DNA from: Candidatus Gaiellasilicea maunaloa
GTDB taxonomy: Bacteria > Actinomycetota > Thermoleophilia > Gaiellales > Gaiellaceae
Direction: 5' to 3'
Length of the DNA: 50,060 nt
Assembly: GCA_024330215.1 (NCBI GenBank)
Contig: JANDLU010000018.1
Coordinates: forward strand, 1 to 50,060
A model generated the notes under the pieces. The model saw nothing but the letters and a program-made list of their open reading frames with translations. It was not told the origin of the DNA and ran no database searches. Position 1 is the first letter of the stretch. Each line of letters starts with the position of its first letter. Shown in pieces: positions 1-50,060 of this stretch. The translations under genes and the position numbers were made by a program.

Positions 1-9
1 AGGGGAGGC

Positions 10-852
10 GTGCTCGTCGTGATGGCGGTCGTCGGCACGATCGTCTATGCGGCGAGCGCCGTCCGCTACTGGGCGATCTTCCGGCATCGTCCCAAGTTGC
101 TCCCGACGGCCGTCATCGCGTGCTTCCTGCTGCTGTCCGAGGCGATGATCGGCGTTGCGGTCACGGGGGAGCGCAAGTGGCACGCGAGCTGGTGGGAATG
201 GCACGGCCTGATCGTGCTCGCCTATTTGATCATAGGCTTTGCGGCTCGTCGCGAATGGCGTGACGAGCGCTTCCGGCATCTCTATCTTTCGTCGACGCGC
301 GAGCGCCATCAGGACATCAGCGTCCTCGGCGATCTCGTCGGGTTCACGAGCTTCGCGGAGCGGTCGGCGCCGGTCGACGTCGCTGCAGTGCTCAATGCGT
401 ACTGGGGTACCGCGGCGCCGCTGATCACGCGTCGGTTCGGAGGGGAGGTCGAGAAGTTCATCGGCGACGGGATCGTCGCCACCTTCAACAGCCGCGGCGA
501 CCAGCCCGACCATGCGCTACGGGCTTCGCGTGCGGCTCTCGCGCTCCAACGGACCTTCGCCGCTCTCGCCGACGAGCGTCCGGATTGGCCGCGCCTGCGC
601 ATCGGCGTCAACAGTGGCGAAGCAGTATTTCGCGAGATCGGAGGCGACGGGCACGTCGCCTACGCCTTGGTGGGCGACACCGTCAACACCGGTTCGCGTC
701 TCGAGAGTCTCGCTCCACCCGGCGGGGTGCTGATCGGCGCGAAGACGTACCGGAAGCTGCCGGCCGGCGCGTCGGTCGAGGCGAAGAGCGGATTGCGGGT
801 CAAGGGCAAAGCGGACGTCGTCGACGCCTACGTCTTGCTCGCGCTTTCCTGA
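10..852 (+). CDS. Membrane-linked class III adenylate/guanylate cyclase (5' end probably cut by window)
   Basis: Predicted to make a cyclic nucleotide (cAMP or cGMP) from the NTP at the inner face of the membrane. The first ~75 residues hold about three hydrophobic segments, followed by the cyclase homology domain at roughly residues 105-230. Visible motifs are the first metal-binding Asp in GDLVGFTSFAE, the FGGEVEKFIGDG block with the second Asp, and the late GDTVNTGSRLE motif. The GTG at 10 is only the first start available: the frame is open back to base 1 and no well-spaced RBS is visible, so more membrane helices are probably encoded upstream. Base specificity cannot be read here. The domain is clear; the start is uncertain. 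Confidence 0.85.
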   Translation: MLVVMAVVGTIVYAASAVRYWAIFRHRPKLLPTAVIACFLLLSEAMIGVAVTGERKWHASWWEWHGLIVLAYLIIGFAARREWRDERFRHLYLSSTRERHQDISVLGDLVGFTSFAERSAPVDVAAVLNAYWGTAAPLITRRFGGEVEKFIGDGIVATFNSRGDQPDHALRASRAALALQRTFAALADERPDWPRLRIGVNSGEAVFREIGGDGHVAYALVGDTVNTGSRLESLAPPGGVLIGAKTYRKLPAGASVEAKSGLRVKGKADVVDAYVLLALS

Positions 853-866
853 TCCTCACCCCGGCG

Positions 867-886
867 GACCCGGCTCGGGCCGGGTC
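867..886 (+). terminator. Hairpin after the cyclase gene
   Basis: Perfect 8-bp stem GACCCGGC / GCCGGGTC around a TCGG tetraloop, starting 15 nt after the cyclase stop. There is no T tract, which is common for terminator hairpins in GC-rich actinobacteria. No gene is seen between here and the cupin remnant at ~1078. Confidence 0.5.
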
Positions 887-986
887 AGCGGCAGCCAAGC
901 CTCTTACTGATCGGCTTGCTCATCGCCGTTACGCGGTCGTCTCTCGGCTCGAGTTCGAGCTGTTCACCCGGTGCGTCGGTGCCGAC

Positions 987-1688
987 TCAGCTCCTGCTCG
1001 TGCCAATGCTCTTCGTCCTCCCCCTGCGGACGGTGCCGCTGGCCGTCGCGGCGGCTCTCGCACTCGGATCCTGCGTCGGAGCTGACGTTCGGGGTCGAGG
1101 CGAAGAGGTCGTCGCCGGTCCGGCTGTGTTCGTCCTCGTTCCGCCGGGCGTCGAGCACACCTTCGCGAATCTCGGCGACGCGGTCGTGCGGATGGTCAAC
1201 GTCCACGCGCCGCCGGCTTCGACCTCCGACTCGAAGAAACGTAGTGTTGGAACAACACTACGGGCCTGTCCGAAAAGTGGTCGCCAGGCGCCCTGATCCA
1301 CCTTTCGACAGGCCCCTAAGTCGTCAGGCCGGCTCGATAGCTCGACCGGGTTCCCGGCCGGGTCCTCGACGAGGATCTGCTTGCCGCCGACGCCCGCCAG
1401 GACGGCGTTGCGAAACCGGGCACCGGCGTTGCACAGCCGCTCCACGACCTCTTCGATCGCGTCGACCTCGACGACGAGGCGATTCCAGCCGCCCGATTCG
1501 GGCTCTCGGCCGTCCGGCATCGATTGCGCCGCCGAGCTGCGTGGCCCGCTCAGCCACAGCGACAGGTCGTCCCGCTTCACGGCCGCGAATGCTGGTCCCA
1601 TCCGTTGCTCCAGCTCGAAGTCGAGCTGGTCGACGTAGAATGCGACGGCCGCGTCGACGTCGTGCACGAGGTAGCGAATCGTCGCCAC
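987..1688 (-). CDS. VOC (glyoxalase/bleomycin-resistance fold) protein with read-through tail
   Basis: Small metal-dependent VOC-family domain; substrate unknown. Residues 1-~122 carry the family pattern: IRYLVHDVDAAVAFYVDQLDF at the start and ILVEDPAGNPVEL at the end. After that the frame runs about 110 codons through the hairpin repeat at 1262-1316, the palindrome at 1240-1262 and antisense to the cupin remnant. Family members normally stop a few residues after NPVEL, so the native stop was probably lost and the tail is not a folded domain (inference). The start is GTG, one base after the DUF3830 stop, so the two are translationally coupled. It ends the purine-catabolism arm. Confidence 0.7.
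   Translation of the reverse strand: MATIRYLVHDVDAAVAFYVDQLDFELEQRMGPAFAAVKRDDLSLWLSGPRSSAAQSMPDGREPESGGWNRLVVEVDAIEEVVERLCNAGARFRNAVLAGVGGKQILVEDPAGNPVELSSRPDDLGACRKVDQGAWRPLFGQARSVVPTLRFFESEVEAGGAWTLTIRTTASPRFAKVCSTPGGTRTNTAGPATTSSPRPRTSAPTQDPSARAAATASGTVRRGRTKSIGTSRS
1078..1221 (+). pseudogene. Cupin C-terminal remnant
   Basis: About 48 codons translate to a recognisable cupin tail (VFVLVPPGVEHTFANLGD, then a VRMVNVHAPP strand). The VPPGVEHTFAN block is the second conserved cupin motif. The upstream part of the same open frame (916-1077) looks nothing like a cupin and lacks the first metal-binding HxH motif, so only the 3' end of a former gene remains. It lies directly before a palindromic repeat and a longer hairpin, so repeat insertion or recombination may have caused the decay (inference). 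Confidence 0.55.
1240..1262 (+). repeat. Palindromic repeat copy 1 (GTGTTG-gaa-CAACAC family)
   Basis: Arms CGTAGTGTTG / CAACACTACG (10 bp) around GAA. The core matches six further copies in this window. The outer arm bases differ (GTA instead of CTT) but remain complementary, as expected if the hairpin rather than the sequence is conserved. Confidence 0.8.
1262..1316. repeat. 55-bp imperfect inverted repeat (MITE-like hairpin)
   Basis: The left arm GGGCCTGTCCGAAAAGTGG is almost the reverse complement of the right arm CCACCTTTCGACAGGCCC, with a small inner CAGG-CGC-CCTG hairpin. It abuts palindrome copy 1. The terminal 13 bases GACAGGCCCCTAA recur at 11834-11846, and GGCCTGTCC recurs near 6694. 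The ends resemble terminal inverted repeats of an insertion element with nothing between them, but no transposase is seen. Confidence 0.5.
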
Positions 1689-1689
1689 G

Positions 1690-2097
1690 TCAGGCCTCGC
1701 GGAACGAGATCTCCTGCGCGCCCTCCCAGAGCGTCACCCGGCCGAGCTCCCTCAGCTGCTCCTGTCCCTGGACGAGCGTCGCGAAGTGGTTCGCCCACAG
1801 GTGGCCCGCCTTGCTCGCGAAGCTGCAGTAGCCATAGGGGAAGAGGAGCTCGGTCTCGCTCTGGCCGCCCGGGTAGAGCGCGAGCTCGCCGGGATGGGGA
1901 TAGCTGGTTGCGTTCTCGGGCCCGATCCCGAGCTCGCGGTCGCCCCAGGGGATCCAGTTCGACTCGCCGCTCCAACGGCAGTGGATGATCCTGTCCTCGA
2001 GCGGGAGGATCCCCTTGAACGCGGCGACCGTCTGCGGCGCCAGCTCGTCCTCGAAGCGGGCGAGGAAGCGCATTCCGGCGGCGGTGATCTCGAGCAC
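1690..2097 (-). CDS. DUF3830 family protein
   Basis: 135 residues matching the DUF3830 pattern as I remember it: an N-terminal AAFKGILPLEDRIIHCRWSGE stretch, then ATSYPHPGELALYPGG and the diagnostic SETELLFPYGYCSFASKAG block. The family has a cyclophilin-like fold and no established enzymatic role. It tends to lie beside amidohydrolase or purine/hydantoin catabolism genes, as here, between puuD and a VOC gene on the same strand. A role in processing a urate breakdown product is possible but unproven. The family call is firm; the function is unknown. Confidence 0.8.
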   Translation of the reverse strand: MLEITAAGMRFLARFEDELAPQTVAAFKGILPLEDRIIHCRWSGESNWIPWGDRELGIGPENATSYPHPGELALYPGGQSETELLFPYGYCSFASKAGHLWANHFATLVQGQEQLRELGRVTLWEGAQEISFREA

Positions 2098-2121
2098 GGT
2101 CTGAATCTAGCGGGGCGGAAC

Positions 2122-3282
2122 CTACCTCGCGCCGGCCGCCCACGCGACGAGGAGATCGCGCTCCTCGTCGGTCATCCCGGTGGCGTTCCCGGGCGGCATG
2201 GCGCGGGAGGAGACCTGGCTCCCGATCAGCGACGCGTTGGCCCGGATCCCGTCGAGCGTCTCCAGGCGGACGCCGTTCGGCGCCGAGGGGCCGACGTGGC
2301 ACTCGGTGCAGCGCTCGGTCACGATCGCCTCGGCCTCGGCGTCGGTGACCTGTCGCGCGACGGCGGGCGTGTCCTCCGGCGCGAGCACTACCGCGAGCGC
2401 GACCGCGCCGATCCCGACCGCAGCGGGGATCCACCACGCGCGACGCCCCTGGTGCCAGAGGTTGAAGAAGTGGCGGATTACGGCGACGAGTGCGAAGAGC
2501 GCCAGGAGGACGAGCCACGCGTACCCGCTGCCGAAGGTGAAGGCGAAGTGCCCGGCGAGCATCGTGAAGACGACCGGGAGGGTCAGGTAGTTGTTGTGCA
2601 CCGAGCGCTGCTTGGCTCGCAGGCCCGGTGCGGGGTCGGGCTCGCGGAACTCCTGCTTCGCGCGGACGAGCTCCCAGTGGGCGGGGATGATCGTGAAGAA
2701 GACGTTCGCGGCCATGATCGTTCCGAGCATCGCGCCGACCTGGAGATAGGCGGCGCGGGCGGCGAAGAGCTCGCCGGCCGCCCAGGCCGAGGCGATCACG
2801 AGTGCCGTCACGAAGCCCGCAACGGCCCGGTCGTCACGGAGCACGCGGCAAGCAGCGTCGTAGAGGAGCCAGGCGAGTACGAGCCCCGCGCCCGAGATCG
2901 CCGCGGCCTGCCAGCCGCTCAGATCCGCAACCGCAGGGTCGCTCAGCCGCGTGTCGGGATCCGTCCAGTAGAGAACGACGAGCAGCGCGAAGCCGGAGAG
3001 CCACGTCGTATAGGCCTCCCACTTGAACCAGTGCAGGTGCTCCGGCAGCTTCGGCGGCGCGACCCTGTACTTCTGCGAGTGGTAGAAGCCGCCGCCGTGA
3101 ACGCCCCAATACTCGCCGGCGACGCCCTCCTTCGCCTCCCTCGGCGGCGCAAGGCCGAGGTCGAGCCGGATGAAGTAGAAAGACGCGCCGATCCACGCGA
3201 TCCCGGCGACGACGTGGAGGAAGCGCAGGACGAGGTCGGCGACGTCTCTCAGGTAGTCCGCGTCCACCGGTTCTGCTCCCAT
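2122..3282 (-). CDS. puuD: Membrane urate hydroxylase with C-terminal cytochrome c domain
   Basis: Oxidises urate to 5-hydroxyisourate at the membrane, passing electrons to a c-type haem instead of making hydrogen peroxide as soluble uricase does. 386 residues: about eight transmembrane segments (residues ~15-300, beginning VLRFLHVVAGIAWIGASFYFIRL), then a C-terminal cytochrome c domain with the haem site CTECH and a distal Met in SRAMPPGN. The PuuD signature YWGVHGGGFYHSQKY is present near residue 60. The ATG start overlaps the uraD 3' end by 34 bp. It sits between uraD and the DUF3830 gene, exactly where the urate step belongs. Confidence 0.92.
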   Translation of the reverse strand: MGAEPVDADYLRDVADLVLRFLHVVAGIAWIGASFYFIRLDLGLAPPREAKEGVAGEYWGVHGGGFYHSQKYRVAPPKLPEHLHWFKWEAYTTWLSGFALLVVLYWTDPDTRLSDPAVADLSGWQAAAISGAGLVLAWLLYDAACRVLRDDRAVAGFVTALVIASAWAAGELFAARAAYLQVGAMLGTIMAANVFFTIIPAHWELVRAKQEFREPDPAPGLRAKQRSVHNNYLTLPVVFTMLAGHFAFTFGSGYAWLVLLALFALVAVIRHFFNLWHQGRRAWWIPAAVGIGAVALAVVLAPEDTPAVARQVTDAEAEAIVTERCTECHVGPSAPNGVRLETLDGIRANASLIGSQVSSRAMPPGNATGMTDEERDLLVAWAAGAR

Positions 3283-3683
3283 CTGACTCGGGCGATCGCA
3301 CAGAGCTCCCGCAGCCCAGTCTCGAGCTCCTGCTCCCGGCTCCGGCGGAGCCGCTCGCGGAGCACGGGCAGGAGCTCCTCGCGCGGGCGGCCGGCCACGA
3401 AGACGACGAAGGCGAAGCCGAAGCGTCGCTCGTACTCCTCGTTCAGGCGGGCGAGCTCGGCGAGCACATGCGCGTCCCCGCCGTGCTGCTCGGGCGAGCG
3501 CTCGCCGATCCGTGGGTGCGCGGCCAGCGCGGCAAACTGGTCCTCGTCGGGCAGCGCGAGCGCGACCTCCTCGGCGACGGCGAGCGGGTCGTCTCGCGCA
3601 GCCAGCTCCTCGACGAGCCGCGTCCGCCCCGAGAAGAGCGGCGCCAGCTCGGCGGCGCTCAGCTGCCGCGGTAGCTCGCGCAC
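3249..3683 (-). CDS. uraD: OHCU decarboxylase
   Basis: Third enzyme of urate degradation: decarboxylates 2-oxo-4-hydroxy-4-carboxy-5-ureidoimidazoline to (S)-allantoin. 144 residues, all in the family region, with the catalytic-His motif AAHPRIGERSPEQ and the conserved FGFAFVVFVAGRP strand. The start is GTG, overlapping uraH by 25 bp; its 3' end overlaps puuD. Overlaps on both sides indicate a single transcript with coupled translation. Confidence 0.93.
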   Translation of the reverse strand: MRELPRQLSAAELAPLFSGRTRLVEELAARDDPLAVAEEVALALPDEDQFAALAAHPRIGERSPEQHGGDAHVLAELARLNEEYERRFGFAFVVFVAGRPREELLPVLRERLRRSREQELETGLRELCAIARVRWEQNRWTRTT

Positions 3684-3946
3684 GAGTAGGGGGAGACGAG
3701 GAGCGGTACGTGGAAGTGGCCGTCGCCGAGCTCGACCTCCAGCTCGACGCGCGTGAAGAACGGCGAAGGTGGGTGGAAGACGAGCCGATACGTGCCGGGG
3801 TCGAGGTCGTCGCCGAGCCGCGCGCGCCCGTACTCGTCGGTGTGCGCGACCGCTACGAGCCTCGAGCCGCGATAGAGCTCGACCGAGACGTCGGCGGCCG
3901 GCTCACCGGCCCCCGTGTCGAGGACATGTGTCGAGATCGAGGTCAT
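3659..3946 (-). CDS. uraH: 5-hydroxyisourate hydrolase (transthyretin-like)
   Basis: Hydrolyses 5-hydroxyisourate to OHCU, between PuuD and UraD. 95 residues, the usual length. It starts with STHVLDTGAGEPA, which carries the N-terminal active-site His, and ends with the hallmark SYRGS tetrapeptide of bacterial HIU hydrolases. The motif before it reads SPYSCASYRGS where most homologues have SPYGYSTYRGS, so the Gly-Tyr pair is changed; the catalytic residues are intact. It lies 10 bp after the 8-oxoguanine deaminase stop. Confidence 0.93.
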   Translation of the reverse strand: MTSISTHVLDTGAGEPAADVSVELYRGSRLVAVAHTDEYGRARLGDDLDPGTYRLVFHPPSPFFTRVELEVELGDGHFHVPLLVSPYSCASYRGS

Positions 3947-3956
3947 GCTCGTCGTC

Positions 3957-5288
3957 TCATTGGGGGAATCTTCGCGCTTGGACCCGATGGAGGCGCGCGA
4001 TCTCCCGCTCGTCCGCCCGGACGAGCGCGCCGTCGTCGACGACGAGCTCGCCGCCGACGTACAGCCGGTCGACGCGATGCGGCCCGGAGAAGACGAGTCC
4101 GTCGACGGGATCCGCCGCGCCGCCGAGCTCGAGTCCGTCCGTCCGCCAGACCGCGAGGTCGGCGCACTTGCCGGGCGAGAGCTCGCCGATGTCGTTGCGT
4201 CCGAGCACCGCCGCTCCGCCGCGTGTGCCCAGCCGGAGCGCGTCGCGTGACGTCAGCGCCGCCGGCCCGCCGATTCCACGCGCTACGAGCAGCGCCTGCT
4301 TCACCTCCAGGAAGAGGTCGCTGCGCTCGTTCGAGGCGGAGCCGTCGACGCCGAGGCCGACGCGGACGCCTGCATCGATCAGCCTGCGCACCGGCGCGAT
4401 CCCGGCACCGAGCCGGAGGTTCGAGCTCGGGCAGTGGGCGACGCCGGTTCCCGCGTCGGCGAAGCGGCCGATCTCGGCGTCGGCGAGGTGGACGCAATGG
4501 GCGCACCAGACGTCATCGGCCAGCCAGCCGAGCTGCTCGAGGTACTCGCCGGGCGAGCAGCCGAACCGCTCGCGGCAGAACGCCTCCTCCTCGACGGTCT
4601 CGGCCAGGTGCGTGTGCAGCTGCAGCCCGAGCTTGCGCGCGAGCGCTGCCGACTCGGTCATCAACTCGCGTGTCACCGAGAACGGCGAGCAAGGGGCGAC
4701 CGCGATCTGGACGCGCGCGCCCGGGCCGGGCTCGTGCAGCGCGGCGAGGCGCTTCGTGTCCTCGAGGATCTCATCCAGCGTCTCGACCACGGAGTCCGGT
4801 GGCAGGCCGCCGTTGGACTCGCCGAGATCCATGGAGCCGCGGGAGGCGACGATCCGGACACCGAGCTCCCGCGCCGCCTGCAGCTCCGCCTCGATCAGGC
4901 CCTGCTCGCCGTGCGGGAAGACGTAGTGGTGGTCGAACACGGTGCCGCACCCCGAGAGCGCGAGCTCGCCGAGACCCGTGCGGGCGGCCGCGTACTCTGC
5001 CTCGGCATCGAGCCGCGCCCAGGTCGGATAGAGCTCGACGAGCCACTCGAAGAGCGTTCCCTGCGGTGCACGGGCGCGAGTGAGGGTCTGGTAGAGGTGA
5101 TGGTGCGTGTTCACGAGCGCGGGCGTCACGACCGCGCCGGCGAGATCGCTGCGCTCGTCCGCCGCCGGCTCCTCGTCCGCGCCGGTCATGGTGACGAAGC
5201 CGTCCTCGACGAGGATCCAGCCATCCGGATGCTCGGTGCCCGCGTCGTCCATCGTGACCACGTGCGCGTGCGCGAGCAGGGATTTCAT
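3957..5288 (-). CDS. 8-oxoguanine deaminase-type amidohydrolase
   Basis: Zinc-dependent cytosolic amidohydrolase of the TrzN/AtzB/8-oxoguanine deaminase group; deamination of 8-oxoguanine would give urate and feed puuD. 443 residues. Metal ligands are seen in NTHHHLYQ (residue ~60), HTHLAET (~225) and the CAHCVHL block (~260), with the late Asp in GVDGSASNERSDL (~310). Other related activities (hydroxydechloroatrazine or guanine deaminase) cannot be excluded from sequence, but its place at the head of the urate operon favours 8-oxoguanine. The ATG is preceded at 8 nt by a TACGGT box, so the transcript may be leaderless. Confidence 0.82.
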   Translation of the reverse strand: MKSLLAHAHVVTMDDAGTEHPDGWILVEDGFVTMTGADEEPAADERSDLAGAVVTPALVNTHHHLYQTLTRARAPQGTLFEWLVELYPTWARLDAEAEYAAARTGLGELALSGCGTVFDHHYVFPHGEQGLIEAELQAARELGVRIVASRGSMDLGESNGGLPPDSVVETLDEILEDTKRLAALHEPGPGARVQIAVAPCSPFSVTRELMTESAALARKLGLQLHTHLAETVEEEAFCRERFGCSPGEYLEQLGWLADDVWCAHCVHLADAEIGRFADAGTGVAHCPSSNLRLGAGIAPVRRLIDAGVRVGLGVDGSASNERSDLFLEVKQALLVARGIGGPAALTSRDALRLGTRGGAAVLGRNDIGELSPGKCADLAVWRTDGLELGGAADPVDGLVFSGPHRVDRLYVGGELVVDDGALVRADEREIARLHRVQARRFPQ

Positions 5289-5314
5289 GCCCGAGTACCG
5301 TACTCTTCCGAGCC
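5289..5314. promoter_or_regulatory. 26-bp divergent promoter of the purine island with overlapping -10 boxes
   Basis: On the plus strand TACTCT (5301-5306) lies 8 nt before the GTG of the xanthine dehydrogenase FAD subunit. On the minus strand TACGGT (5302-5297) lies 8 nt before the ATG of the deaminase. The two boxes share bases inside the inverted repeat AGTAC-C-GTACT (5294-5304). Each -35 region would fall inside the other gene. One bound protein could control both arms (inference). Confidence 0.55.
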
Positions 5315-6106
5315 GTGGAGGTCCTCACCCCCCGTTCCCTCGACGAGGCGCTCAGCGTCAAGGCCGAGCGGCCCGACGCGCGTCCGATCGCCGGCGGCAC
5401 CGATCTCCTCGTCGAGCTGAACTTCGATCGCGCGCGCCCCGAGACGCTCCTCAACCTGAACGAGGTCCCAGAGCTGCGGGGCTGGTCGCGCGAGAACGGG
5501 ACGCTGCGGCTCGGCTCGGGGCTCACCTACGCCGAGGCGATGCGGGCGCCCTTGGCAGAGCTCGTGCCGGCGCTCGCGGAGGCGTCGCGCACGGTCGGCT
5601 CGCCGCAGATCCGAACGCGTGGGACGCTTGGCGGCAACCTGGGAACCGCCTCGCCGGCGGGCGACGCGCTGCCGCCGCTGCTCGTGGAGGGCGCGCAGGT
5701 CGAGCTCGGCAGTCTTCGCGGGGTTCGGAGCCTGCCCCTCTCGGAGTTCCTCGTCGGGCCGAAACGGAATGCGCTCGAGCCGGACGAGCTCGTGCTCGCC
5801 GTGCGGCTGCTGCCGAGCGCCCAGCCGCAGACCTTCATGAAGGTCGGGCCGCGGAACGCGATGGTGATCGCCGTCTGCTCGCTCGCGCTCGTCGCCGACC
5901 GAGAGCGCGGCGAGCTGCGGGCCGCCTACGGTTCTTCGGGCCCGGTCGTCGGGCTCGTGACCGCGCCGCTCGAGGAGCGCGACCACTTCGCCGACACGGT
6001 TGCCGCGGCCGCCTCGCCGATCGACGATGTCCGCGGCACGGCGATCTATCGGCGGCATGCGCTGCGGGTTCTGGCGGAACGTGCCATGGAGCGGTGTCTG
6101 GCATGA
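5315..6106 (+). CDS. xdhB: Xanthine dehydrogenase FAD-binding subunit
   Basis: Carries FAD and passes electrons from the Fe-S subunit to NAD+ or another acceptor. 263 residues of the CoxM/XdhB type: ARPIAGGTDLLVELNF near residue 26 and TRGTLGGNLGTASPAGD near residue 105 are the two FAD pyrophosphate-contacting glycine motifs; the C-terminal CO-dehydrogenase-flavoprotein domain follows. The start is GTG, set by the TACTCT box 8 nt upstream and by alignment of the MEVLTPRSLDEAL opening to the family. First gene of the plus-strand arm, followed 10 bp later by the Fe-S subunit. Confidence 0.9.
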   Translation: MEVLTPRSLDEALSVKAERPDARPIAGGTDLLVELNFDRARPETLLNLNEVPELRGWSRENGTLRLGSGLTYAEAMRAPLAELVPALAEASRTVGSPQIRTRGTLGGNLGTASPAGDALPPLLVEGAQVELGSLRGVRSLPLSEFLVGPKRNALEPDELVLAVRLLPSAQPQTFMKVGPRNAMVIAVCSLALVADRERGELRAAYGSSGPVVGLVTAPLEERDHFADTVAAAASPIDDVRGTAIYRRHALRVLAERAMERCLA

Positions 6107-6116
6107 GGATCGGGGC

Positions 6117-6572
6117 GTGAAGATTCGCCTGACCGTCAACGGAGAGCCGCGAGAGGCCGACGTCTGGGCCGGCGAGAGTCTGCTGACGACGCTGCGCGAC
6201 ACGCTCGAGCTGCCGGGATCGAAGAACGCGTGCGAGCAGGGCGAGTGCGGCTCGTGCTCGGTGCTGCTCGACGGTGCGCTCGTCTGTGCGTGCCTCGTGC
6301 TGGCCGCTCAGGCGGACGGCCACGAGGTGACGACGGTCGAGGGGCTCGCCGACCGCGAGGAGCTCCACCGCGTACAGCGTGCGTTCGTTGAGGCTGGAGC
6401 CGTCCAGTGCGGCTTCTGCACCCCCGGCCTCGTGGTCGCGACCGCGGCGCTGCTCGAGGCGAATCCCGACCCCTCGGACGACGAGATGCGGGAAGCGCTC
6501 TCCGGCAATCTCTGCCGCTGCACCGGGTACGCGAAGATCTTCGACGCGGTTCGCCTGGCAGCCCGCTCGTGA
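6117..6572 (+). CDS. xdhC: Xanthine dehydrogenase [2Fe-2S] subunit
   Basis: Small electron-transfer subunit with two [2Fe-2S] clusters. 151 residues from GTG 6117 (VKIRLTVNGEPREADV). The N-terminal ferredoxin-type cluster site is CEQGECGSC plus the Cys in LDGALVC; the C-terminal site is CGFC and CRC within LSGNLCRCTGYAKI. The open frame extends back to 6000, but the protein family begins at VKIRLTVNG, and 6000-6116 overlaps the FAD subunit, so GTG 6117 is chosen. Confidence 0.93.
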   Translation: MKIRLTVNGEPREADVWAGESLLTTLRDTLELPGSKNACEQGECGSCSVLLDGALVCACLVLAAQADGHEVTTVEGLADREELHRVQRAFVEAGAVQCGFCTPGLVVATAALLEANPDPSDDEMREALSGNLCRCTGYAKIFDAVRLAARS

Positions 6573-6729
6573 AGGCCGCGGCGAGGAACGACTTGGCCCG
6601 AACGGACAGGTGCGCTGACCGTGGCACCGCGTCGTTTTGGGGGCCACCGCTCCTCCTCCCCGCTCTGAGCGTAACGCTCGCGAGGCCTGTCCTTTGCAAC
6701 GCCGGCGTGCCAAGAGCGTGTCGGTTCTC
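6573..6729. other. 157-bp intergenic gap inside the xdh operon with small inverted repeats
   Basis: No gene is seen. GGACAGG near 6603 and CCTGTCC near 6698 are complementary, and GAGCG-TAA-CGCTC forms a small hairpin near 6667. The AGGCCTGTCC motif resembles the ends of the hairpin element at 1262-1316. Such a long gap is unusual in an otherwise tightly packed operon. Confidence 0.4.
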
Positions 6730-8985
6730 ATGAGCACGATCCCTACCCGGACGCCGAGGCGGACTCCGAGCCGAACGCCCACTCGCAGGCTGGAGCCGGG
6801 CCGTGTCGGCGATCCCGCTACTCGTCACGACGGCGTCCCCAAGGTCACCGGCGAGTTCGCCTACTCGAGCGACCTTCACGCCGCCGGGATGCTTTGGGGG
6901 AAGACCGTCCGCAGCCCGCACGCCCACGCGCGTGTCGTCGAGATCGACACCTCCGAGGCGCGGCGGCTGCCGGGCGTTCACGCCGTCCTCACCCACGAGG
7001 ACGTGCCGGGTCAGAAGAACTACGGGCTCGAGTTCGCCGACCAGCCGGTGCTCGCCTCCGACCGCGTGCGCTACTTCGGCGAGGCCGTTGCCCTCGTCGC
7101 CGCCGAGGAGCCCGAGCAGGCGCGCCGCGCGGCCGCCGCGGTCCGGGTCGTCTACGAGCCGCTCGAGCCTGTCACCGAGATGGAGCGGGCGCTCGAGCAG
7201 GAGCCGCTCCACCCGGACAGACCCACGATGAGCCACGGCTATCGCGACGACCCACGCCCGAACGTCGTCCGCACGATGGTGATCCGGCACGGCGACCCGG
7301 AGGCCGAGGGCGAGGTATCGGTCGCGGGCGTCTACGAGATCGGGATCCAGGACCAGGCGTTCCTCGGCCCCGAGTCGGGCCTCGCGGTCCCGGACGGCGA
7401 GGGCGGCGTCGACGTCTATGTGGCCACCCAGTGGCTCCACGTCGACCGCGATCAGGTGGCGCCGTGCCTCGGGCTGCCGCCGGAGATGGTCCGGATCCAC
7501 CTGAGCGGCGTCGGCGGAGCCTTCGGCGGCCGCGAGGATCTCTCGATGCAGATCCACGGCGCCCTCCTCGCACTCCGGACGGGCCGCCCGGTCAAGATCG
7601 TCTACAACCGCCAGGAGTCTTTCGTCGGCCACATCCATCGGCATCCGGCTCGGATCTGGTGCGAGCATCGTGCCACACGTGCTGGGAAGCTCGTCAACGT
7701 GCGGATACGGATCCTGCTCGACGGCGGTGCCTATGCCTCGAGCTCAACCGCCGTCACCTCGAACGCCGCCTCGTTCGCGCTCGGACCCTATGCGGTCGAG
7801 AACGCGCTGATCGAGTCGACGTGCGTCTACACCAACAACCCGCCCTGCGGGGCGATGCGCGGCTTCGGCGCCGTCCAGACCTGTTTCGCCGGAGAGGCCC
7901 AGCTCGACAAGCTCGCGACGAAGCTCGGGATCGATCCCGTCGAGCTGCGGCTGTTGAACGCGCTCGCACCGGGAGACCGCCTCCCGACCGGTCAGCAGAT
8001 CGAGGGCTCGCTGCCGGTCGCAGAGGTGATCCGATGCGCCGCCGCGCTCCCGCTGCCCCAAGCCGAGAGCCTTCCCCGCGAGGCGATTCGTCTCCCCGGC
8101 GGCGCCGGCAACACGACGCGCGGCGAGGGGGTGCAGCGCGGGATCGGCTTCGCCGTCGGCTTCAAGAACATCTGCTATTCCGAGGGCTTCGACGACTCGA
8201 CCGCCGCTCGCGTGATCCTGCGCGCCGACGGGTCAGCCGAGATCAACTGCGCCGCAGCCGAGGTCGGCCAGGGCGTCAGCGACGTGATCCTCCAGGTCGC
8301 CCGTACCGAGCTCGGCACCGACGATGTCGTACTCGCACCGCCCGAGACGGCGAGTGTCGCCTCGGCCGGGTCCGCGTCCGCCTCGCGGATGACCTGGATG
8401 GCCGCAGGCGCGGTTCAGCTCGCGTGTCGCGCCGCGCTCGAGGAGCGGAAGCGGGCCGGGGGAGACGAGGTCGACGTCGAGCGGATCTATCGCCACGCAC
8501 GGACGACCCCGCTCGATCCCGAGACCGGCCAGATCACGGGCGACCGCGCTCACGTCGCCTTCGCGGTCGCGGCGATGCGAGTCGTCGTCGAGGTCGACGT
8601 CGAGCTCGGGCTGACGCGCGTCGTCTGGATCGGGACGGCGCAGGACGTGGGCAAGGCAGTCAACCCGCTCGCGGTCGCTGGTCAGATCGAAGGGGGCACC
8701 GCTCAGGGGCTCGGTCTCGCTCTGATGGAGGAGATCCAGACGCGCGACGGCCTGATCACGAACGCGAGCTTCACCGACTACCTGATCCCGACGACGCTCG
8801 ACATGCCACCGGTCGAGAGCGTGCTCGTCGAGGATCCCGAGCCCGGTGCCCCCTATGGGGCGAAGGGCGTCGGCGAGCCGCCGACGGTCGTCTCCACGGC
8901 CGCGATCGTCTCCGCTCTTCGCGACGCCACCGGCCGCGAGCTCGCCCGGGTCCCCGTGCGCCCGGACGACATCGTCGGTCTCTGA
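6730..8985 (+). CDS. xdhA: Xanthine dehydrogenase molybdenum-binding subunit
   Basis: Hydroxylates hypoxanthine/xanthine to urate at a molybdopterin centre. 751 residues from ATG 6730: an a/b hammerhead domain (VPKVTGEFAYSSDLHAAGM, residue ~38), then Mo-binding segments GVGGAFGGRED, CGAMRGFGAVQTCFAGEAQLDKLA and EVGQGVSDVILQVARTELG, and the catalytic Glu in GAKGVGEPPTV near the C terminus. The frame is open to 6637, but only the sequence after 6730 looks like protein; no good RBS is seen. The first 20 residues contain an odd tandem RTPxRTPxRTPTRR repeat. Substrate is inferred from neighbouring urate genes. Confidence 0.9.
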   Translation: MSTIPTRTPRRTPSRTPTRRLEPGRVGDPATRHDGVPKVTGEFAYSSDLHAAGMLWGKTVRSPHAHARVVEIDTSEARRLPGVHAVLTHEDVPGQKNYGLEFADQPVLASDRVRYFGEAVALVAAEEPEQARRAAAAVRVVYEPLEPVTEMERALEQEPLHPDRPTMSHGYRDDPRPNVVRTMVIRHGDPEAEGEVSVAGVYEIGIQDQAFLGPESGLAVPDGEGGVDVYVATQWLHVDRDQVAPCLGLPPEMVRIHLSGVGGAFGGREDLSMQIHGALLALRTGRPVKIVYNRQESFVGHIHRHPARIWCEHRATRAGKLVNVRIRILLDGGAYASSSTAVTSNAASFALGPYAVENALIESTCVYTNNPPCGAMRGFGAVQTCFAGEAQLDKLATKLGIDPVELRLLNALAPGDRLPTGQQIEGSLPVAEVIRCAAALPLPQAESLPREAIRLPGGAGNTTRGEGVQRGIGFAVGFKNICYSEGFDDSTAARVILRADGSAEINCAAAEVGQGVSDVILQVARTELGTDDVVLAPPETASVASAGSASASRMTWMAAGAVQLACRAALEERKRAGGDEVDVERIYRHARTTPLDPETGQITGDRAHVAFAVAAMRVVVEVDVELGLTRVVWIGTAQDVGKAVNPLAVAGQIEGGTAQGLGLALMEEIQTRDGLITNASFTDYLIPTTLDMPPVESVLVEDPEPGAPYGAKGVGEPPTVVSTAAIVSALRDATGRELARVPVRPDDIVGL

Positions 8986-9007
8986 CCAAGGCGACGCTCG
9001 AGCGCTC

Positions 9008-9105
9008 GTCACCAGAATGAGGCCTTGAGCCGTCGGGGCCGCTGTGCCGCACAGCGCACCCGCCGGCGAACCGTCATCCTGAATGAGCTCTCAAGCCGTC
9101 GGAGC
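9008..9105 (+). repeat. Two degenerate ~33-bp direct repeats 65 bp apart
   Basis: Unit 1 (9008-9039) and unit 2 (9073-9105) share GTCAxC, GAATGAG and AGCCGTCGG at the same spacing, with a terminator-like hairpin between them. The copies sit in the gap between the xdh operon and the histidine kinase gene and carry no coding signal. Confidence 0.55.
9040..9056 (+). terminator. Hairpin after the xdh operon
   Basis: Perfect 7-bp stem CGCTGTG / CACAGCG with a CCG triloop, 54 bp after the xdhA stop and flanked by the direct repeats of 9008-9105. Confidence 0.5.
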
Positions 9106-9126
9106 GGATGCCGATCATCGGGAGGG

Positions 9127-11823
9127 ATGAATCCGCCGCTCCTGAACGAATCGACGCTCCCCCAGCTGCGCGGCCTGCTCGAGATGCTCCGGCTTCAGCG
9201 TGTGGAGCAGGAGCCGTCCGTCATGTTCGAGCGAATCGCTGCGATCCTCGGCGAGAGCCTCGGCTTCCACGCCGTCGTCGTCAATCTCTACCGGCCTCGA
9301 TGGAACGATTTCCAGGTCGTGGCCGCTCACGGCAGCGACGAGGCGCGGGCGCTCCTGCTCGGGACGACGACGACGCACGAGGCGTGGTCGCCGCTGCTCG
9401 ACGACCGGTTCCTGCGGGGCGGCGTCTTCTTCATCCCCCACGGCGAGCTCGACTGGAGCGCGTTCGGCACCGTGTACCTGCCCGAGCCGACGGCGATCGA
9501 GGCGCCGGATCCATGGCATCCGGAAGACGCGCTGATCGCTCCGATGCGGGGTGCGGACGGCTCGCTGCTCGGGATCCTCTCGCTGGACGACCCCGAATCG
9601 GGCGCCGTGCCCGGTCCCGGCGAGCTCGAGGTGCTCGCGACGGTGGCCGCGCACGTCGCGCTCTCGATCGACGCCGCGCAGGCGGCGGCCGTGGCTGCAC
9701 GCGACCGGGCCTCGCTCGCCAACCTGCTCGAGGTCTCCTCGCGCCTGAACGGGCTCGAGACCGTCGAGTCCGTGCTCGGCGCGGTCACTCGCGGGATCCA
9801 GCAGGCGCTGGGCTTCGAGAAGGTGGTCGCCGCGATCGCGGACGGGGCGGGAGGATTCGTGCCCGGCGGAGCGGCCGGCTGGAGCCTGGACGACCACGCC
9901 CTGGGGTTCGAGCTCACGGCGGCCGAGATCGAGGCGATCCTCGATCCCGACTTCGAGATCGAAGGCTGCTACCTGCTCCCGCGCGAGGTTGCGTCCCCGC
10001 GGGTGCGCGTGCATTCGAGCTACGCCTCCGTCCGGAACGGTCGCGGGCCGCGAGCGTGGAATCGGCATTGGCTGATCGTGCCCCTCGTCGATCGCTCCGG
10101 CGGTCTCATCGGCTTCGTCTGGGCGGACGATCCCGAGGACTCGCTCCTGCCCTCGCGCGAGCGGCTTCAGGCCCTGCGGACGTTCGCCAATCAAGCGAGC
10201 GCGGCCTTGCGCGCAGCCGCGGACCTGGAGACGCTCACGCGTCGGAACGGCGAGCTCGCGGCCCTGCACCGCACGACCCTCGGCCTGCTCGACCGGCTCG
10301 ACCTCGACAGTGTGCTCGAGTCGATCGTCGACAGCGCCCGTTCGCTCCTGCACACGATGCACGGCTACCTCTATCTCCTCGACGACCAGGGTGGGACGCT
10401 ACAGCTCCAGGTACGACTCGGGATGTTCGAGCGGATGCCCACCAGCGTCGTCGCCCGCGGCGAGGGAGTTGCCGGCCGGGTCTGGGAGACGGGCGTCTCG
10501 CTCGCGGTAGCGGACTACGCCCGCTGGAGCGGCCGCCTTCCGCAGTTCGAGGGGGCCGGCTTCCACGCCGTGCTGGGCGTCCCGCTCCGCACCGGCGGCG
10601 AGGTGAAGGGCGTGCTCGGCCTTGCCTACGACGACCGCGACCGTTCCTTCGGGAGCTCGGAGGTCGCTCTGCTCGAGCGGTTCGCGCAGCTCGCTTCGCT
10701 CGCGCTCGAGAACGCGCATCTCTACTCCGAGGTGCAGCGGAGCGAGGAGATGTACCGACGGGTGCTGGAGAACTCGCACGATCTGATCTCGCTGCTCGAC
10801 CTCGAAGGGCGGCTCACCTACGCGAACGCCGCTCACGAGCGCGTTCTCGGCTACCGCGTCGACGAGCTCGTCGGGATGCACGCCGCGGACCTCGCCGATC
10901 CGGACGATCCCCCGCTGGCGCTCCGCGGCAGGACGCCGTCGTTGCCGATCCGGCGCATCCGGCGCAAGGACGGCTCGTGGGCGCTGCTCGAGGGCTCGAG
11001 CGTGCTCCTGCGCAACCCGGCCGGCGAGCCCGAGTTGACCCTCGTCTTCGCCCGCGACGTCAGCGAGCGAGAGCGCGTCGCCGAGCAGCTACGGCAGGCG
11101 CAGAAGCTGGAATCGATCGGGCTCCTCGCGGGCGGGATCGCTCACGACTTCAACAATCTCCTGACGGCGATCGGCGGCTATGCCGAGCTCGGCGCGCTCG
11201 AGCTCGAGGCCGGCGAGATCGAGACCGTGCGCGAGAGCATCGAGCAGATCCAGCGCGCCTCGGGCCGGGCCGCGGAGTTGACGTCGCAGTTGCTCGCGTT
11301 CAGCCGCAAGCAGGTGCTCCACCCGCGCGAGCTCGACCTGAACGAGGTGATCTCGGACATGTCCTCGATGGTCGCGCGCCTGCTCGGAGACGACATCGTG
11401 CTCTCCTCGGCGCTGGACCTCGAGCTCGGCCCGGTGATCGCCGATCCGACGCAGATCGAGCAGGTGCTGCTGAACCTGGCGATCAACGCCCGCGACGCCA
11501 TGCCCGACGGCGGCAGCCTCTCGATCCGCACGTCCAGCCTCGAGATCGGCGGGCTGGAGCCGGCATCCGGCCGCGAGCTCCGCGACCTCCAGCCGGGCTC
11601 CTACGTGACGCTGACCGTACGGGACACCGGGGTCGGGATGGACGTGCAGCTCGCGGAGAGGATCTTCGAGCCGTTCTTCACGACGAAGTCGGTCGGCGAG
11701 GGAACCGGGCTCGGCCTGGCCACGGTGCACGGGATCGTCAGCCAGAGCGGCGGCTCGATCTGGGTCGAGTCGGAGCCCGGCAGCGGCACCTGCTTCACCG
11801 TGTGCCTGCCCCGTGCTGCGTAG
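9127..11823 (+). CDS. Soluble multi-GAF/PAS sensor histidine kinase
   Basis: Senses an unknown signal and autophosphorylates on His. 898 residues from ATG 9127. Order: an N-terminal GAF-like region (~30-185), a second GAF-like region (~200-365), a canonical GAF (~385-535), a PAS domain (~540-660, beginning YRRVLENSHDLISLLD), then HisKA with the phospho-acceptor H673 in GGIAHDFNNLLTA. The ATPase has the N box NLAINARDAMPDGG, G1 DTGVGM, F box FEPFFTTK and G2 GTGLGLATVHG. No membrane segment is seen. A GGGAGGG lies just before the ATG; the frame is open to 9025, but that part is the repeat region. No response regulator gene is adjacent, so the partner is elsewhere. Confidence 0.88.
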   Translation: MNPPLLNESTLPQLRGLLEMLRLQRVEQEPSVMFERIAAILGESLGFHAVVVNLYRPRWNDFQVVAAHGSDEARALLLGTTTTHEAWSPLLDDRFLRGGVFFIPHGELDWSAFGTVYLPEPTAIEAPDPWHPEDALIAPMRGADGSLLGILSLDDPESGAVPGPGELEVLATVAAHVALSIDAAQAAAVAARDRASLANLLEVSSRLNGLETVESVLGAVTRGIQQALGFEKVVAAIADGAGGFVPGGAAGWSLDDHALGFELTAAEIEAILDPDFEIEGCYLLPREVASPRVRVHSSYASVRNGRGPRAWNRHWLIVPLVDRSGGLIGFVWADDPEDSLLPSRERLQALRTFANQASAALRAAADLETLTRRNGELAALHRTTLGLLDRLDLDSVLESIVDSARSLLHTMHGYLYLLDDQGGTLQLQVRLGMFERMPTSVVARGEGVAGRVWETGVSLAVADYARWSGRLPQFEGAGFHAVLGVPLRTGGEVKGVLGLAYDDRDRSFGSSEVALLERFAQLASLALENAHLYSEVQRSEEMYRRVLENSHDLISLLDLEGRLTYANAAHERVLGYRVDELVGMHAADLADPDDPPLALRGRTPSLPIRRIRRKDGSWALLEGSSVLLRNPAGEPELTLVFARDVSERERVAEQLRQAQKLESIGLLAGGIAHDFNNLLTAIGGYAELGALELEAGEIETVRESIEQIQRASGRAAELTSQLLAFSRKQVLHPRELDLNEVISDMSSMVARLLGDDIVLSSALDLELGPVIADPTQIEQVLLNLAINARDAMPDGGSLSIRTSSLEIGGLEPASGRELRDLQPGSYVTLTVRDTGVGMDVQLAERIFEPFFTTKSVGEGTGLGLATVHGIVSQSGGSIWVESEPGSGTCFTVCLPRAA

Positions 11824-11842
11824 ACGATCGAAGGACAGGCCC

Positions 11843-12298
11843 CTAACTCTTATAGAGCGACAGCCCGGCCCCGAAGCCGAGCAGGACGACGCCGGCGGCA
11901 CGCGGCCAGGTCAGCTCGACCTGGTCGACCCCGAACAGGCCGAAGCGGTCGATCACGACGCCCATCGCGAGCTGACCCGCGATCAGGGTGCCGATCGTCG
12001 CAGTCGCGCCGATCCGCGGCGCGGAGACCGTGATCGAGAAGACGACGAGCGCCCCCATGCCACCGCCGCCGAGCCAGTACCACCACGGCGAGCGGAACGC
12101 GCCTCCGATCCCGCCGAAGCCTTGGCGCAGCGTGAGCAGCACGAGCAGAGCGAGCAGCGTCGAGAAGGCGAGGTTCGCGACGAGCGCCTCGAACGAGCCG
12201 ATCCGCTCCCCGAAGCGGCCCATCACGGCAACCTGGATCGAGCCGGCGACACCCGCCACGAGCGCGAGCGCCACCACCGCAGCTGTTGCTCCCGACAC
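11843..12298 (-). CDS. DMT-superfamily inner membrane protein (DUF606/YdcZ type)
   Basis: 151 residues with five predicted membrane segments, starting VVALALVAGVAGSIQVAVMGRFGERIGSF and ending LTWPRAAGVVLLGFGAGLSLYK, the pattern of the short YdcZ/DUF606 exporters (half-size DMT units that probably dimerise). Substrate unknown. It converges on the histidine kinase; the 19-bp gap between them contains GACAGGCCCCTAA, a 13-base match to the end of the hairpin element at 1262-1316. Confidence 0.8.
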   Translation of the reverse strand: MSGATAAVVALALVAGVAGSIQVAVMGRFGERIGSFEALVANLAFSTLLALLVLLTLRQGFGGIGGAFRSPWWYWLGGGGMGALVVFSITVSAPRIGATATIGTLIAGQLAMGVVIDRFGLFGVDQVELTWPRAAGVVLLGFGAGLSLYKS

Positions 12299-12345
12299 GG
12301 GCGCAAGCTATACGCTCCCCGCGGTCCCGAGCGAAAGGAGCGGAG

Positions 12346-12627
12346 ATGGTGCGGGCAACGATCCTCTACGAGCGCGAGCCGGAGGCGGAGCGCTACGCGC
12401 GCCACGTTGAGGAGTTCGTCGACAAGGTCGAGTGCCGTGCGTTCCGGCACGGCAAGGCATTCGGCGCCCCGTTCGGCGAGCCCGCGTTCGCGTACTACGC
12501 CGAGTTCGAATGGGACGACATGGACGCGTTCAAGGCAGCCGCGCGCACCGAGGAGTTCGCCGCGAGCGGCCAGGACGCGGCGGGGATGGGCATCCCGTTC
12601 ACCGTCACGTTCGCCGACATCTCGTAG
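12346..12627 (+). CDS. EthD-like small dimeric alpha-beta barrel protein
   Basis: 93 residues. RATILYEREPEAERYARHVEEFVDKV, a middle strand FAYYAEFEWDDMDAFKAA and the MGIPFTVTFADI ending follow the EthD/REDY ferredoxin-like pattern, in which dimers bind small hydrophobic substrates. Exact function unknown. ATG 12346 is chosen because an AAAGGAG RBS lies 7 nt upstream. Its TAG stop shares a base with the GTG start of the following crotonase (TAGTG), so both act in one operon, probably on an aromatic or acyl-CoA intermediate (inference). Confidence 0.7.
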   Translation: MVRATILYEREPEAERYARHVEEFVDKVECRAFRHGKAFGAPFGEPAFAYYAEFEWDDMDAFKAAARTEEFAASGQDAAGMGIPFTVTFADIS

Positions 12628-13439
12628 TGGCGGAGCCGAAGCAGCCGCAGCCGCTGACGCCCGAGGAGCTCGGCTTCGAGACGATCGTCTACGAGAAGTC
12701 CGGATCGCGCGCGACTGTGACGCTGAACCGGCCGGAGGTGTTGAACGCCTTCGACTTCCAGATGCTGCGCGAGCTCGCCCGCGCCTTCGAGGACTCCTCC
12801 TGGGACGACGAGATTCGTGTCGTCGTCGTCACCGGTACGGGCCGCGCGTTCTGCGTCGGCGCCGACCTCCGCACGTGGGGCGAGGACCTGCTCGGCAACT
12901 CACGCGCGTACTGGAAGTGGTTCGGCGCCTTCAAGGACATGCACGACCGGCTGCGCGAGATCGGCAAGCCGACGATCGCGCGCGTCAACGGAATCGCGGT
13001 CGGCGGCGGCAACGAGCTCCAGATGGGCTGCGACCTGACCGTGATGGTCGAGGACGCCTTCATCCGCCACGTCGGGCTCGAGCACGGCTCCGTTCCGGCC
13101 GGCGGCGCGACCCAGTGGCTCCCGGTCATGGTCGGGGATCGTCGCGCGCGCGAGATCATCCTCCTCTGCGAGGAGATCCCCGCTCTGCAGGCCGCGGAGT
13201 GGGGGTTGATCAACAGGGCCGTCCCCGCCGCCGAGCTCGACGCCGTCGTCGACGACTGGGTCGAGAAGCTCGCCCGCAAGCTGCCCGAGACGACCCGTTA
13301 CGCGAAGCAGCAGCTCAACTGGTGGCGCGACGTCTCCTGGCACGAGACCGTCGGGCATGCGCGCGACTGGCTCGCGATGTCGATGCTCGGCGACGAGGCG
13401 CAGGGAGCCGTCCGCGCCTTCCTCGACCGCCAGAAGTAA
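12627..13439 (+). CDS. Enoyl-CoA hydratase/isomerase (crotonase family)
   Basis: 270 residues from GTG 12627. The crotonase core is clear: VTLNRPEVLNAFD, the oxyanion-hole strand GTGRAFCVGADLRTWGE, then VNGIAVGGGNELQMGCDLTVM and the loop GLEHGSVPAGGATQWLP, which holds a possible catalytic Glu in EHG. The C-terminal WWRDVSWHETVGHARDWLA trimerisation helix is well formed. Crotonases are too diverse for a substrate call; linkage to an EthD-like gene and to a paaG homologue 92 bp downstream suggests ring or fatty-acyl degradation. The frame is open to 12432, but that part overlaps the EthD gene. Confidence 0.85.
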   Translation: MAEPKQPQPLTPEELGFETIVYEKSGSRATVTLNRPEVLNAFDFQMLRELARAFEDSSWDDEIRVVVVTGTGRAFCVGADLRTWGEDLLGNSRAYWKWFGAFKDMHDRLREIGKPTIARVNGIAVGGGNELQMGCDLTVMVEDAFIRHVGLEHGSVPAGGATQWLPVMVGDRRAREIILLCEEIPALQAAEWGLINRAVPAAELDAVVDDWVEKLARKLPETTRYAKQQLNWWRDVSWHETVGHARDWLAMSMLGDEAQGAVRAFLDRQK

Positions 13440-13518
13440 CCCGGGGTCGGCCCGATCTGGACGCGCGATCGCGACTTCCGCACGTTCTCGCACATCTATA
13501 GTTCGCGATCCGTTCGAG

Positions 13519-13524
13519 TAGGGT
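13519..13524 (+). promoter_or_regulatory. TANNNT -10 box of the paaG-like gene (leaderless)
   Basis: TAGGGT, 7 nt before GTG 13532. This spacing leaves essentially no 5' leader. Confidence 0.5.
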
Positions 13525-13531
13525 CGCCGGT

Positions 13532-14302
13532 GTGACCGAAGTCCTCACTGAGCGGGACGACGCCGTCCTCACGATCACGCTCAACCGGCCCGAGGTCTTC
13601 AACGCCTTCAACGGCGCCCTGCACGCGGCGCTCCTCGCCGCCCTCGGCGAGGCTGCCGACTCCGCCGTTCGCGCGGTCGTGATCACGGGTGCCGGCCGCG
13701 GCTTCTGCGCCGGGCAGGACCTGAAGGAGTTCCAGGAGGTCTCCGGCTCGATCCGCGAGCGGCTCGAGCAGACCTACCACCCGAACATCCGCGCGATTCG
13801 GGCGCTCGAGAAGCCGGTACTCGCCGCCGTCAACGGCCCGTGCGCCGGGGCGGGACTCTCGCTCGCCGCGGCCTGCGACGTGCGGATCGCCTCGAACTCT
13901 GCCACCTTCGTCCCCGGCTTCGTCGGGATCGGCCTCGTTCCCGACTCCGGCGGCTCGTTCTTCCTCCACCGGCTGCTCGGGTTCGCGCGCGCGTTCGAGT
14001 GGATGAGCTCGAACCGGAAGCTGACCGCCGCCGACGCGCACGCGTGGGGCCTCGTCTCGGAGGTCGTCCCCGCCGACGGGCTGGCCGCGCGCGCCGCCGA
14101 GCTCGGCGCCACCTGGGCGGAGGCGCCGACCCGCGCGATCGGGATGACGAAGCGGCTCTTCGACCACGCCCACGACGCCTCGCTCGACGAGCAACTCGAG
14201 CTCGAGGCGGAGCTTCAGGGCGCAGCGACCGAGACCGCAGACTTCGCCGAGGGCGTGACCGCCTTCCTCGAGAAGCGCCGGCCCCGTTTCACCGGCGCCT
14301 GA
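13532..14302 (+). CDS. paaG: PaaG-like enoyl-CoA isomerase/hydratase
   Basis: Probably 1,2-epoxyphenylacetyl-CoA isomerase, which converts the PaaABCE product to the oxepin-CoA. 256 residues: LTITLNRPEVFNAFN, the oxyanion-hole motif GAGRGFCAGQDLKEF, VNGPCAGAGLSLAAACD, and VGIGLVPDSGGSFFLHRLLG. The Asp in PDSGG replaces the usual Glu, as in PaaG rather than ordinary hydratases. The start is GTG with a TAGGGT box 7 nt upstream. The paaABCD genes lie 4-7 kb away on the other strand. Confident as crotonase; PaaG is likely but rests partly on that context. Confidence 0.8.
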   Translation: MTEVLTERDDAVLTITLNRPEVFNAFNGALHAALLAALGEAADSAVRAVVITGAGRGFCAGQDLKEFQEVSGSIRERLEQTYHPNIRAIRALEKPVLAAVNGPCAGAGLSLAAACDVRIASNSATFVPGFVGIGLVPDSGGSFFLHRLLGFARAFEWMSSNRKLTAADAHAWGLVSEVVPADGLAARAAELGATWAEAPTRAIGMTKRLFDHAHDASLDEQLELEAELQGAATETADFAEGVTAFLEKRRPRFTGA

Positions 14303-14403
14303 TCCAGATCGCCCGGCAGGAGTCCCTGCTCCGTTACGCTGCCTTTGCGCGCGGGGGCGCATCCGGTCCGCGGAAAGGTCTACCACCTCGAGAGAGATCC
14401 GAC

Positions 14404-14970
14404 ATGACGTCCTTCGTCGCACCCGTAGAGGCGGACGCCGGGAGCCACAGGAGGATCGTCGTGAGCTTGAACGTCTATCGCAGGGACGCGAAGGCACTCG
14501 TGCGCGCGTTTCGCGTTGGTGACCCCATTGCCGTCGCGAGGGCTGAAAGAGCGATGGGGAGCCGTGTCCGCGCGCGTTTTGTGCTCGCGGACGCCCAGCA
14601 CGTCGTCGCCCTCGAATCCGGCTTTCGCTCGTGGCGGGACCTGCGCCAGCGGTTTCTCACGGAGCTCGACCACTCAGCTGCGGTTGCGGCCGCGACCGCT
14701 CGCTCCCGCTTTCGGGTGCGCGCTCGCCGGCGCGGCTATCTCGTGCGTCTGGACGACGCAGGCGCGGCCGTCGCAGCGTCGGGCAAGCCCCCTGGGTGGC
14801 TCGAGGTCGCTCGCGAGGTAGTCGAGATGCACTCGCTGAACATCAACCGCGCCGGTGTCATCTTCGTCGGTGTCCGCTACGACCGAGACGTGGTCGAGCT
14901 CGCGTCGCGGCTGGCGGACACGGCGGCGCACGTATACGAGGCGCTGCTCGAGCTGCGCCACGACTCGTAG
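14404..14970 (+). CDS. Hypothetical protein with a DAQxVVALExGFxSWxxL motif
   Basis: 188 residues, not assigned to a family. Seen: a basic N-terminal half with a helix rich in Arg/Ala (RDAKALVRAFRVGDPIAVARAERAM), then LADAQHVVALESGFRSWRDLRQRF near residue 60. That motif resembles the short DAQ-REYGF-SW-L segment often found before bacterial ankyrin repeats, but no ankyrins follow. The C-terminal half ends in two amphipathic helices. ATG 14404 is the first start matching this protein; the longer frame back to 13840 overlaps paaG and is not used. A strong terminator hairpin follows. Confidence 0.6.
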   Translation: MTSFVAPVEADAGSHRRIVVSLNVYRRDAKALVRAFRVGDPIAVARAERAMGSRVRARFVLADAQHVVALESGFRSWRDLRQRFLTELDHSAAVAAATARSRFRVRARRRGYLVRLDDAGAAVAASGKPPGWLEVAREVVEMHSLNINRAGVIFVGVRYDRDVVELASRLADTAAHVYEALLELRHDS

Positions 14971-14972
14971 TT

Positions 14973-15002
14973 GGCTCCGGCGGTGGCGAGACCGCCGGAG
15001 CC
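14973..15002. terminator. Strong hairpin between convergent genes
   Basis: Perfect 12-bp stem GGCTCCGGCGGT / ACCGCCGGAGCC with a GGCGAG loop, starting 2 nt after the stop of the plus-strand gene. It may serve both that gene and the minus-strand methyltransferase operon ending at 15030. Confidence 0.75.
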
Positions 15003-15029
15003 GAGCGAAGCCTAGCTCGGCTCGCGGTT

Positions 15030-15893
15030 CTATTGGGTCGGTCTCGCGCCGGTCAGATAGGCCACTGCGGAGTGGCTAACACCCCCGCCCGCCTCGACGA
15101 GCGGCCGGAGCCGGCTCGTCAGCTGCTCGCGTTCTGCGAGCGAGAGCGCCTCGTTCATGGCCTCCGCGAGCGACGGGATCATGGGATTGCCCGCGATCGA
15201 GACGAACAGATCCCAGCTCACCGCCGGAGGCCGCACGAGCTGTGCGTTCAGATCGACCTCGATCGGGAGGAAGCCCGCGTCCCGCGCGAGCTCCAGCAGG
15301 TCGCGCTCGTCGAAGTCGAGCATCGGATCGGTGTCCGGCTGGAGCGCGGCGTAGACGGCGTGCACCTTGGCGGTCACCTCCTGGAGGTCGTCGAGCGCGT
15401 AGCCCCAGAACGTCTCCTCGACCCGATAGCGGGCGCCGAAGCGGTTGATCGGCTCGAAGAGCGAGATGCGCCCTCCGGGCCGCAGCACCCGGTGAAACTC
15501 GTCCAGCGCTTCGCGCTTGCGCTCCACGTAGATCAGCACCGACCGGGTCGTGACGGCGTCGAACGAGCTCTCCTCGAAGGCCGAGAGATCGTCGGCCGAC
15601 GCATGCACGAACGCGCAGCGATCGAGAACGCCGAGCGAGGCGGCGAGCCCTCGGGCGTGCTCGAGCAGGTCGTCCGAGATGTCGCTGAAGACCACTTCGC
15701 GGGCGCCGCGCTCGATCGCACCGAATGCGATCAGCCCGTCGCCCGCGCCCACATCGAGCAGCCGCGCGCCGTCCTCGAGCCGCGCTCCGTCGAGCACCCG
15801 ATCGCGTATGACGCTGAGTCCAGCCGCCTGGTCGGGCTGCGGCGGCCCAGCGCCGAAGCGTCGCTCCAGCAGCCACTTGGCCCACCGATCCAC
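15030..15893 (-). CDS. Class I SAM-dependent methyltransferase
   Basis: 287 residues. Rossmann-fold methyltransferase with motif I LLDVGAGDGLIAFGA (residue ~45), the acidic residue after strand 2 in VVFSDISDDLLEHA, and post-motif RVLRPGGRISLFEPINR. Substrate unknown; the C-terminal extension (~residues 175-287) is not a recognised domain. GTG start, 6 bp after the selenoprotein stop and in the same direction, so it is likely in one operon with the acyl-CoA dehydrogenase and the selenoprotein. A connection to selenium metabolism is speculative. Confidence 0.8.
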   Translation of the reverse strand: MDRWAKWLLERRFGAGPPQPDQAAGLSVIRDRVLDGARLEDGARLLDVGAGDGLIAFGAIERGAREVVFSDISDDLLEHARGLAASLGVLDRCAFVHASADDLSAFEESSFDAVTTRSVLIYVERKREALDEFHRVLRPGGRISLFEPINRFGARYRVEETFWGYALDDLQEVTAKVHAVYAALQPDTDPMLDFDERDLLELARDAGFLPIEVDLNAQLVRPPAVSWDLFVSIAGNPMIPSLAEAMNEALSLAEREQLTSRLRPLVEAGGGVSHSAVAYLTGARPTQ

Positions 15894-15899
15894 CGTCGG

Positions 15900-16118
15900 T
15901 CAGCCGGCGAGCGCGGCGAGGATCTCGTCGTGCTCGGGGAAGCGGCCGGCCTGCTGCTTCGAGAAGACGAGCTTTCCGTCGGAGAGCACGTCGTACTGGC
16001 TGTGCGCGCCTTCGACGATCGAGGCGGCGAAACCGTTGTCGTTCAGCTCGGCCGCGAGACTCGCGGCCCGGACGTCATAGCTGCTTCAGACGGGACAGTA
16101 GTGGATCTCGACGGCCAC
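15900..16118 (-). CDS. SelW/Rdx-family selenoprotein with in-frame TGA (CxxU)
   Basis: 72-residue thioredoxin-like redox protein of the SelT/SelW/SelH (Rdx) family, read through one in-frame TGA at 16088-16086. It begins VAVEIHYCPVU, with C8 and U11 making the CxxU redox motif at the family position (mammalian SelW is also CxxU; most bacterial members are CxxC). The family features continue unbroken after the TGA: a YDVRAASLAAEL helix, then YDVLSDGKLVFSKQQAGRFPEHDEIL, whose GRFPE block is diagnostic. GTG 16118 is the only possible start, since a stop codon precedes it directly, and no ATG/GTG/TTG lies soon after the TGA. It starts 9 nt after the acyl-CoA dehydrogenase stop. A SECIS-type hairpin follows the TGA. 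A recent Cys-to-stop pseudogene is the alternative. Confidence 0.82.
16044..16085 (-). promoter_or_regulatory. Bacterial SECIS-like hairpin for the selenoprotein
   Basis: Begins directly after the TGA on the minus strand. Upper stem GGCCGCGA / UCGCGGCC (8 perfect pairs, 16068-16061 with 16057-16050) closes a GUC triloop whose first base is G; the loop starts 26 nt after the UGA. Lower stem CAGCU / AGCUG (16083-16079 with 16048-16044). Bacterial SECIS elements require a small apical loop with an early G about 16-37 nt downstream of UGA, which this meets. Confidence 0.75.
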
Positions 16119-16127
16119 TCACCCAGC

Positions 16128-17702
16128 CTACCCATCGAGTCGCGGCCTGTGCCGCTCGACGATCGCGCCGAGCTCGAGGCCGCGAGGGAGCGTCCCGTAG
16201 ACACCGCCTGCTCCGGGGAGCCTCGAGGCGCAGAAGGCGTCCGCAACCGCCGGATCGCCGTGCCGGACGAGCAGCGAGCCCTGCAAGGTGAGTGCGAGCC
16301 GCTCGACGAGCCGGCGCGCTCGCAGCTCGACCTCGTCCCGATCGGCCAGCTCGTCTTTCAGCTCCGCCACGGCACGATCGAGACGGGCATCGGCGCCTGC
16401 CGCGAGCTCGACCTCGGCGAGGAAGGCGGCGACCGACTCCGGCTCGCGCCCGACCGCGCGGAGGACGTCGAGCGCATTCACGTTGCCGGCGCCCTCCCAG
16501 ATCGAGTTCAGCGGGCTCTCGCGGAAGAGCCGCGGCAACTGGGACTCCTCGACGTAGCCGTTCCCGCCCAGACACTCGAGCGCCTCGGCGACGAGCGGCG
16601 GCGTCCGCTTGCAGACCCAGAACTTGGCGACCGCGGTTGCGAGCCGGCGGAACGCATGGTCGCCCTCGTCGAAGGCGCGCGCGAGCCGGAGCGCCGTCGC
16701 TGTGGCCGCCTCCGACTCGACGCAGAGGTCGGCGAGCACGTTCTCCATCAGCGGCTGCTCGACGAGCAGACGGCCGAACGCGGCCCGGTGCGCTGCGTGG
16801 TGAGTGGCCTCGGCGACCGCCCGGCGCATCAGGGCGGTCGAGCCGAGCACGCAGTCGAGCCGCGTATGCACGACCATCTCGATGATCGTCCGGATTCCGC
16901 GGCCTTCCTCGCCGACGAGCCGGCCCTCGGCGCCGTCGAGCCGGATCTCCGCGGATGCGTTCGAGCGGTTGCCGAGCTTGTCCTTCAGCCGCTCGATCCG
17001 GAAGCCGGGCTGCGGCCGCTCGACGAGGAAGCAGGAAAGGCCGGCGGGCGCCTGGGCGAGCACCAGGAAGACGTCGCACATCGGCGCCGAGCAGAACCAC
17101 TTGTGCCCGTCGAGTTCCCAGGACTCTCCGCTCCGCCGCGCGGTCGTCTCGTTGGCGCGGACATCCGACCCGCCCTGCCGCTCGGTCATCGCCATCCCGC
17201 AGAGCGCCCCATCCGCGTAGCTGAGCGAGGTCAACCGCGGCTCCCACTCCGCCGCGAGCGCCGGTTCCGCACGCAGCGCCGGCACGGCGGCGTAGGTCAT
17301 CGAGAGCGGGCAGCCGACACCGGCCTCCACCTGGCCGAGCAGGATAAAGCCGGCGGCGCGGGCGACATGCGCGCCGCCGGCGTTCTCTCGCCAGGGCAGG
17401 GCGTGGAGACCCCACTCGACGCCGACGCCGAGCAGCCGGTGCCAGGCCGGGTGGAACTCGACCTCGTCGATCCGCTCGCCGTAGCGGTCGTGCGTGCGCA
17501 GCTGCGGCGGGTGCTCGTTCGCGAGGCGACCCCAATCGAGCGGCTCGCCGCCGAGCGCCTGTCCGAGCGCATCGACGCGCTCCTCGAAGGCGCCGCCGTT
17601 CTCGCGCCGCAGCGCCTCGACAAGCGGCCGGTCCTGCGCGAACAGGTTGTAGTCGACGAGCGGCGGCGGCTGGTTAGCCGTCGAGGTGCGTGTAATCGCC
17701 AT
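16128..17702 (-). CDS. AidB-like acyl-CoA dehydrogenase family protein
   Basis: 524 residues, flavoprotein. Key blocks match the AidB/isovaleryl-CoA-dehydrogenase-like subgroup: GMAMTERQGGSDVRAN, the flavin-contacting region WFCSAPMCDVFLVLAQ, LKDKLGNRSNASAEIRLDGA, GEEGRGIRTI and the late LECLGGNGYVEES with SIWEGAGN. AidB proteins are linked to alkylation protection in E. coli, but many family members are plain acyl-CoA dehydrogenases. The catalytic base cannot be assigned safely. ATG start. The gene is divergent from mscL (75-bp gap) and leads the operon with the selenoprotein and the methyltransferase. Confidence 0.87.
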   Translation of the reverse strand: MAITRTSTANQPPPLVDYNLFAQDRPLVEALRRENGGAFEERVDALGQALGGEPLDWGRLANEHPPQLRTHDRYGERIDEVEFHPAWHRLLGVGVEWGLHALPWRENAGGAHVARAAGFILLGQVEAGVGCPLSMTYAAVPALRAEPALAAEWEPRLTSLSYADGALCGMAMTERQGGSDVRANETTARRSGESWELDGHKWFCSAPMCDVFLVLAQAPAGLSCFLVERPQPGFRIERLKDKLGNRSNASAEIRLDGAEGRLVGEEGRGIRTIIEMVVHTRLDCVLGSTALMRRAVAEATHHAAHRAAFGRLLVEQPLMENVLADLCVESEAATATALRLARAFDEGDHAFRRLATAVAKFWVCKRTPPLVAEALECLGGNGYVEESQLPRLFRESPLNSIWEGAGNVNALDVLRAVGREPESVAAFLAEVELAAGADARLDRAVAELKDELADRDEVELRARRLVERLALTLQGSLLVRHGDPAVADAFCASRLPGAGGVYGTLPRGLELGAIVERHRPRLDG

Positions 17703-17777
17703 CGGCCCATTGTCGCCGATCCTGCGCCGTTGTAGGGTCGGCGATCCGACGCTAACCCTCGCCGTCAGGAGCGTGCC

Positions 17778-18155
17778 GTGCTACAGGAATTCAAGGACTT
17801 CGTCCTCCGGGGCAACATCGTCGAGCTCGCGGTCGCATTCGTGATGGGACTCGCGTTCGCCGCCGTCGTCAACTCCCTCGTCGAGAACCTCGTGATGCCG
17901 ATCGTCGCCATGATCTTCGGCGAGCCGGACTTCCGCGGCCTCACCTTTACGATCAACGACTCGGTCTTCCGGTACGGCTCGTTCATCACCGACGCGATCC
18001 AGTTCGTCGCGATCGCCGCGGCCGTCTTCGTCTTCATCGTCAAGCCGATGCACGCCGTGATGCGGCGGCTGACGCATCCGGCGGAGGAGGAGGGCATGCC
18101 CGACGAGGAGCGCCGCCACCAGGAGTTGCTCGCCGCGCTGCGCGCGGGCCGCTAG
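17778..18155 (+). CDS. mscL: Large-conductance mechanosensitive channel
   Basis: Opens under membrane tension to release solutes in osmotic downshock. 125 residues: N-terminal amphipathic helix LQEFKDFVLRGN, TM1 with the constriction-forming VELAVAFVMGLAFAAVVNSLV, the periplasmic loop, TM2 FVAIAAAVFVFIVKP and a charged C-terminal helix. GTG start with an AGGAG RBS 7 nt before it; a TAGGGT box at 17733-17738 may be the -10. The stop is the CTAG tetranucleotide that also encodes the stop of paaD on the other strand, so the convergent genes share it. Confidence 0.95.
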   Translation: MLQEFKDFVLRGNIVELAVAFVMGLAFAAVVNSLVENLVMPIVAMIFGEPDFRGLTFTINDSVFRYGSFITDAIQFVAIAAAVFVFIVKPMHAVMRRLTHPAEEEGMPDEERRHQELLAALRAGR

Positions 18156-18637
18156 ATCGTCTTGAATTGCTCGAACGGCTGGCGGCAGCTCTCGCAGTAG
18201 CGGACCGAGCGGCACGGGGTGGGGCCGAAGATGTTGTCGAGCCGCGTCTTGCTCGAGCCGCAGTAGGGGCAACGGAACGCCTTCGATTGGAGCTGGACGA
18301 GCGTCGTCGGGCCGTCGGAGCGCGGGGCGGGCGGAGCGAAGCCGGCGACGCGGAGCTTCTCGCGGCCTTCGATACTGATCCGGTCGGTCGACCAGGAGTC
18401 GTCCAGGATGACGTCGACGCGCGGCTCGGCGCCGAGTCCCTCGATCGCCGCCTCCATCTGGCCCTTCATCGCCTCGAGCGCCGGGCAGCCCATGAACGTG
18501 GGGGTGAACTCGACGCGAACGCGCTCGCCTTCGATCTCGACGCTCTTGACGACGCCGAGGTCGACGAGCGAGATCACCGGGATCTCGGGGTCGGGGATCT
18601 CGGCGAGCGCCTCCCAGACGGCGGCCTCGGTTACCAC
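18152..18637 (-). CDS. paaD: Phenylacetyl-CoA epoxidase assembly subunit PaaD
   Basis: MIP18/DUF59-family protein needed for maturation of the PaaABCE oxygenase, probably at the iron or Fe-S level. 161 residues: an N-terminal DUF59 domain with EIPDPEIPVISLVDLG and the reactive Cys region FTPTFMGCPALEAM, and a C-terminal zinc-ribbon-like module with CPYCGS and CESCRQPF. GTG start, overlapping the paaC 3' end by 7 nt. Last gene of the operon paaABCD; no paaE reductase is present in the window. Confidence 0.93.
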   Translation of the reverse strand: MVTEAAVWEALAEIPDPEIPVISLVDLGVVKSVEIEGERVRVEFTPTFMGCPALEAMKGQMEAAIEGLGAEPRVDVILDDSWSTDRISIEGREKLRVAGFAPPAPRSDGPTTLVQLQSKAFRCPYCGSSKTRLDNIFGPTPCRSVRYCESCRQPFEQFKTI

Positions 18638-19278
18638 TGGGCTCCCGTGGGCGCGGATCGGCGCACCATCGTCATCTCGTTCCAGAGCGCTTCGAACTCA
18701 GTCCCGGGAGTCGAGCGCTCGACGGGCTCGACCTCCTCCCGGCCCACTCGCTCGGCGAGCCGCGGCCGGAGATCCGGTGCCAGTACGCCGAGCGCGAGCG
18801 GCCACCGCACCTCGAAAGCGGCTCGGAAGCGCGGTTCGTCGCGGAGTCGCAGTTCCCACATCTCCGCGTGGAGGCGGTGATAGGTCTCCTCGCGGTCGAT
18901 CTTGGCCGCGATTCCCGCGAGCTCGGCGTCGGGGCTCGCCTTCAGCGCCTCGATTCGTACTGCGTCTGCGGCCTCGTAAAGGAAGTGGCGGGCGATCGTG
19001 CCCGCCCAGTCGCCGACGAGCCCCGCCTGGACGAGCGGCGCGCAGCAGTACTCCTCGGGCCGCCGGTCGAAGGCGAGCACGTCGGCATCAGTGCCGAGGT
19101 CGCGCGCGGCGAGCTCGTAGAGGGCGCGCGCATGGCCGATCTCGTTCTGCGCGATCGACGAGAAGGCGACGTCCTCCTCGAGAAACGGGGCGATCCCGGT
19201 CCACTCCGAGTCGCGCCAGCCGAGGATCAGCTCGTCGTCAGCCAGTTCGAGCAGGAGGTCGGTGCGCGGACGGGTCAC
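18631..19278 (-). CDS. paaC: Phenylacetyl-CoA epoxidase structural subunit PaaC
   Basis: Inactive ferritin-like partner of PaaA in the ring-epoxidising monooxygenase. 215 residues, shorter than the usual ~250; the missing part is mainly at the N terminus. Family features seen: ELADDELILGWRDSEWTGIAPFLEEDVAFSSIAQNEIGHA near residue 12, FLYEAADAVRIEAL and DREETYHRLHAEMW. GTG start at 19278. It is separated from paaB by 115 bp filled with two palindromic repeats, whereas all other paa junctions overlap. Confidence 0.93.
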   Translation of the reverse strand: MTRPRTDLLLELADDELILGWRDSEWTGIAPFLEEDVAFSSIAQNEIGHARALYELAARDLGTDADVLAFDRRPEEYCCAPLVQAGLVGDWAGTIARHFLYEAADAVRIEALKASPDAELAGIAAKIDREETYHRLHAEMWELRLRDEPRFRAAFEVRWPLALGVLAPDLRPRLAERVGREEVEPVERSTPGTEFEALWNEMTMVRRSAPTGAQW

Positions 19279-19285
19279 GGAGCGA

Positions 19286-19308
19286 GCTTGTGTTGGAACA
19301 ACACAAGC
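19286..19308 (+). repeat. Palindromic repeat copy 2
   Basis: GCTTGTGTTG-GAA-CAACACAAGC, 10-bp arms. It lies in the gap between paaB and paaC and forms an inverted pair with copy 3. Confidence 0.85.
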
Positions 19309-19364
19309 CTCTCGCGAACGCGACGGTTCGGCTCACCGCCTCGAATCGAGGAGGCGGACCGATC

Positions 19365-19385
19365 CTTGTGTTGTTTCAACACAAA
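19365..19385 (-). repeat. Palindromic repeat copy 3 (inverted relative to copy 2)
   Basis: Reads TTGTGTTG-TTT-CAACACAA on the plus strand, which is the reverse orientation of the AAA-centred type. Between copies 2 and 3 lies CCGCCTC / GAGGCGG, a 7-bp hairpin. Confidence 0.8.
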
Positions 19386-19393
19386 GTCCACCG

Positions 19394-19690
19394 CTAGCCG
19401 CCGTCCGTGCCCGGGGAAGTCGCAGAGCCGGCGCGTTCCCGCGCGATCGCAAGGCGCGCCTTGATCGAGTAGCCGTCGACGCGGCGGTACTTGAGGTCGA
19501 ACTCGTCCGGAAACTCGTCGATCTCCACGATCTGCTCGCGCGGCACGACCCAGAGCGCGACCGACTCCTGCCTCCGGGCGTAGAACTCGCGCGCGTAGGC
19601 GTCGGCGAACGCCTGGTCGGGCGCGTGGAACGAGCCGCCGTGGACGAACGGTTGGCCCTTCCGCTCCTGCCTGAAGACCTCGTAGATCAA
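19394..19690 (-). CDS. paaB: Phenylacetyl-CoA epoxidase subunit PaaB
   Basis: Small bridging subunit of the PaaABCE monooxygenase, needed for stable activity. 98 residues: IYEVFRQERKGQPFVHGGSFHAPDQAFADAYARE, then SVALWVVPREQI and a C-terminal tail after the family region. TTG start 19690, overlapping the paaA TGA (TTGA). The frame is open further upstream inside paaA, but the family begins at LIYEVF. Its stop is followed at once by palindrome copy 3. Confidence 0.9.
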   Translation of the reverse strand: MIYEVFRQERKGQPFVHGGSFHAPDQAFADAYAREFYARRQESVALWVVPREQIVEIDEFPDEFDLKYRRVDGYSIKARLAIARERAGSATSPGTDGG

Positions 19691-20589
19691 GCAGCCTCCG
19701 GCAGCATCACGCGCGACACCCAGTCCACGTCGGCGCGCGAGAGCCGCCGGAACGCCAGCCGCTCCTGCGAGGCTGGGCCGTGGCCGGTGACGACCGCCGT
19801 CAGCTTCTCCCAGTCGGGCTCGGTGTACTCCCAGAGACCCCCCTCGTTCTTGCGCAGGTTCGGGTCGGGGAGCTCGAGGCCGAGCTCGAGGATCTGCGGC
19901 ACGTAGCCGTCCAGGAACTGCTGGCGCGCCTCCTCGTTCCCCTGGCTCTTGATCCGCCAGTGCAGCATCGGATCCTCGTCGGCGGGAATCGGCGTGCCGT
20001 GGAAGTGCATCAGCGGCTCCCACCAGCGTGTCACCGCCTCCTGCACGAGCTCGAACTGCTCCGGTGTGCCCGTGACCATCGCGAGCACGGTGTCGCGGCC
20101 GTGGAGGATGTGGAACGACTCCTCCCAGCAGACCTTCTTCATCACGCGCGCATACGGCGCGTACGAGCACTTGAGAAGCGCCTTCTGGCTGATGATCGCG
20201 GCCGCGTCGACGAGCCAGGCGATCACGCCGACGTCGCCCCAGCTCCTCGTCGGATAGTGGAAGACGTTGTGGAACTTCGACTTGCCCGAGATCAGGTCGT
20301 CGAGGCACTGGGCGCGCGGCTTGCCGAGATCCTCGACCACGCGGTAGATCAGCTGGCAGTGGCCGACCTCGTCCTGGATCTTCGCCGTCAGCGCGAGCTT
20401 CCGCTGCAGCGTCGGGGCGCGGAGGATCCAGTCGCGCTCGGGGAGGACGCCCATCAGCTCCGAGTTGCCGTGCATCTCGATGAACTTGATCAGCCGCTTG
20501 CGGTACTCCTCGGGCAGCCAGTCGTCGGTCTCGACCTGCCCTCCGGCCTGGACGAACTCGAGGAACTCGGCGGTGCGCGCGTCGGACAT
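19687..20589 (-). CDS. paaA: Phenylacetyl-CoA epoxidase catalytic subunit PaaA
   Basis: Di-iron ring 1,2-epoxidase acting on phenylacetyl-CoA. 300 residues with carboxylate/His ligand motifs of the ferritin-like fold: KIQDEVGHCQLIYR near residue 73 and CWEESFHILHGRD near residue 154. The SKFHNVFHYPTRSWGDVGVIAWLVDAA segment is typical of PaaA. ATG start, with a GGGAGG RBS 5 nt upstream. First gene of the operon, reading away from the TetR gene and the PaaR-like operator at 20603-20616. Confidence 0.95.
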   Translation of the reverse strand: MSDARTAEFLEFVQAGGQVETDDWLPEEYRKRLIKFIEMHGNSELMGVLPERDWILRAPTLQRKLALTAKIQDEVGHCQLIYRVVEDLGKPRAQCLDDLISGKSKFHNVFHYPTRSWGDVGVIAWLVDAAAIISQKALLKCSYAPYARVMKKVCWEESFHILHGRDTVLAMVTGTPEQFELVQEAVTRWWEPLMHFHGTPIPADEDPMLHWRIKSQGNEEARQQFLDGYVPQILELGLELPDPNLRKNEGGLWEYTEPDWEKLTAVVTGHGPASQERLAFRRLSRADVDWVSRVMLPEAA

Positions 20590-20602
20590 CAGGCCTCCCT
20601 AC

Positions 20603-20616
20603 CTACCGGTCGTTAG
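20603..20616. promoter_or_regulatory. PaaR/TetR-like operator palindrome
   Basis: CTACCGGTCGTTAG is a pseudopalindrome of the form CTAnCGnnCGnTAG. It fits the Thermus PaaR consensus as I remember it (CNAACGNNCGTTNG) at all but one position. It lies in the 28-bp gap between the divergent paaA and tetR starts, just upstream of the paaA RBS. Confidence 0.65.
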
Positions 20617-20730
20617 CATGAGTGTATCGCCACACGCCCGCCAACCGCGCGAGGCCCCACTCCCAGAGGCAGGGAGCTGACCCGCCAGGCCGCCCGGCTC
20701 TTCGCCGAGAAGGGCTTCCACGGCACCTCG

Positions 20731-21228
20731 ATGGGGGAGCTCGCGCAGGCGATGGGCGTCCAGAAGGGATCGCTCTACTCCCTGACCGTGTCGAAGCAGG
20801 AGCTCCTCTACGAGGCGATGCGCGAGGGCGCCGTCGCCTTCCACGCGGGGCTCGACGCGATCCCGGACGAGCTGTTGGCCGGAGAGAAGATCAGGCTCGC
20901 CCTGCGTTCCCACCTGCGCGTCGTCGTCGAGCAACTCGACGTCGCTACCGTCTTCATCCGCGAGTGGCGCTACCTCGAGGGCGAGCGGCGGGACGAGATC
21001 CTGGCCGAGCGGCGACGGTACGAGGAGCGGCTGCGTGCGCTCTTCCGCGAGGGACGCGACCGAGGCGAGCTCCGCTCCGACCTCGACGAGACGGCTGCGG
21101 CGCTGCTCGCGCTCTCGGCGGCGAACTGGGCCTACACATGGCTCGTTCCCGGTCGTGACACGGACGACCTCGCCGACCGCTTGACTGCGATCCTCGTCGA
21201 CGGGATCCGCGGCTACGCGAGCCGGTGA
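20731..21228 (+). CDS. TetR-family regulator (PaaR-like), N terminus frameshifted
   Basis: Likely repressor of the divergent paa operon, released by a CoA ester. From ATG 20731 the protein is 165 residues: the second half of the HTH (MGELAQAMGVQKGSLYSLTVSKQELL) and the ligand domain, closing with LADRLTAILVDGIRGYASR. The missing first helix is encoded just upstream in the same frame (20671-20730: RELTRQAARLFAEKGFHGTS), but no start codon exists in that frame back to a stop at 20614. An ATG at 20618 opens in another frame (MSVSPHARQPREAPLPEAGS, then stop), so a one-base indel near 20660-20675 would join them. Either a sequencing error or a disabled regulator. Confidence 0.7.
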   Translation: MGELAQAMGVQKGSLYSLTVSKQELLYEAMREGAVAFHAGLDAIPDELLAGEKIRLALRSHLRVVVEQLDVATVFIREWRYLEGERRDEILAERRRYEERLRALFREGRDRGELRSDLDETAAALLALSAANWAYTWLVPGRDTDDLADRLTAILVDGIRGYASR

Positions 21229-22103
21229 CAACGCCTAATCGGACCGTGCTGATCGTCAATCCGTACGCGACCCGCGTCACGGACGAGCTGGTGGAGGCGG
21301 TCGAGCGGGTGCTCGAGCCGGTCGAGACGCTGCGCACCGAGTACGCCGGCCACGCGACCGCGCTGGCGCTCGAGGCGGCCGCCGATGCGGTGATCGTCTT
21401 CTCCGGCGACGGCGGCTTCAACGAGGTCCTGAACGGCGTCCGCGGAGGTACCGTCGTCGGCTTCCTGCCCGGCGGCGGCACGAGCGTGCTGCCGCGCGCG
21501 CTCGGCTTGCCGCGCGATCCGCTCGCGGCCGCTCGACGCATCGTAGGCGGCCGGACGCGCCGGATCTCGCTCGGACGCGCCAACGGCCGCCGCTTCGCGT
21601 TCAGCGCGGGCGTCGGACTCGACGCGGAGCTGATCCGGCTGATGGACGCGCGAGGACGGGACGAGCACGGCCGCCGGCCGGGCGATCTCGTCTTCGCGTG
21701 GACGGCGATCTCCACGCTCGCCCGCCACCGCGGCCGCTTCGAGCCGCTGCTCGAGATCGCCGGCCACGGCACGGCGGCGTTCGCGCTGGTCGGCAACGGC
21801 GATCCGTACACCTTCGCCGGTCCGATCCCGCTCCGGCTGACGCCGCAGGCGAGCTTCGAGGGCGGGCTCGACGTCGTCGCGCCGCGGGACGTCAGGGCTC
21901 GCACGTGGCCCCGGTTTGCTGCTTACGCCCTGCGCGGACGCGGCCAGGAAGCGGCCCCTGACATCGTCTACGGCCACGATCTCGACCGGATCGAGATCCA
22001 CTGTCGCGAGCCGCTGCCGCTGCAGGTGGACGGCGAGGATCTGGGAAACGCGATCGAGGTCGTTCTCGAGGCGGAGCGCGCCGCGGTCGACGTGCTCGTT
22101 TGA
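21225..22103 (+). CDS. Diacylglycerol kinase catalytic-domain (LCB5/DgkB-like) lipid kinase
   Basis: 292 residues. Glycine-rich nucleotide-binding signature FSGDGGFNEVLNGV (residue ~65) followed by VGFLPGGGTSVLPRALGLP, the DAGK catalytic motifs; the C-terminal beta-sandwich domain ends with the PLPLQVDGEDLG motif found in the lipid-kinase family. It phosphorylates a lipid or sphingoid-like alcohol; substrate unknown. GTG start overlapping the tetR stop (GTGA). It is read in the same direction as tetR, but a functional link to paa genes is not evident. Confidence 0.87.
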   Translation: MTTPNRTVLIVNPYATRVTDELVEAVERVLEPVETLRTEYAGHATALALEAAADAVIVFSGDGGFNEVLNGVRGGTVVGFLPGGGTSVLPRALGLPRDPLAAARRIVGGRTRRISLGRANGRRFAFSAGVGLDAELIRLMDARGRDEHGRRPGDLVFAWTAISTLARHRGRFEPLLEIAGHGTAAFALVGNGDPYTFAGPIPLRLTPQASFEGGLDVVAPRDVRARTWPRFAAYALRGRGQEAAPDIVYGHDLDRIEIHCREPLPLQVDGEDLGNAIEVVLEAERAAVDVLV

Positions 22104-22160
22104 GCCGTGAGGGGCCGACCGCCGGCAGCCCCGGGGCACCCAGCGAGCCCGGCCACGATC

Positions 22161-22166
22161 TAGACT
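22161..22166 (+). promoter_or_regulatory. TANNNT -10 box of the E1 alpha gene (leaderless)
   Basis: TAGACT, 8 nt before ATG 22175. The same hexamer precedes ubiD. Confidence 0.55.
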
Positions 22167-22174
22167 CGGCCGGA

Positions 22175-23239
22175 ATGGCGAGCACGATTCCTGCGGAGCG
22201 CGGTCTCCGGCGTGTGATCGGGGACGACGCGAGCATCCCGGACGGTGAGGTGGACGGGCTCGACGACGAAGGCCTGCTCGAGCTCTACCGCTCGCTCGTC
22301 CTGCTTCGCACGTACGACGAGCGCTCGGTCATCTATCACCGGCAGGGCCGGATCGGGACGTATGCGATCTACTGGGGCCACGAGGCGATGCAGGCCGGCT
22401 CGTTCCACGCGCTCGCCGACGACGACTGGATCTTCCCGAGCTACCGCGAGTCGGCGATCGGGCTCCTGCGGGGGATGCCACCCGCGACGATCCTCTCCTG
22501 GTGGCGCGGCCATCCGGCCGGCTGGTGGAATCCGGCCGACTACAACGTCGCCTCGATCTGCGTCCCGATCGCGACGCATGTGCCGCACGCAGCCGGGCTT
22601 GCGTGGGGCAAGCGGCTGCGAGGCGAGGATGCCTGTGCGATCGCCTATTTCGGCGACGGTGCCACCTCCGAGGGCGCGTTCCACGAGGGCGCGAACTTCG
22701 CGGCGGTGATGCGCGCGCCGGCGATCCTGTTCTGCTCGAACAACGGCTGGGCGATCTCGACGCCCGTCTCGGCCCAGACGCGCGCGCAGACGCTTGCGGA
22801 CAAGGCGATCGGCTACGGGATCCCGAGCGCGCGGGTGGACGGAGGCGACGTACTGGCCGTCTACGAGGCGACGCGGGCTGCCGTGGCGCGAGCACGCGCC
22901 GGCGAAGGGCCGACCTTCATCGAGGCGGTCACCTATCGAGCCGCGCCGCACGCGACGGCAGACGATCCGAGCGCCTACATCGATCCGGAGCGGGTCGAGG
23001 AGGCGCGGGCAAACGAGTGCCTCGGCCGTTACGAGCGCTATCTTCGCCGACACGGCCTGCTCGACGCCGAGCTCGAGCAGCAGCTCAAGGCCGAGGCGGC
23101 CGATGTCATGCGCGCCGGGATCGCGGCGGCCGAGGCGGAGCCGAAGCCGGACCTGGGCCTCCTCTTCGAGCACGCCCTCGTCGACCCGCCCGCTTCGTTT
23201 CAGACCGACCTCGCCGAGTTGAGGCGAATCCTTGGCTGA
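22175..23239 (+). CDS. 2-oxoacid dehydrogenase E1 component, alpha subunit
   Basis: ThDP-dependent decarboxylation step of a pyruvate or branched-chain 2-oxoacid dehydrogenase complex. 354 residues from ATG 22175. ThDP/Mg motif GDGATSEGAFHEGANFAAVMRAP and the CSNNGWAIST block near residue 185 are intact; the regulatory-loop region YRAAPHATADDPSAY matches the branched-chain/actinobacterial type. Length and the STPVSAQT segment look more like branched-chain (BkdA) than E. coli-type enzymes, but pyruvate cannot be ruled out. The stop overlaps the TTG start of the beta subunit. E2 lies 5 kb downstream; no E3 is present. Confidence 0.9.
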   Translation: MASTIPAERGLRRVIGDDASIPDGEVDGLDDEGLLELYRSLVLLRTYDERSVIYHRQGRIGTYAIYWGHEAMQAGSFHALADDDWIFPSYRESAIGLLRGMPPATILSWWRGHPAGWWNPADYNVASICVPIATHVPHAAGLAWGKRLRGEDACAIAYFGDGATSEGAFHEGANFAAVMRAPAILFCSNNGWAISTPVSAQTRAQTLADKAIGYGIPSARVDGGDVLAVYEATRAAVARARAGEGPTFIEAVTYRAAPHATADDPSAYIDPERVEEARANECLGRYERYLRRHGLLDAELEQQLKAEAADVMRAGIAAAEAEPKPDLGLLFEHALVDPPASFQTDLAELRRILG

Positions 23240-24206
23240 GCGATTTCTCGTCGAAGCCGTGAACGACGCGCTCCACGTCGAGATGGAGCGCGACGCCGAC
23301 GTGCTGTTGCTCGGGGAGGACGTCGGCCGCGCCGGCGGCGTCTTCCGTGCGACCGCCGGCCTCCGTGACCGCTTCGGCGCCGATCGTTGCGTTGACACGC
23401 CGCTTGCAGAGGCGGGCATCTTGGGCTCGGCGGTCGGGCTCTGCATGGCCGGCTTCCGTCCGGTCTGCGAGATGCAGTACGACGCCTTCTCCTACCCGTG
23501 CCTCGACCAGCTGATCACGCATGTCGGCCGCTACCGGTGGCGCACCGGGGGCACGATGACCTTTCCACTCACGATCCGGATGCCCTACGGCGGTGGCGTC
23601 CGCGCGCCCGAGCTCCACGACGACTCGCCGGAGACCTACTACGTGCACACGCCCGGGGTCAAGGTCGCGATCCCCTCGACGCCCGCCGACGCGAAGGGGT
23701 TGCTGGCTGCGGCGATTCGCGACCCGGATCCGGTGGTCGTCCTCGAGCCGAAGCTCGTCTACCGGACGGAGCGCGGAGAGGTGCCCGACGGCGAGCACGT
23801 CGTCCCGCTCGGGAAGGCGCGGCTCGCCCGTGAGGGCGGCGATCTCACGATCGTGGCGTATGGAGCCATGGTGCCGGTCGCAGAACGGGCAGCAGACGCG
23901 CTTGCATCTAAAGCGGATATCGAGGTACTCGATATCCGCTCGCTGAAGCCTCTCGACGAGGAGGCGCTGCTCGCGTCGGCGTCGAAGACCGGTCGCGTCG
24001 TGCTCGTGCAGGAGGCGGCGCGCACGTGCGGCTACGCCGCCGAGCTCGCGGCGATCCTGGCCGAGAAGGCGATCCTCGACCTGCGCGGGCCGGTGCTTCG
24101 CGTGACCGGCTACGACGTCCCGTACCCGTACTGGTCGATCGAGGACGCGTACATGCCGTCGGCGGCGAGAGTTGTGGACGCGGCCCGGCGCCTGCTCGCA
24201 TTCTGA
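23232..24206 (+). CDS. 2-oxoacid dehydrogenase E1 component, beta subunit
   Basis: Partner of the alpha subunit in the alpha2beta2 E1 heterotetramer. 324 residues: LGEDVGRAGGVFRATAGL near residue 27, DTPLAEAGILGSAVGLCMAG near residue 56 and the transketolase C-terminal domain from ~residue 200 with KTGRVVLVQEAARTCG. TTG start overlapping the alpha stop. A perfect 13-bp inverted repeat (23912-23940) lies inside the reading frame at residues ~228-236, in a locally AT-richer stretch; it does not break the frame. Confidence 0.92.
   Translation: MAERFLVEAVNDALHVEMERDADVLLLGEDVGRAGGVFRATAGLRDRFGADRCVDTPLAEAGILGSAVGLCMAGFRPVCEMQYDAFSYPCLDQLITHVGRYRWRTGGTMTFPLTIRMPYGGGVRAPELHDDSPETYYVHTPGVKVAIPSTPADAKGLLAAAIRDPDPVVVLEPKLVYRTERGEVPDGEHVVPLGKARLAREGGDLTIVAYGAMVPVAERAADALASKADIEVLDIRSLKPLDEEALLASASKTGRVVLVQEAARTCGYAAELAAILAEKAILDLRGPVLRVTGYDVPYPYWSIEDAYMPSAARVVDAARRLLAF
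23912..23940. repeat. Perfect 13-bp inverted repeat inside the E1 beta gene
   Basis: AGCGGATATCGAG-GTA-CTCGATATCCGCT. The codons here (TCT, AAA, GAT) are less GC-rich than those around them. Its sequence is unrelated to the TTGTGTTG family. Confidence 0.7.
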
Positions 24207-24589
24207 GCGGGCGCCTGCGGCTCTGGCTGGAGCGGGGCGAACGCGGCTTTCGGCTCCGCGACGCGGCGACGGGGGAACCTGTGCGCTGGGAGGATCCGCG
24301 AATCCGGGTCGTGCCCGTTGCCGGTGTCTCCTACCGGATCGAAGCGCTCGACGACGCTGACTTCGATCCCGGTCGGCTGCTGGCGCTCGTCCATGAGCCG
24401 GACAACGAGCATGATCCGAGCGCGGTCGGAATCTGGAACGAGGCGCAAACCGTGCAGCTCGGGTACGTGCCGGCAGCGATCGCCCCGGAGCTTCGCGGTG
24501 ACGAGCAGGCCGTCTCGCTCTGGCGCGTCGACGGCGGCCTGCGCGTGCTCATCGTGCCGGCGAGCGCCTGGATCGGGACGCCTCGATAG
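24203..24589 (+). CDS. HIRAN-domain protein
   Basis: About 128 residues. The C-terminal two thirds match the HIRAN domain: VVPVAGVSYRIEAL, a DFDPGRLLALVHEPDNEHDPSAVGIWN core and VQLGYVPAAIAPEL. HIRAN domains are thought to bind DNA ends or stalled forks; in bacteria they often stand alone. Start is uncertain: CTG 24203 overlaps the E1 beta stop (CTGA) and the next codons look like family sequence; GTG 24281 is the first normal start but would cut the N-terminal ~26 residues; an in-frame ATG at 24026 lies inside E1 beta. It overlaps the 3' end of the convergent DUF4242 gene. Confidence 0.72.
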   Translation: MSGRLRLWLERGERGFRLRDAATGEPVRWEDPRIRVVPVAGVSYRIEALDDADFDPGRLLALVHEPDNEHDPSAVGIWNEAQTVQLGYVPAAIAPELRGDEQAVSLWRVDGGLRVLIVPASAWIGTPR

Positions 24590-24833
24590 CCGGGACGATG
24601 CGCGCGTGCCCGAGTCGGGCGCGGCGGCAGACGACGGCGACGGCATCGGCGGAATCAGCCTCGAACAGGTGAAAGCACGTCTCGTCGTCCGGGAGGAAGG
24701 TCGTGCGGACGTAGCGGATCGGCGTGCCCTCGCGGAAGAGCTCGTCCGCTGCGGCCCGCGCGCGGCGCCCGGCGGCGTCTGCCTCGTCGGGCAGTGATCG
24801 CGGCAGGTACGCCTCGACGAGATAGCTCGGCAC
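24549..24833 (-). CDS. DUF4242 (SCO4226-like) family protein
   Basis: 94 residues with the DUF4242 pattern: PSYLVEAYLPRSL start, central IRYVRTTFLPDDETCFHLFEADSADAV and a hydrophobic C-terminal helix. The Streptomyces homologue is described as a nickel-binding ferredoxin-like protein; metal binding here is not shown. GTG start fixed by a strong GGAGGTG RBS 5 nt upstream. It converges on the HIRAN gene with a 41-bp overlap of the 3' ends. Confidence 0.75.
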   Translation of the reverse strand: MPSYLVEAYLPRSLPDEADAAGRRARAAADELFREGTPIRYVRTTFLPDDETCFHLFEADSADAVAVVCRRARLGHARIVPAIEASRSRRSPAR

Positions 24834-24847
24834 GCTGACACCTCCGG

Positions 24848-24876
24848 CGGAGGGTGAGCAGATCGCCCACCCTCCG
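24848..24876 (-). terminator. Terminator hairpin after the secreted cupin gene
   Basis: 9-bp stem CGGAGGGTG / CACCCTCCG with an 11-nt loop, 10 bp beyond the stop of the minus-strand cupin gene. Its far arm lies just before the DUF4242 RBS. Confidence 0.6.
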
Positions 24877-24885
24877 TCTCTCCGC

Positions 24886-25371
24886 TCAGAACGGGCAGTT
24901 GCCGGGGCTCGGCTGATCGATCCGCCTGACCGCGCCCGCCGGCACGAGCGAGGTCACGTAGACGACCGTCTCGACGGTGCCTTCGTTCCGGACGAGGTGG
25001 ACGTCGCCGCCCTGGTCGACGAATCCCGACCCCGCCTCGACGAGCTGCGGCGTGCAGTGGGGATCGTCGCCCCTGTAGACGCTCAACGCGCCGGACTTGA
25101 CGATCAGGAGGCTCGGCCCGGGATGCGAGTGCCAGCCGAACGTCCCTCCGGGTGCGATCCTGTTCTCCAGGACATGCAGGTCCGAGGGGCCGTTCGCCCT
25201 GATCTTGGCCGACCAGTGCCCGGTCGTCGCCCGCGCGTCGATCTCGTCGAAGCGCCCGACGGCGAAGACCGTGCTGGTCACGCCCGAGGCGGGTGTCGCG
25301 AGCACCGAGCCGGCGTACACGGAGCCGCCGACGGCCGCGACCAGGACCAACAGGTAGAAACGCGTCTTCAC
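24886..25371 (-). CDS. Secreted cupin-domain protein
   Basis: 161 residues. An N-terminal signal or anchor (KTRFYLLVLVAAVGGSVYAGSVLA) with likely cleavage after ATPA; then a single cupin domain with the first metal motif GGTFGWHSHPGPSLLIVKSGALSVY (two His) and the second motif reading GSGFVDQGGDVHLVRNEG. Extracytoplasmic; ligand unknown. GTG start with an AAAGGAG RBS. The leader contains long inverted repeats that could fold over this RBS. It lies 75 bp after the LuxR-type regulator, which could control it. Confidence 0.78.
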   Translation of the reverse strand: MKTRFYLLVLVAAVGGSVYAGSVLATPASGVTSTVFAVGRFDEIDARATTGHWSAKIRANGPSDLHVLENRIAPGGTFGWHSHPGPSLLIVKSGALSVYRGDDPHCTPQLVEAGSGFVDQGGDVHLVRNEGTVETVVYVTSLVPAGAVRRIDQPSPGNCPF

Positions 25372-25382
25372 TAGCGCACTCT

Positions 25383-25438
25383 CCTTTCGCCTGCGATGGA
25401 TCGGGACAACGTCCGCCAGCGCGCCGATCGGCGAAAGG
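25383..25438 (-). promoter_or_regulatory. Nested inverted repeats able to mask the cupin RBS
   Basis: On the minus strand, CCTTTCGCC pairs with GGCGAAAGG, and immediately inside it GATCGG pairs with CCGATC, leaving a 7-nt bulge on one side; GGAC-GTT-GTCC can close the centre. The second GGCGAAAGG contains the A/G-rich start of the AAAGGAG RBS of the cupin gene. It is a candidate cis-regulatory leader. Confidence 0.45.
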
Positions 25439-25446
25439 TGGAAACC

Positions 25447-27513
25447 TCAGGTCTTTGCGGCGAGCAGGTGCGCGAGCTCGGAGCGGGAGCGGACGCCGAG
25501 CTTGCTGTAGACGCGCGTCAGCGCGGCTTCGACGGTGCGCTCGGCGACGAAGAGCGCGGCCGCGACCTCGCGGTTCGTGCGGCCCTCGCCGACGAGCGCG
25601 GCGATCCGCTGCTCGGCTTCGGTCAGCTCGCCGCGCGAGGGCGCGCGGCCGCCGATCCGCGCCAGCTCGGCGCGGGCCTGCTCCGCCCAGAGTGGGGCGC
25701 CGAGCGTCTCGAAGCGCGCGAGCGCGTCTTCGAGCGTCGCGCGGGCAGCGCCGCGGCGCTTCGCCCGCCGCTGCGTCCGGCCGAGGGCGAGCAGCGTGCG
25801 TGCGTGCTGGAACGGATCCGTCGTGCGTGCGTGCTCGGCGAGCGCGCGCTCGAAGCTCGTGAACGCGCCCTCGAGGTCGCCCCGCGCAGCGAGCAGGAGG
25901 CCGCGGCAGCGCGCGAGGATCGCGAGCGCCCAGGAGCGGTCGAGTTTCCGCGAGCGTTCCTCCCACGTGAGCAGCCTCTGCTCCGCGTCGTCGAGCCTGC
26001 CCACGGCGATGAGCGCCTCGAGCGTGTCCGCGAGCTCCAGGCGGTGGCCGGGCTCGAGCAGTTGGACGTCGTCGCGGATCTCCCAGGCGCGCTCGAGGTA
26101 CTCGAGCGCTGCGGCTGCGTCTCCCAACGAGAGCTCGATGCAGCCGAGCACGCAGCGATGACCCGACTGGGCAATGCGAACGCCGTCCGCCTCCGCGAGG
26201 GCGAGCGCACGCTCCGACCGATCTCGAGCATCCCCGATCCGGCCCTGGTGCGCTGCGATCATCGCTGCGGGCAACTCCATGACGGGCTGCAAGCCGCCGC
26301 GACCAAAGTGCTCGCGGAGCGTGAGCGAGTCGGCTGCGTGGCGGGCCGCCAGCTCCCAGTTTCCCGCGCGCCACTCGAGGATGCTCAGCAACCACAGCGC
26401 TTGTGCCTGCTCAGGATCATCTCGAGCGTTCAGGGCCTCACGCGATTCTTCGAGGAGGATCCGGGCGCGCTCCAGCTCACCCGACCAGACGAGCTGGAAG
26501 GCGAAGCTCCATGTCGCGGCGCCGGTCAGCGGCCACTGCGGCAGCGACCTCTCGAGAGCGAGCGCCTCGGCCATCCGCTCGTGCGGAATGCCTCGCCCGT
26601 TGCTGAAGTGGAGCAGGCCGAACGCCGCCAGGGCGTTGCTCCGGAGCGCGGCGACGTCGACTCGTGATGCAGCCTGGACGGCCAGCTCGGCGTGGACGAG
26701 GCCGCGACTACGGTCTTCCGTTTCCGAGACGGCGTCGGCGAGGCTGAGCTGGATCTCCGCCACGAGCGCGTCGTCGCCTCCGGCCTCGGCGAGCGCCTCG
26801 TGATAGAGGGCGACTGCTTCGCGCGGGCCGACGACCACAGACACCGTGCGGGCCAGGCGGCTCAGAACCGCGGCCCGCGCAGCTCCCTGCGGCGCCGTCG
26901 TGCACGCCTGCTCGAGCTGGGCGATCGCGAGGCGGCCGTCGCCTTCCTCGCGGTGCCTATCGGCGCAGTCGAGGACGCGCCTGCGCAGGTCTTCGACATC
27001 CGCGGGAGGTGTGAGCCGGACGGCCAGCTCGGCCAGCTCGGCGGCGGCAGCGGCCGCTCCTCGTGCGTGCACGTTCTCTGACGCCTCCTCGACGACGGCG
27101 GCGATCTCGGGATCCGGCATGGCCGTAGCGAGAGCGAGTTGGCGGGCTCGCTCCTCGGCGGTCGGGACGATGGTCGCGAGCAGCGCGTGCAGCAACCGTC
27201 GGCGTCGAGGCGTCTGACGCGTGGCGACTGCCGAGCCGAGCAGCGGATGGGTGAAGCGCAGGCGCTCTCCGTCCAGCTCGAGGATCCGCGCAGCGAGGGT
27301 CTCGGCCAGACCGGCATCGACACGGCGACCGACGGCGGATTCCACGAGAGCCACGGTCGGATCGGCGAGCGCCGCGACAGCGCGCGCGACCTCGAGCGCA
27401 GCCGCACCGAGGTTGTCGAGGCGCGCGCGCACCAGCCCATCGAGGTCCGGCGTGGTAGGCAGCGCCTCGCCGGGAGCGAGCGCCCCGCCTTTTGCGCTGG
27501 AGTGGGCTTGCAA
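25447..27513 (-). CDS. LuxR-family large ATPase regulator, 3' part (frameshifted)
   Basis: C-terminal ~685 residues of a LAL-type (large ATP-binding) LuxR regulator: the helical, TPR-like middle region and a C-terminal HTH domain (ELTEAEQRIAALVGEGRTNREVAAALF, VYSKLGVRSRSELAHLL). Together with the 5' part the whole gene spans 2773 nt, which is 924 codons plus one base. The TTG at 27513 that opens this frame has no RBS and is probably not a real start. It ends 75 bp before the cupin gene in the same direction. Confidence 0.82.
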   Translation of the reverse strand: MQAHSSAKGGALAPGEALPTTPDLDGLVRARLDNLGAAALEVARAVAALADPTVALVESAVGRRVDAGLAETLAARILELDGERLRFTHPLLGSAVATRQTPRRRRLLHALLATIVPTAEERARQLALATAMPDPEIAAVVEEASENVHARGAAAAAAELAELAVRLTPPADVEDLRRRVLDCADRHREEGDGRLAIAQLEQACTTAPQGAARAAVLSRLARTVSVVVGPREAVALYHEALAEAGGDDALVAEIQLSLADAVSETEDRSRGLVHAELAVQAASRVDVAALRSNALAAFGLLHFSNGRGIPHERMAEALALERSLPQWPLTGAATWSFAFQLVWSGELERARILLEESREALNARDDPEQAQALWLLSILEWRAGNWELAARHAADSLTLREHFGRGGLQPVMELPAAMIAAHQGRIGDARDRSERALALAEADGVRIAQSGHRCVLGCIELSLGDAAAALEYLERAWEIRDDVQLLEPGHRLELADTLEALIAVGRLDDAEQRLLTWEERSRKLDRSWALAILARCRGLLLAARGDLEGAFTSFERALAEHARTTDPFQHARTLLALGRTQRRAKRRGAARATLEDALARFETLGAPLWAEQARAELARIGGRAPSRGELTEAEQRIAALVGEGRTNREVAAALFVAERTVEAALTRVYSKLGVRSRSELAHLLAAKT

Positions 27514-28219
27514 GCTCGAGCGCGAAGAAGGGGTTGCCGCCCGAGGTCTCCCAGATCTTGATCAGCGTCGGTCGGGGGAAGGTCGCTTCGAGCCGCGTGC
27601 GCAGCAGCTCGTGGGTGGCACCGACGCTCAGGCCGGCGACTGCGATCGTCTGAAGTCGATCAGACGGCACGGCGCGGCGAAGCCATGACGGTGGCTCGCC
27701 GTGAACAGCGAGCAGGGCGGCGACCGGCTCGCGATCGTCCAGCCGGGGAAGCGCGAAACGAAGCGTTGCGAGCGACGCAGCGTCGAGCCACTGCACGTCG
27801 TCCACCGCAACGCACAGCGGACTGTCGGCGGCGAGGAGTCGCAGTACGCCGAGGAACGACGCGGCGACCGCGCGCTCGTCCGCCCGGCCCTCGGACTCGC
27901 CGAGCAGCAGCGCGACCTCGAGCGCGCGCCGCTGGATCGGCGGCAGCTCCGGAACCACGTACTCGACCACGCCGCCGAGCAGGTCGGTCAGCCCGGCAAA
28001 CGAGAACCGCGTCTCCGCCTCCGACGGCCGGCTGGAGAGGATCCGATAGCCGCGCTCGCGCGCAGTGTCTAGCCCGGCGAGCCAGAGCGTCGTCTTCCCG
28101 ATCCCCGCCTCGCCCGGGAGCACGGCGACGCCGGGAAGCTGCTCGGGAGCGTCGAGAAGCCGGACGATCGCTCCGAGCTCCTCTTCCCTACCGACGAGGT
28201 GCCGGGCGGTGACGGACAA
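26957..28219 (-). CDS. LuxR-family large ATPase regulator, 5' part (frameshifted)
   Basis: N-terminal ATPase half of the same LAL regulator: LVGREEELGAIVRLLD start, Walker A GEAGIGKTTLWLAGL (residue ~36), Walker B LCVAVDDVQWLDAASL (~135) and TSGGNPFFALELA (~230). True homology stops at ~residue 243; the Arg-rich tail from there to 26957 is the wrong frame. A single extra A in the AAAA run (plus strand TTTT at 27490-27493) accounts for the shift, since deleting one base gives QRKGGALAPGEALP and continues into the 3' part. Sequencing error, pseudogene and +1 frameshifting are all possible. TTG start, divergent from the E2 gene with 23 bp between. Confidence 0.8.
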   Translation of the reverse strand: MSVTARHLVGREEELGAIVRLLDAPEQLPGVAVLPGEAGIGKTTLWLAGLDTARERGYRILSSRPSEAETRFSFAGLTDLLGGVVEYVVPELPPIQRRALEVALLLGESEGRADERAVAASFLGVLRLLAADSPLCVAVDDVQWLDAASLATLRFALPRLDDREPVAALLAVHGEPPSWLRRAVPSDRLQTIAVAGLSVGATHELLRTRLEATFPRPTLIKIWETSGGNPFFALELASPLQRKRRGARSRRGAAYHAGPRWAGARAPRQPRCGCARGRARCRGARRSDRGSRGIRRRSPCRCRSGRDPRCADPRAGRRAPALHPSAARLGSRHASDASTPTVAARAARDHRPDRRGASPPTRSRYGHAGSRDRRRRRGGVRERARTRSGRCRRRAGRAGRPAHTSRGCRRPAQARPRLRR

Positions 28220-28228
28220 GCGTCTCAG

Positions 28229-28234
28229 TATCCT
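28229..28234 (+). promoter_or_regulatory. TANNNT -10 box of the E2 gene (leaderless)
   Basis: TATCCT, 8 nt before GTG 28243, in the 23-bp gap to the divergent LuxR-type regulator gene. Confidence 0.5.
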
Positions 28235-28242
28235 GCGCAGCC

Positions 28243-29349
28243 GTGGCGTACGAGTTCAAGCTTCCCGACCTCGGCGAGGGGCTCACGGAGGGCGAGATCG
28301 CACGCTGGCTCGTGGTCGAAGGGCAGGAGCTCGCCGAGGACGACCCGCTCGTCGAGATCCAGACCGACAAGACGACGGTCGAGATCCCGTCGCCGGCTGC
28401 TGGCGTGGTCGCGCGCATTCTCGTGGCCGAGGGCGACGTCGTCCCGGTCGGCACGGTGCTCGTCGTGATCGGCGACGACGTCCCAGTCCCAGCCGACGTC
28501 GAGCGAGCGCCCGCGCCCGAAGGGCTTGTGTTGAAACAACACAAGCCCTCTTCGGCTCGCGTCCAGGCGACGCCGCTCGTGCGCCGGTTGGCAGAGGAGC
28601 TCGGCGTCGATCTCGGCTCCCTGAGCGGGTCCGGGCCGAACGGCCGCATCGTCGAGGCCGACGTGCGCGGTGCCGGAAAGAGAGAGCTTGTGTTGGAACA
28701 ACACAAGCTCTTCGAACGTCGCGAGCCCGTGCGCGGGGTGCGCCGCCGGATCGTCGAGCACCTCGCCCGCGCCCACCGCGAGGTCGCGGCGGTCACGTTC
28801 GTCGAGGAATGCGACTTCACGAACGTCGAGGTCGAGCAGCTCGTGCCGCTCGCGCTGCGGGCGACCGCCGCCGCGCTGAAGGAGTTTCCCGAGCTCAACG
28901 CCCGGCTGGAGGACGACGAGCTCGTCTACCTCGAGCGCTACGACCTCGGCATCGCCGTCCAGACCGACGAGGGGCTCGTCGTGCCGGTGGTGCGCGGCTG
29001 CGACACCGCCTCGCTCGACGAGCTCTCGGCGGACGTCGCGCGGCTCGCAGAAGCGGCCCGCGCCGGCAGACTCGAGCCGGAGGAGCTGCGCGGCGGCACG
29101 TTCACGATCACGAGCGCCGGCAAGCTCGGCGGCCTGCTCGTGACGCCGCTCGTGAACCACCCCGAGGTCGGGATTCTCGGGCTCCACCGGATCGGCCCGC
29201 GCCCCGTCGTCCGCGACGGGGCGGTCGTCGTCCGCCAGGTCGGCAACGTCTCGGTCACGTTCGACCACCGTGTCGTCGACGGGGCGCGAGCGGCGGCGTT
29301 CACGCTCGAGGTGATCCGACGGATCGAGGTGGGCGGGCCCGGCGCCTGA
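28243..29349 (+). CDS. 2-oxoacid dehydrogenase E2 (dihydrolipoyl acyltransferase) with palindromes in both linkers
   Basis: Core acyltransferase of the complex served by the E1 genes at 22-24 kb. 368 residues: lipoyl domain 1-78 with lipoylated K43 in EIQTDKTTVE; linker 1; E1/E3-binding domain ~108-142 (ATPLVRRLAEELGVDLGS, GPNGRIVEADV); linker 2; catalytic domain ~160-368 with H342 and D346 in FDHRVVDGA. Both linkers contain a copy of the dispersed palindrome read in the same frame (LVLKQHK at 95-101, LVLEQHK at 149-155), so the repeats add residues without breaking the protein. Linker 1 is otherwise short. GTG start behind a TATCCT box. Confidence 0.92.
   Translation: MAYEFKLPDLGEGLTEGEIARWLVVEGQELAEDDPLVEIQTDKTTVEIPSPAAGVVARILVAEGDVVPVGTVLVVIGDDVPVPADVERAPAPEGLVLKQHKPSSARVQATPLVRRLAEELGVDLGSLSGSGPNGRIVEADVRGAGKRELVLEQHKLFERREPVRGVRRRIVEHLARAHREVAAVTFVEECDFTNVEVEQLVPLALRATAAALKEFPELNARLEDDELVYLERYDLGIAVQTDEGLVVPVVRGCDTASLDELSADVARLAEAARAGRLEPEELRGGTFTITSAGKLGGLLVTPLVNHPEVGILGLHRIGPRPVVRDGAVVVRQVGNVSVTFDHRVVDGARAAAFTLEVIRRIEVGGPGA
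28521..28549 (+). repeat. Palindromic repeat copy 4 (in frame in E2 linker 1)
   Basis: AGGGCTTGTGTTG-AAA-CAACACAAGCCCT, 13-bp arms; flanking CCGAA / TTCGG extends the potential stem past a 2-nt bulge. Encodes GLVLKQHKP. Confidence 0.9.
28683..28711 (+). repeat. Palindromic repeat copy 5 (in frame in E2 linker 2)
   Basis: AGAGCTTGTGTTG-GAA-CAACACAAGCTCT, 13-bp arms. Encodes ELVLEQHKL. Same orientation and reading frame as copy 4. Confidence 0.9.
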
Positions 29350-29362
29350 GGCCGGGCCCGCC
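29332..29362. terminator. Bidirectional terminator between E2 and the CHRD gene
   Basis: GGCGGGCCCGG / CCGGGCCCGCC, 11-bp stem with a 9-nt loop. It contains the E2 stop codon and ends 9 bp before the stop of the convergent CHRD gene. Confidence 0.7.
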
Positions 29363-29370
29363 GTCACCCG

Positions 29371-29946
29371 CTAATCGTCGTCGTCGTGGTCGTCGTTGCG
29401 ATCGTCGTCGTGATCGCCGCCGCCGCCCTTCCCCTTGCCGCCCTTCACCTGGCCGCGGATCTCTCCGCCCGGGTAGACCGTCGAGTGCACATTCGCGTAC
29501 GTCGCGCCCGCGCGGATCGCCCGGATGAGCTCGTCGATCTGTCCGGCCGCGATGCCCTGCCCGGCCGGTCCGATCACATCGGCCGCATCGATCGTCCCCT
29601 TCACCGTGCCGCCCGGTGAGGGGCAGGCCGGCTTGTCGCCGCCGCCGCAGAGAAACGCGGAGACGCCCCCGTTCGTGTGACGCTGGCCGAGGTGGATGTG
29701 GCCGGCAACCGCCGTGCCACCCTCGATGCCCGCGTAGCTGAGCTCGTACTCGATCGTGTCTTGATGATCGATCGTCGCTCGAAACTTGCCCTTCGCCGCC
29801 GTCGAGACGGACGGCACCTCGTTGTAGCCGATCAGCTTCGCGCGGACGCCCCCGCCTTTGTCGTTCTTGGCGAGCGCGAACGAGCCGCCTACGAGCGCTG
29901 CCAAGAGCGAAGCCCCGACCACTGCTGCAAACAACAGCTTCCGCAT
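29371..29946 (-). CDS. Secreted CHRD-domain protein with acidic His/Asp tail
   Basis: 191 residues. Signal peptide RKLLFAAVVGASLLAALVGGSFALA, then a CHRD domain: AKLIGYNEVPSVSTAAKG, EYELSYAGIEGGTAVAGHIHLGQ and the closing ANVHSTVYPGGEIRGQV strand. The last ~25 residues are Gly/Lys-rich, then almost only Asp and His (GDHDDDRNDDHDDDD), a possible metal-binding tail. CHRD proteins are extracytoplasmic with unclear function. ATG start with an AAGGGGGATC RBS. Alone on the minus strand between the E2 terminator and the thioredoxin-like gene. Confidence 0.88.
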   Translation of the reverse strand: MRKLLFAAVVGASLLAALVGGSFALAKNDKGGGVRAKLIGYNEVPSVSTAAKGKFRATIDHQDTIEYELSYAGIEGGTAVAGHIHLGQRHTNGGVSAFLCGGGDKPACPSPGGTVKGTIDAADVIGPAGQGIAAGQIDELIRAIRAGATYANVHSTVYPGGEIRGQVKGGKGKGGGGDHDDDRNDDHDDDD

Positions 29947-30007
29947 CCGTGATCCCCCTTCCGTTACGTGTGACGTACCTCGGTGATTCAGTACGTCGAC
30001 CTGCCGA

Positions 30008-30023
30008 GGACGGTTTGCCGTCC
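30008..30023 (-). terminator. Hairpin after the thioredoxin-like gene
   Basis: GGACGG-TTTG-CCGTCC, a 6-bp stem with a tetraloop, 16 bp downstream of the minus-strand gene's stop. Confidence 0.4.
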
Positions 30024-30039
30024 GCGGTCCACGTCGAGC

Positions 30040-30354
30040 CTACGCGAGCGCGAGCTCCGTCGGCTGGGCCTGGTCGTCGAGATGCGGTTCGAGCATCGTC
30101 TCGATTCGCGGTGCGCTCGTCCGGCCTTCGATCCGCGCGACGGCGTGCTTGTCCTTGACGAGGACCAGTGTGGGTACGATCTCGACCTTGAAGCGCTCTG
30201 CGAGCTCCGGGCTCGCGTCGATGTCCACGCGGCGGATCCGCAGGCGGGAGCGTTCCTTCCGCGCGAGATGGGCGAGCAGGCTCTCCATTCTGCGAGCGGG
30301 GCCCGAACGTTCGGACCAGAAGAACACGAGCAGGGGGCGAACGTCCTCGGTCAA
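30040..30354 (-). CDS. Thioredoxin-fold protein lacking both catalytic cysteines
   Basis: 104 residues with the thioredoxin order: strand LLVFFW, active-site loop, helix, strand RIRRVDIDASPELAERFKVEIVPTLVLVKD with the cis-Pro motif VPTL, and the C-terminal helix. The loop reads WSERSGPARRM where thioredoxin has WCGPC: Ser replaces the first Cys and Ala the second, so no disulfide exchange is possible. It may be a binding or chaperone module. TTG start behind a GGAGGAGAGAG RBS. Neighbours give no clue to a partner. Confidence 0.75.
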   Translation of the reverse strand: MTEDVRPLLVFFWSERSGPARRMESLLAHLARKERSRLRIRRVDIDASPELAERFKVEIVPTLVLVKDKHAVARIEGRTSAPRIETMLEPHLDDQAQPTELALA

Positions 30355-30501
30355 TTCTCTCTCCTCCTGGCGATGCGACGCACAGCGGGGTCAGGTGTTG
30401 TATGTCCAGCAAACGCTCGACCGAAACTCTCGCGCCCCGGCCGGCCGGCTCCCGGCCGCGCACTCTCAGCCACGGGGCAGGAACGCGATCCGCCGCCCAT
30501 C
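30355..30501. other. Divergent intergenic region without a gene
   Basis: 147 bp between the thioredoxin-like gene and the -10 box of the next plus-strand gene. Contains GC-rich inverted runs (CCGGCCGGCCGG near 30440) but no coding signal and no member of the palindrome family. Confidence 0.4.
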
Positions 30502-30507
30502 TAAACT
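30502..30507 (+). promoter_or_regulatory. TANNNT -10 box of the membrane-protein gene (leaderless)
   Basis: TAAACT, 7 nt before ATG 30515. Confidence 0.5.
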
Positions 30508-30514
30508 GAGCACG

Positions 30515-30934
30515 ATGGGAGACTGGTACTCGATCGGGATCGCGCTCGGCGTCGGGGTCGCGCTCGGTGCGCTCTTCGCGGGGTTGCTCTCGGCGACGGC
30601 GCTCGGCCGGCTTGCCGCCGTCCTGCTCGCCGGAGTCGCGGGAGCGCTTGCGGGGCTCGCGATCGACGACACCGCGGAGATCGTCGCGGGTGCGCTCGCC
30701 GGGCTCGCAGGGGGAGCTGCGGCCGTCGTCGTCGTTGCCGGTGCGCTTCGGCGGGGCGGCACCCGCGCGGGACTCGCGCTGATCGTCGCCGGGGCCGCGA
30801 TCGTGCTCGCCGCGTTGGCCTTCGTCCCCGTCGTCGGCTATCTCGAGGCGGTCGCGCTGCCGGCGCTCGCCGCCAGGCTTCGCCGGACCCAGGCCGATCG
30901 GTACGCCGGCCTTCGCTCGCTTGCAAGAGACTAA
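30515..30934 (+). CDS. Small multi-pass membrane protein, unknown function
   Basis: 139 residues, no family recognised. At least four hydrophobic stretches rich in Ala/Gly/Val (GIALGVGVALGALFAGLLSA, LAAVLLAGVAGALAGLAI, GALAGLAGGAAAVVVVAGAL and LIVAGAAIVLAALAFVPVVGYLEAVALPA), then a basic cytoplasmic tail. A charged DDTAEI pair sits between segments two and three. ATG 30515 is set by the upstream -10 box; the longer open frame to 30149 is antisense to the thioredoxin-like gene. Directly followed by the phosphodiesterase gene. Confidence 0.65.
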   Translation: MGDWYSIGIALGVGVALGALFAGLLSATALGRLAAVLLAGVAGALAGLAIDDTAEIVAGALAGLAGGAAAVVVVAGALRRGGTRAGLALIVAGAAIVLAALAFVPVVGYLEAVALPALAARLRRTQADRYAGLRSLARD

Positions 30935-30935
30935 G

Positions 30936-32291
30936 GTGGCCCGGCCGACCGGACGAGCCACCAAGCTGATCCTGATCGTGATCGACGGGCTGACGCCGTC
31001 GATGTTCGAGCAGGTCGTCGGTGACGGCTCGGCGCCCGCGCTCGCCCTGCTCGCCTCGCACGGCACCTATCGGCGGGCGATCTCGACCTTCCCCTCGCTG
31101 ACGCCGGTCTGCCTCTCGGCGCTGGCGACCGGCGCCCACCCGGACGTCCACGAGATCCCGCACCTCGTCTGGTATCACCGCGGTGAGGAGCGGCTCGTCG
31201 AGTACGGCTCCTCGTTCGGCGCGGTGCGTGCTGCCGGGACGCGGCGCTCGCTCCAGGACACGGTTTACGAGCTGAACGCGAGTCACCTCGGCAAGCGTGC
31301 GGTAACGGTGTACGAGGCACTCGAGGACGCCGGGCTCACCGCCGCCGCGGTCAACATCACCTGCTACCGCGGACGGACGCCGCACCTGCCGACGCTGCCG
31401 ATCCTGACGCGGCCGGCCTACGGGCCGAAGCGCTTCTTCTTCTACAACCTCTTCGAGTCCGACGCGACCGGGGCGCCGCTCTCGGTGCGCAACCGGCCGG
31501 CCGGGACGATCGACGCCTACGCCGGTGCGGTCGCCCGCTGGCTCGTGACGCGGGACGGCTTCGACCTCCTCGTCTACTACCTCTCCGACTACGACTACGC
31601 CTCCCACGTGCAGGGGCCGGACGCGGCGCACGAGACGCTCGGCCGCTGCGACGAGGCGGTCGCGTCTCTGATCGCTGCAGCGGGCGGCGAGGAGGAGTTC
31701 CTCGAGCGCTACGCAGTCGTGCTCTGCGCGGATCACGGACAGACCTCCGTGAGCGAGGTCGCCCGGCTCGCGGACGTCTATCCCGAGCTGCTCGTGACCG
31801 CGTCGAACCGCGCCGGGATGATCTACGCCCCCCTCCATTCGATGTGCGAGCTGCGGCCGCTGGCGGAACGCCTCGATGGCCACGCATCGGTCGACGTCGT
31901 GCTCTACCGCGAGGACGGCGAGGCGATCGCGCGGCGGGAGGGCGAGGAGCTTCGATTCGCTCGAGAGGGCGACCGATATGCGACGAGCGGCGACGCGAGC
32001 ATCCTCGACCACCCGAATGGGCTCGAACGGGCCTGGGCGGCGCTCGCGAATCCAAACGCGGGCGAGCTGCTCGTCTCCGCCGCGCCGGGCTGGGAGTTCG
32101 CCGACCTCGCCGGCCGCCACCACTCGGGCGGCGGCTCGCACGGCTCGCTCGTCATGGGCGACTCCGAGGTGCCGATGCTGACCGTCGGCCTCGACCTTCG
32201 GGAGGACGCCGAGCCGCGTTCGATCACGGATGTGATGCCGCTCGCCCTCGAGCACTTCGGCGTCCCGCTGCCGTCGTACGTCCGACGATGA
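30936..32291 (+). CDS. Alkaline-phosphatase-superfamily phosphodiesterase/nucleotide pyrophosphatase
   Basis: About 451 residues. Metal motifs of the PDE/NPP type: LILIVIDGLTPSMFE (first Asp), the nucleophile Thr region FPSLTPVCLSALATG, DYDYASHVQGP (Asp/His pair), VVLCADHGQTSV and the late GSHGSLV His. Hydrolyses phosphate diesters or pyrophosphates; substrate unknown. GTG 30936 is one base after the upstream stop; TTG 30921, overlapping the previous gene, is an alternative adding five residues. No signal peptide is seen, so it is probably cytoplasmic. The stop overlaps pcm (ATGA). Confidence 0.85.
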   Translation: MARPTGRATKLILIVIDGLTPSMFEQVVGDGSAPALALLASHGTYRRAISTFPSLTPVCLSALATGAHPDVHEIPHLVWYHRGEERLVEYGSSFGAVRAAGTRRSLQDTVYELNASHLGKRAVTVYEALEDAGLTAAAVNITCYRGRTPHLPTLPILTRPAYGPKRFFFYNLFESDATGAPLSVRNRPAGTIDAYAGAVARWLVTRDGFDLLVYYLSDYDYASHVQGPDAAHETLGRCDEAVASLIAAAGGEEEFLERYAVVLCADHGQTSVSEVARLADVYPELLVTASNRAGMIYAPLHSMCELRPLAERLDGHASVDVVLYREDGEAIARREGEELRFAREGDRYATSGDASILDHPNGLERAWAALANPNAGELLVSAAPGWEFADLAGRHHSGGGSHGSLVMGDSEVPMLTVGLDLREDAEPRSITDVMPLALEHFGVPLPSYVRR

Positions 32292-32956
32292 CGAGGGCCG
32301 AGCTCGTCGAGACTCTCCGGAGCCGCGGCGTCCGCGACGAGCGCGTGCTCGCTGCGATCGGCCGGGTGCCGCGCGAGCGGTTTGTTCCGACAGGGCTACG
32401 CAAGCGCGCCTACGACGACGCAGCGCTCGCGATCGGCCACGGCGCCACGATCTCGCAGCCGCTCATGGTCGCCGCGATCTGTGCGCTGCTCGGGCTCGAG
32501 GGCGGCGAGCGCGTGCTCGACGTGGGCACCGGCTCGGGCTATCAGGCCGCCGTCCTCGCCGAGCTCGCCGCCGAGATCGTGACCATCGAGCGGATCCCCG
32601 AGCTCGCGGCGAGCGCGCAGGCCGCGCTCGCCGAAGCCGGGTACGACGGCGTCGAAGTGCGGATCGGCGACGGCACGCTCGGAGCGCGAGATCGCGGCCC
32701 ATTCGATGCGATCGCCGTCGCCGCGGCAGCACCGGAGCCGCCTCCCGCGCTCGTCGAGCAGCTCGCCCCCGGCGGCCGCCTCGTCGTCCCGGTCGGAGGT
32801 CGTCGCGGCCAGCGGCTCGCGATCGTCCGGCGCATCGGCGCCGAGCTCCGGACGGAGCGCTCCGTCGCCTGCCGTTTCGTGCCGCTCGTCGGCCGGGGAG
32901 GGTTCGCCGAGGAAGAGGAATGGGATATCGCTTTCGATGGGGAATCGTCCCGCTGA
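32288..32956 (+). CDS. pcm: Protein-L-isoaspartate O-methyltransferase
   Basis: Repairs isoaspartyl residues in aged proteins using SAM. 222 residues: RVPRERFVP, the substrate-binding loop AIGHGATISQPLMVA, the SAM motif VLDVGTGSGYQAAVLAELA, the acidic residue in VTIERIPELA and LAPGGRLVVPVGG. Usual length for the family. ATG 32288 overlaps the phosphodiesterase stop (ATGA); the frame is open upstream to 31844, but that is inside the previous gene. Confidence 0.95.
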   Translation: MTRAELVETLRSRGVRDERVLAAIGRVPRERFVPTGLRKRAYDDAALAIGHGATISQPLMVAAICALLGLEGGERVLDVGTGSGYQAAVLAELAAEIVTIERIPELAASAQAALAEAGYDGVEVRIGDGTLGARDRGPFDAIAVAAAAPEPPPALVEQLAPGGRLVVPVGGRRGQRLAIVRRIGAELRTERSVACRFVPLVGRGGFAEEEEWDIAFDGESSR

Positions 32957-32984
32957 AAGGGGCTGCTAGGCTCGCCCGCGTCCT

Positions 32985-33431
32985 ATGGAGCGCTCTATAG
33001 ACGTCCGTCCTCCGGGCGCGCTCGCCCGCACGCGGGGAGCGCTGGGCCGCCGGCACAACTGGTTCCAGCTCGCGAGGTTCTGCGTCGTCGGCGCGAGCGG
33101 CTACGCCGTCAACCTCGCCGTTTTCACGCTGCTCGTCCACGCGCTCGGCCTCCACTATCTGGCCGCTGCGACCTGCTCGTTCCTCGTCGCGGTGACGAAC
33201 AACTACACCTGGAACCGGCTCTGGACGTTCAGGGGCCAGCGCGGTCACGTCGCCTACCAGGGCCTGCGCTTCCTCGTCGTCTCGACCTGTGCGCTCGCGG
33301 CCAACCTGCTGATCCTGCACGTGCTCGTCCAGCTCGGGCTCGGCGAGGTGCTGGCGCAGGCTGTCGCGATCGTGCTCGTGACGCCGCTCAACTTCGTCGG
33401 GAACAAGGTCTGGTCGTTCAGAGAACGCTGA
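32985..33431 (+). CDS. GtrA-family membrane protein
   Basis: 148 residues with four transmembrane segments: FCVVGASGYAVNLAVFTLLV, YLAAATCSFLVAVTNNYTWNRLWTF, the FLVVSTCALAANLLILHVLV segment and IVLVTPLNFVGNKVWSF. The NYTWNRLWTF and NFVGNKVWSF ends are the conserved GtrA motifs. Members are thought to flip or help transfer polyprenol-linked sugars. It is followed by two glycosyltransferase-like membrane proteins, which fits a cell-surface glycan role. ATG start 28 bp after pcm. Confidence 0.9.
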   Translation: MERSIDVRPPGALARTRGALGRRHNWFQLARFCVVGASGYAVNLAVFTLLVHALGLHYLAAATCSFLVAVTNNYTWNRLWTFRGQRGHVAYQGLRFLVVSTCALAANLLILHVLVQLGLGEVLAQAVAIVLVTPLNFVGNKVWSFRER

Positions 33432-33448
33432 TCGCCGCACTCGTCGCG

Positions 33449-35158
33449 GTGCTGCTGCTGGCCGCGCCCGCCCACGCCTCGGCGTCTACCACGCCCGTCT
33501 ACGACGAGCAGGGACGGCTCGTCGAGACGACCTTCGCGCCCGAGAACGGAGCTGCGCGCCTGACCGAGCAGCAGGCCCTCAACCGCTTCCTCCGCGAGGG
33601 CAAGGTGGCCGACTGGCTCGAGCGCTACCCGCCGAAGCCGACCACGGACGCCGACTACGACCCGGCGACCGGGGAATGGGAGCTCAAGGTCTGGTCGGGC
33701 GAGGCGGGCCAGATCGCGCTCGGCACGGTCGACGACCGAACCGGATCGGTGCGGGAAGCGTGGACGGGTCCGCAGGTGGCGTGGACGATGGCTCGGGGCG
33801 GAGCGGGAGCATTCGGAGGCAAGACGATCAATACGGCCTGGGTTTGGCTCGTCTTCTGCGGTGCCTTCCTGCTCGGGCTCGCCGACCTGCGGCGGCTGCG
33901 CTCGATCCGCAATCTCGACCTGCTCGTGCTGCTCTCGTTCACTGTCTCCCTGCGGCTCTTCAACGAGGGCGAGATCTTCTGGAGCGTGCCGCTCGCCTAC
34001 CCGCCGCTCGTCTACCTGCTGGGGCGCTGTCTCTGGATCGCGCGGGCCGACCGGCCGCCTCGCGCCTCGCGGCCGGTCTGGCCGGTGTGGGTGCTCGCGG
34101 CCGCCGCCGTCTTCCTCGCCGGGTTCCGGGTCGGCCTCAACATCGAGGCGCCGCGGAGCACGATCGACGTCGGTTTCGCAGGGGTGATCGGCGGTCAGCG
34201 GATCGCGAACGGCCAGGTCCCCTACGGGCACATGCCCGAGCAGGGCGAGCTGAAGGAATGCGGGCCGGCCGACGCGAGCGGCGAGGTGCGCGAGCGGATC
34301 CAGACGAACGGGCGCTGCGAGGCCTCGAACGCGCGCGGCGACACCTATGGGCCGGTCTCCTATCTCGCCTACGTGCCCGGGTATCTCGTCTTCGGCTGGA
34401 CGGGCAAGTGGGACGAGCTCTGGGCGGCGCACGCGACCTCGCTGCTCTTCGACGGGCTCTGCCTCGTCGGGCTCGCGCTCGTTGGGCGCCGGTTCGGCGG
34501 CAGCCGCCTCGGAGCGACGCTCGCGTTCGCCTGGGCCGCGTACCCCTTCACCCTCTACGTCTCCAACTCGAACACGAACGACGCGATCATGCCGGCGTTC
34601 TTGATCCTCGGCTTCTGGCTCGCTTCCTCGGCGTGGGCGCGCGGGGCTGGGGTCGCGCTCGCGGGCTGGACGAAGTTCGCAGCGCTCCTGCTCGCTCCGC
34701 TCTGGCTCGCCTATCCCGACGCGATCGGCTGGCCGCTGCGCCTCCGCCGAGGCGCCTGGAAGTGGGCCGCGGGCTTCGCGGCCGCCACGATCGTCGCGTT
34801 CAGCATCCTCCTGCTCGAGCCCGATCCGCTCCAGGCGGCGCGCGTCTTCGGCGAGCGCACCTTCGGCTTCCAGCTCGATCGGGAGTCGCCGTTCTCCCTC
34901 TGGGGCTGGGGGCAGTACCACGCCGCCGGGATCCCGAATCTCCACCTGATCCAGCAGGCGCTCGAGGTGCTGCTCGTCGCGGGCGCCCTCGCGCTCGCCT
35001 TCGTTCCCCGCCGGCGCTCGCCGCTCCAGCTCGCGGCGCTCACGGCGGCGGTGCTGATCGGCTTCGAGCTCGTCCTGACGCACTGGTTCTACCTCTACAT
35101 TCCCTGGTTCTTCCCCTTCGTGGCCTTCGCCGTCCTGAGTGCTTCCCGCCGTGAATAG
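33449..35158 (+). CDS. Large multi-pass membrane protein, GT87/GT-C-like
   Basis: 569 residues. N-terminal hydrophobic stretch with an AHA-SAS cleavage-like site, a ~110-residue extracytoplasmic segment (YPPKPTTDADYDPATGEWELKVWSG, reminiscent of PepSY-like strands), then ~10 membrane segments. A large luminal loop carries Cys residues (KECGPADASGE, NGRCEAS) and the GDTYGPVSYLAYVPGY motif; later loops have SNSNTNDAIMPAF. Overall form resembles polyprenol-phosphate-sugar-dependent (GT-C) transferases. GTG 33449 is 17 bp after gtrA; CTG 33428 overlapping its stop would give a longer signal sequence. Confidence 0.7.
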   Translation: MLLLAAPAHASASTTPVYDEQGRLVETTFAPENGAARLTEQQALNRFLREGKVADWLERYPPKPTTDADYDPATGEWELKVWSGEAGQIALGTVDDRTGSVREAWTGPQVAWTMARGGAGAFGGKTINTAWVWLVFCGAFLLGLADLRRLRSIRNLDLLVLLSFTVSLRLFNEGEIFWSVPLAYPPLVYLLGRCLWIARADRPPRASRPVWPVWVLAAAAVFLAGFRVGLNIEAPRSTIDVGFAGVIGGQRIANGQVPYGHMPEQGELKECGPADASGEVRERIQTNGRCEASNARGDTYGPVSYLAYVPGYLVFGWTGKWDELWAAHATSLLFDGLCLVGLALVGRRFGGSRLGATLAFAWAAYPFTLYVSNSNTNDAIMPAFLILGFWLASSAWARGAGVALAGWTKFAALLLAPLWLAYPDAIGWPLRLRRGAWKWAAGFAAATIVAFSILLLEPDPLQAARVFGERTFGFQLDRESPFSLWGWGQYHAAGIPNLHLIQQALEVLLVAGALALAFVPRRRSPLQLAALTAAVLIGFELVLTHWFYLYIPWFFPFVAFAVLSASRRE

Positions 35159-36407
35159 GGTCGTGATTGGCCGGCGAGAACCGAGCAGGCCTACAACCGT
35201 GGTCGCGTCGAGCCGGTTCACTGGCCTCGTCGCGGTCGCGGCCGCCCTGCTCTTCCTGGGCGCGTTCGGCGCGCTGCACGGCGGCTGGTACGACGACGAG
35301 GAGATCGTCGACATCCCGGTCTACGAGACCTACGGCAACGCGATCGAGAGCGGCAAGCTTCCGTATCGCGACTTCCGGCTCGAGTATCCGCCGGCGGCGC
35401 TCCCGGTCTTCGCGCTGCCGGCGCTGGTGAGCCAGCGCGGCGACCAGGCCGAGTTCCGACGGGCCTTCGAGTGGACGATGGCAGCCTGCGGGGTGCTCGC
35501 GCTCCTCGCTGCGGGACTCGTACTCGCTGCGCTCGAAGCCTCGCGTGGACGGGTCGTCGCCGCACTGGCCGCGATCGCGCTCTTTCCACTCCTGCTCGGC
35601 TCGGTCGTCCTCACCCGCTTCGACCTCTGGCCGATCGCGCTCGTGCTCGCCGCGCTCGCCGCGCTCCTTCACGAACGGCACCGACTCGGCTTCGGAGTGC
35701 TCGGAGTCGCCGTTGCCGCCAAGCTCTTTCCGGTGGTGCTCGTGCCGCTCGCCCTCTCGCTCGTCTGGCACCGGCGCGGTCGGCGGGAGGCGCTCGTCTG
35801 CCTCGTCGTCCTCGTCGGCGTGGTCGCCCTCGCGTTCTTGCCCTTCGTCGCCCTCGGCCCCGATGGAGTCGGGTACAGCCTCGGCCGCCAGCTCGCCCGG
35901 CCGCTCCAGATCGAGAGCCTCGGCGCGGCCTTCCTGCTCACCGGCCACCACCTTTTCGGGCTGCAGCTCGAGATGCGCTCGAGCCACGGCTCGCAGAACC
36001 TCGTCGGCGCCGGATCGGTCGTCATCGCTACTCTGCTCACCGCGGCGCAGCTCGGCACGCTCGCCTGGATCTGGCTCCGGCGCCCGCACACCGGCGCGGA
36101 GCTCGTTCGCTGGAGCGCCGCCGCGCTCGTCGCCTTCGTCGCGCTCGGCAAGGTCCTCTCGCCGCAGTTCCTGATCTGGTTGGCGCCGCTCGTGCCGCTC
36201 GTGGCCGGGCGTCGCGGCCTGCGCGCCGCCGGGCTGCTCACGGTCGCGCTCGTCTTGACGCAACTCTGGTTCCCGGCGCGCTACTGGGACCTGGCGCTCG
36301 CGTTCGACGGGCTCTCCTCCGCCTTGGTGCTCGCCCGCGACCTCGCGCTCGTGGCCGTGTTCGTCGTGCTCAGCCGATCCGGACCCGCACCGGCTCGATC
36401 GCCGTAG
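35139..36407 (+). CDS. GT87-like (DUF2029) membrane glycosyltransferase
   Basis: 422 residues with ~10 membrane segments. The first luminal loop has YDDEEIVDIPVYETYGNAIESGKLPYRDFRLEYPP, the acidic motif and following EYPP typical of polyprenol-phosphate mannosyltransferases of the GT87/DUF2029 group; TRFDLWPIALV and VAAKLFPVVLVPL are further conserved blocks. Probably transfers a sugar from a lipid carrier outside the membrane. Start GTG 35139 or 35151, both overlapping the previous gene. The 3' end overlaps the convergent ymdB homologue by 38 bp. Confidence 0.78.
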   Translation: MLPAVNRVVIGRREPSRPTTVVASSRFTGLVAVAAALLFLGAFGALHGGWYDDEEIVDIPVYETYGNAIESGKLPYRDFRLEYPPAALPVFALPALVSQRGDQAEFRRAFEWTMAACGVLALLAAGLVLAALEASRGRVVAALAAIALFPLLLGSVVLTRFDLWPIALVLAALAALLHERHRLGFGVLGVAVAAKLFPVVLVPLALSLVWHRRGRREALVCLVVLVGVVALAFLPFVALGPDGVGYSLGRQLARPLQIESLGAAFLLTGHHLFGLQLEMRSSHGSQNLVGAGSVVIATLLTAAQLGTLAWIWLRRPHTGAELVRWSAAALVAFVALGKVLSPQFLIWLAPLVPLVAGRRGLRAAGLLTVALVLTQLWFPARYWDLALAFDGLSSALVLARDLALVAVFVVLSRSGPAPARSP

Positions 36408-37149
36408 CGCGTCCGGACGCATCGCATTCGACGAGCGCTCCCTCGAGCCGGACGTCGCCGTCCGCGACCTCGAAGCGAACGGGCATCCCGGTGCGCATCC
36501 GGTGGATCGCGAGTTCCGCCTTGACGCCGATCACGGAGTCGTGCGGCCCCGTCATCCCGACGTCGGTCATCGCGGCGGTGCCCCCGCGCTGGATCCGCGC
36601 GTCCGCGGTTTGCACGTGAGTGTGCGTGCCGAGCACCGCGGTGACCCGCCCGTCGAGCCAGTGGGCGAGCGCGATCTTCTCGCTCGTCGCCTCGGCATGC
36701 ACGTCCACGATCACGATCTCCGCAGCGCGTTTCGCCTCGTCGACCAGCGGGTCGATCGTCTCGAAGAGATCGTGGGCGACGTTGAGGAAGAGCGAGCCCA
36801 TCACGTTGAGCACAGCCACCGGCGTCCCGTCGGTCGCGTTCGCGACGGCGAGGCCGCGGCCCGGCGCGGCGGCGGCGAAGTTCGCAGGACGGATCACGCG
36901 CTCGGAGCCGCTCAGGTACGGGTTGATCTCGCGCCGGCGCCAGGTGTGGTTGCCGAGTGTGATCACGTCCGCGCCGGCGGCGAGCAGCCGCTCGGCGAGC
37001 TTCGGCGTGATCCCGACGCCGTCGGCGACGTTCTCGCCGTTGACGATGCAGAACGAGGCTCCGAGCTCCTCGAGCAGATCCCGCAGCCGCTCCTCGACCG
37101 CGCGCCGCCCCGGTGCACCGACGACGTCGCCTACGAAGAGGATCCTCAT
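36370..37149 (-). CDS. YmdB-type metallophosphoesterase
   Basis: 259 residues of the TIGR00282/YmdB family. Metal motifs in order: FVGDVVGAPGR, the NGENVADGVGITP block, TLGNHTWRRREI, VDVHAEATSEK and GTHTHVQTADARI. The Bacillus protein hydrolyses 2',3'-cyclic nucleotides and affects biofilm formation and RNA levels. ATG start. It is followed by the M23-like gene in reverse order (that gene lies upstream on the minus strand, 43 bp away). Confidence 0.92.
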   Translation of the reverse strand: MRILFVGDVVGAPGRRAVEERLRDLLEELGASFCIVNGENVADGVGITPKLAERLLAAGADVITLGNHTWRRREINPYLSGSERVIRPANFAAAAPGRGLAVANATDGTPVAVLNVMGSLFLNVAHDLFETIDPLVDEAKRAAEIVIVDVHAEATSEKIALAHWLDGRVTAVLGTHTHVQTADARIQRGGTAAMTDVGMTGPHDSVIGVKAELAIHRMRTGMPVRFEVADGDVRLEGALVECDASGRATAIEPVRVRIG

Positions 37150-37192
37150 CTCGCGTTCCCGGAGCGTTGCCGAGTCGGCCAGGGGCGCGAGG

Positions 37193-37975
37193 TCAGCGGA
37201 GCGACAACGTCGAGGCGGGGCGAACCTCGAGCGACACGTTGTTGCCGGCGTCCTGGGTGTACCGCGCCAGGGCCTGACTCTCCACCTTCGAGAGCTCGAG
37301 CACGACGCCGATCTTCGAGCGTGAGGCGGCGACGGCCGAGCCGACCGTGAGCGACGGATCCGGACGCAGGTGGATCAACGAGACGACGACCGACGGCGCG
37401 GACTGCGGGCGGATGTCGATCCTCGCGCCCTGGACGCGGTTCGAGATCACGTAGTCGCTGATCCCGACGACCGTGCCGTCGACCGGCGCGTAGACGTCGG
37501 TTCCGGGAGCGGCGCCGATGTCGACGGCGGAGGTGCCCGGGCCGCGACTGCCGCTGAGCTGGTACCACACGAGCCGTCCGGCGCGCGGGCCGGCGACACG
37601 TTGCCAGAGCCGAGAGAGCAGGCCCGCGTTGCCCTGATGGCCAATCGGGTCGAGCGAGAGCGCTGAGCCACCGGCACGGTGATAGCCGATGGCGGTGACC
37701 GCGCTCTGGGCGACCGGAAGTTGGAGCCCGAGCGAGTCGGCCGAGGCGACGACCTGCGGCTCTGGGCGCCCGCCCGCGAGGATGTCGGAGGCGATAGGGC
37801 CGGAGGCGAGCTGGATCGAGCCCGAGCCGAACGCCGTCAGGAGCAGGGTCAGCAGGAGAACCGCCGAGACGAGTGCGGTCACGACGATGCGTCCTGCGTG
37901 TCGTTCCGTGTAGCTGCGGGGGCGGCGGCGGCGTGTACGCAGGCGCGCCGCGTCCCGTTGTCGGGCCGAGGCCAT
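37193..37975 (-). CDS. Membrane-anchored M23-like peptidase domain, probably inactive
   Basis: 260 residues: basic cytoplasmic N terminus (RLRTRRRRPRSYTERHAGR), one membrane segment (~30-52), a linker, and a C-terminal LytM-like domain GTDVYAPVDGTVVGISDY with a SLIHLRPDPSLTVGSAV ridge. The usual HxxxD and HxH zinc motifs are missing: the first is TSAVDIGAAPGTD and the last strand reads NNVSLEV where active enzymes have a HLHFE-type motif. Likely a scaffold or regulator of cell-wall hydrolases, as with EnvC-type degenerate M23 domains. ATG 37975 with TATGGT 5 nt upstream. Confidence 0.7.
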   Translation of the reverse strand: MASARQRDAARLRTRRRRPRSYTERHAGRIVVTALVSAVLLLTLLLTAFGSGSIQLASGPIASDILAGGRPEPQVVASADSLGLQLPVAQSAVTAIGYHRAGGSALSLDPIGHQGNAGLLSRLWQRVAGPRAGRLVWYQLSGSRGPGTSAVDIGAAPGTDVYAPVDGTVVGISDYVISNRVQGARIDIRPQSAPSVVVSLIHLRPDPSLTVGSAVAASRSKIGVVLELSKVESQALARYTQDAGNNVSLEVRPASTLSLR

Positions 37976-37980
37976 GGGGC

Positions 37981-37986
37981 ACCATA
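37981..37986 (-). promoter_or_regulatory. TANNNT -10 box of the M23-like gene (leaderless)
   Basis: TATGGT on the minus strand, 5 nt before ATG 37975. Confidence 0.45.
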
Positions 37987-37992
37987 GCCGAG

Positions 37993-38017
37993 CCTGCCGA
38001 AACCTTCCACCGGCAGG
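37993..38017. promoter_or_regulatory. Inverted repeat between divergent M23-like and ABC genes
   Basis: CCTGCCG / CGGCAGG with an 11-nt spacer, placed just upstream of both -10 boxes. It could be an operator for both genes. Confidence 0.4.
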
Positions 38018-38020
38018 GGC

Positions 38021-38026
38021 TACGAT
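38021..38026 (+). promoter_or_regulatory. TANNNT -10 box of the ABC ATPase gene (leaderless)
   Basis: TACGAT, 6 nt before ATG 38033. Confidence 0.5.
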
Positions 38027-38032
38027 CCGTCC

Positions 38033-38608
38033 ATGGCCGAGTTGCAGCTGCTCTCGGCATGCGGGATCTCGCGGCGTTTCGGCGGCCGGACCGCCCTCGA
38101 GCCGTGCGACCTCGATCTGCGGGCGGGTGAGACGGTGGCGCTCGTCGGGCCGAACGGCGCCGGCAAGACGACGCTGCTCTCGATCCTCGCCGGCGCGCTC
38201 GATCCGTCGACGGGCTCCGTCGAGCGCCCGGTCGCGATCGGCTGGGCGCCGCAGCGACCGGCGCTCTACGGGAAGCTGACGCCACGCGAGAACCTCGAGC
38301 TCTTCGCCGCCCTCGCCGCCGCACCGGCCGCCGCATCGGACCTGCCCGACCGTCCGGCGGCCGAGCTCTCGGTCGGCCAGCGCCAGCGGCTCAATCTCGC
38401 TCTCGCCCTCCTCGGCTCTCCGCCCGTCCTCCTGCTCGACGAGCCGACGGCCTCGCTCGATGCCGAGCGGCGAGAGGAGCTGTGGAACCTGCTCGCCGGG
38501 GTCGTCGTCGGCGGAGGCGCCGTCTGCTTCGTGACGCAGAACCTCGAGGAGGTCGACCGCGCCGATCGTGTCGGGCTGGTCGAGGACGGATGGTTGAGCT
38601 TCGAGTGA
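38033..38608 (+). CDS. ABC transporter ATP-binding protein
   Basis: 191 residues, a compact ATPase subunit. Walker A VGPNGAGKTTLLSILAG (residue ~40), Q loop region GWAPQRPALYGKLTPRENLEL, signature AELSVGQRQRLNLALALLG (~115) and Walker B VLLLDEPTASLD. The switch (H-loop) position reads VCFVTQNLEEV, with Gln where nearly all ABC ATPases have His, which may lower hydrolysis. Together with the following permease it forms an ABC-2-type exporter; substrate unknown. Its stop overlaps the permease start. Confidence 0.9.
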   Translation: MAELQLLSACGISRRFGGRTALEPCDLDLRAGETVALVGPNGAGKTTLLSILAGALDPSTGSVERPVAIGWAPQRPALYGKLTPRENLELFAALAAAPAAASDLPDRPAAELSVGQRQRLNLALALLGSPPVLLLDEPTASLDAERREELWNLLAGVVVGGGAVCFVTQNLEEVDRADRVGLVEDGWLSFE

Positions 38609-39933
38609 CTCGCGTTGGGCGGATTCTCCGCAAGGACCTACGGGTGCTCTGGCGCTCGCCGCTCGCTCTCGTCGTCCTGCTCGCCTACCCACTCGTCGTT
38701 GCCGCGCTCGTCGGCCTCGTCGCGAGCTACGCGAACGCGAAGCCGCGGGTGGCGCTCGTGGACGAGGACCGGCTGCCGGTCTCGATCGAGATCGGCGATC
38801 GCACGTTCCATGTCGGTAGGACGATCGACCGCGTTGCGAACGAGGTCACACTCGTGCGGCTGGATCGCGACGAGGCCGAGCGCCAGCTCGCGTCCGGCCG
38901 GATCGTGGCGCTGCTCGTCGTCCCGCGCGGGTTCGTCGCCGACCTGCGCGGCATGGCGAGGAGCCCCCAACTCGAGCTCGAGACGACCCGTGGCGGGCTC
39001 TCGATCCGGATCAGCCAGCAGGTCCAGGCGCTCGTCTACCAGCTCAACCGGGAGCTTTCCGACGCCTACGTGGAGGCGAACCTGCGCTACATCGAGCTGC
39101 TGCTCGAGGGTGGGGAGGGCGAGTTCCTCGGTCAGAGGCTCGACGTGCTCGGGCTGGCGGGCGCTCGGAATCTGCTCGACGAGCTACCTCCCGGCCCGAG
39201 GCTCGACCGGATTCGCGAGTTCGTGCGGACGGCAGAGCTTGCTCTGGGCGAGACCGACGACGCGCTCAGGGCCACGGCGAGCCCGATCGAGCTCGTCGAG
39301 TCACGCGACGCGGGGCGGACGTGGGCACTGTCCGCCCAGGTGCAGTCGTACGCACTCGCGCTGACGATCTCCTTCCTCGCGCTCCTCCTCGCAGCCGCCG
39401 CTCTCGCGGGCGAGCGGGACGAGGGCGTGCTCGGCCGCCTTCGCCGCGGTCTCGTCGGCCCCGGCGAGCTCGTGGCGGCAAAGGTCGCTCTCGCCGCGGT
39501 TGCCGCCGTCGCCGTCGGCGTGGCGATCGCGATCGCGTTCGGCGCGATCATCGAGCTCGGCGACGTCGAAGGAGGCCAGCCGTGGTCGCGGTTGCCGCTG
39601 CTCGCGGTCGGGCTTGCGCTCGCCGGAGCAGCGCTCGGTGCGCTCGGCTCCCTGCTCGGTGCGCTCGCTCGCGAGGGACGGACGGCCTCGCTCGTCGCAG
39701 TCCTCGCGGTGCTGCCGATCGTCTTCCTCGGCCTCGTCCCGCGCGAGGTCGCTCCTGCGGCGGCCGCGATCAGCACTGCCTTCCCGTTCGCGCACGGACT
39801 TCGGTTCTTCACCGCGGCGCTCTTCGAGCTCGATCCCTGGACGGCCCTCCTGCGCGAAGCGGCGTGGCTCGTCGGGCTGACGCTCGCCTACGGCGCCCTG
39901 GCCCGGCTCGCGGTCGTCAAACTGCCGGCCTGA
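38605..39933 (+). CDS. ABC-2-type transporter permease
   Basis: About 442 residues with the ABC-2 order: N-terminal membrane segment (ALVVLLAYPLVVAALVGLVASY), a large ~250-residue extracytoplasmic domain (residues ~45-270, VALVDEDRLPVSIEIGD onward), then five or six membrane segments with a conserved GERDEGVLGRLRRGLVGPGELVAAKV coupling segment. Resembles YhgE/Pip- or LinJ-like exporters for lipids or antibiotics; substrate unknown. GTG 38605 gives the GTGA overlap with the ATPase stop; ATG 38590 is an alternative. The TGA stop is directly followed by palindrome copy 6. Confidence 0.85.
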   Translation: MTRVGRILRKDLRVLWRSPLALVVLLAYPLVVAALVGLVASYANAKPRVALVDEDRLPVSIEIGDRTFHVGRTIDRVANEVTLVRLDRDEAERQLASGRIVALLVVPRGFVADLRGMARSPQLELETTRGGLSIRISQQVQALVYQLNRELSDAYVEANLRYIELLLEGGEGEFLGQRLDVLGLAGARNLLDELPPGPRLDRIREFVRTAELALGETDDALRATASPIELVESRDAGRTWALSAQVQSYALALTISFLALLLAAAALAGERDEGVLGRLRRGLVGPGELVAAKVALAAVAAVAVGVAIAIAFGAIIELGDVEGGQPWSRLPLLAVGLALAGAALGALGSLLGALAREGRTASLVAVLAVLPIVFLGLVPREVAPAAAAISTAFPFAHGLRFFTAALFELDPWTALLREAAWLVGLTLAYGALARLAVVKLPA

Positions 39934-39957
39934 GCTTGTGTTGAAACAACACAAGCT
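39933..39957 (+). repeat. Palindromic repeat copy 6
   Basis: AGCTTGTGTTG-AAA-CAACACAAGCT, 11-bp arms, starting on the last base of the permease stop codon. Confidence 0.9.
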
Positions 39958-39993
39958 TCGATTCTCGGCTCGGAATCAGGCGAATCGAAGAGC

Positions 39994-40012
39994 TTGTGTT
40001 GTTCCAACACAA
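39994..40012 (-). repeat. Palindromic repeat copy 7 (inverted relative to copy 6)
   Basis: Reads TTGTGTTG-TTC-CAACACAA on the plus strand, i.e. the GAA type reversed; the outer right arm has decayed. Between copies 6 and 7 a CTTCGATTC / GAATCGAAG 9-bp stem makes the pair a compound hairpin. Confidence 0.85.
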
Positions 40013-40036
40013 TGTCTGGAGGCGGCGACCCTGACG

Positions 40037-40042
40037 TACCCT
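40037..40042 (+). promoter_or_regulatory. TANNNT -10 box of hemB (leaderless)
   Basis: TACCCT, 8 nt before ATG 40051; lies 25 bp after palindrome copy 7. Confidence 0.5.
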
Positions 40043-40050
40043 GTTTCTCG

Positions 40051-40998
40051 ATGAGCGCCTTCCCCGCCACGCGCCTGCGCCGGCTGCGGCGCACCGATGC
40101 GCTGCGCTCGCTCGCTCGCGAGACGCGGCTCGACCTCGACGACTTCGTGCTGCCGCTCTTCGTCGGGCCGACGAGTGTCGCGAACGACGAGCTTCCGGGC
40201 ATGGCGCGGCACTCGATCGAGGATGTCGTCGCAGAGGCCGGCGAGCTCGTCTCGCTCGGGGTCAAGACCGTCCTCTTCTTCGGGATCCCGGAGGAGAAGG
40301 ACGACGAGGGCTCGGGCGCCTGGGCCGACGACGGAATCGTCCAGCGGGCGCTCCGCGCGTTGCGCGCCGAGCAGCCGGAGCTCGTCCTCGTCACGGACGT
40401 CTGCCTCTGCGAGTACACGGCGCACGGCCACTGCGGTGTTCTGCGCGACGGTGAAGTCCAGAACGACGAGACACTCGAGCTGCTGACGCGCACCGCCGTC
40501 AGCCACGTCGAGGCGGGAGCGGACGCAGTCGCGCCGAGCGACATGATGGACGGCCGCGTCGGCGCGATCCGCGAGGCGCTGCCCGAGACGCCGATCGTCT
40601 CCTACGCGGCGAAATACGCCTCGGCGTTCTACGGCCCTTTCCGCGAGGTCGCGGAGTCGGTCCCGCAGCAAGGCGATCGTCGCGGCTACCAGATGGATCC
40701 AGCGAACGTCCGCGAGGCGCTGCGCGAGTGCGCGCTCGATCTCGGGGAAGGAGCCGATGTCCTCATGGTCAAGCCCGCATTGCCCTACCTCGACGTAATC
40801 CGGACGGTGCGGGAGCGCTTCGACTGCCCGGTCGCGGCCTACCACGTCTCGGGCGAGTACGCGATGGTCAAGGCAGCGGCGGCCAAGGGCTATCTCGACG
40901 AGCGGCAGGCAGCGCTCGAGTCGCTGACGGCGATCAAGCGCGCGGGCGCGGACATCGTCTTCTCGTACTGGACGAAGGATCTCGCGCGTTGGCTCTGA
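40051..40998 (+). CDS. hemB: Delta-aminolevulinic acid dehydratase (porphobilinogen synthase)
   Basis: Condenses two 5-aminolevulinate molecules to porphobilinogen. 315 residues. The zinc-site Cys cluster is [14 protein letters not shown] (three Cys); the two Schiff-base lysines lie in [15 protein letters not shown] and [12 protein letters not shown]; the Mg-site region and C-terminal [11 protein letters not shown] are typical. ATG 40051 is set by the TACCCT box and the family N terminus (the frame is open to 39994 through palindrome copy 7). It overlaps hemL by 10 nt. Confidence 0.96.
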
Positions 40999-42260
40999 CG
41001 ACGAGGTCGGCCCTCTGGAGCAGAGCGACGAAGCTCATCCCAGGCGGCGTCAACTCGCCGGTGCGGGCAATGCGCGCGGTCGGGCTCGACGAGCCGATCT
41101 TCATGCGCGGGGGCAAGGGCGCCCTGATCGAGGACGTCGCCGGCAGGCGCTACGTCGACTGGGTGATGTCATGGGGCCCGCTCGTCTTCGGCCACGCCGA
41201 CCCCGAGACGCTCGCGGCGATCGGCGCCGCCGCGAGACGCGGAACCACCTTCGGCGCCCCGACCGAGGCAGAGGTGGAGCTCGCGGCCGAGATCGTCGAC
41301 GCCGTTCCGTCCATCGAGCGGGTGCGCCTCGTCTCCTCCGGCACGGAGGCGGCAATGAGCATGATCAGGCTCGCCCGCGCCTTCACGCATCGCGACCGGA
41401 TCCTCAAGTTCGCGGGCTGCTACCACGGCCATGTCGACGCCCTGCTCGCGGACGCCGGCTCGGGACTCGCGACGCTGGGGATCCCCTCCAGCCCGGGCGT
41501 ACCGACGGGCGTGACGGCCGACACGATCGTGACCGCCTTCAACGATGTGGGCGCGGCCGCGGCGGCCGTCGAGCGCTACGGCGAGGGGCTCGCGGCGATC
41601 GTCGTCGAGCCGGTCGCCGGGAACATGGGCGTCGTCCCGCCGGCGCCGGGATTCCTCGAGGCGTTGCGCGCGCTCTGCGACGCCTCCGGCGCGCTCCTCG
41701 TCTTCGACGAGGTGATCACGGGGTTCCGCGTCGCGCGCGGCGGCGCCCAGGAACGCTTCGGCGTCCTGCCCGATCTGACGATCCTCGGCAAGATCGTCGG
41801 CGGCGGGCTCCCCGCTGCGGCGTTCGGCGGCCGGGCCGAGATCATGGAGCGCCTGGCGCCGTCCGGCGACGTCTACCAGGCCGGAACCCTCTCGGGAAAC
41901 CCGCTCGCGACGGCCGCCGGGATCTCGGTGCTCCGCCGCCTCCGCGATCCGGCCGTCTACGAGCGGCTGGAGGTGAAGGGTGCCCGGCTCGCGGCGGGAC
42001 TCGGTTCGTACGGTCGCGTCCAGCGGGTCGGAGCGATGGCCACCTTCTTCTGTAGCGAGGCCGAGGTGCGCAACTTCGACGATGCGCAGCGAAGCGACAC
42101 CGAGCGCTACGGCGCCCTCTTCCGCGACCTGCTCGAGCGCGGCGTCTACGTGGCGCCGTCCCAGTTCGAGTGCCTCTTCGTCTCGCTCGCGCACGAGGAC
42201 GCCGCGATCGATCTGACGATCGATGCGGTCGCAAGCTTCTTCGAAGCTTGCGATAGGTGA
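40989..42260 (+). CDS. hemL: Glutamate-1-semialdehyde 2,1-aminomutase
   Basis: PLP enzyme that makes 5-aminolevulinate for HemB (C5 pathway). 423 residues: [17 protein letters not shown] start, [46 protein letters not shown] and the PLP lysine in [20 protein letters not shown] 40989 gives the expected N terminus ([18 protein letters not shown]) and overlaps hemB by 10 nt; the frame is open further into hemB but without family match. The stop overlaps the next gene (GTGA). Confidence 0.95.
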
Positions 42261-42709
42261 TGGAGCCGGACTGGGATGTCGTGGCGCGAGAGGCTGTCGT
42301 CGAAAGCCCTCTCTGGGCAGATGCCCTGCTCCCTAACCACGAGCGTCAGCTCGTGGCCGTCTTCTCTCCGCTCGCGCCGGATCGATTCGCGCTCGCACTC
42401 GAGACGATCTACGAGGGCTACCTCGTCCATTACGGGCGGCCGCGGCTCTTCGCCCCTCCCGGCGAGCACGAGGCCGTCCTGCTCGGCGACTACCTCTATG
42501 CGCACGGGCTCGTGCGAGTCGCGGCCGTCGGGGAGATCGACGCGGTAGCGGCGCTCGCCGACCTGATCTCGACGTGCGCCCATCTGCGGGCCGAGGGCAC
42601 CGCCGGAGACGGCGAGGCATGGGCCAAGACGGCGCACCGCCTGGGCGGCGAAGCGGACGCCGATACCGTCGCCGCGGCACTGTTGGCTCACGCGCAACGG
42701 TTCGGCTAA
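42257..42709 (+). CDS. Conserved-looking hypothetical protein after hemL
   Basis: 150 residues, family not recognised. All-helical appearance with no membrane segment or signal: RFALALETIYEGYLVHYGRPRLF, then EAVLLGDYLYAHGLVRVAAVGEIDAVAALADLISTCAHLRAEG. The LLGDYLYAxGLxxxA and ADLIS pattern is reminiscent of the helical fold of polyprenyl-synthase partner subunits, but no DDxxD motif exists, so this is only a resemblance. GTG 42257 overlaps the hemL stop (GTGA); ATG 42260 is the alternative. Probably co-transcribed with hemBL. Confidence 0.65.
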   Translation: MMEPDWDVVAREAVVESPLWADALLPNHERQLVAVFSPLAPDRFALALETIYEGYLVHYGRPRLFAPPGEHEAVLLGDYLYAHGLVRVAAVGEIDAVAALADLISTCAHLRAEGTAGDGEAWAKTAHRLGGEADADTVAAALLAHAQRFG

Positions 42710-42712
42710 GCT
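42707..42712 (+). promoter_or_regulatory. TANNNT -10 box of the 48-residue membrane protein (leaderless)
   Basis: TAAGCT, 6 nt before ATG 42719; its first three bases are the stop of the preceding gene. Confidence 0.45.
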
Positions 42713-42718
42713 CGCTCC

Positions 42719-42865
42719 ATGATCGCCTGGCTGCTTGCGAACGCCGCGGAAGAGGGGCGTAACGTGATCACCGGGATGCTGATCGTGGGCCTAATCTTCG
42801 TCGCCGTGATCGCCCTCGGCGAGACCTCGCAGGCGCTCCGCCGTCGGCGCGGCCGCGGCCACTAG
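42719..42865 (+). CDS. 48-residue single-pass membrane protein, unknown
   Basis: Short gene easily missed by length cut-offs: begins MIAWLLANAAEEGRN, then a hydrophobic segment (NVITGMLIVGLIFVAVIALGE) and a basic C-terminal tail QALRRRRGRGH. One membrane helix with the positive tail inside. ATG with a TAAGCT box 6 nt upstream, and a stop at 42863-42865, 39 bp before ubiD. Such size and layout are typical of small respiratory or membrane-associated peptides, but no family is recognised. Codon use fits the neighbours. Confidence 0.6.
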   Translation: MIAWLLANAAEEGRNVITGMLIVGLIFVAVIALGETSQALRRRRGRGH

Positions 42866-42889
42866 ACGCGCTCGCAACAACCGGCTCCG

Positions 42890-42895
42890 TAGACT
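42890..42895 (+). promoter_or_regulatory. TANNNT -10 box of ubiD (leaderless)
   Basis: TAGACT, 9 nt before ATG 42905; identical to the E1 alpha box. Confidence 0.5.
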
Positions 42896-42904
42896 CTTTC
42901 CGAG

Positions 42905-44410
42905 ATGGCTCCGCCGTCCGATCTCCGCGAGTGGATCCGCCTCCTCGAGCGCGAGGGTGAGCTCGTCCGCATCGCCGCCGAGGTCGATCCGGACCTCGAG
43001 ATCACGGAGATCGTCGACCGCACGGTCAAGGCGGGCGGGCCGGCGCTCCTCTTCGAGAATCCGAAGGGCGCTCGCCATCCGCTCCTGATCAACCAGTTCG
43101 GGACCGAGCGACGGATGTGCCTCGGCTTCGGCGTCGAGCGGCTCGACGATGTCGCGGCGAAGCTCGAGGGAGTGCTCGAGATGCAGCCGCCGGCCGGGCT
43201 CGTCGACAAGGTGCGCGGCCTCAAGAAGCTGAAGTCGATCGCCGACTCGCGACCCAAGACGGTCTCCCGCGGCGCCTGTCAGGAGCTCGTGCTCACCGGC
43301 GACGAGATCGACCTCGACCGGCTCCCGATCCAGCGCTGCTGGCCCGGCGACCCGGCCCCGTTCATCACCCTCCCCGCCGTGATCACGAAGGATCCGCAGA
43401 CCGGCGGCCGCAATGTCGGCATGTACCGGATGCAGAAGCTCGACGCCCGCTCGACCTTCATGCATTGGCAGCTCCACAAAGACGGCCGTGCGGACTATCT
43501 CGCGAGCGAGGACCGGATCCCCGTCGCTGTGGCGCTCGGGCTCGATCCGATCACCGCCTACTCGGCGAGCGCGCCGCTCCCGAAGCACATCGACGAGTTC
43601 ATGCTCGCGGGCTTCCTGCGAGGCGAGCCGGTCGAGCTCGTCCGCGGCAAGACCGTCGAGCTCGAGGTGCCTGCGAGCGCCGAGATCGTGCTCGAGGGCT
43701 TCATCGAGAAGGGCGAGACCGGGATCGAGGGACCCTTCGGCGACCACACCGGCTTCTACACGCCGCCCGAGGAGTTCCCGATCTTCCGGCTGACCGCGGT
43801 GACGATGCGTCGCGACGCGATCTATGCGTCGATCGTCGTCGGCAAGCCGCCGCAGGAGGACCAGTGGCTCGCGAAGGCGACCGAGCGGATCTTCCTGCCG
43901 GCCGTGAAGCTGACCGTCCCCGAGATCGTCGATTACGACCTCCCGGTCGCCGGCACCTTCCACAACTGCGTGATCGTCTCGATCCGCAAGGCGTTTCCCG
44001 GCCACGGCCGCAAGGTGATGCACGCGATCTGGGGGCTCGGGATGCTCAGCCTCTCGAAGTCGGTCGTGATCGTGGACGCGCATGTGAACGTCCACGACTA
44101 CGAGGAGGTCTTCTTCCACGTCTGCGCGAACGTCGATCCGAAGCGAGATCTCGTGCTCACCGAAGGCCCGCTCGACCACCTCGACCATGCGCCGACGCTG
44201 CAGTTCTTCGGCGGCAAGCTCGGGATCGACGCGACCGCGAAGGGGCCGGCCGAGGGCACCCGCGAATGGCCGGAGGAGATCGAGATGAGCGCCGAGGTGA
44301 AGGCGCTCGTCGACCGGCGCTGGGCCGAGTACGGGATCCCTGTGCACAGTCCCGCCGGAGTGGTACAGAATGGCGCTGGCAAGCGCTTGCGGCAGCTGGT
44401 ACGTCGTTGA
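42905..44410 (+). CDS. ubiD: UbiD-family prenylated-FMN decarboxylase
   Basis: Decarboxylates an aromatic acid in quinone synthesis using prenyl-FMN supplied by UbiX (gene at 47194). 501 residues: LREWIRLLEREGELVRI start, GGRNVGMYRMQKLD, the prFMN/catalytic region EGPFGDHTGFYTPPEEFPIF with the EGPFGDHTG signature, and VHDYEEVFFHVCANVDPKRDL. In futalosine-pathway organisms UbiD/UbiX homologues act late on the dihydroxynaphthoate intermediate, which fits mqnA at 49.8 kb. Its TGA stop overlaps a TTGACA -35 box for qcrA. Confidence 0.93.
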   Translation: MAPPSDLREWIRLLEREGELVRIAAEVDPDLEITEIVDRTVKAGGPALLFENPKGARHPLLINQFGTERRMCLGFGVERLDDVAAKLEGVLEMQPPAGLVDKVRGLKKLKSIADSRPKTVSRGACQELVLTGDEIDLDRLPIQRCWPGDPAPFITLPAVITKDPQTGGRNVGMYRMQKLDARSTFMHWQLHKDGRADYLASEDRIPVAVALGLDPITAYSASAPLPKHIDEFMLAGFLRGEPVELVRGKTVELEVPASAEIVLEGFIEKGETGIEGPFGDHTGFYTPPEEFPIFRLTAVTMRRDAIYASIVVGKPPQEDQWLAKATERIFLPAVKLTVPEIVDYDLPVAGTFHNCVIVSIRKAFPGHGRKVMHAIWGLGMLSLSKSVVIVDAHVNVHDYEEVFFHVCANVDPKRDLVLTEGPLDHLDHAPTLQFFGGKLGIDATAKGPAEGTREWPEEIEMSAEVKALVDRRWAEYGIPVHSPAGVVQNGAGKRLRQLVRR

Positions 44411-44436
44411 CACGTGGGCGCGTCCCCCGGTTGAAT
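44407..44436 (+). promoter_or_regulatory. Promoter of the qcrABC operon
   Basis: TTGACA (44407-44412), 18 bp, TTGAAT (44431-44436). The -35 overlaps the ubiD stop codon. Transcription would start near 44443, so the ATG at 44435 cannot be the qcrA start; GTG 44465 with an AGGAGA RBS at 44455-44460 is. Confidence 0.6.
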
Positions 44437-44464
44437 GAAGCAGGTTGAATCCACAGGAGACGAC

Positions 44465-45409
44465 GTGAGTTCGCAGGGAGAAAAGCCACACGTCCCGCCG
44501 CCGAGCCTCTGGCCGATCGGTTTCGCCGTGGGGATCGCCTGCATCCTGATCGGCCTCGTCGTAAGTTGGCCGGTCGCGGCCGTCGGGGCGGCGATCGCGA
44601 TCGCCTTCGGCTTCCTCTGGATCCGCGACGTCACCGGCTCGGTGCGCGAGCCGGTTCAGGCCGTCGAGCCGGAGACGCGGCGGGTCGCCGATACCGGCGG
44701 TGCGCCGAAGGCGCTCGAGGGTCGGGAGGCGATGCCGCCGATGAGCGAGGAGGAGATCGCCGCCTATCCGCGCAGCACCTTCCTCTCGGCCGCCACGCTC
44801 GGCCTCGGCGGCGTGATCGGCGGGATCATCACGGTGCCGGTGCTCGGCTTCGCGGTGTTGCCGTCGTTCACGAACCAGAAGGACCAGAGCGTCGAGCTCG
44901 GCCCGCTCGAGAACTTCGCCGAGGGCCAGTTCGTGATCGCCACCTACCTCGAGGACTTCGAGATCGGCGAGGTGACCCGCCGCACCGTCTTCGTCCGCAA
45001 CAACGGCCTGCTCGAGGACCAGCCGAGCTTTACGATCCTCTTCTCCCGCTGCGTTCATCTCGGCTGCCCCGTGCAGCCGAACGGGCTCGTCTACGACGAG
45101 CAGAAGAAGACCGTAGGAGAGAAGAGGGTCGACCTGACGCCGAGCCTCGTCACCGGCTTCGGCTGCCCCTGCCACGGCGGCCAGTACGACACCGAGGGCA
45201 ACCGCACCGCCGGCCCGCCCGTCCGGGCGCTCGACCGCGCCGAGTTCTCGATCCGCGACGGCAAGCTCTGGCTCGGCCAGTTCTACAGCGTCGGCAACGT
45301 CGAGTCGACCGGGGCGCGCGCGCGGATCAAGAAGTACGACCACGCCACTCCGGGGGTGCACGTGGACGGGCCCGAGGCCTGGCTCTATCCCGTCGAGGTC
45401 CCCGGCTAG
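44465..45409 (+). CDS. qcrA: Rieske iron-sulfur protein of the bc complex
   Basis: 314 residues. Two N-terminal membrane segments (WPIGFAVGIACILIGLVVSW and AVGAAIAIAFGFLWI), a third hydrophobic hinge region (FLSAATLGLGGVIGGIITVPVLGFAV), then the Rieske fold with the [2Fe-2S] ligands CVHLGC and CPCHGG and GPPVRALDRAEFSI after the cluster. The large N-terminal three-helix part is typical of actinobacterial QcrA. Oxidises menaquinol and passes electrons to cytochrome c. Its TAG stop shares a base with the qcrB GTG (TAGTG). Confidence 0.93.
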   Translation: MSSQGEKPHVPPPSLWPIGFAVGIACILIGLVVSWPVAAVGAAIAIAFGFLWIRDVTGSVREPVQAVEPETRRVADTGGAPKALEGREAMPPMSEEEIAAYPRSTFLSAATLGLGGVIGGIITVPVLGFAVLPSFTNQKDQSVELGPLENFAEGQFVIATYLEDFEIGEVTRRTVFVRNNGLLEDQPSFTILFSRCVHLGCPVQPNGLVYDEQKKTVGEKRVDLTPSLVTGFGCPCHGGQYDTEGNRTAGPPVRALDRAEFSIRDGKLWLGQFYSVGNVESTGARARIKKYDHATPGVHVDGPEAWLYPVEVPG

Positions 45410-46218
45410 TGGCAGTGACTCCCGCCCGCCGCAAGAGCCCGCGCCGCGCCCAGATCGAGGCTGCCGCGCTCTATCCGCTCGACTGGCTCGAGGAGCGCTC
45501 TGGGCTCGTCGGCGCGATCAAGTACTTCCTCTTCCGCCGGGTTCCACGCGACACGAGCTGGGCCCAGACGCTCGGGTCGGCCTCGCTGACCGCCTTCCTC
45601 GTCCAGGCGATCACCGGCGTGATCCTCGCCTTCTACTACAAGCCCGATCCGGACAAGGCGTACGAGTCGATCCAGATCATCACGAACGACCTGACGCTCG
45701 GCTGGCTCGTGCGCGGGATGCACCGCTGGGGCGCGAGCGTCTTCATCATCCTGATGTTCCTCCACATGGCCCGCGTCTTCCTCTACGGCGCCTACAAGTA
45801 CCCGCGCGAGCTGAACTGGATCGTCGGCGTGCTCCTGCTCACGCTCGGGATGGCCGAGGGCTTCACCGGCTACCTGCTGCCGTGGGACCAAACCGCGTAC
45901 TGGGCGACCGTCGTCGGGATCAACATCAACGGCACGGCGCCCTTCCTCGGACCGTTCATCGCCCAGTTCCTCCAGGGCGGCGCCGCGATCGGGTCTGACA
46001 CGCTGAGCAAGTTCTACTCGATCCACATGCTCGTCCTCCCCGGCGCGATCGCCGGGCTGATCGGGCTGCACCTCTACCTCGTGATCCGGCTCGGCGTCAC
46101 CTCGCCGCCCTGGTCGCCGACCGAGGCCGGCCGCGAACGCGCTCCCGAGCCGCCCTCGACGAACGGTCGTGAAGGACTGATCCGGCCGAGCGGGCGCGGA
46201 GGCTCGAATGGCGAGTAG
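45409..46218 (+). CDS. qcrB: Cytochrome b (N-terminal, b6-type) subunit
   Basis: 269 residues with four membrane helices, the b6-type half of cytochrome b. Haem-ligand histidines in GMHRWGASVFIILMFLHMARVF and in FYSIHMLVLPGAIAGLIGLHLYLVIRLG; the GYLLPWDQTAYWATVV Qo-side segment is intact. GTG 45409 follows directly on qcrA; GTG 45415 is an alternative. Basic N terminus (RRKSPRRAQIE). Overlaps qcrC by 11 nt. Confidence 0.94.
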   Translation: MAVTPARRKSPRRAQIEAAALYPLDWLEERSGLVGAIKYFLFRRVPRDTSWAQTLGSASLTAFLVQAITGVILAFYYKPDPDKAYESIQIITNDLTLGWLVRGMHRWGASVFIILMFLHMARVFLYGAYKYPRELNWIVGVLLLTLGMAEGFTGYLLPWDQTAYWATVVGININGTAPFLGPFIAQFLQGGAAIGSDTLSKFYSIHMLVLPGAIAGLIGLHLYLVIRLGVTSPPWSPTEAGRERAPEPPSTNGREGLIRPSGRGGSNGE

Positions 46219-47029
46219 GCGGATCGAGGAGCGCCGCGCGCAGCACACGCGCTACAAGGAGGACGTCGAGCGGACGGGCAAGCCGTTCTTCCCGCACGCG
46301 ATGTTCCACGACACGGTGATGAGCCTCGTCGTCGTCTCCGTGATCGTCGGGCTCGCGGTCGTCTGGTATCTGGACGCCGACGGTACCGAGGCGGGCGTGC
46401 TCGGGCCGCACTACACCGAGGAGGCGGACCCCGGGACGACGAACTTCATTCCCCGGCCCGACTGGTACTTCTACTTCCTCTTTTACCTGCTCCGGATCTT
46501 CAAATGGCCGGAGTCGGTCGTGCTCGGGACGGTGGGGATCCCAACGATCGGGCTCGTCCTGCTGCTCGCGCTCCCGTTCCTCGACCTGCGTCGGGAGCGG
46601 CGCCTGTTCCGCCGTCCCGTTGCGCTCGTGGCCCTGCTCCTCGTCGTGCTCTCGATGGGCGTGCTGACCTACAAGGGCGCGACGGCGCGCGAGTCGCTCG
46701 GGAGCGAGCTGATCGAGGCCGTGCCCCAGTGGTCGGAGAGACAGGGCTTCGCCGGGAAGATGGAGGCCGTCGAGGGCGCAGAGATCTTCGCGCAGGCCGG
46801 CTGCGCGCAGTGCCACCTCTATCTCGGCACCGGCTCGCAGAATCTCGGCGCTCCGGAGCTGACGGACATCGGCTCGGGCGAGCGCGGCGCCGAGTACTTC
46901 GCGCGCTACGTCCAGAACCCAGCGCAGTTCGGGAACAACGTGATGCCGCCGTATGCCGCGCTCGGTGAGGAGAACCTGCAGAAGCTCGGCGTCTTCCTCG
47001 ACGCCTCCAAGGGCACAGAGGAGCGGTAA
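46208..47029 (+). CDS. qcrC: Cytochrome b subunit IV fused to cytochrome c
   Basis: 273 residues. N-terminal half is the subunit-IV-type C-terminal part of cytochrome b: the PEWY-like RPDWYFYFLFYLLRIFKWPE loop and three membrane segments. The C-terminal ~95 residues are a c-type haem domain with CAQCH near residue 200 and the Met ligand in NNVMPPYAAL. The PEWY Glu of the Qo site is Asp here (PDWY), as in many Gram-positive complexes. The fusion places the electron acceptor on the same chain as the Qo site. ATG start. Confidence 0.92.
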   Translation: MASRRIEERRAQHTRYKEDVERTGKPFFPHAMFHDTVMSLVVVSVIVGLAVVWYLDADGTEAGVLGPHYTEEADPGTTNFIPRPDWYFYFLFYLLRIFKWPESVVLGTVGIPTIGLVLLLALPFLDLRRERRLFRRPVALVALLLVVLSMGVLTYKGATARESLGSELIEAVPQWSERQGFAGKMEAVEGAEIFAQAGCAQCHLYLGTGSQNLGAPELTDIGSGERGAEYFARYVQNPAQFGNNVMPPYAALGEENLQKLGVFLDASKGTEER

Positions 47030-47103
47030 GTGTCTCACCCGGCGCCGTCCTCCGGGCCGCTGACGACCGCAGAGACTTCGCGCTGCGGCGTCCTCAGTCG
47101 CGC

Positions 47104-47121
47104 CCATACAGGCATGTATGG
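47104..47121. terminator. Palindrome after qcrC
   Basis: CCATACA-GGCA-TGTATGG, 7-bp perfect stem, extended by GCG / CGC beyond a mismatch on each side. It is unusually AT-rich for this genome. Terminator or a short dispersed repeat. The rest of 47030-47193 shows no gene beyond a 61-codon frame with no family match. Confidence 0.45.
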
Positions 47122-47193
47122 ACGCTCCCTGCGTCCTTGCATCGCTTGCTCTACGGTCGCCAGCGGCGCGGCACCGACACCGGGCGAGACACT

Positions 47194-47778
47194 GTGCGTG
47201 TATTCCTCGGCGTGACGGGCGCCTCGGGCGCGCCGTACGCCGCTCGGTTGCTGCGCGCGCTCGCCGAGTCCGGGTGCGAGGTGGGGATTGCGGCGTCGGC
47301 GGCCGGGGTGGAGGTGCTTGCGACCGAGCTCTACGGCGATGCCTCGCTGCCGCGGGAACAGGTGCTCGAGCGCTTCGTCGGCGACGCTGACGGTGTCACC
47401 GTGTACGCGGTCAACGACTACAAGAGCCCCTACGCCTCCGGCTCCGCGAAGGTCGATGCCTACGTGATCTGCCCGTGCTCGATGTCGACCGTCGGCACGC
47501 TCGCGACCGGGGCGATGGCGAACCTGATCCACCGCGCCGCCTCGGTGGCGCTGAAGGAAGGACGGAAGCTCGTACTCGTGCCTCGCGAGACGCCGCTCTC
47601 GTTCATCCACCTGAACGGGCTCGCAACGCTGCAACAGGCCGGCGCGACGATCCTCTTCGCGGCGCCGGGTTTCTACCACGGCGCCGAGACGATCGACGAT
47701 CTCGTCGACTTCGTCGTCGCCCGGATCCTCGACCAGCTCGGTCTCGACAACACGCTGGTGGCGAGGTGGGGCCAATGA
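47194..47778 (+). CDS. ubiX: UbiX flavin prenyltransferase
   Basis: Attaches a dimethylallyl group to FMN to make the UbiD cofactor. 194 residues: VFLGVTGASGAPYAARLL nucleotide/FMN-binding start, then ICPCSMSTVGTLATGAMANLIHRAASVALKEGRKLVLVPRETP, the family core. GTG 47194 fits the family N terminus; the frame is open to 47137 but without match. Overlaps menG (ATGA). Works with the UbiD homologue 3 kb upstream. Confidence 0.95.
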   Translation: MRVFLGVTGASGAPYAARLLRALAESGCEVGIAASAAGVEVLATELYGDASLPREQVLERFVGDADGVTVYAVNDYKSPYASGSAKVDAYVICPCSMSTVGTLATGAMANLIHRAASVALKEGRKLVLVPRETPLSFIHLNGLATLQQAGATILFAAPGFYHGAETIDDLVDFVVARILDQLGLDNTLVARWGQ

Positions 47779-48458
47779 CGGTCGAGACCGGTTCTCTAAC
47801 GCCGGATGCAGTCCGGCGCATGTTCGACCGGATCGCGCCGGTGTACGACCTGATGAACCGGGCGATGACGCTCGGGCTCGACCAGCGCTGGCGTCGGCTT
47901 GCCGTCCGTCTCTCCGTCCGGCCGGGCGATCGAGTCCTCGACGCCTGCTGCGGAACCGGCGATCTCGCGGTCGCGGCGCAGCGGGCCGGCGCGGACGTCG
48001 TCGGCCTGGACTTCTCCACGGCGATGCTCGAGCGGGCGCGACGCAAGGCGCCGGAGCTCGAGTGGATCCAGGGCGACCTGCTCGAGCTGCCCTTCGAGGA
48101 CGCGTCGTTCGACGCAGCCACCGTCGGCTTCGGCGTCCGCAACGTCTCGGACCTCGAGCGCGGGATCGGTGAGCTGCGGCGGGTGTTGCGACCCGGCGGG
48201 AGGCTCGCGATTCTCGAGATCACGACCCCGCGCGGGGCGCTGAAGCCGTTCTACAAGCTCTGGTTCGACGTCCTGATTCCGCTCGCGGGACGCGCTTTGC
48301 CCGGCGGGAAGGCGTACACCTATCTGCCTGCGAGCGTCCGTCGCTTCCCGGGGCCCGAGGCGCTGGCGATCTTGATCGAGCGGCATGGCTTCACAGGCGT
48401 CGAGTTCCGTCGGCTCGCCGGCGGGATCGTGGCGTTGCATACGGGGACGGCGAGTTGA
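47775..48458 (+). CDS. menG: Demethylmenaquinone methyltransferase
   Basis: Last step of menaquinone synthesis (C-methylation with SAM; UbiE/MenG family). 227 residues: MFDRIAPVYDLMNRAMTLGLDQRWRR start, VLDACCGTGDLAVAAQRAGADVVGLDFS SAM motif, TVGFGVRNVSDLERGIGELRRVLRPGGRLAILEIT and YTYLPASVRRFPGPEALA. All UbiE signatures present. Overlaps ubiX and the following synthase (TTGA) on both sides, so one transcript. Confidence 0.95.
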   Translation: MTVETGSLTPDAVRRMFDRIAPVYDLMNRAMTLGLDQRWRRLAVRLSVRPGDRVLDACCGTGDLAVAAQRAGADVVGLDFSTAMLERARRKAPELEWIQGDLLELPFEDASFDAATVGFGVRNVSDLERGIGELRRVLRPGGRLAILEITTPRGALKPFYKLWFDVLIPLAGRALPGGKAYTYLPASVRRFPGPEALAILIERHGFTGVEFRRLAGGIVALHTGTAS

Positions 48459-49348
48459 GCGCCCTCGCGGCGAGCTCACGCTCCTACCTGGGCGAGGTCG
48501 AGGCGCGGCTCCACGAGGCTGTCGCCGCGTATCCAGGTCTCGTCCGGCTGGTGGGATCGGAGGCGGTGGAGGCGGGTGGCAAGCGGCTGCGGCCGCTCTT
48601 GATCCAGCTCGTCAGCGACGACCACGAGCGGGCGCTTCGCTCGAGCGTGGCGGTCGAGCTCGTGCACACCGCTTCCCTGATCCACGACGACCTGATCGAC
48701 CGCGCGCCACTGCGCCGCGGCAGCCCGACCGCCTGGCACGCGCACGGGGACGGCGCGGCTCGGACGACGGGCGACTATCTCTTCTCGCGCGGTTTCGCGG
48801 TGCTCGCAGAGGCGGGGGACCTCGACGGGGTTCGCGTCCTCGCAGACGCCTGTCTCGCGCTCTCACGTGGGGAGGCGCTCCAGAAGAGGCAGCAGCACGA
48901 TCCCGCGACGACCGTCGAGGCCTATCTCGAGCGGATCGCCCTGAAGACCGGAAAGCTCTTCGAGGCCGCGTGCCTGCTGGGCTCGCGGGACCCGTCGCTC
49001 GGCCGCTTCGGGCTGAAGCTCGGGATCGCCTTCCAGATCGCGGACGACATCCTCGACTGCGCCGGCGACTCGACCGAGACCGGCAAGGTCGCGGGTACCG
49101 ACCTGCGCGAGGGAACGCCGACGTTGCCGCTGCTCCTCGCCGCGCGAGCGGACGAGGTCGTGCGTGTCGCGCTCGCGGGCGGCCCGACTGCGGGCGTGCT
49201 CGTTCGGGTCGCGGCGACCGGAGCTTTGGAGCGTTCCCGCGAGCTCGCTCGAGACTACGTTCGGCAAGCGCGCGAGAGTCTGAACGGCGTGCCGCGGCGA
49301 GACGAGCTCGAGGCCCTCGCCGAGGCCGTGGTGGATCGGAAAGTATGA
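48455..49348 (+). CDS. Long-chain polyprenyl diphosphate synthase
   Basis: Makes the menaquinone side-chain precursor by head-to-tail condensation of isopentenyl diphosphate. 297 residues: GGKRLRPLLIQLV, first aspartate-rich motif SLIHDDLIDRAPLRRG (DDxxD), KTGKLFEAACLLG and second motif AFQIADDILDCAGD. Chain length is not predictable with certainty; the region before the first DDxxD (ELVHTASL) has small residues, consistent with a long product. TTG start overlapping the menG stop. Overlaps the VOC gene (ATGA). Confidence 0.93.
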   Translation: MSALAASSRSYLGEVEARLHEAVAAYPGLVRLVGSEAVEAGGKRLRPLLIQLVSDDHERALRSSVAVELVHTASLIHDDLIDRAPLRRGSPTAWHAHGDGAARTTGDYLFSRGFAVLAEAGDLDGVRVLADACLALSRGEALQKRQQHDPATTVEAYLERIALKTGKLFEAACLLGSRDPSLGRFGLKLGIAFQIADDILDCAGDSTETGKVAGTDLREGTPTLPLLLAARADEVVRVALAGGPTAGVLVRVAATGALERSRELARDYVRQARESLNGVPRRDELEALAEAVVDRKV

Positions 49349-49761
49349 CCAAGCTGAGCCGGGCGATCCCCGCATTGCCCGCCTTTGACGTCGCGGCGTC
49401 GGTCGCGTTCTACCGCGAGCGGCTGGGCTTCGAGGCGATTCATCACGACGGCGGCTTTGCCGTCCTGCGCCGGGACGATGCCGTGATCCATCTCTGGCAG
49501 GCCGACGACGAGAGCTGGCGCGACCGCGCGGCGGGCGCGAAGCCGGTCTGCTCCGGCGCGGAGTCCTTCATTGCCGGAACCGCGAGCTGCCGGATCGAGA
49601 CCGAGGGCGTCGACGAGCTCTATTCGGAGCTGCGCGACCGCGACGTCCTCCACGAGGTCTCGCGCGAGGGCGTCGCCGAGACCGACTTCGGGACGCGTGA
49701 GTTCGCCACGCTCGATCTCGACGGCAACCTCATCGCCTTCTACACGTGGGTATCGCGGTGA
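49345..49761 (+). CDS. VOC/bleomycin-resistance-like protein
   Basis: 138 residues, a two-module VOC fold: AIPALPAFDVAASVAFYRERLGFEAIHHDGGFAVLRRDDAVIHLWQ and a second half ending FGTREFATLDLDGNLIAFYTW, like the BLMA/BRP bleomycin-binding group. It may bind a small metabolite or an antibiotic rather than catalyse. Unrelated in sequence detail to the VOC gene at 1-1.7 kb. It lies inside the menaquinone gene run with overlaps on both sides, which is surprising for a resistance gene. Confidence 0.82.
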   Translation: MTKLSRAIPALPAFDVAASVAFYRERLGFEAIHHDGGFAVLRRDDAVIHLWQADDESWRDRAAGAKPVCSGAESFIAGTASCRIETEGVDELYSELRDRDVLHEVSREGVAETDFGTREFATLDLDGNLIAFYTWVSR

Positions 49762-49991
49762 TCAGGCTCGGCCGCATCTCCTACGTGAACATGGCTCCGG
49801 TCTTCCACCGGCTCGTCGCGGAGGTGGAGGAGGTCACCGGCGTCCCGACGGAGCTGAACGCGATGCTCCTGGACGGACAGCTCGACATCGCGCCGATCTC
49901 CTCGATCGAGTACGCGCGCCAGATCGAAGAGGTGGAGATCGCCGGCGCGGACCATCACCGCGTCCACATGCGCGTGACGTTCTCGTGGTGA
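49758..49991 (+). CDS. mqnA: Chorismate dehydratase MqnA, truncated
   Basis: First enzyme of the futalosine menaquinone pathway. Only 77 residues instead of ~270. Residues 1-~52 match MqnA well (IRLGRISYVNMAPVF, EEVTGVPTELNAMLLDGQLDIAPISSIEYAR). From there the sequence should continue with the NADRL-type segment but reads QIEEVEIAGADHHRVHMRVTFSW and stops, so a breakpoint lies at about 49918. GTG 49758 overlaps the VOC stop. Two hairpins follow the stop. Recombination, a deletion or a chimeric assembly end could explain this. Confidence 0.75.
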   Translation: MIRLGRISYVNMAPVFHRLVAEVEEVTGVPTELNAMLLDGQLDIAPISSIEYARQIEEVEIAGADHHRVHMRVTFSW

Positions 49992-49995
49992 GGAT

Positions 49996-50011
49996 GGCTT
50001 CCAGAGAAGCC
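49996..50011 (+). terminator. Hairpin after the truncated mqnA
   Basis: GGCTTC-CAGA-GAAGCC, 6-bp stem, 4 bp after the stop. Confidence 0.4.
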
Positions 50012-50022
50012 GAAGGCGGTAG

Positions 50023-50044
50023 GGCGGCCACTCCGCTGGCCGCC
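50023..50044 (+). terminator. Second hairpin near the window end
   Basis: GGCGGCCA / TGGCCGCC, 8-bp perfect stem with a 6-nt loop. Confidence 0.45.
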
Positions 50045-50060
50045 GAAGCGCGGAACGGAG

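Follow-up and report, generated by a model that had tools for sequence, protein, structure and literature searches.

Results

Genes and features of the locus

The window, i.e. the whole stretch of 50,060 nucleotides that was analysed (contig C80 of the host genome), contains on its minus strand a short frame, designated rdx here, which is interrupted by a single internal TGA codon (Table 1). The start of the gene is fixed by an in-frame TGA that immediately precedes the GTG codon. In an earlier note on this DNA the frame had been described as having 72 sense codons; the interrupted frame was recovered at exactly the coordinates given there, but the count had to be corrected to 71 sense codons plus the internal TGA, which give a protein of 72 residues. 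The placing of the TGA at the redox Cys position of the Rdx family was borne out: the codon corresponds to the second redox position of the CPVU motif (YCPV-U), in an alignment column where distant relatives have Cys. A shorter ORF downstream of the UGA was considered and rejected, in agreement with the note, as the lone candidate is a GTG at residue 44. Since this is the only in-frame start past the UGA, the active site lies outside any conventional or shorter ORF. The gene escapes plain ORF calling.

When the UGA was read through, the protein scored 40 bits against the Pfam profile Rdx (PF10262, cut-off 22.6) and 35.5 bits against TIGR02174 (CXXU_selWTH, SelW/T/H; cut-off 34.2). An AlphaFold2 model, computed from an input with 28 relatives, had a mean pLDDT of 94.2 and a thioredoxin-like fold in which the CPVU redox motif is placed after strand 2-7. 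The top PDB matches to the model were SelW-related proteins (TM 0.84-0.87), and the product would be a thiol/selenol oxidoreductase.

On the same strand, 2-4.5 kb upstream of rdx, are paaD, paaC, a paaB-like gene and paaA, and downstream there are two convergent crotonase genes. The acyl-CoA dehydrogenase gene and rdx are possibly co-transcribed. The phenylacetate-type cluster as a whole extends from 12636 to 20589 of the window, with no recognisable PaaE gene adjoining paaD.

Table 1. Positions of rdx, its RNA signals and the neighbouring genes in the window
Feature	Position	Strand	Remarks
Second crotonase-family gene	12636-13439	+	Profile match and neighbourhood comparison
Crotonase, convergent	13532-14302	+	Best model PaaG, 263 bits, below cut-off 345
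Class I SAM methyltransferase	15030-15893	-	Pfam Methyltransf_11; starts 6 nt after rdx stop
rdx (selW-like), very probable selenoprotein gene	15900-16118	-	GTG start (16118-16116); 72 aa; predicted Sec at residue 11 (CPVU); terminal TGA 15902-15900
Lower hairpin stem	16044-16083	-	16083-16079 pairs with 16048-16044; 5 bp in MFE fold
Predicted bacterial SECIS, apical hairpin	16050-16068	-	8-bp stem; GUC loop 16060-16058; kept in relatives
In-frame UGA, predicted to be read as selenocysteine	16086-16088	-	TGA at same column in 73 of 73 full-length loci of the order
AidB-type acyl-CoA dehydrogenase	16128-17702	-	Pfam AidB_N, Acyl-CoA_dh_1; ends 9 nt before rdx
paaD (phenylacetyl-CoA epoxidase subunit PaaD)	18152-18637	-	TIGR02159, 169 bits (cut-off 108)
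paaC	18631-19278	-	TIGR02158, 146.6 bits (cut-off 133)
paaB-like	19394-19690	-	TIGR02157, 60.8 bits, below cut-off 85; between paaA and paaC
paaA (catalytic epoxidase subunit)	19687-20589	-	TIGR02156, 360.9 bits (cut-off 280)
TetR-like regulator gene, divergent from paaA	20731-21228	+	Conserved with the cluster; named by resemblance only, weak FadR match

The hairpin downstream of the UGA

The RNA following the UGA can form the hairpin GGCCGCGA-GUC-UCGCGGCC, the first loop base of which, a G, is 26 nt after the UGA. The 8-bp stem, 3-nt loop and 26-nt distance described in the earlier note were borne out. Its supporting lower stem held up in part: the 5 bp form in the MFE fold of the region (-19.4 kcal/mol with the lower stem included), but all five pairs are found in only 23 of 54 loci. 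In bacterial SECIS elements the apical loop is located 16-37 nt past the UGA (PMC10778597); the rdx loop lies within this range and has a G early in the loop. A scan of the window against Rfam, which may or may not include a bacterial SECIS model, returned no matches.

Taken as a single sequence, the fold was unexceptional (dinucleotide shuffle z -1.0, synonymous shuffle p 0.086). Because the significance of the hairpin in one sequence is weak, the case for a SECIS element rests on the comparison between loci. The mean synonymous-shuffle z across loci was -1.08 at +10 to +51; other stretches gave values of 0.03 to -0.61. In raw counts, uncorrected for shared ancestry, the loop opens with GU at a fixed distance in 72 of 73 loci, either at +26 (54 loci) or at +23 (18 loci), and the loop triplet is GUC in 69, GUG in two and GUU in one of the 72. 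Stem pairs 1-8 form in 69-72 of these loci and pair 9 in none. Compensatory changes were seen at pair 2 (G-C in 64 loci, C-G in 8) and at pair 8 (G-C in 50, C-G in 15, A-U in 4), and pair 4 occurs as G-C, G-U or A-U. The codon that spans the loop, when it specifies Ser, is AGT in 59 of 59 cases compared with 6 of 230 Ser codons elsewhere in the rdx genes, and when it specifies Gly it is GGT in 11 of 11 cases compared with 26 of 439 (likewise raw counts with shared ancestry uncorrected). Selection on the protein does not explain why the loop nucleotides stay the same when the encoded amino acid changes, and the conservation of the hairpin over 72 loci is far beyond chance.

No SECIS-type hairpin was present in the eight actinobacterial Cys homologues examined. 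Among Sec-Rdx genes of other actinobacterial families (L147-L163), most of the readable ones had a related cGGUCUg hairpin at +23. The SECIS element seems to be conserved over much of the phylum.

Conservation of the UGA in relatives

A search of 129 genomes from the order detected Rdx in 70, with 73 full-length loci. Every one of these loci has a single TGA, invariably in the second CxxU position, and none has Cys there. The loci form two groups, one with CPxU and related forms, to which rdx of the window belongs, and one with CVPU. The latter constitutes a second Sec-Rdx subfamily with a covarying hairpin (L012-L016, L019, L022, L055, L056, L059, L063, L077, L080 and L092); three genomes carry both subfamilies. 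Outside the order, the sample of the class yielded Rdx in only four more genomes, two with TGA and two without. The sample of the phylum comprised 40 Rdx loci with one TGA and 17 with none, so that both forms, Sec and Cys, coexist in the phylum.

A copy of the gene from the same genus, taken from an independent assembly, keeps the TGA. It differs at 5, 5 and 14 first, second and third codon positions, corresponding to 12 synonymous versus 7 nonsynonymous codon differences; this third-position bias is as would be expected for a gene under selection.

When the exact DNA pattern (UGA, spacer and hairpin) was run on the GTDB species genomes, 40 loci were obtained. They were labelled Gaiellaceae, Thermoleophilia or Actinomycetota/Actinobacteria/Actinomycetes, save one labelled Acidobacteriota (L116, REEB338), which is probably a mislabelled actinobacterial MAG. 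Judged by these relatives, an uncultured member of Gaiellaceae is the most likely source of the window.

Selenocysteine machinery of the host

The host genome is a 3.85-Mb draft in 200 contigs, 97% complete. The synthesis of selenocysteine by the host, which had previously been inferred, is supported by the genes located in this genome: selA (426 bits), directly followed by selB (329 bits, over the TIGR00475 cut-off, with the SelB beta-barrel and winged-helix domains), selD (340 bits) and a tRNA-Sec (UCA) gene. The latter lies at the end of the selA/selB contig C123 (L041, 1-85), where it is cut by the contig end. The truncated gene scored 49.5 bits (gathering score 47), has the anticodon loop CUUCAAA and shares 95% identity over 82 nt with the complete tRNA-SeC of a relative; it is missed by ARAGORN. 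The first tRNA-Sec match above the cut-off, on contig C37, proved to be a tRNA-Ser and was discarded in favour of the match on C123. ARAGORN detected a complete tRNA-SeC(tca) in seven of seven selA-positive relatives, and in three genomes without selA the best place was occupied by tRNA-Ser only. The Sec-decoding trait is thus complete in the host genome, with a contig-truncated tRNA gene.

Over the 129 genomes Rdx co-occurs with selA, which was found in 55 of 70 genomes with Rdx versus 26 of 59 without (p 1e-4). The 15 Rdx genomes that had no selA match are all drafts, which fits draft incompleteness. Several near-complete genomes of the family (G037, G038, G040-G045, G055 and G087) had neither a selA nor an Rdx match, so that some genera of Gaiellaceae seem to have lost the Sec trait.

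Linkage of rdx to phenylacetate genes

Among the 40 loci found with the DNA pattern, paa genes are located upstream on the same strand in 20, and a crotonase gene, the commonest neighbour of rdx in relatives, is located downstream in convergent orientation in 24. In several of them rdx immediately follows paaD. The genes between rdx and the paa or crotonase genes vary, and the paa and crotonase genes remain near. The linkage holds for a subset of the subfamily loci; a quarter have neither a paa nor a crotonase neighbour, in some cases owing to short contigs. The nine CVPU-group loci examined had no paa genes nearby, and the same was true of the loci from other groups (20 Sec-Rdx and 13 Cys-Rdx) and of two more loci of the class with TGA.

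The association was also apparent from gene content. A paaA match was obtained in 53 of the 59 genomes that carry Rdx of the CPxU group, as against 17 of the 70 that do not (p 1.3e-14). Within the family the odds ratio was 15.5 (p 1e-8), and within its selA-positive genomes it was 14. The PaaE reductase model (TIGR02160) gave no match over its cut-off in the 129 genomes, and control genomes were also all below it; the absence of PaaE from the order is therefore only suggestive.

Discussion

The gene at 15900-16118 is, with a probability of about 0.95, a real SelW-like selenoprotein gene of the Rdx family with Sec at residue 11, and Sec would actually be inserted at this residue. A single substitution separates TGA from TGC and TGT, and the host assembly is a draft in 200 contigs, so that a Cys codon might have turned into TGA in this genome or its assembly only, as in a pseudogene or a sequencing error. 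We rejected this explanation and consider its probability negligible, because the same TGA is present in 73 of 73 loci from 70 genomes, the hairpin downstream of it is conserved, and the TGA is also present in the independently assembled copy of the same genus, whose differences are mostly at third positions. The picture that the earlier note had named as speaking against its proposal, relatives with a normal Cys codon next to a decaying gene, was not what the order presented. A different possibility is that the UGA is recoded without Sec, whether another tRNA inserts Trp or Cys or the codon is simply read through. UGA recoding does occur in some bacteria, the protein would be equally full length, and the terminal codon of rdx is also UGA. 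We nevertheless regard this as very improbable, since the internal UGA is found only at the redox column, which is occupied by Cys in homologues, Rdx tends to occur together with selA, and such recoding needs neither a compensated SECIS nor selA, selB, selD and tRNA-Sec.

SelB in complex with Sec-tRNA binds the SECIS hairpin and decodes UGA. In the case of rdx, the hairpin, whose start is about 17 nt past the UGA, would hold SelB with Sec-tRNA(UCA) in place for the insertion of Sec at residue 11. The resulting small protein would be thioredoxin-like, with the redox site Cys8-x-x-Sec11, and Cys8 and Sec11 are predicted to act as a selenenylsulfide redox centre.

What this protein does is a more speculative matter. 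Judged by its gene context, Rdx in Gaiellaceae might serve the paaABCD epoxidase pathway. It could keep thiols, or the epoxidase or oxygenase partners, reduced; alternatively, it could reduce reactive by-products of the oxygen-using epoxidation of phenylacetyl-CoA. The proposal that aerobic phenylacetate degradation in Gaiellaceae has the SelW-like selenoprotein among its working components, maybe as selenol redox partner or protector of a PaaABC epoxidase that has no recognisable PaaE, is tentative, and we think the odds are against it. That rdx is a selenoprotein gene whose place beside paa is inherited gene order without functional meaning has, in our estimate, an even chance. The genomes are drafts of one family in which the cluster may merely have stayed together, six of 59 genomes retain rdx without a paaA match, and in the window rdx sits between the acyl-CoA dehydrogenase and methyltransferase genes, 2 kb from paaD. 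Against inheritance alone speak the varying genes that intervene while paa and crotonase remain close, the correlation with paaA also within selA-positive genomes, and the second Sec-Rdx subfamily of the same order, which has no paa link. If Rdx did have a part in phenylacetate degradation, a bacterial member of the SelW family would have a defined function in metabolism. As to what bacterial SelW-like proteins do, the frequency with which rdx is linked to phenylacetate genes offers a concrete lead that can be tested.

Comparison with known systems

The E. coli fdhF SECIS has a GGUCU-type loop with GU. The rdx hairpin shares the GU in the loop and has its loop within the 16-37 nt range, but it has mostly an A-GUC-U loop at +26, an 8-bp upper stem and no obvious bulge. 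With the paa phenylacetate cluster the locus has in common paaA, paaC and paaD over curated cut-offs, a paaB-like gene and the crotonases; it differs in having no reductase over the PaaE cut-off and in carrying the rdx selenoprotein gene in or beside the cluster.

Descriptions of SelW-like CxxU selenoproteins that have a bacterial SECIS date from 2005-2006 (Zhang et al.; PMC1088965, PMC1794560). Their known sources include marine metagenomes, Deltaproteobacteria, Clostridia and one organism then placed in Actinobacteria (PMC1794560). Cys homologues were reported to be few or absent in organisms that use Sec (Zhang et al. 2006, PMC1794560), and in GOS samples no other prokaryotic selenoprotein family had as many members (Zhang et al. 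2008, PMC2398784). In open-access papers our search returned only incidental mentions of selenoproteins or selenocysteine in Thermoleophilia or Gaiellales, and we found no description of Rdx in Gaiellaceae or of a link between Rdx and paa genes. Thus this kind of selenoprotein is already known, and we did not find its host lineage and gene context described. The finding documents that a group of mostly uncultured soil actinobacteria uses Sec, with complete machinery and with an Rdx family that is Sec-containing throughout the order.

The model of the protein has the same fold as the SelW-related proteins 2OJL, 2P0G, 2OBK, 2FA8 and 3DEX, which belong to the same sequence family (TM 0.82-0.87 for most bacterial chains), and as mouse SelW 2NPB (TM 0.64). 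Identity to the solved SelW-related proteins is 20-27%, and Rdx of the window is shorter. It resembles the bacterial SelW-like selenoproteins in the CxxU motif, the Rdx family, the in-frame UGA with a SECIS just downstream and the Sec-trait host, and differs from them in its host lineage (Gaiellaceae, Thermoleophilia), its linkage to paa genes and its length of only 72 residues.
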